A stretch of 42,971 nt of DNA from Hyphomicrobiales bacterium (lineage in GTDB: Bacteria; Pseudomonadota; Alphaproteobacteria; Rhizobiales; Beijerinckiaceae). Location: the NCBI GenBank assembly GCA_026400565.1, contig JAPLOV010000215.1, forward strand, positions 1 to 42,971, written 5' to 3'. Position 1 is the first letter of the stretch; each line of letters starts with the position of its first letter. Under the pieces are notes generated by a model. That model was given only the letters and a program-made list of their open reading frames with translations, did not search any database and was not told the DNA's origin. Position numbers and translations under genes: made by a program. Below, piece by piece: positions 1 to 42,971 of the stretch.

Positions 1-1174
1 GTGCCGCCGTAGACTCCAGGCTCACGGCGAGGCCCTGGATCACGTTGGTGCCATGGCCGGAGACGGAGGCCCTGGCCACCGACTTCACGGGCCGGAAGCC
101 CGTTCCCGTGTAGTACTCGGTGATCACGACGATGAGCGCCGTGACCGCGAGGCCGACCAGACCACAAAGGAACAGCGACTGGGCGGTGATGGTCAGGCCC
201 GAAACGGTGGTGACCGGAACCGGGACAAGGGTGTTCACGACCCACCAGATGGCACCAATCGACAGCACGCCGGTTATGATCAGGCCCTGGTAGAGGGCAC
301 CCATGATATTCTGTGAGCGGCCAAGCCGGACGCCGAAGGTGCCGATGATTGAGGTCACGATGCAGACCGCGCAGATGACCAGCGGCAGCAGCATCATGTT
401 CAGGGCGTTGGCACCGAAGAAGATGGACGCCAGCACCATGGTGGCCACGGTGGTCACGGCGTAGGTCTCGAAGAGGTCAGCGGCCATGCCGGCGCAGTCG
501 CCGACATTGTCGCCCACGTTGTCTGCGATGGTCGCCGCGTTGCGTGGATCATCCTCGGGAATACCGGCTTCGACCTTACCGACGAGGTCGCCGCCAACGT
601 CGGCACCCTTGGTGAAGATACCGCCGCCGAGACGGGCAAAGATCGAGATCAGCGAAGCGCCGAAGCCGAGCGCCACCAGCGCGTCGATGACGATGCGGCT
701 GGACGGCGAATGGCCAAGGCCGGTCAGGATGCCGTAGTAGATCGCGACGCCGAGGAGCGCGAGGCCCGCCACCAGCATGCCTGTCACCGCACCGGCCTTG
801 AAGGCCACGTCAAGGCCGCCAGCCAGCGACTGGGTCGCGGCCTGCGCCGTACGGACGTTGGCGCGCACCGAGACGTTCATGCCGATGAAGCCGGCAAGGC
901 CGGACAGCACCGCACCGATCAGGAAGCCGAAGGCAACTTCCTTGCCGAGGAGGAACCAGAGCCCGATCAGCAGCACGATGCCGACGCCTGCAATGGTGAT
1001 GTACTGACGCTTGAGATAGGCTTGCGCGCCTTCGGCGATCGCGCCCGCGATTTCCTGCATGCGCTGGTTGCCGGCGTCACGCTTCATGACATCGAGGTAG
1101 GCCCAGATTCCATAAAGGAGCGAGGTCGCTCCAAGTGCGATGATGATGAGCAGTGGGCTCATGGCGATGTCCAT
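1..1174 (-). CDS. hppA: Membrane-bound proton-translocating pyrophosphatase (3' part cut by window edge)
   Basis: The enzyme couples PPi hydrolysis to proton pumping across the cytoplasmic membrane. About 391 N-terminal residues are visible and the C-terminal half lies beyond position 1. Repeated hydrophobic helices surround the substrate-binding stretch [17 protein letters not shown] followed by [19 protein letters not shown], and a later [16 protein letters not shown], all hallmarks of H+-PPases. The residue that separates K+-dependent from K+-independent types lies further on and cannot be read. Two in-frame ATGs (1174 and 1162) are possible starts; the inner one has a GGA-containing stretch at usable distance. 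The gene is transcribed away from the MFS gene region, last in a minus-strand series. The family call is secure; only the start and missing end are uncertain. Confidence 0.95.
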
Positions 1175-1354
1175 CCCTGTTTTTTGCTGCGAGACGGCTT
1201 TGCTGCGCCATGCCGCACCAATGGCACGAACAGGCAGCGCCTTCTCAGACGAGTGCCGCGTGTCTGCCAAACTTTAAACGAAATGTAAAACCGGGAATTT
1301 GTCTGAGACGCCTTCTGGTGGCAAGGATCGGTCACGTTGCGTTCGTGAGCCGCG

Positions 1355-2590
1355 TCAGAACGCCAGCACTGGCCGGCTTCTGGCCTGGATCGCCACCATC
1401 ACCAGCGCCAGCGCGACGGCGGGGAACACCACCCAGTTGACGATATCCCAGCCGCCGATATGCAGCAGCTTGCCCGACGAGAGCGAGGCCATGGCGACCG
1501 CGCCGAACACGAGAAAATCGTTGGCGGCCTGCACCTTGGTCCGCTCCTCGGGCCGATAGCAGTCGGTCACCATCGAGGTTGCGCCGACGAAGCCGAAATT
1601 CCAGCCCACGCCGAGCAGGATCAGCGAGATCCAGAAATGCGCGACGGTCAGCCCCGACAACCCGACGACGGCGGCAACCGCGATCATCAGCAGGCCAGCT
1701 GCCGTGATTTTGTCCTTGCCGAAACGGTTGATCAGGTCGCCTGTGAAGAAGCTCGGCGCGAACATCGCCAGCACATGCCACTGGATGCCGAGCGCGGCCT
1801 CACCGATGCTGTGGCCGCAGGCGACCATGGCCATCGGTGCCGCCGTCATCAAAAATGCCATCAGCCCGTAGCTGACCAGCCCGCAGATCACCGCCGTGAC
1901 GAAGCGCGGGTTGCGCATGATCTCGCCGAGTGGCCGGCCGCCCGAAACCTGCTTCTTCGGGGCAGGCGCATTGAGCAGCGACACGACCAGCATCGCCATG
2001 AGGGCAAGGCCGGACAAGGCGAGGAAGCTCGCCGCGAACGGATAGAGCGGTGTCAGGTCGCGCGTCCAGATCACGGTCTGCGGCCCGATCACGGCCGCGA
2101 ACAGGCCGCCCACCATGACGAGCGAAATCGCCCGCGCCTTGTAGCTTTCGCTCGCGCTGTCGATGGCCGCGAACCGGTAGCTCTGCACGAAGGCGATGTA
2201 GAAGCCGGACAGGAACGTGCCGAGGCAGAACAGCCAGAAGGCCCCCCGCGCGGTGCCCGCTGCCGCAACGATCCCGGAGATCACGCCCGCGAGGCAACCG
2301 ATGATGTAGCCGATGCGCCGGCCATGGCGGCGCATCAGCCACGCAGCCGGAATGACCGCGCAGGCAAGCCCGATGTTGAGCAGGCTGACAGGCAGCGTCG
2401 CCAGAGCCTTGTCATCGGCCAGTTGCATGCCGATCAATCCGCCCAGCGAAACGATGATCGGCGGTGTGGCTCCGCCCAGCGCCTGCGCGACGGTCAGAAT
2501 GCGGACATTGCGCTTCGCCACCGCATCGGGAGCGCCGGTTGCGCCGGCATCTGGCAGCGGCATGGCAGGGGGAGCGCTCGGCGTGGTCAT
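1355..2590 (-). CDS. MFS transporter (12-TM type)
   Basis: A 411-residue polytopic membrane protein whose regular alternation of hydrophobic helices and short basic loops fits a 12-helix major facilitator. The A-loop motif between helices 2 and 3 reads as MRRHGRRIGY, and a central cytoplasmic loop (around residues 195-220, APKKQVSGGRP) separates two six-helix halves. The ATG at 2590 is preferred over an in-frame TTG at 2608 because it gives a conventional start. The substrate cannot be predicted; similar genes are annotated as drug-type or uncharacterised MFS permeases. It lies 112 bp downstream of thiL and 180 bp upstream of hppA on the same strand, but the gaps argue against a tight operon. 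Confidence 0.88.
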   Translation of the reverse strand: MTTPSAPPAMPLPDAGATGAPDAVAKRNVRILTVAQALGGATPPIIVSLGGLIGMQLADDKALATLPVSLLNIGLACAVIPAAWLMRRHGRRIGYIIGCLAGVISGIVAAAGTARGAFWLFCLGTFLSGFYIAFVQSYRFAAIDSASESYKARAISLVMVGGLFAAVIGPQTVIWTRDLTPLYPFAASFLALSGLALMAMLVVSLLNAPAPKKQVSGGRPLGEIMRNPRFVTAVICGLVSYGLMAFLMTAAPMAMVACGHSIGEAALGIQWHVLAMFAPSFFTGDLINRFGKDKITAAGLLMIAVAAVVGLSGLTVAHFWISLILLGVGWNFGFVGATSMVTDCYRPEERTKVQAANDFLVFGAVAMASLSSGKLLHIGGWDIVNWVVFPAVALALVMVAIQARSRPVLAF

Positions 2591-2702
2591 GCCTGCCGGA
2601 TAACCCAATTTGCAGCAGCGCGCATCCGCAGAAATCCGGGGGCGGCCATGCAGGCCGGCGCATCATGCCCGGCACATGTGGCGTTGCAGCGGGATTTGGC
2701 TG

Positions 2703-3701
2703 TCAAGCGGTCCAGTCGTGCTGGAAGGACAGGCTGGAAAATGGTACCGCGCTGCCGTCCGCTCCCACGAAAGCTGGATCCTCCGCGAGGGTCAGCTCGC
2801 CGATCACGCTGGCCTCGCAGCCGGCTGCGGCGCAGGCGGCCAGCAGGGCTGGAACGGTGTCCGGATCGGCAGCCATCAGGACCTCGTAGTCGTCGCCGCC
2901 GGCCATGATGGTCTGGAGCAGGTCCGGGGCCAGCGCCAGCGCTGCGCGCGCTGCCGGCGACAGCGGCACGCGGTCCAGCAGGATGCGGGGATGAAGCCCT
3001 TTGATGCCGCATGCCGCTGCCAGCTTCACGGCATCGCCCAGCAATCCGTCGGAAACATCCATCGCAGCGGCGGCATGCGCGGTTATCGCCCCGGCCAGGG
3101 CATTGCGCGGGTAGGGATGCAGGTAGCGGTCGGCGAGGTGCGCGCGCAACGGACCGGGCAGCGCCCGTGCCCAGGGCGCATCCGGCTCCAGCCTTAGCCT
3201 GAGCCCCAGTGCCGCATCCCCGATGCTGCCGCTGACCAGCAGCGTCTGGCCGGCACGACCGCTCGTGCGGCGGACCATCTTACCGGAATCGCACCAGCCC
3301 AGGGCGGTGATCGAGATGCTGAGCCCTCCCGCGGCTCTCACCGTGTCGCCGCCCAGAAGCGGGCAGGCATAGGTGCGCGCATCCTCGCCGAGCCCGGCGG
3401 CGAAGGCCGCGATCCAGCTCTCGTCAAGGTCCGCCGGCAACGCGAGCGCCATCAGGAATCCCGCCGGTGTCGCCCCCTTGGCCGCCAGGTCCGACAGGTT
3501 GACCCGCAAGGCCTTGCGCGCGATCGAAGCGGGCGGATCATCGGAAAAGAAATGCACGCCGGCGACCAGCGCATCCTTGGTCAGGACAAGGTCCATGCCC
3601 GGCGGCGGCACGATCAGCGCCGCATCATCCCTCAGCCCAAGCGCGCCCGGCCCGGCAAGGGGCGCAAGGTAGCGGGCGATCAGGGCATCTTCGGCGATCA
3701 C
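2703..3701 (-). CDS. thiL: Thiamine-monophosphate kinase
   Basis: Phosphorylates thiamine monophosphate with ATP to thiamine pyrophosphate in the cytoplasm. The 332-residue length is normal for the family. Visible marks are the N-terminal LRDDAALI (nucleotide/metal-binding aspartates), VNLSDLAAKGATP, the glycine-rich LLGGDTVRA, AMDVSDGLLGD and C-terminal GGDDYEVL, all in the expected order of the ThiL/PurM-like fold. The start is GTG at 3701 (ADVIAEDALIARY); no better ATG lies upstream. It follows nusB by 41 bp in the conserved alphaproteobacterial rib-nusB-thiL cluster, so it is probably the last gene of that transcript. Confidence 0.95.
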   Translation of the reverse strand: MIAEDALIARYLAPLAGPGALGLRDDAALIVPPPGMDLVLTKDALVAGVHFFSDDPPASIARKALRVNLSDLAAKGATPAGFLMALALPADLDESWIAAFAAGLGEDARTYACPLLGGDTVRAAGGLSISITALGWCDSGKMVRRTSGRAGQTLLVSGSIGDAALGLRLRLEPDAPWARALPGPLRAHLADRYLHPYPRNALAGAITAHAAAAMDVSDGLLGDAVKLAAACGIKGLHPRILLDRVPLSPAARAALALAPDLLQTIMAGGDDYEVLMAADPDTVPALLAACAAAGCEASVIGELTLAEDPAFVGADGSAVPFSSLSFQHDWTA

Positions 3702-3742
3702 GTCGGCAAGCCTGTTGCTGTGGCGGGGCGCGGCCTGTCTCT

Positions 3743-4213
3743 TCAGGCCATCTCCTCGGCCCGGACCAGCCGGGCGATGCGGTCGAGCACGGCGTTGGTG
3801 ATGCCAGGCTCGTCGCCCTCGTAGAAGGCGCGCGCCACCGTGACATACTCGTTGATGGCCACCTTGGGCGGCACATCCTTGCGGAACATCAGTTCATAGG
3901 TGCCGCAGCGCAGCACCGAACGCAGCACCGTCTCGATGCGCTTTAGCGGCCAGCCATCTGCCAGCGCATCATCGACGGCGCGGTCGATCGGGCGCTGCTC
4001 GCGCACCACGCCGCTCAGCACGTCACGGAAAAAATTGGCCTCGGCAGCCGGCAGGGCAATGCCGTCGACCTCCTTGCCCATCCAGAAGGTCTCGAACTCG
4101 GCCATGGCCTCGATCAGGCCCTTGCCGGCCACATCCATCTGGTAAAGCGCCTGCACGGCGGCCAGACGGGCGGCGCGGCGCTTCTCGAGCCGCTGTTCCT
4201 GACGCGCGTTCAC
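3743..4213 (-). CDS. nusB: Transcription antitermination factor NusB
   Basis: Small all-helical RNA-binding protein that joins NusE (S10) on boxA RNA during rRNA antitermination. The 156-residue product starts [28 protein letters not shown], the standard arginine-rich first helix, and carries the family motif [21 protein letters not shown] near the C-terminus. I place the start at the GTG of 4213, which overlaps the ribH stop as GTGA. The longer in-frame reading to 4360 only covers ribH in another frame. This 4-base overlap implies translational coupling to ribH, which is damaged here, so nusB expression may depend on how far ribosomes travel through ribH. Confidence 0.93.
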
Positions 4214-4639
4214 GCTGAGGCCCCGAAGCGCCGCTTCAGCCCGACCATGCTCAGGGCCGCTTCGGCCGCGCCGCCGCCCTTGTCCATGTCGGACTTGCGC
4301 GCCCGTGCCCAGGCCTGCGCCTCGTTCTCGACGGTCAGGATGCCGTTGCCGATGGCCCACTGGCGCTGCACGGAAAGGTCCATCAGCGCACGGCAGCTCT
4401 CGCCCGCCACGATGTCATAGTGCGTGGTCTCTCCGCGGATGACGCAGCCCAGCGCCACGGCCGCGTCATAGGGCCTGCCCTGACGATCCGCGCCATCAAG
4501 CGCGATGGCGATGGCGGCAGGGATCTCCAGCGCACCCGGCACGGTGATCACGATCGTCATAGAATCGCGCCTCAACAATGAGGATGCGCGCGCCGGTCAG
4601 CGGCGAGGTGTCGTGTTTGGCCTTGCTGGCACCAGCCAT
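4210..4639 (-). pseudogene. ribH: 6,7-dimethyl-8-ribityllumazine synthase, broken by internal deletion and frameshift
   Basis: Lumazine synthase condenses the RibA/RibD pathway product with dihydroxybutanone phosphate, the penultimate riboflavin step. From ATG 4639 one frame reads MAGASKAKHDTSPL, then [14 protein letters not shown], and soon stops. From about 4578 the +1-shifted frame reads [14 protein letters not shown], then [26 protein letters not shown] and [11 protein letters not shown] to the stop, which are canonical RibH motifs. In relatives about 22 residues (first helix and following strand) separate FYDD from TVPGALEIP; here they are missing and the frame changes at about 4575-4580. 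Neither frame alone yields a complete enzyme. Many alphaproteobacteria have a second lumazine synthase, which could compensate. A sequencing or assembly deletion is the main alternative. Confidence 0.82.
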
Positions 4640-4675
4640 GAGGGAATGCTCGTTTCGGTTCGGGTATGAGGCGCG

Positions 4676-5326
4676 TCAGTAGCCCCCGGCGCGCGCCTCG
4701 GCAAGCCTTGCGGCATAGCGGGCCATCAGATCGACCTCCAGATGCAGACCGTCGCCGACCTTTCGCTCGGCCCAGGTGGTGACGGACAGCGAGTGCGGGA
4801 TCAGCAGCACCGAGAACACATCGCCTTCGACCGTGTTCACGGTCAGCGAGGTGCCATCAAGGCACACGGAGCCTTTCGATGCCACGAACCCGGCCAGATG
4901 CTTCGGGGTGCGGATATGGAAGCGGGCCGTCGCGCCCCAGGGGTCGGATGGGTCGGGCATGATCGGCTCATGGCCCACGATCTCGGCCACGCCGTCGACA
5001 TGGCCGGTGACAAGGTGTCCGCCAAGCTCGTCGCCGATCTTCAGCGAGCGTTCGAGGTTGATGCGCTCACCGACGCGCCAGGCGCTGACGCGCGTCTTGA
5101 CCAGCGTTTCCGCCGCAGCCTCGACCCGGAAGATGCAGCCCGCCTGGCCATCGCGGCGCGGCTCCAGCGCCGTCACTGTCAGGCAGATGCCGGCGCAGGC
5201 GATGGAGGCCCCGATCTCGATGCCCGAAGTCTCATAAGGCGAGGCAATTGCGAGGCGTGTGAGCGTCGGGCCGGCGGCGACGGTTTCGACCACGGTGCCA
5301 ATGCCGGTGACAATGCCGGTGAACAT
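4676..5326 (-). CDS. ribE: Riboflavin synthase alpha subunit
   Basis: Dismutates two 6,7-dimethyl-8-ribityllumazine molecules to riboflavin plus the pyrimidine precursor. The 216-residue protein shows the two lumazine-binding barrel repeats: N-terminal MFTGIVTGIGTV with CAGICLTVTAL, and a second repeat with GHLVTGHVDGVAEI and GTSLTVNTVEGDVFSVLLIP. Length and motif order are normal. Its ATG shares one base with the ribD stop (TGATG), so it is translationally coupled to ribD. The downstream ribH is broken, which makes this intact gene dependent on lumazine from another enzyme if the lesion is real. Confidence 0.95.
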   Translation of the reverse strand: MFTGIVTGIGTVVETVAAGPTLTRLAIASPYETSGIEIGASIACAGICLTVTALEPRRDGQAGCIFRVEAAAETLVKTRVSAWRVGERINLERSLKIGDELGGHLVTGHVDGVAEIVGHEPIMPDPSDPWGATARFHIRTPKHLAGFVASKGSVCLDGTSLTVNTVEGDVFSVLLIPHSLSVTTWAERKVGDGLHLEVDLMARYAARLAEARAGGY

Positions 5327-6456
5327 CAGTCGATCCTTTCGTAGAAAGCGAAGCTGTCGTGGCCGATCATCTCCTGGCGCGCAAGGGCGAAGCGCCGACC
5401 CTCGGCCAGCAGCGCGCCGAGGGCAGGGCGCACTGCCGTGATGCCCTCCTGGCCCAACACCACAGGCGAGGTCGAGACGATCACCTCGTCAGCAAGGCCC
5501 TGCAACGCGAGCTGTTCGCCGACGGTCGGCCCGCCTTCGGAGAACACGCGCGTGATGCCGCGTGTCGCCAGCAAGGTCAGTGCGGCCCTGAGATCGAGGT
5601 GGCCATCGCTGCCGCGTCCGACCCGCATCACCTCGACGCCGGCGGCAACGAGGGCTGCTTCATGCGTTGTCGGGGCGTCATCCGCCGCGATGACCCAGGT
5701 CGGGATATCGCGCGCCGTTTTCGCCAGCACGATGGTCGCCGGCATGCGCAGGCGCGTGTCCAGCACGACGCGCACCGGCGAGCGCCATTCCAGCCCCGGC
5801 AGGCGCACGTTGAGCTGCGGATCGTCGGCGAGCACCGTTTCGATCCCGGCCATGATTGCGTCGTATTCGCTGCGCTGGCGATGCACCCAGAGCCCGGCCT
5901 CGGCGCACGAGATCGCCACGCGCTCGCGCCCTGGCCCGCCCGCATAGCCATCCGCCGTGCGCGCCACCTTGAAGGTTACGCTCGGCAACCCTTCGCGCAC
6001 CCGGCGGAAATGCCCGCGATGCAGCCGTGCTGCCTCTGTGGCCATCAACCCGACATCGACCCTGATGCCGGCGCTGCGCAGAAGGGCGTGGCCAAGACCG
6101 GCAATGCGCGGGTTCTGGTCCTCGATGGCGGACACCACCCGCGTGATGCCAGCTTTCAGGCTGCGCTCGACGCATGGCGTGCCGCCTCTGATGGAGCTGT
6201 AGGAGCACGGCTCCAGCGCCACATATAGGGTTGCCGCGGCGGCGGCATCGCCCGCCTCGGCCAGCGCCATCGCCTCGCCATGGGGCCGGCCGCCGGCTTG
6301 CGTCACGCCTTGACCGACGATCACGGGGCCGGTGGCCGATTGGCGCACCACGACCGCGCCGACCGAGGGGTTCGGCCAGGTCTGGCCCAGCCCTTCACGG
6401 CTCAGCGCCAGCGCCAGCGCCATGAAGCGGGCATCGTCGTCGGGGTCGGGCGTCAC
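5326..6456 (-). CDS. ribD: Bifunctional riboflavin deaminase/reductase RibD
   Basis: Catalyses deamination then side-chain reduction of the pyrimidine intermediate of riboflavin synthesis. The N-terminal deaminase domain (to about residue 145) has TWPNPSVGAVVV, the zinc-site HGEAMAL, and EPC...TPC. The C-terminal DHFR-like reductase domain starts near SVTFKVARTADGY and contains SEGGPTVGEQLA. The two zinc cysteines are separated by a loop two residues longer than the usual PCSHHGRTPPC (it reads PCSYSSIRGGTPC), so the second ligand may be displaced. The start is GTG at 6456; an internal ATG lies at FMALAL. It follows nrdR by 9 bp and overlaps ribE by 1 bp. Confidence 0.94.
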   Translation of the reverse strand: MTPDPDDDARFMALALALSREGLGQTWPNPSVGAVVVRQSATGPVIVGQGVTQAGGRPHGEAMALAEAGDAAAAATLYVALEPCSYSSIRGGTPCVERSLKAGITRVVSAIEDQNPRIAGLGHALLRSAGIRVDVGLMATEAARLHRGHFRRVREGLPSVTFKVARTADGYAGGPGRERVAISCAEAGLWVHRQRSEYDAIMAGIETVLADDPQLNVRLPGLEWRSPVRVVLDTRLRMPATIVLAKTARDIPTWVIAADDAPTTHEAALVAAGVEVMRVGRGSDGHLDLRAALTLLATRGITRVFSEGGPTVGEQLALQGLADEVIVSTSPVVLGQEGITAVRPALGALLAEGRRFALARQEMIGHDSFAFYERID

Positions 6457-6465
6457 GCGCGCCGC

Positions 6466-6987
6466 TCAATTATCATTGTCGCGCGGATCATCCGGACGCC
6501 CGTCATCGATACGCGCAGCCGGCAGCGGATCGGCCTCGTCATGCGAGAGTTCGCCCAGGATCTCCTCGAAGTCCTTGGCCTCCCGGAAATCCTTGTAGAC
6601 CGAGGCAAAACGCACGTAGGCGACGCCGTCGAGATGGCGCAGGCCGGCCATGATCAGTGCCCCGATGGTCGAGGTCGGCACCTCCGGCTCGCCCGAGCTT
6701 TCAAGTTGGCGAACGATGCCGCTGACCATGCGCTCGATGCGCTCCGGCTCGACAGGCCGCTTGCGCAGGGCGATCTCGACCGAGCGCAGCAGCTTGTCCC
6801 GATCGAACGGCGAGCGTTTGCCCGAGCGCTTGACCACCATCAATTCGCGCAACTGCACACGCTCGAAGGTGGTGAAGCGGCCGCCGCAATCATTGCAGAC
6901 CCGCCGCCGCCGGATCGACGAGTGATCATCTGAAGGCCGCGAATCCTTGACCTGCGTGTCGAGCGATCCGCAATATGGGCAGCGCAT
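6466..6987 (-). CDS. nrdR: Transcriptional repressor NrdR
   Basis: Zinc-ribbon/ATP-cone repressor of ribonucleotide reductase genes. The N-terminus has the CPYC...CNDC ribbon (residues 3-34) with [18 protein letters not shown]. The ATP-cone follows ([16 protein letters not shown] to [15 protein letters not shown]). The product is 173 residues; the last about 20 ([15 protein letters not shown]) are an acidic tail outside the conserved core. An AAGAGAA stretch precedes the ATG. It heads the nrdR-rib-nusB-thiL gene series, as in many Rhizobiales, but is separated from glyA here by two extra genes. Confidence 0.96.
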
Positions 6988-7143
6988 GGGCGTTCTCTTG
7001 GCCTGTCATGTGGTGGCCACCTCATGCCAGTGAATCCGGTTTGCGGTCCAGTCAAAGATTGCGCAGGTCTGCCGGGACTTTTTGACCCCGCACGCATCCA
7101 TTGTGCCCGCCGCTGGTTATCCCCCGCGACAGGAGATGACACC

Positions 7144-7575
7144 ATGCCCAGATCAGCCCTTCACCTTCCCGGCCATCAGGACAGTACCGGCTGGCGCAAT
7201 GCGGGCCTGCTGGCCATCGCCTGCGCGCTGGCGACAGGCCTTGCGCTTGCGGCCAGCGTCATCAGCGCCCTGGCCCAGCCGGGACCATCGTCCTGGCCGG
7301 TCCTGCCCGAAACCTTCCAGAGCACCGGCGGCAGGGGCTGGATGGTCACCCAATACTGCCCGGTCGTTGATGGCGCGATCTGCCGGAACGATTTCGTCAC
7401 CGTCTTACCCGATGGCAAGGACACCTATCCGGCGACCGTGCAATGGACCGCAATCCCGCGCGATGGCGGCACCTACTGCGCCAACGGCATGTGGCGCACC
7501 AAGGACGGCACCGGTTCCGGCACGACCTCTCTGGAGGTCTTCATCAAGGATGGTATGGTGCGGCGGGCGCCCTGA
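7144..7575 (+). CDS. Hypothetical exported protein
   Basis: I do not recognise the family. A clear AGGAG lies upstream of ATG 7144, so this start is preferred to the longer in-frame reading from 7024. The 143-residue product has an N-terminal hydrophobic segment at about residues 19-45 (LLAIACALATGLALAASVISALAQ), suggesting a signal peptide or anchor, then a compact polar domain with GWMVTQYCPVVDGAICRNDF and GGTYCANGMW. The three cysteines (in QYC, AIC and TYC) could form a disulfide outside the membrane. It is convergent with the broken SGNH gene and interrupts the usual glyA-nrdR neighbourhood. Confidence 0.65.
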   Translation: MPRSALHLPGHQDSTGWRNAGLLAIACALATGLALAASVISALAQPGPSSWPVLPETFQSTGGRGWMVTQYCPVVDGAICRNDFVTVLPDGKDTYPATVQWTAIPRDGGTYCANGMWRTKDGTGSGTTSLEVFIKDGMVRRAP

Positions 7576-7585
7576 AGAGCGCCGC

Positions 7586-8128
7586 TCAGCGGCAGGCCGC
7601 TGACGCGAGAATCATTGGTGCCAGATAGGCGGCAAAGGCCGCATCGCCTTCGGCACTGTTATGCTGGCCATCCGGCAGTCGGCACGATGGTGCCAGCCGG
7701 CCGAGGCTTTCCAGCATAACGACCTTGATGTTCCGCAATGCGGCAAAGTCCCGGATGGCCGCGACATTGCCAGCGGCATCGTCAGCTTCGCTGCGGCGCG
7801 CCTCGTTGCCGCCGCGCTAAAGAATGAGAACCCGTGTGCTGGGTTTGACCACGCCAGGCAGCCTCTTCAACATCTGGCCCGTGGTGTTGCCGGCAATGCC
7901 CGCATTCGTCACGCTGGCGCGGCAGCCATCGCTGCGCAGCATCTGCTGCAACTGGGCGGGATAGTCCTGTGACCTTGGTACGCCATCCGGTGTCCGGCCG
8001 CGGCCCTTGCCCTCTGTGTTGCTGGCACCACGCGCAACAATGTCAGAAGCGACGGCTGCTGCCGGCAGGCTCACTGAAAATCCGCCGACGACGGCGATCA
8101 TGACAGCGAGACTGCGCGACGATGCCAT
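7586..8128 (-). pseudogene. SGNH/GDSL-type hydrolase with in-frame amber stop
   Basis: The frame from ATG 8128 encodes a signal peptide (SLAVMIAVVGGFSVSLPAAAVA) then IVARGASNTEGKG, which resembles the block I nucleophile region, and TNAGIAGNTTGQML (block II). At 7817-7819 it meets TAG just after TRVLIL. Beyond it the same frame continues without another stop for 77 codons: RGGNEARRSEADDAAGN supplies block III (GGN), and LPDGQHNSAEGD supplies the DxxH catalytic block near the end (TGA at 7586). The stop replaces a codon that would fit CAG (Gln), so a single C-to-T change explains it. The protein resembles the small secreted arylesterase/TesA group. Without readthrough the product lacks the catalytic His. 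Confidence 0.8.
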
Positions 8129-8144
8129 GTAGCCTGCTTCCTTG

Positions 8145-9449
8145 TCACCCGTAGATCGGGAACCTGCGGCACAGGGCGGTTGCCTTGTCCTTTACGGAGG
8201 CCTCGACCGCTGCATTGCCAGCCTCGCCATTAGCGGCCAGCCCGTCAAGCACCTCGGCGATCAGATCGCCCACGCGCTGGAATTCGGCCACGCCGAAGCC
8301 GCGCGAGGTTGCGGCGGGCGTGCCCAGCCGGATGCCGGAGGTGATGGTCGGCTTTTCGGTGTCGAACGGCACGCCGTTCTTGTTGCAGGTGATATGGGCC
8401 CGGCCCAGCGCCGCTTCGGCGATCTTGCCGTTGAGCTTCTTGGAGCGCAGGTCGACCAGCATCAGGTGGTTGTCGGTGCCGCCGGTGGTCAGGTCAAAGC
8501 ACCTTAAACGCAGGGTCTCCGCCAGCGCACGGGCGTTTTCGACCACAGCGCGGGCATAGATCTTGAACTCCGGCTGGAGCGCCTCATGGAAGGCCACGGC
8601 CTTGGCGGCGATCACGTGCATCAGCGGCCCGCCCTGAAGGCCGGGGAAGATCGCGGAGTTGAACTTCTTGGCCAGGTCCTCGTCATTGGTCAGGATCATG
8701 CCGCCGCGTGGCCCGCGCAGCGTCTTGTGCGTGGTGGTGGTCGCAACATGCGCATGCGGGAACGGGGAAGGGTGCGCGCCGCCTGCCACCAGCCCGGCGA
8801 AATGGGCCATGTCGACGAGGAAGATCGCACCGACCTTGTCGGCGATCTCGCGGAAGCGGGCGAAATCCCAGTGGCGTGGATAGGCCGATCCGCCTGCGAC
8901 GATCACCTTGGGCTTGCTTTCGAGCGCAAGGCGCTCGACCGCGTCCATGTCCAGCCGCTGGTCGACGACGCAGACGCCGTAGTGGACCGGCTTGAACCAC
9001 TTGCCGCTCATGTTCGGCGGCGCGCCGTGGGTGAGATGGCCGCCGGCGGCGAGATCAAGGCCCATGAACGTGTCGCCCGGCTGCATCAGCGCCAGGAACA
9101 CGGCCTGGTTGGCCTGGCTGCCGGAATTGGGCTGAACGTTGGCAAACTTGCAGTCGAACAGGCGGCAGGCGCGCTCGATGGCGAGCTTTTCGGCGATGTC
9201 GACGAACTGGCAGCCGCCATAATAGCGCCGGCCCGGATAGCCCTCGGCATACTTGTTGGTCATCACCGAGCCTTGCGCCTCCAGGACGGCGCGGCTGACG
9301 ATGTTCTCCGAGGCGATCAGTTCGATCTCGTCACGCTGCCGGCCAAGTTCGAGGTCGATGGCGCGCGCGATCTCCGGGTCCTGCACCGACAGCGGCGCAG
9401 AGAAGAACGAATTCGAAAGGTGTCCGGCGGTTGCGGTGTCACGGCTCAT
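8145..9449 (-). CDS. glyA: Serine hydroxymethyltransferase
   Basis: PLP enzyme interconverting serine and glycine with tetrahydrofolate, the main one-carbon source. The 434-residue length is typical. Motifs include [61 protein letters not shown] and [14 protein letters not shown], where Lys242 is the PLP-binding lysine. The start at ATG 9449 ([11 protein letters not shown]) has GGGGA upstream; the reading frame continues to 9551 without support. Usually nrdR follows closely; here a hypothetical gene and an SGNH pseudogene intervene. Confidence 0.97.
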
Positions 9450-9612
9450 GGCAAGGTCCCCGTTTGAGCGACCAGCCAAGGCTGCGTCGTGCGGATCAAC
9501 GAATGAGGCGCTTAGCATGCAGCGCAGCATGGAGTCACGGGGCCAAGGCACTGCCGCAGGCGAGGCGGAACGTCGCCGGTCGCGAGCAGCCGAACTGCCG
9601 CTCGAACGGTCC

Positions 9613-10140
9613 TCAGCCGCCGAACGGATTGAAACGGGTCACGCCGCGGAAAAGGTTGCGCAGGAAACTCTGCTCCTCGCCGCCTGTGGGGGTCGTGCGG
9701 TTGATGAAATCGAAGATCACACCGTCCTTAAGGCCCCAGTTGGCGATGCGTTCGACCTTGAAGCCCTTGTTGAAATAAACCGCGATCACGTTCTGGTCGA
9801 CAACGGCCGGGTTCTGGAACTGGAAGGTGCGGCGCGTGCGCTGGCTGACATAATAGAAAGTGCGGTTGCCGACGGTCGAGGTTGTCGACGGCGTGCCGAG
9901 CGTCTGCAACACCTGCTGCACATCCATGCCGGGCTTGACCTTGGCGATGGCCTCCTGGTCGATCACGAAGCCGCGGTTGATCTCCTCGTTGAGACCGGCC
10001 GATGTCGGCAATGTGAAGCCGAAATTGTCGGCCCCGCCGGAGCCGCAGCCCGCAAGCGCGACGCCCATGATGGCGCAGGTCACAACAGTGCGGCCCGAGC
10101 GAAGAGCAGACGCGGCGAGGGAAGCGGCAAGGGAGGCCAT
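9613..10140 (-). CDS. bamE: BamE/OmlA/SmpA-family outer membrane lipoprotein
   Basis: Predicted outer-membrane lipoprotein of the BAM assembly machine or a close relative. The 175-residue protein has a signal peptide ending in the lipobox ALAGC (Cys at about residue 34). The SmpA/OmlA domain follows, with [29 protein letters not shown] (the xVxxGMxxxxVxxxLGxP pattern), YYVSQRTRR and VAVYFNKGF-like strands. ATG 10140 is used rather than 10179 because it puts the hydrophobic core in signal-peptide position. It is divergent from the cbp3 gene across a 128-bp shared promoter region, an arrangement common in Rhizobiales. The symbol follows the family and is not proof of BamE function. Confidence 0.88.
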
Positions 10141-10268
10141 CAAATGATTCCGGTCCAAGCAGGGTAGGCGGCGGCGCATTTGTCGCGCTTGCCGGCAGAT
10201 TGTAATTTGGCGTAACCCCAGCGTCAGCCATTTGCAAGGCAGACCACCAAGCCTGAAGCGAGGTTACG

Positions 10269-10811
10269 ATGTTTGGCCTGTTCAAGAAAGACCCAAGGCG
10301 CGACATCGTGCTGGCACTCTACAAGCGCGTCGCAGATGCCTCGCGTGCGCCCTGGCTCTATCTGGACGCCGGCGTGCCTGACAGCGTCGAAGGCCGGCTT
10401 GAGTCGCTCACTCTCCATGCGTTGCTGGTGATGCGCCGGCTGAAGGCACTGCCGGATCCTGCTCCGGAAGTGGCGCAGGAGTTCATCGACGTGCTCTTCC
10501 AGCACGTTGATCATGGTCTTCGCGAGCTTGGCGTGGGCGATGTCGTGGTGCCCAAACGCATGAAGAAGATTGCCCAGAATTTCTATGGCCGCGTCACTGC
10601 CTATGCCGAACCGCTGGATCAGGGCGATCAGGCGACGCTCGCAGCTGCGCTCGACCGCAACATCCCCGGTGTGGCGTCGGTGCGACTTGTGCCTTATCTG
10701 GTGGCAAGCGAAGGGCTGTTGTCGGTTCTGTCGCTCGATGACCTGCTGAATGCGCCGACGTTGTTCGCGCTGCCGGGTCCGGCCGAACCGGCCGGCCATC
10801 GGCCAGCCTGA
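10269..10811 (+). CDS. Ubiquinol-cytochrome c chaperone family protein (CBP3-like)
   Basis: Bacterial homologue of the mitochondrial cytochrome bc1 assembly chaperone Cbp3. The 180-residue product has the family pattern: an early LYKRVADASRAPWLYLDAGVPDS, the central LTLHALLVMRRLKALPDPAPEVAQEFIDVLFQHVDHGLRELGVGD and VPKRMKKIAQNFYGRVTAY. It is cytosolic with no signal peptide. It starts the plus-strand block cbp3-yceD-plsX-fabH-ihfA-merR, 29 bp before yceD, and is divergent from the BamE-like gene. A direct role in bc1 assembly is inferred from the eukaryotic family. Confidence 0.9.
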   Translation: MFGLFKKDPRRDIVLALYKRVADASRAPWLYLDAGVPDSVEGRLESLTLHALLVMRRLKALPDPAPEVAQEFIDVLFQHVDHGLRELGVGDVVVPKRMKKIAQNFYGRVTAYAEPLDQGDQATLAAALDRNIPGVASVRLVPYLVASEGLLSVLSLDDLLNAPTLFALPGPAEPAGHRPA

Positions 10812-10840
10812 GCCGCAATCCGCTCCACCCGAGATGTGCC

Positions 10841-11449
10841 ATGTCCCAGACCCGCGAACTGCCCTTCAGCCATGTGCGCCGCATCGAGGACCTCTCGTCT
10901 GTCGGCACTGCGGTGCGCCTGTCCGCCACCGAGGCCGAGCGCAAGGCGATCGCAAAAGCCATGGGCATCATGTCGGTCGAGGCGCTCGATGCTGATCTGC
11001 TCGCGGTGAAGGAAGGTGACCGGGTGCGCGTCTCCGGCCGCATCAAGGGCCACGCCCGTCAGGCCTGTGTCGTCAGCCTCGATCCTGTCGAGGAGGCCAT
11101 CGATACTGAGATCGAGATCGTCTTTGCGCCAAAGGAGGAAGCCGATGCGCTGATGCGCAAGGCCGGCCTGCCCGATCCTGACGCGTTTGATGCCGACAAT
11201 CTCGACGCCCTCGACATGTCCAGCATCGACATGGCCGCCATCGATCTCGCCATGCTCAACGATCCCGACGCCTTGCCCGAGCCCATCCTCGATGGCGGCA
11301 TCGATTTCGGCCACATCGCCTACGATACGCTGGCGCTCGAACTCGACCCTTATCCGCGCAAGCCCGGTGTCGCTTTCGAAGCACCGCCCGAGCCCGAAGG
11401 ATTCGGCAATCCGTTTGCCGTCCTCAAGGGCCTGAAGCCGAAGACCTGA
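10841..11449 (+). CDS. yceD: DUF177/YceD family protein with acidic insertion
   Basis: YceD-family proteins are linked to 23S rRNA and ribosome metabolism and usually precede rpmF or plsX. The core is recognisable: N-terminal strand ELPFSHVRRIEDL, GDRVRVSGRIKGHARQACVVSLDPVEEAIDTEIEIVFAP, and C-terminal HIAYDTLALELDPYPRKPGV. Between core halves lies an acidic stretch of about 35 residues (around residues 105-140) of repeating Asp-Leu-Asp type. The family normally has an acidic loop here, but this one looks long. The gene is 193 bp upstream of plsX, and rpmF is not between them. Confidence 0.88.
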   Translation: MSQTRELPFSHVRRIEDLSSVGTAVRLSATEAERKAIAKAMGIMSVEALDADLLAVKEGDRVRVSGRIKGHARQACVVSLDPVEEAIDTEIEIVFAPKEEADALMRKAGLPDPDAFDADNLDALDMSSIDMAAIDLAMLNDPDALPEPILDGGIDFGHIAYDTLALELDPYPRKPGVAFEAPPEPEGFGNPFAVLKGLKPKT

Positions 11450-11642
11450 GCACGCCACCCTGCAGGTCGATGAGCGATGGCCGCGATTTCCGGGGCGCAC
11501 CCCTTGCGGGAATGCGGCTGCTGCACAAGATTAATGATGTGCTGCCTTGCGGTCTGACGAACCGCGCGTATTGTCCGGCTCCCATCCTGCGCCGGGACGG
11601 TTGCGTTGTTCCGCACCCGGCGTTGACGAGACAGGTACCGGC

Positions 11643-12716
11643 ATGGCCGCACAAGCCCCCACCACACACGTCACAATCTCGCTCGATGCGATGGGTGGCG
11701 ACCATGGGCCGTCCGTTGTCATTCCCGGCGCGGCGATGGCCTTGGAGCGCCGGCCAGACACCCGGTTTGTGATTTACGGTGACGAGAAGCTGGTGCTGCC
11801 GCTGCTCGACCAGCACCCCAGGCTGAAGGCGGTCACCACGTTTCACCACACCGATGTATCCGTGAAGATGGATGACAAGCCGAGCCAGGCCTTGCGGTCG
11901 GGGCGCTACAAGTCGTCGATGTGGAAATCCATCGAGGCCTGCAAGACCGGCGAGGCCCATGTCGCTGTGTCGGCCGGCAACACCGGCGCATTGATGGCGA
12001 TGTCGAAGTTCTGCCTGCGCTTGATGGCGAGGATCGAGCGCCCGGCCATCGCGGCCATCTGGCCGACCATCCGCGGCGAAAGCATCGTGCTAGATGTCGG
12101 TGCAACCATCGGGGCGGATGCTGCCCACCTGTTCGACATGGCGATCATGGGCGCGGCCATGGCCCGCATCGTTTTTGACATCGACCGGCCCACAGTCGGC
12201 CTGCTCAATGTCGGCGTCGAGGAGATCAAGGGCGTCGAAGCCGTCAAGGAAGCCGGCAAGATGCTGCGCGAGGCGAACCTGCCCAATCTCGATTATCGCG
12301 GCTTCGTCGAGGGCGATGATCTGGGCAAGGGAACCGTCGACGTGGTGGTCACCGAAGGCTTCACCGGCAATATCGCCCTCAAGACCGCCGAAGGCACCGC
12401 CAAGCAGATCGCCGAATATCTCCGCGCAGCGATGAGCCGCTCGTTGCTATCGAAGCTCGGCTACCTGCTCGCGAAAGGCGCTTTTTCGGCCCTCAAGGAG
12501 AAGATGGACCCGCGCAAGGTCAATGGCGGGGTCTTCCTCGGGCTTGACGGCGTTATCATCAAGAGCCATGGCGGGACCGATGCGATCGGCTTTGCCAGCG
12601 CGGTGGAGCTGGGTTACGAGATGGCGCGCTACGAGCTTCTCACCAAAGTGCGCGAGATGATTGATGCCTGTCCGGTCCCCGTCGTCCTGTCTTCGGGCGA
12701 GGCCGTGGCCAGCTAA
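11643..12716 (+). CDS. plsX: Phosphate acyltransferase PlsX
   Basis: Makes acyl-phosphate from acyl-ACP for the PlsY-dependent first step of phospholipid synthesis; plsY is present at 29830. The 357-residue protein shows [19 protein letters not shown] at the N-terminus, then [38 protein letters not shown], and C-terminal [25 protein letters not shown]. All are standard PlsX motifs in order. The start at ATG 11643 has ACAGGTA upstream. fabH begins 18 bp downstream, a conserved pairing. Confidence 0.96.
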
Positions 12717-12734
12717 ACAGAGGCGGCGCAAGCA

Positions 12735-13712
12735 GTGTCCCGGATCAGGTCTGTCGTGCGTGGCTGTGGGCAGGCCTTGCCCCGCCGTGTTGTGAGCAAT
12801 GCGGAGTTGTCGGCGCTGGTCGAGACCTCCGACGAATGGATCCGACAGCGCAGCGGCATCGAACGCCGGTATATTGCCGACGAAACCGAGACGACATCGG
12901 TGCTGGGAACCGCTGCCGCGCGCGCTGCCCTCGCCAGCGCCGGGATGGTGCCAGCCGACATCGATCTCATCGTCTGCGCGACATCGACGCCGGATTATAC
13001 CTTCCCCGCCACTGCGACCCAGATCCAGAACGCGCTCGACATGCACCATGGTGCGGCCTTCGACGTGCAGGCCGTGTGCTCGGGCTTCGTCTACGCCCTC
13101 ACCGTGGCGGACAAGTTCCTGATCTCGGGCTCGACCCGGTCAGCTCTGGTAATCGGGGCCGAAACCTTCTCGCGCATCCTCGACTGGAAGGATCGCGGCA
13201 CCTGCGTCCTGTTCGGGGACGGGGCCGCCGCGGTGGTGCTGACAGCGGAACACGGCGCCGGCATCAATGCCGACCGGGGTATCCTGCACACCCACATCCG
13301 CTCGGATGGGCGCTACCGCGACAAGCTCTTTGTCGATGGCGGGGCGGGCTCCAACGGCCAGGTCGGCCATCTGCGCATGGAGGGCCGCGAGGTCTTCAAG
13401 CATGCCGTGATCAATCTGGCCGACACGGTCGAGGCGACGCTGGCCGCCACGGGCCTCAAGGGCAGTGACATCGACTGGTTTGTGCCGCATCAGGCCAACA
13501 AGCGCATCATTGATGCCACGGCCCACAAGCTCGGCGTTCCGGAAAGCCGCGTTGTCTACACCGTGCAGGACCACGGCAATACCTCCGCCGCTTCGATCCC
13601 GCTGGCGCTGGCCCGAGCCGTGGGCGATGGCCGCATCCAGCCCGGCCAACTCGTGCTCATTGAAGCGATGGGCGGCGGGTTCACCTGGGGGTCTGCGCTG
13701 ATCCGGTGGTAA
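12735..13712 (+). CDS. fabH: Beta-ketoacyl-ACP synthase III
   Basis: Starts fatty-acid synthesis by condensing acetyl-CoA with malonyl-ACP. The 325-residue product has the full Cys-His-Asn triad: Cys115 in [12 protein letters not shown], His252 in [11 protein letters not shown] and Asn282 in [13 protein letters not shown]. The N-terminal [15 protein letters not shown] is also typical. The start is GTG 12735, 18 bp after plsX, so the two are probably co-transcribed. The terminal [13 protein letters not shown] is the family end. No missing residue was noted. Confidence 0.97.
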
Positions 13713-13766
13713 CCGGCGCTTCCGCACACCGGTGTCAGGCCAAAAAACATAATCTGTTCAAGGGCA

Positions 13767-13796
13767 TTGACCGTTCCGTCTCACCCACTTTACGAT
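13767..13796 (+). promoter_or_regulatory. Candidate sigma-70 type promoter for ihfA
   Basis: In the 197-bp gap between fabH and ihfA, TTGACC (13767-13772) and TACGAT (13791-13796) are separated by 18 bp. This is a reasonable housekeeping promoter match about 114 bp upstream of the ihfA ATG. It is pattern recognition only; no transcript data are available. Confidence 0.4.
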
Positions 13797-13909
13797 TGGC
13801 GTTGTGGCAGGATTCTGTGCTTGGCGACAGGCACTTCGCGATATCCGGTAATGCCTGTCAGCAGGGCTGCTCCTCGGGAGCAGGGCTGGCAGCGGGGCAA
13901 GGCAAGGCA

Positions 13910-14140
13910 ATGGCTGACGAAACCATTACAAGAGCCGATCTGAGCGAGGCGGTTTACCAGAAGATCGGCCTGTCACGCACGGAATCGGCAGCGCTGGTTG
14001 AGACCGTCCTGGGCGAGATCAGCGACTGCATCCTGCGCGGCGAAAACGTCAAGCTCTCGTCCTTCGGCTCGTTCATCGTGCGGTCCAATGTGATGAAGGC
14101 CCGCGTCAACGGCCTCGATGCTGCGGGCGAGGACGATTGA
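13910..14140 (+). CDS. ihfA: Integration host factor alpha, internally deleted (lacks DNA-binding arm)
   Basis: IHF alpha/beta heterodimers bend DNA through two beta-arms. This 76-residue product matches alphaproteobacterial IhfA from [29 protein letters not shown] through [15 protein letters not shown], then jumps to [10 protein letters not shown], the normal C-terminal helix. The intervening segment of about 27-28 residues, which in relatives holds the arm, the GRNPKTG motif with the intercalating proline, and PISPRRV, is absent in frame. Normal length is about 100-110. The dimerisation core remains, so the product might pair with IHF beta without bending DNA. The ATG at 13910 gives the family N-terminus. 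Position between fabH and merR is the usual one for ihfA. A collapsed assembly deletion is the alternative. Confidence 0.85.
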
Positions 14141-14187
14141 GCTTCCAGGCCAGCCACATGTCGGCCTTTCCGGCCGAGGAGGAGCCG

Positions 14188-14691
14188 ATGGTCGACAAGA
14201 GCCCGGATGCCTTTCGGACCATCAGCGAGGTCTCTGAAGACCTCGATCTGCCCCAGCACGTCTTGCGTTTTTGGGAGACGCGCTTCCCCCAGATCAAGCC
14301 GCTGAAGCGGGGCGGTAACCGCCGCTATTATCGCCCGGACGATGTTGCGCTGATCACGGGCCTGAAGATCCTGCTCTATGGGCAGGGCTACACCATCAAG
14401 GGCGTCCAGCGCATTCTGAAAGAGCAGGGGGCCCGCGCCGTACAGGCCGTGGGGCGCGGCGGAGCGGTACCAGCGGCGCTGCCCGGTGACGGCCATGATG
14501 GCGCAGCAGCCATGCGGCCCGCTGCTCCTGCGCCAGGGGCTGCTCCCAAGCCAGCCGCACAACCGGCAAGGCGGGCGGCAGGCCAGCCGCTCAGCGCTGA
14601 TGCCGGAACCGTCCTGCGCATGGCGCTGTCGGAGTTGCAGGGTGCGCGCAATGATCTGGTCCGCGCACTCTCTGGCCCCGCAGAGAACTGA
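14188..14691 (+). CDS. MerR-family transcriptional regulator
   Basis: A 167-residue regulator with an N-terminal winged helix: [45 protein letters not shown], then the helix [24 protein letters not shown]. The C-terminal part is Ala/Pro-rich and low-complexity (about residues 90-135), ending in a short helix, with no metal-binding Cys pattern. This is the MerR-like protein found next to ihfA in many alphaproteobacteria. AGGAGG precedes ATG 14188, so that start is chosen over 14137. It follows ihfA by 47 bp and is probably co-transcribed. Its target genes are unknown. Confidence 0.92.
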
Positions 14692-14700
14692 TCAGCCCTG

Positions 14701-15965
14701 ATGACCGCCACAGCAACGGGACCTGACAGGCCGGTGCAGTCCTGACGCATCCGGGTCGCTGTCGACATCGGCGGCGCCTTCACCGATCTCGAATGCCTCG
14801 ACGAGGACAACGGCGCGATCCTCAGCCACAAGGTGCCGACAACGCCGGAAGACCCGTCTATCGGCCTGCTCGATGCCATCACCTCGGCGGCCAGCCGCCA
14901 TGGCTTCACGCTCGATGACATCACCTTGCTGATCCATGGCACCACCATAGCCACCAATGCTGTGCTGACCCGCGATCTGCCAGTCGCTGCGCTGATCACC
15001 ACGGCAGGCTTCGAGGACGTGCTGGAAATCGGCTGGCATGCGCGGCGCGATGTCTATTGGGCTTTGCCCCGAGGAACGCACGGTGCTCGCCGCACGTCAC
15101 CTTCGCTTCGGCTTCAGGTAACGCATCAGCGCCAACGGCACCGCTCTGACGGCACTCGACATGGTCGATCTTGACCGGGTATCGACCGCATAGCTGCGTG
15201 CGGCGCTGGCGTCGTGGCAGTGTCGCTGCTGGGCAGCTTCGTCGATCCCTCACACGAGATCGCAATTCGTGAGAGGTTTGCCGAACGCCTGCCGGGGCTA
15301 CCCTGCTCATGCTCGCATGAGGTGTCGCCCGAGATCCGTGAGTTCGAGCGCACCTCCACAACCGTGCTCAACGTGCTGCTGATGCCTGTCGTCCAGCGCA
15401 ATGTGGCCGGCCTTCTGGCGAGGACAAGGCAAGCTGGGCTGGCCGCACCGCTTTATCTCGTCCAGTCCAATACCGGGGCGACGTCGCCCGAGCAGGTGGG
15501 CCCGGCACCCGTCAACCTGCTGCTCTCCGGCCCTTCCGGCGGCGTGCTGGCCGCGCAGAAGGTAGCTGCCGCCGCTGGCCGCGACAACATCGTGGCTGTC
15601 GACATGGGCGGCACGAGCTACGACATCACCATCATCCAGAATGGTCGCCGCTCAGTTATCGCGCAGGGCGATATTGATGGGCTTCCTGTGCGCGTGCCCA
15701 TGGTTGACATGCGCACCATCGGCGCGGGCAGCGGCCCGTGATCTGGCTCGACAGTTCGGGCCGGCTCGAGGTTGGCCCGCAAAGTGCCGGCGCGAGGCCC
15801 CGCCCTGTCTGCGACGGGCGCGGCGGCACCGAGCCGACGGTCACCGACGTCAACCTCATGCTCGGCAGGCTTGACGCGGCCAGCTTCATGGGCGGCTTGC
15901 TGGCACTCGATCTGGCGGGTGCGCAGGCCGCGCTGGATCGCCGCATTGCCGGCCCGCTCTGCCTG
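14701..15965 (+). pseudogene. Hydantoinase/oxoprolinase subunit A (HyuA) remnant
   Basis: An ATP-dependent hydantoinase A-type gene in advanced decay. From ATG 14701 the frame hits TGA at 14743 and continues RIRVAVDIGGAFTDLE, then LIHGTTIATNAVLTRD and TAGFEDVLEIG to about 15060. A shifted frame (15065 onward, two internal stops) carries ERTVLAARHLRFGF. From about 15214 a third stretch holds LLGSFVDPSHE, EFERTSTTVLN, LLLSGPSGGVLAAQK and AVDMGGTSYDI, stopping at 15739. Another shift (15738 on) gives VGPQSAGA and GRGGTEPTVTDVNLMLGRLD. Homology ends near 15960, roughly 60% into a normal protein of about 680 residues, directly against the end of the convergent enolase gene. No HyuB partner is present. 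Confidence 0.85.
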
Positions 15966-15975
15966 AGGCGCGCCG

Positions 15976-17082
15976 TCATGCCTTGTGCAGCCGCTGCCCG
16001 AAGGCGAGCCTCCCAATCGCCGTATGATCCCACTCGATGCCAAGGCCCGGCTCGTCCGATGGCATCGCGCGGCCATCGCGCACTGTCATGCGGCTCAGCG
16101 TGATGTCATCCAGTTGCGGAATATACTCGACATAACGCCCGTTCGGGACGGCTGCAGCCAGCGCGACATGCAGCTCCATCAGGAAATGCGGGCACACCGC
16201 CACGTTGTGCGCTTCGGCCATGTGGGCGACCTTGAGCCACGGCGTGATGCCGCCGATCCGCCCGACATCAACCTGCACAATCGAGCAGGCTCCCTGGGCG
16301 AGGTAATCCTTGAACTGGCTGATCGAGTAGAGCGATTCGCCGACCGCAATGGGCACTGTGGTCGAGCGGGCCAGCGCCGCATGCGCGCCCACATCGTCGG
16401 CGTGGATCGGCTCCTCGAACCAGGCGATGTCGAGCGCTTCATAATGACGGGCACGCCGCACCGCTTCTGACAAGTTGAAGCCCTGGTTGGCATCGGTCAT
16501 GATCTCGAACGTCGGCCCCACCGCCTCGCGGACCGCTGACAGCCGCGCCACGTCCTCGGCCACATGCGGTCTCCCGATCTTGATCTTGGTGCCGGAAAAC
16601 CCGCGCGCCTTGACCGCCAGCGCGTCGTCCACCAGCGCTTCGGGTGCGATGTGCAGCCAGCCGCCCTCTGTCGAATACAGCGGGATCGAGCGTTGCGCCC
16701 CGCCGGCCATGCGCCAGAGCGGCTGCCCGGCCTTGCGGCATTTCAGATCCCAAAGGGCGGTGTCGATGGCGGCCAGCGCGATCGATGTCAGGGCACCGAC
16801 TGTGGTCGCATGGGTGTGGAAGAACAGCGCACGCCAGATCGCCTCGATGTCCCAGGCCTCACGCCCGATCAGCAGCGGGCACAGATGATCGTTGAGCAGC
16901 GCGAGCACCGACGATCCGCCCGTGCCGATGGTATAGGAATAGCCCATGCCCACCGCGCCATCGGCATCGGTAATGCGCACGATCGGCGTCTCCTGGCAGA
17001 CGAAGCTCTGGATTGCATCCGTGCGCAGCACCTTGGGCTTGAGATCGACCAGCAGCACTTCGACCCGTTCGATCCTGGCCAT
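15976..17082 (-). CDS. Enolase-superfamily mandelate racemase/muconate lactonizing enzyme-like protein
   Basis: Probable sugar-acid dehydratase or related enzyme that abstracts the proton alpha to a carboxylate using Mg2+. The 368-residue protein has the capping domain, then the barrel with the KxK motif in GTKIKIG, metal ligands in TDANQGF, AWFEEPIH and VGESLYS, and a C-terminal VCPHFLMELH histidine. An AGGAG lies before the ATG. It is 15 bp downstream of the dehydrogenase and is the last gene of the TRAP operon, so it probably acts on the imported acid or its oxidised form. The exact substrate cannot be read from sequence. Racemase or cycloisomerase activity is also possible. Confidence 0.9.
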   Translation of the reverse strand: MARIERVEVLLVDLKPKVLRTDAIQSFVCQETPIVRITDADGAVGMGYSYTIGTGGSSVLALLNDHLCPLLIGREAWDIEAIWRALFFHTHATTVGALTSIALAAIDTALWDLKCRKAGQPLWRMAGGAQRSIPLYSTEGGWLHIAPEALVDDALAVKARGFSGTKIKIGRPHVAEDVARLSAVREAVGPTFEIMTDANQGFNLSEAVRRARHYEALDIAWFEEPIHADDVGAHAALARSTTVPIAVGESLYSISQFKDYLAQGACSIVQVDVGRIGGITPWLKVAHMAEAHNVAVCPHFLMELHVALAAAVPNGRYVEYIPQLDDITLSRMTVRDGRAMPSDEPGLGIEWDHTAIGRLAFGQRLHKA

Positions 17083-17097
17083 GACGGCGGTCTCCTT

Positions 17098-18162
17098 TCA
17101 GGCGGCTTCGTCGTCAGGCAGGAGCATGACCTTCATGCTCTGGCTGCGGTCGAGCGCCAGTTCAAACGCTTCCGGCGCCTGCGATAACGGACGGCTGGCG
17201 GTGATGATGTCGGTGACATCGATGGCGCGCTCGGCAATCAGCGTCACGGCGCGGCTGAACTCGGTGCCAAAGCGGAAGCTGCCGCGCAGGTCGATCTCGC
17301 GCGCCATGACCGCAAGACCGGGCAGGGGGATCGGCCCGCCGGGCAGGTTGCCGATCTGCACGACGATGCCGCCGCGCCTGACCGCCAGCAGCGCCGATGC
17401 CAGAGCAGCCGGAGCGCCAGAGGCCTCGAACACCACATCGAACGGGGTGGTTGCTCCCCCCTGGATCAGGGCGTCGTCCTGAGCGGCGAGGTCAATGACC
17501 TGATCGGCACCAAGCCGTGCCGCAAAGGCCAGCGGGGCGGCGGCAATGTCGGCCAGTGCAACGCGCGCCGCTCCCGCCTGACGCGCCGCCAGCATGGTCA
17601 GCAACCCGATGGGACCTGCGCCGATGATCAGCACCGATGTGTCCGACAAAGGCCCGGCCCGCGCCACCGCATGAAGGCAGACAGCGAGCGGCTCGGCCAG
17701 CGCAGCGGCAGCGAACGGCACATGCGCCGGAACCGGCATGCATTGCGCCGGAACAACATCGATGTGCTTCGCGAAGCCGCCTTGCATGTGCGGGGTCTTC
17801 GAGGCCGACCCCATGAAGTAGATGTTCTCGCACAGGTTGGGCCGCCCCAACCGGCAGGGCCGGCAGGTGCCGCACCAGCGCGACGGATTGATCGCCACCC
17901 GGTCGCCGATCGCCAGATCGCCAGCCGCCCCGCTCATGTCGATGATGGTGCCGGCAATCTCGTGTCCGAGCACCAGCGGTGATGTCACCACGAAATCGCC
18001 GGTGCGGGCATGGCGGAAATAGTGCATGTCCGAGCCGCAAATCCCGCCCGCCCCGAAGGCGACGCGGACCATGCCCGGTGCCAGCGCGGGCATCGGTGCC
18101 GCCACCAGCCTGAGATCGCGCGGCCCGAACAGGGTCGCCGCCTGCTGGTGGCTGGCGCTCAC
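17098..18162 (-). CDS. Zinc-dependent alcohol dehydrogenase, L-idonate 5-dehydrogenase type
   Basis: Medium-chain dehydrogenase/reductase of 354 residues. The catalytic zinc site is visible in GICGSDMHYF (Cys), LGHEIAG (His/Glu) and LAEPLAVC (Glu). The structural zinc comes from the four cysteines of WCGTCRPCRLGRPNLC. The Rossmann motif is IIGAGPIGLL with Asp after VALAD, suggesting NAD+. The overall pattern is closest to L-idonate 5-dehydrogenase/sorbitol dehydrogenase proteins. The GTG start at 18162 overlaps the dctM stop as GTGA, so it is coupled to the transporter. It probably oxidises a polyol or sugar acid brought in by DctPQM. Confidence 0.9.
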   Translation of the reverse strand: MSASHQQAATLFGPRDLRLVAAPMPALAPGMVRVAFGAGGICGSDMHYFRHARTGDFVVTSPLVLGHEIAGTIIDMSGAAGDLAIGDRVAINPSRWCGTCRPCRLGRPNLCENIYFMGSASKTPHMQGGFAKHIDVVPAQCMPVPAHVPFAAAALAEPLAVCLHAVARAGPLSDTSVLIIGAGPIGLLTMLAARQAGAARVALADIAAAPLAFAARLGADQVIDLAAQDDALIQGGATTPFDVVFEASGAPAALASALLAVRRGGIVVQIGNLPGGPIPLPGLAVMAREIDLRGSFRFGTEFSRAVTLIAERAIDVTDIITASRPLSQAPEAFELALDRSQSMKVMLLPDDEAA

Positions 18163-19487
18163 CGCACCATGCCCATCGTACGCGGGAGCCAGAGCGTAAT
18201 CTCAGGCACGAAAGTGATCGCGATAAGGGCCGCAAAAAGAGGCGCCAGCCAGGGCAGGATTGCCATCGTGGTGCGCTCCACCGAAAGCTTCGCAACCCTG
18301 CTGAGAACGAACAGCACCATGCCCAGCGGCGGATGCAACAGCCCAATCATCAGGTTCAGCGTCATGATCAGCCCGAAATGCACCGGATCGATGCCAAGTT
18401 TCAGCACAATGGGCAGCAGGATCGGCACAAGGATCGTAATCGCTGCGATGGTGTCGAGGAAGCAGCCGACAAATAGCATCAGCAGGTTTACAAGGACGAG
18501 GAACACATACTTGTTGTCGGTAATCGAAAAGATCAGCGTCGACAGGGCACTTGCCGCCTGCGAGACGGTCAGCAGCCACGCAAAGATGGACGCTGCCGTG
18601 ACGATGAACAGCACGGAGGCAGTGGTCTCAATCGTATCGAACGTCGCCTTGGCCAGCGATTTCATGGTCATCGACCGATAGCGGACCAGCCCGAGGAACA
18701 GCGACCACATCACAGCGGCAACAGCGGCCTCGGTCGGTGTGAACCAACCCAGCGTCATGCCGCCGATCAGGATCACCGGCGTCATCAGCGCCATCACGGC
18801 CGAGAACTTGAACAGGTAGTCAAGCGCTAGAACGATGCCGAGTGCCAGGAAGATCGCGGCGTTCTGCTCCATGCCGAAGCCCTCGTAATCCGCCTTCTTG
18901 TGCTTCAGGGTGAACGGCAGGCGGCCGCCCAGCCAGCCCTGAATGCCGGTCATCAGCACGCCGGGGATCACGCCACCGAGGAAAAGCGAGCCGATCGAGA
19001 CATTGGCCATCATGCCGTAGATCACGAAAGGCAGGGAGGGCGGGATGATCGGCCCGAGCGTGGCGGAGGCGGCGGTGACACCGACGGCCACCTCGATCGG
19101 GTAGCCATGGTCCTTCATCGCCTTAATCTCAATGGTGCCGATGCCGGCCGCATCCGCGATCGCGGTGCCGGACATGCCGGAGAAGATCACCGAACCGATG
19201 ATGTTGACCTGAGCCAGCCCGCCGCGCATCCAGCCTACGAGAGCAACCGCAAACGCATAGATGCGCCCGGTTACGCCGGCAATGTTCATCAGGTTGCCGG
19301 CCAGGATGAAGAAGGGCACCGCCAGCAGCGGAAAGCTCTCCACTCCGGCGATCATGCGCTGTGCCACGATCACGTCCGGCGCGCCGCCATGGACCAGTAG
19401 ATAGGCCAGCGAGGCTGTCACCATGGCCACAGCCACAGGCACGCCCAACACCATCAGCAAAAGGAAACCGCCCAGCAGGACCAGCAT
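18159..19487 (-). CDS. dctM: TRAP transporter large permease (DctM type)
   Basis: The 12-helix membrane subunit that carries the solute with Na+ in tripartite ATP-independent periplasmic transporters. The 442-residue product is almost wholly hydrophobic, with FPLLAVPFFILAGNLMN, GGLAQVNIIGSVIFSGMSGTAIADAAG, IPPSLPFVIYG and the late PILLPIVLKLGIDPVHFGLIM, all typical of DctM. Its ATG shares one base with the dctQ stop (TGATG), and its own stop overlaps the dehydrogenase start. The gene order dctP-dctQ-dctM is standard. The family also uses the names SiaM/UehC. Confidence 0.95.
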   Translation of the reverse strand: MLVLLGGFLLLMVLGVPVAVAMVTASLAYLLVHGGAPDVIVAQRMIAGVESFPLLAVPFFILAGNLMNIAGVTGRIYAFAVALVGWMRGGLAQVNIIGSVIFSGMSGTAIADAAGIGTIEIKAMKDHGYPIEVAVGVTAASATLGPIIPPSLPFVIYGMMANVSIGSLFLGGVIPGVLMTGIQGWLGGRLPFTLKHKKADYEGFGMEQNAAIFLALGIVLALDYLFKFSAVMALMTPVILIGGMTLGWFTPTEAAVAAVMWSLFLGLVRYRSMTMKSLAKATFDTIETTASVLFIVTAASIFAWLLTVSQAASALSTLIFSITDNKYVFLVLVNLLMLFVGCFLDTIAAITILVPILLPIVLKLGIDPVHFGLIMTLNLMIGLLHPPLGMVLFVLSRVAKLSVERTTMAILPWLAPLFAALIAITFVPEITLWLPRTMGMVR

Positions 19488-20110
19488 CAGCGTGGCTCCC
19501 CGGTGCGCGATGAAGCCAACAGATCGGGCGCTTCGGGTTCGTCAAAGGCGGCAGGCCGTTCCAGCACCGAGTATCCGCGCCGGATGTTGCTGATCATGAC
19601 CTGCAGTCCCCGCAGCGCCATGAGGATGAAGGCGGCCATGACCAGCATGAACAGCGGCATCTTGGGGAAATCGATCGTGGTCATGCGTTCATCGTGAATG
19701 ATGGCCGCATAGCGCCAAACCAGCAGAGCCAGATAACCGAACAATGCGATCCGTATAGCGTCGACGGACAGGGCCAGCGCACGCGCCACGCCCGGCGACA
19801 GGTAGCGATAGAGAAAGTCGACATGGATGTGACGCGTGGTGCGAACGCACATGACCGAGCCGAGGAAGACCACGGCTACCAAGCAATAGATCGCGATTTC
19901 CTCCGTCCAGGCGAAGCTGTTGTTCAGCACATAGCGCGTGAAGAACTGGAGGAAGACGCAGCCGCACATCAGCCAGAAGACGGCAAGCGTGATCCAGTCC
20001 TCGACGCCATGCCCCGAGACGTCATCCGAGACCGGGGCCTCGTCGAACGTCCGGGCGATCTCTTCAGTGGAGATCGGCGTGTGGATCTCGCTGGGGTTTG
20101 GACTGTGCAC
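19487..20110 (-). CDS. dctQ: TRAP transporter small permease (DctQ type)
   Basis: Four-helix membrane subunit that works with DctM. The 207-residue protein has a long polar N-terminus (about 42 residues), then TM segments near 43-65 (ITLAVFWLMCGCVFLQFFTRYVL), 75-95, 120-140 and 155-175. The signature FAWTEEIAIYCLVAVVFLGS and RTTRHIHVDFLYRYL match DctQ. The extended N-terminus and C-terminus are longer than in many small permeases. A strong hairpin separates it from dctP, probably lowering its expression relative to the binding protein. Confidence 0.92.
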   Translation of the reverse strand: MHSPNPSEIHTPISTEEIARTFDEAPVSDDVSGHGVEDWITLAVFWLMCGCVFLQFFTRYVLNNSFAWTEEIAIYCLVAVVFLGSVMCVRTTRHIHVDFLYRYLSPGVARALALSVDAIRIALFGYLALLVWRYAAIIHDERMTTIDFPKMPLFMLVMAAFILMALRGLQVMISNIRRGYSVLERPAAFDEPEAPDLLASSRTGEPR

Positions 20111-20170
20111 GGATCAGCCTTGCTGGAATGCCCGCCCAGGAGCGGGATACGGGGAGATGTCTGGAGGGAT

Positions 20171-20196
20171 GAACGGCGCGCGCGGGCGCGCCGTTC
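20171..20196 (-). promoter_or_regulatory. Perfect stem-loop in the dctP-dctQ intergenic region
   Basis: GAACGGCGCGC (20171-20181) and GCGCGCCGTTC (20186-20196) form an 11-bp perfect stem with a 4-base loop. It lies between the dctP stop and the dctQ start, both on the minus strand, and no T-run follows on that strand. Such GC-rich hairpins between a binding-protein gene and its permease genes usually stabilise the upstream mRNA or attenuate read-through, giving excess binding protein. That role is inferred; a partial terminator is the alternative. Confidence 0.65.
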
Positions 20197-20224
20197 GATC
20201 GGCAAGGGACGGGATCTGCCCGCC

Positions 20225-21214
20225 TCAGCTGCCGGTGCCGGACTTGACGGCCTGGATCCTGTCCCAGTCGGCCTTGCGATAGCCAAACTGCTCGAAGGTG
20301 ACTGCCTTCGCCACCGCGTCCATGTATTCCTTGCGGTCGATCTCGGTGACAGTCAGGCCCTTGTCCTTGAAGAACTGGACGAGCTTTGCTTCATCGGTCT
20401 TGATCAGGCGGGTGGCGCGGGCTGCCGCCTCCTGGCTGACCTCGGTGAAGATGCGCTGCTCGTCAGGGGTGAACTTCGCCCAGGTGCCCTTGGCAACGAT
20501 GGTGTTGAGGTGGTCGACGATGTGGCCCGTGAGCACGATGTGCTTCTGGACTTCGTAGAACTTCTTGGCCTCGATCGTGGTCAGCGGGTTCTCCTGCGCT
20601 TCGACCGTGCCGTTCTGCAAGGCCAGATAGACTTCCGCGAAGGCGATGGGCGTGGTGTTGGCCCCGCAAGAGCGCGGCATGGCCAGATAGGCTGGAACGT
20701 CCGGCACGCGGATCTTCAGGCCGCGCATTTCGGCGCAGGTCTTGAAGGGGCGGTTCGATGTCGTGTGACGCACGCCATAATAGGTCGTGGCCGTGATCAC
20801 GTGCCCGGTCCTGTCCTCGTAGCCCTTGTTGAGCTCACGGTAGATGTCGCTCTTGGTGTAGGCGAGAAGGTGGTCGGCATCGCGGAAGGTGAACGGATAA
20901 TAGGTCACTCCGATGGGCGCGAAGGACCGCGCCGCGAAGCTCGAACCCGAGATGATGATATCAACCGAGCCGAGCGACAGGCCCTGGTTGATGTCGGTTT
21001 CCTTGCCAAGCTGCGAGGCTGGAAACACCTCGATCTGATACTTGTTGTTGGTGCGCTTGGCGAATTCCTGCGCAGCCCAGACCGACTCGGTGTGGAAGGC
21101 TTCCGAGGTCTCATAGACATGGGCCCATTTCAGCTTGGTCTGGGCCATGGCGGGTGCCGCCAGCACGGAGGCTGCGGCAAGGGCGGCGAGGGCGGTGAAG
21201 CTTCTTCTCAGCAT
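20225..21214 (-). CDS. dctP: TRAP transporter periplasmic solute-binding protein (DctP family)
   Basis: Exported ligand-binding subunit of 329 residues. The signal peptide (MLRRSFTALAALAAASVLAAPAMAQ) is cleaved after about residue 24. The mature protein shows the DctP order: KWAHVYETSEAFH, FPASQLGKETDINQGLSLGSVDI, then GLKIRVPDVPAYLAMPRSCGA, and FAEVYLALQNGTVEAQENP. The Arg of KIRVP is the conserved carboxylate-binding residue, so the ligand should carry a carboxylate. AGGAGAG precedes the ATG, which lies inside the last bases of gntR, coupling the two. Neighbouring dehydrogenase and enolase-type genes suggest a sugar acid. Confidence 0.94.
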   Translation of the reverse strand: MLRRSFTALAALAAASVLAAPAMAQTKLKWAHVYETSEAFHTESVWAAQEFAKRTNNKYQIEVFPASQLGKETDINQGLSLGSVDIIISGSSFAARSFAPIGVTYYPFTFRDADHLLAYTKSDIYRELNKGYEDRTGHVITATTYYGVRHTTSNRPFKTCAEMRGLKIRVPDVPAYLAMPRSCGANTTPIAFAEVYLALQNGTVEAQENPLTTIEAKKFYEVQKHIVLTGHIVDHLNTIVAKGTWAKFTPDEQRIFTEVSQEAAARATRLIKTDEAKLVQFFKDKGLTVTEIDRKEYMDAVAKAVTFEQFGYRKADWDRIQAVKSGTGS

Positions 21215-22095
21215 GGACGTTCTCTCCTGATCTGGATTCTTGTTGTGGTGCGAAGGCGGACCGCTTGCGGCAGCCGGGGTGAGCCCTGGCGGGTTCTTCC
21301 GATGCCGGGCTTTTTCGGCGCGATGGGCAAGACCTCGCCGAAATTCTTGGAAAAGCGCAGTTGCGAATTGTGCAGGTGCATCTTCATGGCGCGGCGCGCA
21401 CCGGTGCTGTCCTGCGCCGCCAGCCGGTCACGGATCACCTCATGCTCGGCCAGCGCCGCGCGCCAGCTCTCCGCATCCTCGAAATAGCTGGCAAGCTGCG
21501 CGAAGTAGGGGTTGAGCCGCTGGTCGAAAAGATCGCCAACGACCTTGGTCACCGCGTCGTTGCCGAGCATGTCGGCCACGGCGGTGTGGAATGCGCGATC
21601 ATGCACCATGCTCTGCGCACCCGGATGGATGGCGGCGGCCATCTCGGCGATGGCGGCATCGACGGAGGCAAGCGTCGCCGGCGTCGCGATCAGCGCCGCT
21701 TCCTCGGCGACCGCGGCTTCGATCAGGGCACGGGCCTTGAGCACCTCGAACGGGCCGGCAACGGGCTGGGGCTCTGCGGGCGTGCCGGTCTCCGGCGGTG
21801 GCGGCAACACATGGATGCCGGAGCCGACGCGGATGCTGACGCGCCCGTCGACCTCCAGCGCAATCAGGGCCTCGCGCACTGTGGGCCGCGAAATGCCGAG
21901 CTGCATGGCCAGATCGCGCTCCGGTGGCAGCCGCGAGCCGACGGGGAACTCGCCAGCATCGATGAGCTGTCGGAGCTGGTCCGCCACCTGCCGGTAAAGC
22001 CGGCGCGGAATGATGGCCTCGATGGGCATGGCCGTGCGGCCTCCGCCTTGTTGTTTCCCCATGGCCTTCCTTGCTCCGCCTTGTTGTTTCCCCAT
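21208..22095 (-). CDS. GntR-family regulator, FadR subfamily
   Basis: Likely controls its own gene and the downstream TRAP/catabolic genes. The winged helix is LYRQVADQLRQLIDAGEF then LPPERDLAMQLGISRPTVREAL. The FCD ligand domain contains DRAFHTAVADML, ALAEHEVIRDRL and KMHLHNSQLRF, which supply the usual Asp and three His metal/ligand residues. Three in-frame ATGs at 22095, 22062 and 22029 are spaced exactly 33 bp apart because of a tandem duplication; any could be used. The reading to 22164 crosses the operator and is unlikely. The last about 40 residues extend past the FCD domain (Arg/Pro-rich) and overlap dctP by 7 bases. Confidence 0.9.
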   Translation of the reverse strand: MGKQQGGARKAMGKQQGGGRTAMPIEAIIPRRLYRQVADQLRQLIDAGEFPVGSRLPPERDLAMQLGISRPTVREALIALEVDGRVSIRVGSGIHVLPPPPETGTPAEPQPVAGPFEVLKARALIEAAVAEEAALIATPATLASVDAAIAEMAAAIHPGAQSMVHDRAFHTAVADMLGNDAVTKVVGDLFDQRLNPYFAQLASYFEDAESWRAALAEHEVIRDRLAAQDSTGARRAMKMHLHNSQLRFSKNFGEVLPIAPKKPGIGRTRQGSPRLPQAVRLRTTTRIQIRRERPC

Positions 22096-22105
22096 GGCCT
22101 TCCTT
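22040..22105 (-). repeat. 33-bp tandem duplication carrying ribosome site and start codon
   Basis: Two copies, 22073-22105 and 22040-22072, differ at one of 33 positions. Each contains AAGGAAGGCC followed by ATG and seven codons, so each is a complete translation start for gntR. The third ATG (22029) follows at the same 33-bp spacing in a diverged context. The unit is a multiple of three, so starting at any copy keeps the gntR frame and changes only the N-terminal tail by 11 residues. Confidence 0.9.
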
Positions 22106-22130
22106 GGTCGGAAGATCCTTTTGCTGGCCA

Positions 22131-22145
22131 ATTGGTCTGACCAAT
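22131..22145. promoter_or_regulatory. Palindromic operator for the GntR regulator
   Basis: ATTGGTCTGACCAAT is a perfect 7-1-7 inverted repeat 36 bp upstream of the first gntR ATG. It fits the FadR-subfamily core TNGTNNNACNA (here TGGTCTGACCA), and no other copy was seen in the window. Its place before the regulator that heads the operon suggests autoregulation and ligand-relieved repression of gntR-dctPQM and the two enzymes. Binding is inferred. Confidence 0.75.
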
Positions 22146-22245
22146 AACAGCACAAGACACGCAAGCAGGCCCTGCCGTCAAGTGGGGAAGATCACACGTG
22201 CTTGGCAGTTGCCGCGCTCCGCATGCCGGCCGCAGGGCGGGAATG

Positions 22246-23526
22246 TCAGCCGACGACCAGACGGCCACCGACCATGACGGCCACGGCGCGGCCTTCCATG
22301 CGGGCTTCGTCGAAGGGCGAGTTCTTGGAACGGCTCTTCAGCCGGGCCTTTTCCAGCACGTAGGGCGCATCCGGATCGACCACAATCAGGTCGGCTGGCG
22401 CACCCACCACGAGCCTGCCGGCCGCCGAGCCGATCAGCGCGGCAGGAGCGGTGCTCATCGCCGCCAGCAGGCGGGGGAGCGTGACATCGCCGGAATGGTG
22501 CAGCCTCAGGGCCGCTGACAGCATCGTCTCGAGCCCGACCGCGCCATTGGCCGCCTCGCCAAAGGGCTGGCGCTTGGTTTCCACGTCCTGCGGATCATGG
22601 TCCGATACGATCACGTCGATGGTGCCGTCGGCCAGCGCTTCGACCAGCGCCAGCCGCTCGGTCTCGTGGCGCAGTGGCGGGCTCAGCTTGCAGAAGGTGC
22701 GGTAGGCGCCAACATCGTTCTCGTTGAGCGTGAGATTATTGATCGAGACGCCGCAGGTGACATTCAGCCCCGCCGCCTTGGCCCGGCGCATCAGCGCGAC
22801 CGAGCCTGAGCAGGAGATCATGCTCGCATGATAGCGCCCGCCCGTTGCCGCCACGAGCGCCAGATCGCGTTCGAGGATGATCGTCTCCGCCACATGCGGA
22901 ATGCCATGGAGCCCGAGGCGCGAGGCGAACTCGCCCTCGTTCATCACGCCTTCGCCGCGCAGGTTCGGGTCTTCGAGGTGATGCACGATCAGCGCGCCAA
23001 AATCGCGGGCATAGATCAGCGCCCGCCGCATCACCTGGGCATTCATCACCGAGCGTGGGCCATCGCTGAAGAACACCGCTCCGGCTTCCATCAGGAGGCC
23101 GAACTCGGTCATCTCGGTGCCATTGAGGCCTTTGGTCAGCGCTGCCGAAGGTCGCACATTGACCACAGCCTTGTCGCGCGCCCGGCGCTTGATGAAATCG
23201 ATGATGGCAGGGTCATCGACCACCGGGTCGGTGTCGGGCCGGCACACCAGTGTGGTCACACCGCCCGCCGCCGCAGCCTCTGACGCCGTACGCAAGGTCT
23301 CGCGATGCTCCGCGCCCGGCTCGCCGGCAAAGGCGATCAGGTCGATCAGGCCAGGGGCGAGAACAAGGCCCCCGCAATCACGGATGTCGGCATCGGCGGG
23401 CAGTGCGCCTGGCTTCACCGACGGCCCGATGGCAGCGATCAGGCCATCGCGCACCAGCACACCACCATGGGTTTCGAGGCCCGTGGCGGGGTCGATCAGG
23501 CGGGCATTGGTGAGGGCGAGGGTCAT
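22246..23526 (-). CDS. pyrC: Dihydroorotase-like protein, probably non-catalytic PyrC partner of PyrB
   Basis: Amidohydrolase-fold protein of 426 residues in the dihydroorotase family. The usual first metal motif HxH after APGLIDL is replaced by GLIDLIAFAGEPGAE, and the later catalytic region reads VSDHDPQDVETKRQPF. This pattern is known for the inactive dihydroorotase paralogues that associate with aspartate transcarbamoylase in pseudomonads and many alphaproteobacteria. A separate active enzyme would then exist elsewhere. The ATG at 23526 (MTLALTNARLIDPATG) is typical. It lies downstream of pyrB on the same strand but is separated by about 0.9 kb of inserted material. Confidence 0.88.
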   Translation of the reverse strand: MTLALTNARLIDPATGLETHGGVLVRDGLIAAIGPSVKPGALPADADIRDCGGLVLAPGLIDLIAFAGEPGAEHRETLRTASEAAAAGGVTTLVCRPDTDPVVDDPAIIDFIKRRARDKAVVNVRPSAALTKGLNGTEMTEFGLLMEAGAVFFSDGPRSVMNAQVMRRALIYARDFGALIVHHLEDPNLRGEGVMNEGEFASRLGLHGIPHVAETIILERDLALVAATGGRYHASMISCSGSVALMRRAKAAGLNVTCGVSINNLTLNENDVGAYRTFCKLSPPLRHETERLALVEALADGTIDVIVSDHDPQDVETKRQPFGEAANGAVGLETMLSAALRLHHSGDVTLPRLLAAMSTAPAALIGSAAGRLVVGAPADLIVVDPDAPYVLEKARLKSRSKNSPFDEARMEGRAVAVMVGGRLVVG

Positions 23527-23541
23527 AACGCAAGCCTCGAT

Positions 23542-23645
23542 GTCATCCCCAGCGGCGCGGAGCGCCGGGAAGGGGACCCATTCCAGTGCACGATGATGGA
23601 TTCCCTACCCCTCCACGCCCTTCGGGCTCTCCGGCCGGGAATGAC
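23542..23645. repeat. REP-like palindromic element 1
   Basis: A 104-bp GC-rich element starts GTCATCCCC and ends GGGAATGAC, so its termini are near-perfect inverted repeats. Inside are further CCGG/CGCG palindromic pieces. Its left half aligns base for base over long stretches with the second element at 23973. Such extragenic GTCATTCCCGG elements are common in Rhizobiales. It starts just upstream of the pyrC start. Confidence 0.6.
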
Positions 23646-23655
23646 ACCAGAAGGA

Positions 23656-23943
23656 TCAGCCTGATGCGTCAAGCTCCAGCCAATCAGGGTTCCCCGCTTC
23701 AATGAGCCTGATCTTCCAGGCGCGGTTCCAGCCCTTGAGTTGCTTCTTCCGCGCAATGGCTTCGTGGATATCGCGGTGGCGCTCGAACCAGACCAGCCGC
23801 GTGACGCTATAGCGCTGCGTGAAGCCCGGGCCGACGCCGGCAGCTTACTGTTCAATGCGCAAGGGCAGATTGCCAGCGACGCCGATGCAGAGCTTGCCGT
23901 TTGTGTTGCTGGCGAGCATGTAGACCGCATAGCGCTCATTCAT
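23656..23943 (-). pseudogene. GIY-YIG endonuclease-like gene with in-frame ochre stop
   Basis: From ATG 23943 the frame reads MNERYAVYMLASNTNGKLCIGVAGNLPLRIEQ, then TAA at 23845-23847, and continues in the same frame GVGPGFTQRYSVTRLVWFERHRDIHEAIARKK, then KGWNRAWKIRLIEAGNPDWLELD, to TGA at 23656. This is the whole 95-codon single-domain GIY-YIG (YhbQ/UPF0213) pattern; relatives have a His-Arg-like pair where the stop falls. The usual GIY is altered to CIGV and YIG is weak, so activity may have gone earlier. The gene sits between two REP-like elements, a frequent setting for such nucleases. Confidence 0.78.
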
Positions 23944-23972
23944 GCAGTCTCCACGGTGCAGGCAACCTCGGT

Positions 23973-24067
23973 GTCATTCCCGGCGCGCCAAAAGCGCGGG
24001 AAGGGAAGCCACAATGCACCAAAACAAAGGATCCCCTTCCCGGCGCGTGCCGCACCGCCGGGGAGGA
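23973..24067. repeat. REP-like palindromic element 2
   Basis: Begins GTCATTCCCGGCGCGCC and includes a paired CTTCCCGGCGCG block near 24036, giving internal inverted repeats. It resembles element 1 in the same orientation: GTCAT, a GGCGCG block, a GCGGGAAGGG-type block, TGCAC, then GGAT and CCC. The two flank the broken GIY-YIG gene. Its right end is less clear than its left. Confidence 0.5.
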
Positions 24068-24091
24068 CCGCTAACGCTAATCCATCAGTGA

Positions 24092-24424
24092 TCATTTGCG
24101 CGAAAGCCAACTATCTATAATCCATTTATGGATTGGAATGGTGGGTCTAAAGAGAAATTGCGCAGCTTTATGCAAAATCCAAAATCCAAACAAATACATC
24201 AATTGAGAGAAAAGAAATCGTGCGCCTTCTTCGGGGAGATAGTACGCTTTTGGCCCGTCGATATTGATCAAAGGATAAAAGACGATTGAAAATAAGGCAG
24301 TATGCCTGAATGAATAGCCTAATACTCCAAAGACAATAGGAAGTGACAAAAAAACAGCAAAGCCGGCATTCCCGCTCAAAAATGAGGCGATCAGCAGCCA
24401 CATTGACTCCAGCGCCTCACCCAT
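24092..24424 (-). CDS. Small AT-rich membrane protein, unknown family
   Basis: A 110-residue hydrophobic protein I cannot assign. Likely membrane segments are at about residues 8-37 ([32 protein letters not shown]), 42-54 and 68-92 ([24 protein letters not shown]), with a basic C-terminus. Its ATG at 24424 overlaps the pyrB stop by 8 bases (ATGGGTGA), so it is probably translated by coupling. From about 24100 to 24400 the DNA is far richer in A+T than the flanks, with codons such as AAA, ATA and TTT that neighbours avoid, which points to recent acquisition. No homologue is known to me; it could be a remnant, but the frame is intact. Confidence 0.6.
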
Positions 24425-25370
24425 TCCGCATCCCCCCCGCCAGCGCTTCCAGCACAGCCATGCGCACCGCGACGCCTATCTCCACCTGCTCGCGGATAAG
24501 CGATTGCGCGCCGTCTGCCACGTCGGTGGCGATTTCCACGCCGCGGTTCATGGGGCCGGGGTGCATTACCAGCGCATCCGGCTTGGCGCGGCTCAGCTTT
24601 TCCAGATCGAGACCGAAATATCGGAAGTACTCCTTGGCCGAGGGGATGAACGAGCCGCTCATGCGCTCGCGCTGGAGCCTGAGCATCATGATGATGTCGA
24701 CGCCCTCCAGCCCCTTCTTCATGTCTGTGAAGATCGGCAGGCCAAGGCCCTCGAAGCCTGGCGGGATCAGCGTCGACGGCCCGATCAGCCGGACGTGCGC
24801 GCCCAGCGCGGACAACAGGATGATGTTGGAGCGTGCCACGCGCGAATGCAGGATGTCGCCGCAGATCGCGACCACCAGCCCCTCGATGCCGCCCTTGTTA
24901 CGGCGGATGGTCAACGCGTCGAGCAGCGCCTGCGTCGGGTGCTCGTGCGCGCCATCGCCAGCATTGACGACAGAGCAATCGACCTTACGCGAGAGCAGTT
25001 CCACCGCGCCGGCCGCGTGGTGCCGCACGATGATGATGTCCGGGTGCATCGCGTTGAGTGTCGCCGCCGTGTCTATCAGGGTCTCGCCCTTCTTGACGGA
25101 GGAATTTCCGACGCTCATGTTCATGACATCGGCGCCGAGCCGCTTGCCGGCCAGTTCGAACGAGGCCTGCGTGCGGGTCGACGCTTCGAAGAACAGGTTG
25201 ATCTGCGTGCGCCCGCGCAGTGTCGCCTTCTTCTTCTCGACCTGCCGGGACAACTCGACATAGGAATCGGCGAGGTCCAGCAAGCTGGTGATCTCAAGGC
25301 GGTTGAGGCCCTGGATGCCCAGCAGATGCCGGCGCGCGAAGATCACGGGCGGGTGTCCGGGATATGTCAT
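24417..25370 (-). CDS. pyrB: Aspartate carbamoyltransferase catalytic subunit
   Basis: Second step of pyrimidine synthesis, joining carbamoyl phosphate to aspartate. The 317-residue product contains [20 protein letters not shown] (phosphate-binding STRT), [44 protein letters not shown] and [13 protein letters not shown], all diagnostic. The start at ATG 25370 ([19 protein letters not shown]) is chosen over an upstream extension. It likely forms a complex with the pyrC-like protein encoded downstream. It is separated from that gene by an AT-rich ORF and REP elements. Confidence 0.96.
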
Positions 25371-25465
25371 TGAAGATGGCTGGATAGGCGCGATGCGACC
25401 GAGTCGCAAGCGCCGCGTGCGGACTGTCCCCAGATCGCGCCCTGATGGCCGCCTGAGCGCTGCGC

Positions 25466-25819
25466 TCAGGACCGGGCGCGAACCTTGACAGGCACCAGTT
25501 CGTGGATGCCCGGACCGCCACGATGATCGTCATCATCGTCGGATTTACGGTTCATCATGATGGCCGATCCGGCCACGACGCTTGCCGATGTGATGATGCA
25601 GCCGGCGCACAGGGCGAGAAGTGCGATCATGCCGTCGCTGTCGCGCATCATCAGCGTGCGCAAGCCATAGGCATCCGTCCAGAGCAGGCCGGTGACGAAC
25701 AGCACTCCGATCAGCGCCCCGCTCAGCAGGTTCACGACAAGCAATCGGTGCAGTGGGTCGCGTGACAAGTCGAAAGCCTCCGGACACGTCAGTTGAAGGT
25801 AGCGCTCGAAACTTAACAT
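25466..25819 (-). CDS. Hypothetical two-helix membrane protein
   Basis: A 117-residue protein from ATG 25819 ([17 protein letters not shown]). Two hydrophobic segments are visible at about residues 27-47 ([21 protein letters not shown]) and 64-87 ([24 protein letters not shown]). An aspartate run (KSDDDDDHR) and a basic tail follow. The helix-loop-helix with short loop suggests a small inner-membrane protein. It is 95 bp upstream of pyrB on the same strand, but similar proteins are not known to me to act in pyrimidine synthesis. No function is proposed. Confidence 0.65.
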
Positions 25820-26068
25820 TCAAGATACGGGCCACATGGCCATAGCCTGACAGCGCGCAGACACTGGGCGGCAACTGTGGTTGCATCACGGCGGACCCTG
25901 GAGCCAACACGCGCCAGGGGTGATCGGACAATGACCGGTAGCATCGCCGGGCCGAATTGACTTCTGGTTGGCCTTGGACCAGTTTGCGCCCCGCTCCGAC
26001 CCGAGCGCGCCGCCACCGCCGGAAGGCGTCTGGCGTGATTCTCCGTTGCAGGAAGCAGACCCAAGCCC

Positions 26069-28768
26069 ATGAAAGTGCTCGTTGTTGAGTCGCCCGCCAA
26101 GGCGAAGACGATCAACAAGTATCTCGGCTCCGACTATCATGTCGTGGCCTCTTTCGGGCATATCCGCGATCTGCCGCCCAAGGATGGCTCGGTCAATCCC
26201 GATGACGACTTTGCGATGATCTGGGAGCTGGAAGGCCGTGGGGCCAAGCAGCTTTCGGAAATCGCCAAGGCGGTTAAACGTGCCGAAAAGCTGATCCTCG
26301 CCACTGACCCGGACAGGGAAGGCGAGGCGATTTCCTGGCATGTGCTGCAGGCGCTGAACGACAAGAAGGTGCTCAAGGGCATGCCCGTCGAGCGCGTGAC
26401 CTTCAACGCCATCACCAAGGACACGGTCACGGCGGCGCTGAAGGCCCCGCGCGAGATCGATGGCGCACTGGTCGATGCCTATCTGGCGCGGCGTGCGCTG
26501 GACTATCTCGTCGGCTTCACCCTGTCACCGGTGCTCTGGCGCAAGTTGCCGGGTGCCCGCTCGGCCGGGCGCGTGCAATCGGTGGCCCTGCGCCTCGTCT
26601 GCGACCGCGAGCGCGAGATCGACGCCTTCCGCGCCCGTGAATACTGGACCATCGTGGCCCAGCTTGCCACCTTGCGCGGCCACGCCTTCGAGGCGCGGCT
26701 GGTCGGCGCGGACGGCAAGAAGATCACGCGCCTCGATGTCGGCAAGGCCGACGAGGCAGCCGCCTTCAAGGTTGCGCTGGAAAAGGCCACCTTCGAGGTG
26801 GCCAGCATCGAGGCCAAGCCGGTGCGCCGTCACCCCGCACCCCCATTCCAGACCTCGGCCCTGCAACAGGAAGCGTCGCGCAAGCTTGGTTTCGCACCGG
26901 CCCGCACCATGCAGCTTGCGCAGCGCCTGTATGAAGGTGTCGATATCGGCGGCGAGACTGTCGGCCTGATCACCTACATGCGGACGGACGGCGTCGACAT
27001 GGACGGCTCGGCCATTGCCGCCGCCCGCCGCGTCATCGGCAAGGAGTTCGGCGCGGGCTATGTGCCCGAAGTGCCGCGCCGCTATTCGACCAAGGCCAAG
27101 AACGCCCAGGAAGCCCACGAGGCCATCCGCCCGACCGACATGGGCAGGCTTCCGGCCCATGTCATCCGGTCGCTCGAACCCGATCAGGCCAAGTTGTATG
27201 AGCTGATCTGGATGCGCACCATCGCCAGCCAGATGGAGTCGGCCCAGCTCGAACGGACCACGGTCGAGATCACCGCCACGGCTGGCGGGCGCACGCTCGA
27301 TCTGCGCGCCACCGGCCAGGTCGTGCTCTTCGACGGCTTCCTCAAGGTCTATCAGGAAGGCCGCGACGACGAGGACGACGAGGAAAGCCGCCGCCTGCCG
27401 CAGATGACCACGGCGGAAACTCTCCGCACCCGCGAGATTACGGCCACCCAGAGCTTCACCGAGCCGCCGCCGCGCTACTCGGAAGCCAGCCTCGTCAAGC
27501 GCATGGAAGAACTCGGCATCGGCCGGCCCTCGACCTATGCCTCGATCCTCCAGGTGCTGCGCGACCGCGAATACGTCAGCATCGACAAGAAGCGGCTGGT
27601 GCCGAACGATACCGGACGCGTGCTCTCGTCCTTCCTCGAAAGCTTCTTCGCCCGCTATGTCGAGTATGACTTCACCGCAGGCCTCGAAAACGACCTTGAC
27701 CGGATCTCGAACCACGAGGTCGACTGGAAGGAGATCATGCGGGCATTCTGGGCCGATTTCTCGGCGGCCATTGCCGGCGCCAAGGATCTGCGCACCGGCG
27801 AGGTCATCGACAAGCTGGACGAGGCCCTTGGGCCGCACCTGTTCCCGGCGCGCGCCGACGGGGCCGATCCGCGCCGCTGCCCCACCTGCGGCAACGGTCG
27901 GTTGGGCCTGCGCTTTTCCAAGACCGGCGGCTTCATCGGCTGTTCGAACTACCCTGAATGCCGCTACACCCGGCCCATGGCTGCTCCTTCCGCCGACGGT
28001 GATGGCACAACGGAGGGCGGCGGCCAGCCCGGTGTCAAGCTGCTGGGCAAGGACCCGGTGACCAACCTCGATGTCACGGTTCGCGATGGCCGGTTCGGGC
28101 CCTATGTGCAGCTTGGCGAGGGCGAGAAGCCGAAGCGCCAGACGCTGCCCAAGGGTGTGACGCCCGCCACCGTCGGGCTCGATCGCGCGCTGGTGCTGCT
28201 GTCATTGCCGCGCGAGGTCGCGAAGCATCCGGAGACGGGCGAGCCTATCCTCGCCGGGATCGGCCGCTTTGGCCCCTACGTGCAGCATGGCAAGACCTAC
28301 GCCAACATCGGCAAGGATGATGGCATCCTCGAAATCGGGGCCAACCGCGCCATCGACCTGATCGTCGCCAAGGAGAGCGGCGCGGGGGCTGGGCGGCGCT
28401 TCGGCGGCGGCGCGCCGGCAGGCCGGGCGCTTGGCGAGCATCCCGAGGGCGGCGCCATCACCGTGCGAGCAGGGCGCTACGGCCCTTATGTGAACTGGGG
28501 GGCGGTCAACGCCACCCTGCCAAAGGGCATCACCGAGGCAGGCGTGACGCTGGATCAGGCCATGGATCTGATCCGCGCCAAGATCGCCAGCGGCCCGCCG
28601 CCAAAAGCCGGTCGCAAACCCGCGAAGGCAAAGGCACCCGCCAAAGGCGCTGCGACCGCCAAGGCTGCTGCTGGAAAAAAGCCTGCCGCGAAAACAGCCG
28701 CCAAGAAGGCTCCTACCAAGAAGGCTCCTACCAAGAAGGCACCGTCCAGCAAGCCCCTAGCCAGCTGA
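26069..28768 (+). CDS. topA: DNA topoisomerase I (type IA)
   Basis: Relaxes negative supercoils by single-strand passage. The 899-residue protein has the Toprim start VVESPAKAKTINKYLGSDY, the acidic ATDPDREGEAISWH, the catalytic Tyr303 in GLITYMRTDG, and GRPSTYASIL. One C4 zinc finger is at about residue 604 onward (RCPTCGNG...GCSNYPECRY), followed by two further C-terminal repeats with GRFGPYVQ and GRYGPYVNWG. The tail is Lys/Ala/Pro-rich and partly tandem-repeated. In related genomes dprA is immediately upstream; here topA comes first, followed by a DUF2189 gene, plsY and a damaged dprA. Confidence 0.97.
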   Translation: MKVLVVESPAKAKTINKYLGSDYHVVASFGHIRDLPPKDGSVNPDDDFAMIWELEGRGAKQLSEIAKAVKRAEKLILATDPDREGEAISWHVLQALNDKKVLKGMPVERVTFNAITKDTVTAALKAPREIDGALVDAYLARRALDYLVGFTLSPVLWRKLPGARSAGRVQSVALRLVCDREREIDAFRAREYWTIVAQLATLRGHAFEARLVGADGKKITRLDVGKADEAAAFKVALEKATFEVASIEAKPVRRHPAPPFQTSALQQEASRKLGFAPARTMQLAQRLYEGVDIGGETVGLITYMRTDGVDMDGSAIAAARRVIGKEFGAGYVPEVPRRYSTKAKNAQEAHEAIRPTDMGRLPAHVIRSLEPDQAKLYELIWMRTIASQMESAQLERTTVEITATAGGRTLDLRATGQVVLFDGFLKVYQEGRDDEDDEESRRLPQMTTAETLRTREITATQSFTEPPPRYSEASLVKRMEELGIGRPSTYASILQVLRDREYVSIDKKRLVPNDTGRVLSSFLESFFARYVEYDFTAGLENDLDRISNHEVDWKEIMRAFWADFSAAIAGAKDLRTGEVIDKLDEALGPHLFPARADGADPRRCPTCGNGRLGLRFSKTGGFIGCSNYPECRYTRPMAAPSADGDGTTEGGGQPGVKLLGKDPVTNLDVTVRDGRFGPYVQLGEGEKPKRQTLPKGVTPATVGLDRALVLLSLPREVAKHPETGEPILAGIGRFGPYVQHGKTYANIGKDDGILEIGANRAIDLIVAKESGAGAGRRFGGGAPAGRALGEHPEGGAITVRAGRYGPYVNWGAVNATLPKGITEAGVTLDQAMDLIRAKIASGPPPKAGRKPAKAKAPAKGAATAKAAAGKKPAAKTAAKKAPTKKAPTKKAPSSKPLAS
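28701..28740 (+). repeat. 15-bp tandem repeat encoding Lys/Ala/Pro tail of TopA
   Basis: CCAAGAAGGCTCCTA occurs twice exactly (28701-28715, 28716-28730) and begins a third time to 28740. It adds TKKAP-type pentapeptides to the basic C-terminal tail of TopA. Such lysine-rich tails probably bind DNA non-specifically. Copy number would be expected to vary between strains. Confidence 0.85.
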
Positions 28769-28864
28769 GGCTGCCCATGCCGCCGGCGAACGTCGGGTCG
28801 GACGGCGTTTCGCCCTTGATCCGCATCAAGGACATCATCTTCGAACTTCGCTGCAATCAACGCC

Positions 28865-29701
28865 ATGATCCAGCCTGCCCAGCCAGACGCCGCCGATCCC
28901 GCACCATCCAGCGGCTCCGAACAGCATTTGCCTGAGCCGGTCGTCCGGCAGATTAGCCGCCACGATGTTGTCGAGGCTTTGGCTGCCGGCCTGCGCGACT
29001 TCCGCGCGGCCCCTCTCTATGGCCTGTTCTTCGGCGCGGTCTACACGCTTGGCGGGATCGCCATTGTCGCAACGCTCGGCTGGCTCGACATGGCCTATCT
29101 TGCCTATCCGCTGGCTGCGGGGTTTGCCATGATCGGGCCGTTCGTGGCCACAGGGCTTTATGAGGTCAGCCGCCGCCGCGAGCTTGGCCAGCCGCTCAGT
29201 TTTTCGGCTGTGCTCTGGTCGGTATGGGAGCAGCGCCGCCGCGAGATGGGCTGGATGGCCTTCGTCGCGATTTTCCTGCTGATCATGTGGCTCTACCAGG
29301 TGCGCCTTCTGATTGCGCTGTTCCTCGGCCTGCGCTCGTTCTCGTCGATTGCGGAGTTCGTCAGCGTCATCACGTCAACGCCCGAAGGGCTGATGTTCCT
29401 GGGCGTCGGGCACATCGTCGGCGCGCTGCTGGCGGCGCTGGCCTTCACGCTCACGGTGGTGTCGTTCCCGCTGCTGGTCGACCGCAACCATGATGTCGTG
29501 ACGGCGATCATCACCAGTTTCCGGGCCGTGGCCCTCAACCCTGCAGTGATGCTTGGCTGGGCGCTCTGCGTGGTCGTGCTGATGATCGTCGCGTCGCTGC
29601 CGATGTTCCTGGGGCTTCTGGTGGTGCTGCCGGTTCTTGGCCATGCCACCTGGCACCTTTATCGCCGCGTGGTGGCCCCGCTCCCACCAGCGCAGCCGTG
29701 A
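28865..29701 (+). CDS. DUF2189 integral membrane protein
   Basis: A 278-residue membrane protein with six or so hydrophobic segments, starting after a 40-residue polar N-terminus (near LYGLFFGAVYTLGGIAIVATLGWL). It matches the DUF2189 pattern: IGPFVATGLYEVSRRRELGQPLSFSAVLWSV, VVSFPLLVDRNHDVVTAIITSFRAVALNP and LVVLPVLGHATWHLYRRVV. The function of this family is unknown; members often sit near cytochrome oxidase or housekeeping genes. It starts 96 bp after topA. Confidence 0.9.
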   Translation: MIQPAQPDAADPAPSSGSEQHLPEPVVRQISRHDVVEALAAGLRDFRAAPLYGLFFGAVYTLGGIAIVATLGWLDMAYLAYPLAAGFAMIGPFVATGLYEVSRRRELGQPLSFSAVLWSVWEQRRREMGWMAFVAIFLLIMWLYQVRLLIALFLGLRSFSSIAEFVSVITSTPEGLMFLGVGHIVGALLAALAFTLTVVSFPLLVDRNHDVVTAIITSFRAVALNPAVMLGWALCVVVLMIVASLPMFLGLLVVLPVLGHATWHLYRRVVAPLPPAQP

Positions 29702-29829
29702 GCCTTTCGGGCGCCGAACCACCGGGCCAGCCAACGTCTTTCTGACATGCCGGATGGCGCAGATCCGGTTTCCCCTTTGGCGTGACATGCTCTAGGTTGG
29801 AAGCATCAGCCTGCCAGAAGGAGCGCGTC

Positions 29830-30432
29830 TTGGCCGCCGCCTATGGTTTTCACGTCATCCTGGCCTTCGTGGTCGGCTATCTTTTGGGCTCCATCCCGTT
29901 CGGCATCATCGTCACCCGGCTGGGTGGCGGGGTCGATCCGCGCTCGATCGGCTCGGGCAATATCGGCGCGACCAATGTGCTGCGCTCCGGCAACAAGAAG
30001 CTTGCTGCCCTGACCCTGCTCGGCGATGCCCTGAAGGGCACGCTGGCAGCCTTGCTTGGCTTCACGCTGGGCGGGGAAGCCACGGCGCTGGCCGCCGGTC
30101 TTGGGGCTTTCCTCGGTCATCTCTTTCCGGTCTGGCTAGGCTTCAAGGGCGGCAAGGGGGTCGCGACCTATCTGGGCGTGGTGCTGGGGCTTGCGCCAGT
30201 GGGCGCACTGGCATTCGCACTGGTGTGGCTGGCCAGTGCCAAGCTCTCGAAGTATTCGTCGCTCTCGGCCTTGTTGGCATCGGCGCTCACGCCCGTCGTG
30301 CTGATGGTGCTTGGCTATGGCCGGATTGCCGCGCTGATGGCGGTTCTGGCTGTGCTGCTCTGGATCATGCACCGTGATAACATCAGCCGGTTGCTGGCCG
30401 GCACCGAAGGCAAGATCGGCCAGAAGGGCTGA
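29830..30432 (+). CDS. plsY: Glycerol-3-phosphate acyltransferase PlsY
   Basis: Inner-membrane enzyme that transfers the acyl group from acyl-phosphate (made by PlsX) to glycerol-3-phosphate. The 200-residue protein has the three conserved motifs: [11 protein letters not shown] followed by [33 protein letters not shown], and the late [14 protein letters not shown]. The start is TTG at 29830, well spaced after AAGGAG; no ATG fits better. It is followed by dprA 15 bp later. Confidence 0.95.
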
Positions 30433-30447
30433 CGGAGAGTCTGACCC

Positions 30448-31715
30448 ATGTCCGGCATCCAGCTCACCGAACAGCAGCGCTTCGACTGGCTACGCCTGAT
30501 CCGGACCGAAAGCGTTGGCCCGCGCACGTTCAGCAGCCTTATGAGCTGCTTTGGCGGGGCCGGAGCCGCGCTCGCCGGACTGCCTGACCTTGCCCGTGCG
30601 GCAGGACGATGGATCACGCTGCCGCCGCCTGGCGATATCGAGCGCGAGATCGAACAGGCCCGCAAACTCGGTGTCCGTTTCGTGGCGCTCGGCGAGGCGG
30701 GCTATCCCGTGCCGCTGGCAGCATGCCAGACCGCGCCGCCACTGCTGGCCGTGCGTGGCTGGCGCGCCCGATTGTGGCCCTGGTCGGCTCGCGCAACGCC
30801 TCGGGGCCTGGGCTGAAGTTCACCAAGAAGCTCTCGCGCGAACTGGGGGAGGCGGGGTTCGTCGTCATCTCCGGCCTGGCGCGCGGTATCGACACCGCCG
30901 CCTATCGCGCCGCGCTTGCCACCGGCACGGTGGCGGTGCTGGCCGGTGGCCATGGCCAGATCTATCCACCGCAGAACAAGCCGCTGGTCGAGGAACTGAT
31001 CGCCACCGGTTGCGCTGTGTCGGAGCTGCCCTTCACCGTCGAGCTGAGGGCGTGGGACGTCCCGCGCCGCAACCGCTTTGTTGCTGGGCTGTCGCTCGAT
31101 GTCATCGTGGTTGAGGCGGCCCGCAAGTCCGCTCGCTGATCACCGCCAGGCTGGCGCAGGAAGAGGGCCAAGAGGTTTTCGTCGTACCAGGCGCGCCGCT
31201 TGATCCGCGTGCCGAAGGAGCCAATGACCTTGTCCATGCCGGTCTTGCCCGGCTGTGTCGCTCCGCCGCCGACATCATCGAGGAACTGCGGCCGCAGATC
31301 GGCCAGCCGCCCCGCTGCCCCGCGCTGTTCGATGGTGCGGGTGACGACGCAGATCGACACGGCGATATTTCCTCCGGTGACGATCTTGGCCTCGATAAGC
31401 TCGACTGGCTGATGGCAGACGACGGCCCCCGGTTGCAAGCCCGCGCATCTGATGCTCCCCCGGACGTCCGGCGCCCAAGGGAGCCTGTTAGGGCGCGGGC
31501 CTGTTCAGGCCGCCTTGATGCCGGAAACGGGAGACAGCGCCGCATCAGCAAGCTGCGACATCGTTGCCGATCTGCTGGGTGCTGCGCCGCTTTCGGTTGA
31601 TGGCCTTGTCCGCCAAAGCGGGCTTCGCGCCCGTGAGGTGCAAGGCCTCCTCGTCGAACTTGAGATAGACGGGCAGGCGCGCCGCGATCCGTCCGGAGGC
31701 TATGTGCGCGCCTGA
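30448..31715 (+). pseudogene. dprA: DNA-processing protein DprA, at least three frameshifts
   Basis: DprA loads RecA on incoming single strands in transformation. Frame 1 from ATG 30448 gives TEQQRFDWLRLIRTESVGPRTF to LLAVRG. At about 30757 the match jumps to another frame ([71 protein letters not shown]), apparently with a few codons missing. At 31131 one G appears lost, turning KSGSLITARL into KSAR and stop; the third frame carries EVFVVPGAPLDPRAEGANDL. Between about 31440 and 31555 the frame changes again to reach the C-terminal domain (LGAAPLSVDGLVRQSGL, VQGLLVELEIDGQARR). The sequence is otherwise well conserved, so lesions are recent or are read errors. Confidence 0.85.
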
Positions 31716-32038
31716 TCGGCCTGCTGCGCCAGCAGCTGGGGAAGACCCATCATCCTGGCCAGGTTGGTGCTCGATTCACGCGCCACTATCGTTGCCATTT
31801 CCAGAAAATACGACAGCAAGGTGAGCTCTGCGCCCTTCGCCATGGTCCCAAGCTCGCTGCTCATCAGCGCGATGTAGGCTGCAGCCTCCAGACGCGGCGT
31901 CGCTTTCTCTTCGTCATAAGGCTGTGGCGCGTTCACCACACTTCCTGCGTCAACGTCGCGATCATCGAAACCTGACTCGGCTGAAGCTGTCCGGAGCCCA
32001 CCGGTTTCGGAAGGCGGCGACTGGGGCGAGCGCGACAT
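31700..32038 (-). CDS. Small hypothetical protein
   Basis: A 112-residue soluble protein from ATG 32038 with GGAGA upstream; an in-frame TTG at 32077 is less likely. The N-terminal half is polar and disordered (MSRSPQSPPSETGG). The C-terminal half is helical, with AYIALMSSELGTMAKGAELTLLSYFLEMATIVARES. Small Rhizobiales proteins with this type of C-terminal helix pair are common and uncharacterised. It is convergent with dprA and overlaps its end by 16 bases. No function is proposed. Confidence 0.65.
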   Translation of the reverse strand: MSRSPQSPPSETGGLRTASAESGFDDRDVDAGSVVNAPQPYDEEKATPRLEAAAYIALMSSELGTMAKGAELTLLSYFLEMATIVARESSTNLARMMGLPQLLAQQADQART

Positions 32039-32190
32039 GCAGAGGGTCTCCAGCGCAACTGACCATTTCAAATGCAATTTAAGGTTGCATCATCGCTCTG
32101 GCAAGTCTCACGACGCGAACAGCCATGATGGACGCTACGAAACGCTTAAGAAAGATCACCGCATGGACATCGCGGCCCCGCCCTTGGACC

Positions 32191-33118
32191 TCACATCACG
32201 AAGGTGAGCAGGATGACCGGCATGGAGATCATGGCCAGCACGGTCTGCAGGGTGATGATCTCGGCCATCAGCGGCGCATCTCCACCCATCTGGCGTGCCA
32301 AGATGTAGGAGGCGGCTGCCGTCGGCACCGTCGCTGCGATCAGCGCCACGCTCAGCGCAGCTCCCGTAAGGCCGAGCACTGTGGCGGCCCCCAACACCAG
32401 CGCCGGCATTACCAGCAGCTTCAGGCCGGTTGCCAACCAGTGCGACAGGACCGGTTTCGCAAGCTGTTTCAAGTCGAGTCCCGAGCCCACCACGAGCAAG
32501 CCCGCAGCCAGCGCGCCGCGCCCGAGAATCTCGACAGCACTGCCGAATGCTTGGGGGATGAACCCAGACAGCGGATTGAGCGCGATGCCGACCGCGCAAG
32601 ACCAGATGAACGGGTTGCGCATCAGCGTCAGGGCCGTGGCGCGCAGATCGAAGGGCTCGCCGCGGGCATGGCGCGACAGCACCAGCACACTCATCACATT
32701 GACGACAGGGATCAACGTCGCGATCACCACGGCCATCAGTGCGACCCCGGTGCTGCCCAAACTGGTGCGAGGCCACCGCCAGCGCGATGAACGTGTTCCA
32801 GCGCACGGCACCCTGGTAGATCGAGGTGAAAGCCGGGCCGTCGACGCCGCGCCGGGCGAGCAGCCCGCGCAGGGCCAGCGTCAACGCGGTCATGGTCACA
32901 GCACCGAACACGAGCGCACCCCCGATGCGCGCAACCGGCAGACCATCGAGTTTCACGAACGCAAGCGTGTGGATCACCAGCGCCGGGATCAGGATATGGT
33001 AAGTCACGGCCTCGAAGCCTCGCCATGCCCCATCCTCGATGAAGCGGGACTGCCGCGCCGCAAATCCGGCGAGGATGACGAGAAAGACGGAGATAAGGCT
33101 GGTCAGGAGTGCGGTCAT
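32191..33118 (-). pseudogene. AEC-family (auxin efflux carrier) transporter with one-base frameshift
   Basis: From ATG 33118 the product reads MTALLTSLISVFLVILAGFAARQ and continues with helices to NTFIALAVASHQFG. There it leaves the conserved frame at a GGG run (32756-32758 on the plus strand as CCC). Dropping one G restores AVASHQFGSTGVALMAVVIA and a clean frame through LMRNPFIWSCAVGIALNPLSG and GLLVVGSGLDLKQLAKP to the TGA at 32191. Total length is 3n+1, consistent with one extra base. An intact protein would have about 308 residues and ten helices. Sequencing error at a short homopolymer is a real alternative. Confidence 0.85.
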
Positions 33119-33375
33119 GTCAGGCTCGCCATGTCTCCGACCTATGCCCGTTCGCAACCGGCTTCACAATTGCGCTCGGCGCGCAGCCGCCCCGCCCCTG
33201 GCGCGAAAGCAGCGGGTCAAGGCTTGGTGGCTGATGGGCGGTGATGAACGGCACGTCTGCCGGCTTCTGTTCGCACAGTTTCGACGCAATTGGTTCAGGG
33301 AAAGTTCAATCGCAAACCCCTAGTTAACCATACAACAGGTGCAGGATGTCTGTGCCACGAACTGGAGAATGTGCC

Positions 33376-33930
33376 ATGGCCATCTCGAAGAACACCCCCC
33401 GCCCTGCGCTGGCAATTGCTGCCACAGGGGCCTTTGCAATGCTGATCGCCACCATGCCGGCCGAGGCCGCACCGTGGGGCGCGCCATCCGCAGCAGCAGG
33501 GCTTTCCGCAGGCTCCCTGCCGGTTGAGCATGTGTCGTGGCGCGGTCGCCGCAACGGCGTGCTGATTGCCGGCGCTGTCGGCCTCGGGTTTCTGGGCATC
33601 GCAGCCGCGGTCGCCGCCAGCCAGCCACGCTATGGCTACGCACCGGGTTATGGCTACGCGCCGCCGCCTTCCTACGGCTACGGCTACGACTACGGCTACG
33701 CACCGGTGCAGACTTACGCACCGGCCTATGTCCAGGCTCCGGCCTATGGCTATGGGCCGGTCTATGCCAAGCCTTCCTATGGTAACGGGCCGGTCTATCA
33801 GGCTCCGCGCCATGTGTCGGTCTATGGCTACCGCGGCGATCCGAAGGGCCGCATGCGCGGCGGGCAGGGCAGTTTCCAGACGCAGACCGGCGACATCTTC
33901 CCGATGCGCGGGAACAATGGCGGCGGCTGA
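33376..33930 (+). CDS. Tyrosine-rich envelope protein, paralogue 1
   Basis: A 184-residue exported protein with GGAGA before ATG 33376. The signal peptide (ALAIAATGAFAMLIATMPAEA) is followed by a hydrophobic segment (NGVLIAGAVGLGFLGIAAAVAASQ, about residues 57-80), then a long Tyr/Gly/Pro/Ala-rich part built of GYAPGYGYAPP and PAYGYGPVYAKP-like units. This layout recurs in the next gene. It may be anchored by the second helix with the tail in the periplasm or on the surface. The function is unknown. Confidence 0.75.
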   Translation: MAISKNTPRPALAIAATGAFAMLIATMPAEAAPWGAPSAAAGLSAGSLPVEHVSWRGRRNGVLIAGAVGLGFLGIAAAVAASQPRYGYAPGYGYAPPPSYGYGYDYGYAPVQTYAPAYVQAPAYGYGPVYAKPSYGNGPVYQAPRHVSVYGYRGDPKGRMRGGQGSFQTQTGDIFPMRGNNGGG

Positions 33931-34058
33931 TCCGTTACGGATTTACCGTGCCGGCAATGCCTCGGTTGTGAAACCGGGTCATTGCTTCTAGTCTCCCTTC
34001 AAGAACGTTCTCCAGCGGCCATGTCTGTGCCGCTCTTCCAGACCGAGGAGTTCCCCAG

Positions 34059-34670
34059 ATGCTGACGTCAACACGGCGTTTCAAGCTGACAGCGGTGGCC
34101 ACGACCGTGCTTATGGCCGCAGGTGGCCTGTCCACCCAGGCGATGGCTGCGCCCTTCGCCACGATCGGGGCGTCGAATGTCACGGCCGAAGAACTCGTCG
34201 AGACGGTGCAATACCGTCGCCGCGTCGGCGTGGCACCGCGTGCCCGCTATGCTGTTCCGGTGCGCCGCCGCAATAACAATGCCGCCGCTGCCGCCGCCAT
34301 CGTGGGCATCGGTGTTCTCGGTCTCGCCGCTGCAGCTGCAGCCTCGCAGCGGCAGGAGCGCCGCGGCACTTACTATTCCGACGACTATGGCAGGCCGGTG
34401 GATGCCTATGGCCGACCCATCTATCAGTCGGCCCCGGTGCAGCATTACCGGCAGCCCGGCTACTACTACCAGCAGCCCGGTTACTACGACCAGCAGCCTG
34501 GCTACTACAACCCCGGCCTGACCAATGCGCAGATCCGCGAACAGCAGCGCATCGCCAAGAAACGGGCCAAGATCGAGTTCAAGCAGCGTCAGGCCCAACA
34601 GTATTATTACCAGCATCAATACGGCTATGGCTATCATCCGCGGCGTGCGCCGATCGATCCGTTCCGCTGA
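34059..34670 (+). CDS. Tyrosine/glutamine-rich envelope protein, paralogue 2
   Basis: A 203-residue protein with a signal peptide (AVATTVLMAAGGLSTQAMA), an Arg-rich patch (RRRVGVAPRARYAVPVRRRNNN) and a hydrophobic segment (AAAAAAIVGIGVLGLAAAAAASQ). The tail has QPGYYYQ, QPGYYDQ and QPGYYN repeats and ends in a basic coil (IREQQRIAKKRAKIEFKQRQAQQYYY). The shared architecture with the gene at 33376, including the IxGxxxLGxxAAxxAASQ helix, suggests duplication. A strong terminator follows at 34710. Function unknown; a cell-envelope or surface role is inferred. Confidence 0.78.
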   Translation: MLTSTRRFKLTAVATTVLMAAGGLSTQAMAAPFATIGASNVTAEELVETVQYRRRVGVAPRARYAVPVRRRNNNAAAAAAIVGIGVLGLAAAAAASQRQERRGTYYSDDYGRPVDAYGRPIYQSAPVQHYRQPGYYYQQPGYYDQQPGYYNPGLTNAQIREQQRIAKKRAKIEFKQRQAQQYYYQHQYGYGYHPRRAPIDPFR

Positions 34671-34709
34671 GCGACAAGCCACTGCGGGCGGTCATTCTGA
34701 TTTGACCAG

Positions 34710-34740
34710 GGCCAGAGGGAAGCCTCTGGCCTTTCGTTTG
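34710..34740 (+). terminator. Rho-independent terminator after the Tyr-rich gene
   Basis: GGCCAGAGG (34710-34718), loop GAAG, then CCTCTGGCC (34723-34731) forms a perfect 9-bp stem followed by TTTCGTTTG. It ends the plus-strand gene at 34670 and separates it from the convergent ruvX. Confidence 0.85.
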
Positions 34741-34786
34741 TCGGCCTGAGCTGGCCAGATTTGCTGCGCCCAAGCGGGCGTAGCCC

Positions 34787-35245
34787 TCAGCGCATCGTGT
34801 CCAGCGCTCCCTGCAGCAGATAGGCCGCGGCCAGTTTATCGACGAGCTCGGCGCGCCGGGCCCGTGAGGCATCGGCAGCAAGCAGTGTCCGGGTCACCGC
34901 CAGCGTCGACATGCGCTCGTCGACGAAGGCGATGGGCAGCGGCGTCAGCGGCACAAGATTGCGCACGAAGGCTCGGGTCGATTGTGCGCGCGGTCCCTCC
35001 GTTCCATCCATGTTCAGCGGCAGGCCGACCACAAGCCCGCCGACGCCGTAGCGCGCCGCGATCCGGAGCAGCAACGCCACGTCCTTGCTGAACTTCACGC
35101 GCTGGATGGTCTCCAGCGGGCTTGCAATTGTCAGTTCCACATCCGACAGGGCAAGCCCGATGGTCTTGGTGCCGAGATCGAGGCCAAGCGCGCGCTGGTG
35201 GTGCGCCATGTGCTCGGGCAGGTCGGTAAGGGCAACAACGGGCAA
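34787..35245 (-). CDS. ruvX: Putative Holliday junction resolvase / pre-16S rRNA nuclease YqgF
   Basis: RNase H-fold nuclease that matures the 5' end of 16S rRNA and may resolve junctions. The 152-residue protein contains [38 protein letters not shown], and [15 protein letters not shown], including the conserved Asp, Glu and Asp residues. The start is TTG at 35245, supported by the family-like N-terminus [11 protein letters not shown] at the later MAHHQ is the alternative. It is divergent from gatC, an arrangement usual in Rhizobiales. Confidence 0.92.
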
Positions 35246-35468
35246 GGAGCAGCTTTCGGTTTGGGTGTGCTGGTCAGTGGCATCGCTCTTAGGCCGTCAC
35301 GCCCCACGCTACAACCGCACCTGCGGGCCATTTGCCGTTGCGCGCGCCTTGCCGCGAGATGGCGGCAAGCGCCGGTCTGCGATTGCGGCAATCCGGCAGG
35401 GCCGCTATAGCCCGATCAGGATCGCGCCCGGCAGCAGCCGGTTTGACAGCGTTCGAGAGGTAACGCCC

Positions 35469-35756
35469 ATGTCCGTTGATGCAAAGACTGTCAGCCGTGT
35501 CGCCCATCTGGCCCGGATCGCCCTGCCCGAGGGCGAGGTCGCGCGGATGCAGGGCGAAATCAACGCCATGCTCGGCTTCGTCGAGCAACTCAACGAGGTT
35601 GATGTCGATGGCGTCGAGCCGATGACGTCGGTTATGCCGATGGTGATGAAAAAGCGCGCTGATCTGGTGACCGATGGCGGCATCGCGGCACAGATCGTGC
35701 AAAATGCCCCGCAGTCCGAGGATGACTATTTCATGGTGCCCAAAGTGGTCGAGTAA
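35469..35756 (+). CDS. gatC: Glutamyl-tRNA(Gln)/aspartyl-tRNA(Asn) amidotransferase subunit C
   Basis: Small subunit that holds GatA and GatB together in the transamidation pathway for Gln-tRNA. The 95 residues run [57 protein letters not shown] to the C-terminal [11 protein letters not shown], the standard GatC end. GAGAGG precedes ATG 35469. gatA follows by 97 bp. Confidence 0.96.
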
Positions 35757-35853
35757 GCCGCCTGTTGGTGCCGATTGACCCCAGGCCCCGCATCGGCCCC
35801 CCGGCCGTTCCGTATTCCGGCACTTGCTGCCAGCACTTCCCGAAAAGACGACG

Positions 35854-37371
35854 ATGACCGACCTGACCACACTGACACTGACCGAGGCACGTGACGGGCT
35901 GAAGGCCAAGGCCTTCAGCGCCACCGAACTGGCGCAGGCCCATGTCGCCGCGATCGAGGCGGCCCGCGTGCTCAATGCCTATGTGCTGGAGACGCCAGAG
36001 ATCGCACTCAAGCAGGCTGAGGTCTCCGACGCCCGGCTGGCGAAGGGCGAGGGCGGTTGGCTCGAAGGCCTGCCGCTGGGCATCAAGGACCTGTATTGCA
36101 CGGCTGGAACCCGCACCACGGCGTGCTCGAACATCCTGCGCAACTTCGTGCCGACCTACGAATCGACCGTCACCAGCCAACTGTGGCGCGATGGCGCGGT
36201 GATGCTCGGCAAGCTCAACAATGACGAGTTCGCCATGGGCTCGTCGAACGAGACCTCGGCCTTTGGGCCGGTCATCAACCCCTGGCGGCGGGCTGGCAGT
36301 AATGTCAGCGTGGGAGCCGCAGACGTTGAAGGCACCCATCTGGTGCCGGGCGGTTCCTCGGGCGGCTCGTCCAGCGCCGTGGCAGCCCACCTCTGCCTTG
36401 CAGCGACCGCCACCGACACCGGCGGTTCGATCCGCCAGCCGGCGGCCTTTACCGGCACGGTCGGCATCAAGCCAACCTATGGCCGCTGCTCGCGCTGGGG
36501 CATCGTGGCCTTCGCCTCGTCGCTGGATCAGGCTGGCCCAATCGGCAAGACCGTGCGCGACTGCGCCGTCATGCTGCGCTCGATGTCCGGCCACGACCCG
36601 AAGGACACCACCTCTGTCGACATCGCCGTGCCCGATTACGAGAAAGCCATCGGCCGCTCGGTCAAGGGCATGAAGATCGGCATCCCGAAGGAGTATCGCC
36701 TCGACGGCATGCCGGCCGAGATCGAGAAGCTCTGGGCCGCCGGCATTGCCTGGTTGAGGGCCGCCGGTGCCGAGATCGTCGACATTTCCCTGCCGCATAC
36801 CCGCTATGCCCTGCCGGCCTATTACATTGTCGCGCCGGCCGAGGCCTCGTCAAATCTCGCGCGTTATGATGGCGTGCGCTACGGCTTGCGCGAACAGGGT
36901 CGTGACATCGCCGAGATGTATGAAAAGACCCGCGCTGCCGGCTTTGGCCGCGAGGTCCAGCGCCGCATCATGATCGGCACCTATGTGCTTTCGGCGGGCT
37001 ACTACGATGCCTACTATCTGCGCGCGCAGAAGGTCCGGACGCTGATCAAGAAGGATTTCGAGGACGTCTTCGCCGCCGGCATCCACGCCATCCTGACACC
37101 GGCCACGCCATCCGCTGCCTTCGGCATCGGCGAAAAGGGATCCGCAGACCCGGTCGAGATGTATCTCAACGACATCTTCACCGTGACCGTGAACATGGCC
37201 GGCTTGCCGGGCATCGCGGTGCCGGCCGGGCTCGATGCCGAGGGCCTGCCGCTCGGTCTCCAGCTCATCGGAAGGCCGTTCGACGAGGAGACGCTGTTCT
37301 CCCTGTCCGAAGTGATCGAGCAGGCCGCAGGGCGGTTTTCCGTGCAGCAGCGCTGGTGGACCGGAGCGTGA
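35854..37371 (+). CDS. gatA: Glutamyl-tRNA(Gln) amidotransferase subunit A
   Basis: Amidase subunit that frees ammonia from glutamine. The 505-residue product has the Ser-cisSer-Lys triad region: Lys78 in LGIKDLYC, Ser169 in [11 protein letters not shown] and a nucleophile-region Ser192 in [13 protein letters not shown]. The interval from Lys to the first Ser is about 15 residues longer than in the reference enzyme, because [26 protein letters not shown] carries extra residues before the GGSSGGS loop. The start ATG 35854 ([16 protein letters not shown]) is chosen over 35824. The stop overlaps a small membrane-protein ORF. gatB is not in the window. Confidence 0.96.
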
Positions 37372-37592
37372 ACCTCACCTTTGCCCGCTCCATGGCCATC
37401 GCCTGCCTGACGGTGACGCGGGCATTGTGCTGGATCACGGGCGGGCTGCTTTTGCTGCTCACCCTGGTGCAGTTCGTTCGCGGCGATATCGATGCACGTC
37501 CCGTGATGACGTTGTCTTCCGGACTGGTCTTTGTGGCCCTCGGGCTGGCCGCCAGCTGGGGCGCACGGCGCTTCGAGGACAAGGCAAGTTGA
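37368..37592 (+). CDS. Small membrane protein overlapping gatA end
   Basis: A 74-residue reading frame starting at a GTG that overlaps the gatA stop as GTGA; a GTG at 37356 and an ATG at 37392 are alternatives. It has two hydrophobic segments ([18 protein letters not shown] and [21 protein letters not shown]), consistent with a two-helix inner-membrane protein. The coupling to gatA and clean codon usage support a real gene. The family is not recognised. Confidence 0.6.
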
Positions 37593-37706
37593 TCCGGCCC
37601 CTGGACGGTTCGGCTGGCGCTGGCCGACATTGTACCGCCGCTGCATCCACCGGCTTGGATTGCGCGTAAAGACCGTTAAACTAGTTGATCTTGTCAGGAG
37701 CGCGCC

Positions 37707-38273
37707 ATGCCGGATCGGCGAATGGTTCTCGGAAGCGGACTTGCACTGATGCTCGCAGGACGGGCGGATGCGACCACACCGGTCAGCACAGCCTACGCCT
37801 TCAGCTTCGAGGGGATCGAGGGTGGCAACATCGATCTGGGCCAGCATCGCGGCAAGCTGCTGCTGGTCGTCAACACCGCCTCACGCTGCGGATTCACAGG
37901 CCAGTATGCCGGCTTGCAAAGCCTGTGGACACGCTACAGGACGCGCGGATTGACCGTGGTCGGCGTCCCGGCCAATGACTTCGCCGGTCAGGAGCCCGGC
38001 TCGAACGAGGATATTCTCGGCTTCTGTTCCAGCCGCTTCGGCGTAACCTTTCCGCTCGCTGCAAAGTCTGTCGTACTTGGTGAAGGCGCGCATCCGTTCT
38101 ATCGCTGGGCAGCCGGTCAGCGTCCGTCAGAAACGCCACGCTGGAACTTCCACAAGTATCTGATCGGTCGCGACGGGCGCATTGCGGCGGTGTTTCCGAC
38201 CTCGGTTGAGCCAACCGACCCGCGCGTCATCACCGCCATTGAACGGGCACTTGTCGGCGGCAGCGGGGCCTGA
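37707..38273 (+). CDS. Exported glutathione peroxidase-family protein
   Basis: Thiol peroxidase of the GPx fold, 188 residues. The core reads LLLVVNTASRCGFTGQY with peroxidatic Cys61, GVPANDFAGQEPGSNEDILGFC with the conserved Gln, and RWNFHKYLIGRDG with the Trp-Asn pair, so the catalytic tetrad is complete. The N-terminus MPDRRMVLGSGLALMLAG is an export signal with a twin-Arg, suggesting periplasmic location. AGGAG precedes the ATG. The substrate in the periplasm is more likely thioredoxin-like than glutathione; this is inferred from non-animal members of the family. Confidence 0.9.
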   Translation: MPDRRMVLGSGLALMLAGRADATTPVSTAYAFSFEGIEGGNIDLGQHRGKLLLVVNTASRCGFTGQYAGLQSLWTRYRTRGLTVVGVPANDFAGQEPGSNEDILGFCSSRFGVTFPLAAKSVVLGEGAHPFYRWAAGQRPSETPRWNFHKYLIGRDGRIAAVFPTSVEPTDPRVITAIERALVGGSGA

Positions 38274-38372
38274 CGACGCGATTCATTCCGGCGGGCGTGC
38301 CCGGGCGATTGCCGGTTGCTTGTTCTGCGCCGCTCGCTGACACTGGTCGTCGGTGAGCCGCTGGAGCCTGAC

Positions 38373-39350
38373 ATGTTCAACCGCAGAACCCTGTTGGTGG
38401 GTCTGGCCAGCGTGGCAGCAGCTTCCCAGTCGGGCCGTGCCCGCGCTCAGGCCTATCCCTCCCGGTCGATCACCTTGCTGGTGCCGTTTGCCGCCGCCGG
38501 GGGCACTGACATCGCCGCGCGCCAGCTGGGCGAGAGTCTGTCGCAAACGCTGGGCCAGACCATCGTCATCGAGAACCGGCCCGGTGCCAACGGCATCGTT
38601 GCCGGGCAAGCGCTGCTCAAGGCCGATCCGGATGGCTACACCCTGCTTGTGGCGACTGCGGCCAGCTTCGCGGCCGCGCCCGCGCTGGGCCAGAAGCTGC
38701 CCTATGACGTCGGGAAGGATTTTGCGCCTGTCGGCATGCTCGGGCTGTTTCCGCTGGTTCTGAATGTTGCGCCTGGCTTGCCGGTGGCCACGCTGGCGGA
38801 GTTTATCGCCTATGCCAAGGCCCGCCCGGGCCAGCTCAACTTCGCCTCGGCCGGCGTCGGCGGAACCAATCATCTCGTCTTCGAGATGATCATGCGCGCC
38901 GCCGGCATCACGCTGGCCCATGTGCCCTATCGCGGCGCGGGGCTGGCGCAGGCCGATGTGATGAGCGGTCAGGTGCAGGTCATGGTCGATTCGCTCGCAG
39001 CCAGTCTGGGCAATATCCAGGGCAGCAAGCTGAAAGCGCTGGCGGTCACCACAGCCGATCGGCAGCCGCTTCTGGTATCCGTCCCGACCCTGAAAGAAAG
39101 CGGCGTCGATCTGGTCTATCCCGGATGGGCCTCAATCGTGGCGCACGCGGCCACCCCGCCGGGCGTGCTGGCGCGGCTCACCGCAGCGATCAACACCGCG
39201 ATGCAAAGCGACGCTCTGGTGAGCCGTTATCAAGAACTGGTCATCCAGCCGGTCGCATGGAGCGCTGCCGAGACGACCCGCTACATGGCAGCCGACCGCA
39301 ACGGGCTGATCGAACTGTCACGGGCGACCGGTATCAGGCTCGAACAGTAG
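38373..39350 (+). CDS. Tripartite tricarboxylate transporter substrate-binding protein (Bug/TctC family)
   Basis: Periplasmic binding protein of 325 residues with an Arg-Arg-bearing signal (MFNRRTLLVGLASVAAA...ARAQAYP). The Bug fold is clear: PSRSITLLVPFAAAGGTDIAARQLGESLSQTLGQTIVIENRPGANG, then GYTLL, LNFASAGVGGTNHL, and HVPYRGAGLAQADVMSGQVQVMVD. GGAG precedes the chosen ATG. No tctA/tctB membrane genes are nearby, so it is an orphan, as is common in this expanded family. The ligand is likely a carboxylate, but its identity is open. Confidence 0.92.
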   Translation: MFNRRTLLVGLASVAAASQSGRARAQAYPSRSITLLVPFAAAGGTDIAARQLGESLSQTLGQTIVIENRPGANGIVAGQALLKADPDGYTLLVATAASFAAAPALGQKLPYDVGKDFAPVGMLGLFPLVLNVAPGLPVATLAEFIAYAKARPGQLNFASAGVGGTNHLVFEMIMRAAGITLAHVPYRGAGLAQADVMSGQVQVMVDSLAASLGNIQGSKLKALAVTTADRQPLLVSVPTLKESGVDLVYPGWASIVAHAATPPGVLARLTAAINTAMQSDALVSRYQELVIQPVAWSAAETTRYMAADRNGLIELSRATGIRLEQ

Positions 39351-39393
39351 CGCGGCGCGAGGGCGCCAGGCCGCTTCTTTCGCCTGAAACGAT

Positions 39394-39417
39394 AACAGCC
39401 GCCCTAAGGCGGCTGTT
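39394..39417. terminator. Bidirectional hairpin between the TctC-type gene and ndk
   Basis: AACAGCCGCC and GGCGGCTGTT pair over 10 bp with loop CTAA. It lies between convergent genes ending at 39350 and 39441. Neither side has a strong T-run (ATCGTTTC on the minus side), so it is a plausible but weak two-way terminator. Confidence 0.6.
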
Positions 39418-39440
39418 GTGAACAACCTGCGGCGATGATC

Positions 39441-39863
39441 TCAGCCGACGATCTCGTTGCCCGCAAAGAACTGGGCGATTTCCTGCGCTGCCGTCTCCGG
39501 CGCGTCGGAGCCATGGGCCGTGTTTTCGCCGACCGACAGGGCGAACAGCTTGCGGATGGTACCTTCCGCGGCGTTGGCCGGGTTGGTTGCGCCCATCACG
39601 TCACGATAGGTGGCAATGGCGTTCTCGCCTTCGAGCACCTGCACGACCACCGGGCCGGAGGTCATGAAGTCGCACAACTCGCCGAAGAACGGGCGTGCGG
39701 CATGTACGGAATAGAAGGTTTCGGCCTGGGCACGCGTCATCAGGATTCGCTTCTGGGCGACGATACGCAGCCCGGCCTTCTCGATCACGGCGTTGACGGC
39801 GCCGGTCAGGTTGCGCTTCGTGGCGTCCGGCTTGATGATCGAAAAAGTGCGCTGAATGGCCAT
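39441..39863 (-). CDS. ndk: Nucleoside diphosphate kinase
   Basis: Transfers the gamma phosphate between nucleoside tri- and diphosphates. The 140-residue protein starts [18 protein letters not shown] with AAGGA upstream of ATG 39863. Then come [51 protein letters not shown], and the catalytic His in [16 protein letters not shown]. All active-site residues are present and the length is normal. Confidence 0.97.
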
Positions 39864-40018
39864 GGAACAATCCTTGATGTGGTCCAAATTCGGAAAGCGG
39901 GCTTATAGCCGCCGCAACCGAAGCCCACAAGCGGGGATTGACACCGTCTTGCGGACGACATGACGGATGCGGCTTGGCAGCCTCGGGGCCGCTTCTTGTG
40001 CCGCATCCAGATGTCGGT

Positions 40019-40288
40019 TCAATGACGGGTGATCAGGGCCCTTGCCTCGCGCAGCGCTGCGGCGATCTCGTCCGGTGTCATCTCGGAGGCGAGTTCCGCC
40101 CGGCGCTGGACCGCCTCGCGGTAGCCCTGCATCACGGCCACGTTGAACCACTTGTGCGCTGCGACCAGATCGATCGGCTGCGTGCGGCCCGAAGCATAGA
40201 CGAGGCCAAGCTCGTAGCAGGCTTCCCCCGTCATCGCAGCCGGAGCCGCCGCAACCGCATCGGTCTGTTCCACCATCTGACGTGCCAT
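40019..40288 (-). CDS. Sel1-repeat-like small protein
   Basis: An 89-residue protein from ATG 40288. The central part, CYELGLVYASGRTQPIDLVAAHKWFNVAVMQGYREAVQRRAELASEM, is one Sel1/TPR-like helix pair, followed by a last helix (TPDEIAAALREARAL). This single-repeat protein is frequent in Rhizobiales beside ndk. The reading frame continues upstream to 40498, but no supported start is seen there. A protein-protein interaction role is the usual inference for Sel1 repeats. Confidence 0.82.
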   Translation of the reverse strand: MARQMVEQTDAVAAAPAAMTGEACYELGLVYASGRTQPIDLVAAHKWFNVAVMQGYREAVQRRAELASEMTPDEIAAALREARALITRH

Positions 40289-40718
40289 CTGAACCACCCT
40301 GTCTGTTTGTCCACTGCCGAAGTCGCCAGCCGTTCTGTTGCGCTGGTCGTTGGCATGATCATGGGTGGGAGATGCGAAAATTTGTCTAAAATGCGCGCTA
40401 AATTGTCCGTAAACAGCCGGTTTGGTGCAAGGCAGATTCAGCTTCCAGAAACCGCGAAAGCGCGGATTGATCAAACAAATCAACGATTCATGGATCATTC
40501 ATGACTCAAGCTCGCAACGCTTGATTCACCCTTGCGCAAGCTCGTGAGGACGTCTCAGCCAGCCATCATCCCTTCCCGGTCATTCCGGCCTTGCGCCGGG
40601 ATCAGCCTGCGCGCCGCGCTGCCGGGCTTGATGCCAGCCACCTCAATGCGCTGTGCCGCATGTTATCCCGGCTCCGGGGCCAGGATGACGGCGACAAGTG
40701 CTAGGGCGTTGGCTGTGG
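40289..40718. other. 430-bp intergenic region with no gene
   Basis: No convincing coding frame is present between the Sel1-like gene and rnd; longer ORFs here overlap repeat DNA. The left part (40380-40530) is less GC-rich and contains CAAGC-N7-GCTTG style small hairpins (for example 40506-40524). It probably holds the promoter of the Sel1-like gene. The right part is the palindromic element at 40579-40690. Confidence 0.6.
40579..40690. repeat. REP-like composite palindrome 3
   Basis: Begins GGTCATTCCGG and closes CCAGGATGACG, giving imperfect inverted ends. Inside are CCGGC-CTTGC-GCCGG and CCCGG-style pairs. The GTCATTCC end matches those of the two elements near pyrC, so it is probably a third member of the same dispersed family, here just after the 3' end of rnd. 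Confidence 0.5.
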
Positions 40719-41861
40719 TCAGGCCTCGACCGTCACCTTGCCGTCGCGCATGCGCAGAGAAAGCTGCCCGGTCTTGAGGGCCAGTGCCTTCTCGCCAAAT
40801 AGCGTGCGCCGCCATCCCTTGAGGGCCGGCACGTCGGCACCGTCATCGTTCGCGATGGCTTCGAGGTCATCGACCGTGGCGATGATCTTGGGCGCGACCC
40901 GCTCTGAATCGGATACCGCCTTGAGCAGCACCTTCATCAGATCCAGCACCGCGCCGTTGCCGCCGTGGCGCTCCGGCCGTTCGAGACGCGGCAACGTCTT
41001 GTGGTCGACGGCGAGGGCACGCTCGACGGCGGCGAGCACATCGGCCCCGGCGCGCGAGCGCTCGAAGCCGCGCGGCAGCGACCGCAGGTCCGACAGCGCC
41101 TCAGGCTCGCGCGGGGCGCGCTGCACGATGTCCATCAGCGCGTCGTCCTTGAGGACGCGTCCGCGCGGCACATCCTTGCTCTGGGCCTCGGTTTCGCGCC
41201 ATGCCGCAATCTCGATCAGCAGGGCCACCTCGCGTGGCTTGCGCACCCGGCCCTTGAGTCGCATCCAGGCATCCTCGGGCTTGGTCTCGTAGGTGCCTGG
41301 ATGATTGAGCACGGCCATTTCCTCGACCAGCCATTCGGTGCGGCCGGTCTGTTCGAGGTCGGATTTGAGGGCGATGTAGATGTCGCGCAGGTGGGTCACG
41401 TCCGACAGGGCATAGACGAGTTGCGCCTCGCTGAGCGGACGGCGCGACCAGTCGGTGAAGCGCGAGGATTTGTCGATCCTGGCCTTGGCGAGGTCGTTGG
41501 CGAGTTGCTCGTAACCGACCGAGTCGCCATAGCCGCAGACCATGGCGGCGATCTGGGTATCGAACAGCGGCGTCGGCAGCATCCTGCCGAGGTTCCAGAC
41601 GATTTCGAGGTCCTGCCGCGCGGCATGAAAGACCTTCATCACGCGCTGGTCGGCCATCAGGGCAAAGAACGGGGCGAGATCAAGCTCAGGCGCGAGCGGG
41701 TCGACCAGCAGCCCTTCATCCGGAGACGCCATCTGGAGCAGGCACAGCTTCGGATAATAGGTCGAGTCGCGCAGGAACTCCGTGTCGATTGTGACAAACG
41801 GGTGGGTTGCCAAGCGTGCGCAGGTGGCGGCCAAATCCGCCGTGGTCGTGATCAGGTTCAT
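40719..41861 (-). CDS. rnd: Ribonuclease D
   Basis: 3'-5' exoribonuclease in tRNA and structured RNA maturation. The 380-residue protein has the DEDDy residues in [56 protein letters not shown] and [13 protein letters not shown]. An HRDC domain follows around residues 210-290 ([25 protein letters not shown]). ATG 41861 directly follows an in-frame GTG at 41864; either may start translation. Length is normal. Confidence 0.96.
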
Positions 41862-41910
41862 CACCTGCGCATTAGCCTGTGTCAGCGAGGGCGTCGAGTC
41901 CCTCGCCGTT

Positions 41911-41978
41911 CCTCAATTGGCCAAGATCCTCAATAGGCCAAGGTCCTCAATAGGCCAAGGTCCTCAATAGGCCATGAG
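41911..41978. repeat. 17-bp tandem repeat, four units
   Basis: CCTCAATAGGCCAAGGT is repeated at 41928-41944 and 41945-41961, with variant units at 41911-41927 and 41962-41978. The last unit includes the stop codon and final codons of the universal stress gene (minus strand), so each other unit holds a TATTGAGGA copy of that end. It lies in the gap before rnd. Expansion by slippage is likely. Confidence 0.9.
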
Positions 41979-42830
41979 CAGCGGTGTCGCCGCCTGCTGG
42001 ATCATCGAGACCGTCACGCCGCCAAGCATGAACTGGCGCAGGCGCGAGTGGCCATAGCCGCCCATCGCGATCAGGTCCGCGCCGGATGCCGTGGCATGGT
42101 CGTCCAGTTGCCGGGCCACGGGGCCGGTTGCAACAGAGAGTTCGACGATGTTGGCATGCACACCCTTGCGGGACAGGTGCCGCGCGAAATCGGCACCCGG
42201 CAGCGTGCTCGACAGATCCTTGTCGCCCAGCACCGAGACGATATCGACATGCTTGATGCTTTCGAACAGGGACAGCATGTCGGACGCGGCCCGTGCCGCA
42301 TGCGCTGTGCCATCCCACGCCAGCATCGCCTTGCTGGCACCGGAGATCGGTGCCCGCTTCGGGGTTGCCACCAGAATTGGCCTGCCCGAACGGAACAACG
42401 CCTCTTCCAAGATCATGGCGCGCGAGTCCATCGCCGCTTCGGGCTGGTCGACGATGATCAGATCCGACGCCCGCGCCGCACGGATCGCGGTTTCCCCGGC
42501 ATCGCCGCCATGGTCCATCATCACGGAGATATCGGCGATGACGCCGGCAATCCGCGCTGCCGTGCGGGCCTTGTCGGCAGCCTCATCGGCCTTGGCCTTG
42601 GCCTTGGCATTGAGGTCCGCCACCAGAGATGACGCCAGCGTCATCCACATTGGCGAATAGGGTGTGGCCAGATGCTGGGCCGCGAGCGTGATGGTCAAGT
42701 GTGCGCCGTGCCGTGTGGCAAGTGCCAGTGCCTGCTGCAGCGCGGCATCGGGCAGGCTCTCGCCAACACGGATCACGCAGGCGATGTCGGCAAGGTGCTT
42801 CACGGCGGGGGACTGGGGGGAACTGGTCAT
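41964..42830 (-). CDS. Universal stress protein
   Basis: A 288-residue tandem UspA-fold protein. The C-terminal domain has SKAMLAWDGTAHAARAASDML and GADLIAMGGYGHSRLRQFMLGGVTVSMIQQAATPLLMAY, the G-2x-G-9x-G(S/T) nucleotide-binding pattern in slightly changed form. The N-terminal half is a more diverged Usp-like domain (VIRVGESLPDAALQQALALATRHGAHLTIT). The start at ATG 42830 (MTSSPQSP) is used instead of the GTG at 42866. The last codons sit inside a 17-bp tandem repeat. Confidence 0.9.
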   Translation of the reverse strand: MTSSPQSPAVKHLADIACVIRVGESLPDAALQQALALATRHGAHLTITLAAQHLATPYSPMWMTLASSLVADLNAKAKAKADEAADKARTAARIAGVIADISVMMDHGGDAGETAIRAARASDLIIVDQPEAAMDSRAMILEEALFRSGRPILVATPKRAPISGASKAMLAWDGTAHAARAASDMLSLFESIKHVDIVSVLGDKDLSSTLPGADFARHLSRKGVHANIVELSVATGPVARQLDDHATASGADLIAMGGYGHSRLRQFMLGGVTVSMIQQAATPLLMAY

Positions 42831-42937
42831 GCGGAGCCTCTTCTGAGCAGGAGAAAACACCGCCAACCTAGTCGCATATCTGAACCCGGATCGTGACGTG
42901 GATCAATGATCCGTTGATGTCGCACGCCACTGCAGGC

Positions 42938-42971
42938 TCACAGCGGAATGTTGTCGTGCTTGCGCCAGGGC
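42938..42971 (-). CDS. pccB: C-terminal codons of a carboxyltransferase, probably propionyl-CoA carboxylase beta
   Basis: Only ten codons and the stop are inside the window: PWRKHDNIPL then TGA (42938-42940). This ending closely resembles the normal C-terminus of alphaproteobacterial propionyl-CoA carboxylase beta subunits (PWKKHGNIPL type). The identification rests on this short tail only; a related acyl-CoA carboxylase beta subunit is possible. Confidence 0.55.
   Translation of the reverse strand, partial: PWRKHDNIPL

Follow-up and report, generated by a model that had tools for sequence, protein, structure and literature searches.

A 28-codon gap in the ihfA gene of a Bosea-like draft genome: probably faulty assembly or a recent break in the gene

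Does the ihfA gene of the Bosea-like draft genome G000, which as assembled lacks the codons of the DNA-binding arm, encode a new kind of IHF-alpha, or was the gene misassembled or recently broken? The window, that is, the whole stretch of 42,971 nucleotides that was analyzed, is contig C72 of this draft, which comprises 3.44 Mb in 267 contigs and is 94.0% complete with 2.7% contamination. Among the FabH matches listed, the nearest came from two metagenome genomes of Hyphomicrobiales bacterium (pond D1 and LacPavin isolates), followed by Bosea. Taken together, the comparisons indicated that faulty assembly or a recent break in the gene is the most likely source of the loss of 28 codons, rather than a new kind of protein.

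The ihfA locus and the missing 84 bases

The following features of the window were delimited around the gene:

12735..13712, + strand: fabH (3-oxoacyl-ACP synthase III), the 5' neighbor of ihfA, with an intact frame
13910..14140, + strand: ihfA, 76 codons and a stop, without codons 59-86 of its relatives (open reading frame, profile searches, alignment of relatives)
14082..14083, + strand: junction of the 84-bp omission in ihfA (GTGCG / GTCCAAT), with 0-1 base common to both edges (DNA alignment)
14137..14691, + strand: MerR-type regulator, the 3' neighbor of ihfA, with an intact frame (open reading frame); its start may be the ATG at 14188 instead of 14137

The gene order fabH-ihfA-merR was the same in the genomes G033, G026, and G066, and hence the window gene occupies the orthologous ihfA locus, which confirmed the identity given to it in the preliminary description. 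Its product has 76 residues, and the motif GSFIVR runs in frame into the downstream segment as far as the stop codon at 14140, so that the uninterrupted in-frame junction previously described was real in the assembled letters. The protein was placed in the HU/IHF superfamily by PF00216 (42 bits against a cut-off of 22.4), although only profile positions 2-55 of 90 were covered, and it fell below both curated cut-offs for IHF-alpha, with 69.9 bits for NF001401 (cut-off 111) and 66.7 bits for TIGR00987 (cut-off 120.25). The matches to the IHF-alpha models ended at residue 60-63. In an alignment of 35 rows (A1, composed of the window and 34 of the first 37 named loci, with L108, L136, and L139 omitted), 28 columns were gapped in the window row alone, and the arm with its conserved tip proline was absent from that row.

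The two nearest relatives in the comparison, G033 (L006) and G026 (L005), belong to the same genus and have an ihfA of 104 residues at the same locus. When the DNA was aligned with both of them, exactly 84 bp, corresponding to codons 59-86, were absent between positions 14082 and 14083, and the other 76 codons encoded a protein identical to that of G033, in agreement with the good conservation previously noted for the rest of the protein. Furthermore, an intact gene for the full 104-residue protein was found in all six of the other HU-less Bosea-like genomes (G033, G026, G066, G069, G072, and G080), a group, or clade, that was defined by common residues and gene content. These six proteins share with the window protein residues that were not seen in the Bosea proteins read, and differ from it in the 28 residues that it lacks.

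The arm was present in all 29 ihfA loci fetched from other genomes (57 other genomes matched in that search) and in 78 of the 80 named loci, which were the best 80 of a longer list and from which records very near G000 may be absent. The gene was found in 37 of these 80 loci by a first pattern, while wider patterns added 11 and 30 more, all of them armed; since the wider patterns look for the arm, they could not on their own reveal an armless gene in those 41 loci. No ihfA was recognizable in the remaining two, L107 and L133, both of which are short contigs. Across the order, 239 of 249 genomes, its own included, matched the short protein, and among the matches listed (E to ~9e-19) all but its own ended at query residue 59-64, where the arm starts; the sequences of G042 and G050, which gave longer alignments, both carry the arm. 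Thus, the arm was kept in every relative whose ihfA was read. According to a survey of HU/IHF sequences, deletions in IHF-alpha occur in 0.5% of the sequences, all of them in the loop that connects helix 1 to helix 2 (PMC5683647). A natural armless or dominant-negative IHF was not found among the titles and the opening parts of abstracts listed from one open-access library.

The sequence at the left edge of the gap was GTGCGC in G033, G026, and G066, GTGCGG in L062 and L068, and GTCCGC in G069, and after this CGC or CGG the same-group relatives read AA(G/A)-AAG. The right edge was AAGCCG-TCCAAT in G033, G026, L062, and L068. Across the junction the window reads GTGCGGTCCAAT, so that the edges have no base in common if the ancestor had CGC and one if it had CGG. 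A TCCAA microhomology had been proposed as the cause of the deletion; it presupposes serine-lysine codons on the left side of the gap, where these relatives have lysine-lysine, and the same-group relatives do not carry TCCAA there. Hence, this mechanism was discarded.

The 76 common codons differed from those of G033 at eight bases, all synonymous: five changes were specific to the window (codons 6, 8, 15, 22, and 31), two lay on the G033 side (codons 36 and 50) and one was at the junction (codon 58). No nonsynonymous change was found on the branch of the window, and the probability of five synonymous and no nonsynonymous changes without constraint since the split from G033 was 0.001-0.003. 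Therefore, a neutral deletion would have to fall within roughly the final quarter of the branch, and purifying selection on ihfA either continues or ended very recently.

The predicted product and its possible partners

To judge from single-chain AlphaFold2 predictions built from 35 sequences, the 28 missing residues include more than the arm. The intact homolog L062 was modeled with a mean pLDDT of 88.6 (54 in its own last block), with strands at 47-49, 53-60, 63-66, 73-76, and 79-86 and a last helix at 88-94. In this model the body strands beta-1, beta-2, and beta-3 correspond to 47-49, 53-60, and 79-86, and the arm strands to 63-66 and 73-76, so that residues 59-86 take in the arm and body strand beta-3. 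The model of the short form had a mean pLDDT of 70.4, with 52, 48, and 40 in its last three blocks, and it contained a low-confidence helix at 60-66 but no strand of at least three residues; the three-stranded body sheet was therefore absent from the predicted window protein. These models suggest that the body of the protein is damaged by the loss. When phmmer was run against chain A of PDB entry 1ihf, the match of the short protein stopped at query residue 62, just beyond the junction, whereas the intact protein was aligned from 6 to 97. Compared with IhfA of Escherichia coli (1ihf chain A and other PDB IHF-alpha chains), the window protein is thus alike in residues 6-62 and lacks the end of beta-2, the whole arm with its N-P-K-T-G tip, and beta-3.

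The preliminary description had assumed that only the arm was lost and that the product could dimerize with IHF-beta yet not bend DNA, acting as a dominant negative. The arm and its proline are indeed absent, but beta-3 (residues 79-86 of the intact homolog) is gone too; this makes a stable dimer-only product doubtful, and the reading as a dominant negative or new variant is weakly supported at best. An intact ihfB, with its arm, was found in the same draft (G000:C39).

The existence of a second ihfA, which had also been suggested, was not borne out. A search of G000 with the intact G033 protein (E<=10) returned nothing beyond two IHF-beta-like genes and the two halves of the gene at this locus, and no stray arm fragment was found in the draft (~94% complete). 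The second of the IHF-beta-like genes, L150 (G000:C38, 6701-6973, - strand), lies on a 7.1-kb contig with transposition-like genes, which resemble istA/istB of IS21. It has 57% identity to the ihfB of the clade, and in 59 of the 60 relatives with a match the best one reaches no more than 62% identity; the oxidase-like gene beside it had weak matches (36-41%) in five of nine other genomes of the genus. This gene was considered as a compensating partner and rejected, given its transposition-like context and low identity to relatives; foreign origin or contamination during binning may account for it.

Additionally, a gene for HU of the Bosea type was present in 54 of the 61 sampled genomes of the genus (86-100% identity) and absent from seven: G000, G026, G033, G066, G069, G072, and G080. 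These seven genomes are small (3.2-3.9 Mb), and one of them, G066, consists of two contigs, is 100% complete and has an intact ihfA. Family searches of the seven detected IHF-type genes only; these include the odd C38 gene of G000 and, in G072, an additional ihfB that resembles the Bosea one. On these searches, IHF seems to be the sole HU-family protein of the HU-less genomes.

Other lesions in the same draft genome

Two further damaged genes were located in the window:

4213..4639, - strand: ribH (lumazine synthase), with a frameshifting clean omission of 62 bp at 4551/4552 relative to G033 (alignment, genome search)
14740..15967, + strand: remains of hyuA (hydantoinase/oxoprolinase A) (comparison with G033)

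The ribH gene is an important one, and the copy on the window contig was the only one found in the draft. Relative to G033, hyuA has one base more at 15058 and one base fewer after both 15180 and 15738, and a 2.49-kb deletion, whose edges have ~12 near-matching bases in common, takes the whole of hyuB together with the last part of hyuA. On another contig, C54 (L206), a clean omission of 64 bp was observed at 4925, close to the beginning of an amidohydrolase gene, and an in-frame clean omission of 39 bp at ~5422-5438, in a molybdopterin oxidoreductase gene. The latter removes the stretch S-W-D-E-A-L-D, an important motif.

For a wider comparison, 23 stretches of G000 (277.5 kb) were set against 104 stretches (1.53 Mb) of the ~3.6 Mb of G033; the part that could be aligned amounted to 125.8 kb in 11 stretches, ~3.7% of G000. 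In these 125.8 kb there were four short clean omissions within genes, of 39-84 bp, all of them missing from G000, and by our reading of the alignments the bases common to their edges were 0-1 for ihfA and 0, 0, and ~2 for the others. The nine other aligned stretches contained no short clean in-gene omission; in two of them the differences were larger or divergent, with net sizes of 30 and 314 bases. All the gaps of at least 15 bp missing in G000 measured 84, 2494, 63 (62 by letters), 78, 64, 39, 678, 314, and 30, and the sequences of at least 15 bp extra in G000 measured 33 (a tandem duplication), 46, 62, 279, and 75 (at an N run).

Some other differences were seen in the window. In dctM (18159-19487, - strand), 70 bases at 18879-18948 stand in place of 148 unrelated bases of G033 without loss of the frame, and this replacement (a net gap of 78 bp) is either a mosaic segment or another assembly oddity. 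A unit of 33 bases, single in G033, is tandemly repeated at ~22041-22106. Pieces of ~110 bases at ~23538-23651 and ~23964-24068 match many contigs of G033 at ~70-95% on both strands, and represent a putative interspersed repeat family.

The draft contained six internal runs of N, of 4-37 bases, in 277.5 kb, and none was present in 678.7 kb of G033 (44 stretches checked); hence, G000 is a scaffolded draft. One of these runs (L202) is flanked on both sides by the same 15 bases; here G000 is 75 bases longer than G033, the Ns and the duplicated 15 bases accounting for 32 of them. This draft therefore contains a faulty join, none of the six N runs being in the window. According to a study of metagenome genomes, Ns inserted despite an overlap, as well as joins and consensus unsupported by reads, are local assembly errors (PMC7111523). 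G000 shares with the errors so described the N run between overlapping ends. The study also names incorrect protein-coding sequences, the counterpart in G000 being the recurrent clean gaps; its main text never uses the word "deletion".

Explanations for the loss of 28 codons

Assembly error was placed first because clean gaps recur in G000 and the draft has a faulty scaffold join: on the compared sequences, 84 bases were probably left out of the assembly at a local join, the true ihfA having an ordinary arm. The preliminary description had itself named an assembly deletion as what would refute its reading. Such an omission could have arisen, for example, when the ends of contigs were joined directly while gaps were being closed or scaffolds built, and the clean omissions across the draft would then share a technical cause. 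The similar clean gaps in ribH and in two other genes of the same draft support this explanation, as do the remaining ihfA codons, which evolve as in a working gene (five synonymous changes, no nonsynonymous), and the survey in which all IHF-alpha deletions fall in the helix 1-2 loop. Nevertheless, several observations go against it. There is no N at the ihfA join or anywhere in the window, the length of the gap is exactly divisible by three, which would occur by chance in one case in three, and the faulty N-join that was compared has extra bases instead of missing ones. Moreover, the aligned part covers ~3.7% of G000, and the less clean gaps run both ways. The single-base frameshifts in the nearby hyuAB look biological, so that true deletions may also occur here.

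A recent, real in-frame deletion, that is, a null ihfA allele in this strain, was considered possible but clearly less probable than an omission. The product, without beta-3 and arm, would form no stable IHF, and the cell would live on IHF-beta alone or belong to a short-lived mutant lineage, ribH and hyuAB being also broken in a decaying genome. The repeat-free join fits such an event, as it would be hard to obtain by repeat collapse in a k-mer graph, and the damage to the adjacent hyuAB, with three single-base indels and the 2.49-kb deletion, looks like ordinary decay. A null allele is also consistent with the poor predicted structure of the short form (pLDDT 70.4 against 88.6 for the intact L062) and with the lack of a second ihfA in the draft. 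However, the loss would be surprising where HU is already absent and where ihfA is intact in the six other members of the group; the loss of IHF would be costlier in such a group, which argues mildly against a tolerated null. The absence of nonsynonymous changes (P 0.001-0.003 if the gene had been unconstrained since the split from G033) also speaks against it, and the loss of the only ribH would further demand riboflavin uptake.

A functional armless IHF-alpha, in which the 76-residue protein pairs with IHF-beta as a non-bending partner or as an antagonist, was judged improbable. The start, the stop, and the frame are kept, the remaining residues are identical to those of G033, and IHF-beta is intact with its arm, all of which would suit such a protein. 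Against it, beta-3 is predicted to be removed along with the arm, and a form of this kind was seen in none of the other genomes read: the arm was present in 29 of 29 fetched and 78 of 80 named loci, and among the matches listed in the order-wide search all but its own ended at residue 59-64. The ribH frameshift on the same contig is likewise not explained by selection for a variant IHF. It is very improbable that an armless IHF-alpha has been maintained in this HU-less lineage, so that its sole HU-family dimer would consist of IHF-beta and a shortened, non-wrapping partner.

Finally, that the missing piece, or another and intact copy of ihfA, lies elsewhere in the genome (as a duplicate, an inversion, or a split gene) was regarded as extremely improbable, since, even though the draft is estimated to be 94% complete and some sequence is missing from the assembly, the search with the intact G033 protein (E<=10) gave only this locus and the two IHF-beta-like genes, and the window locus is the orthologous one.

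As it stands, the ihfA gene of G000 is a warning that an in-frame gap in a draft genome can mimic a striking protein variant; inspecting further conserved genes in that draft is a rapid safeguard against such mimicry. If the reading as a variant were true, an armless IHF-alpha in an HU-less lineage would be a natural non-bending or antagonistic IHF. Were the deletion genuine and maintained, it would reveal how small a part of the IHF protein suffices for a cell, and would offer a natural separation of dimerization from bending. The small Bosea-like genomes without HU but with IHF are a better biological starting point than the armless ihfA.
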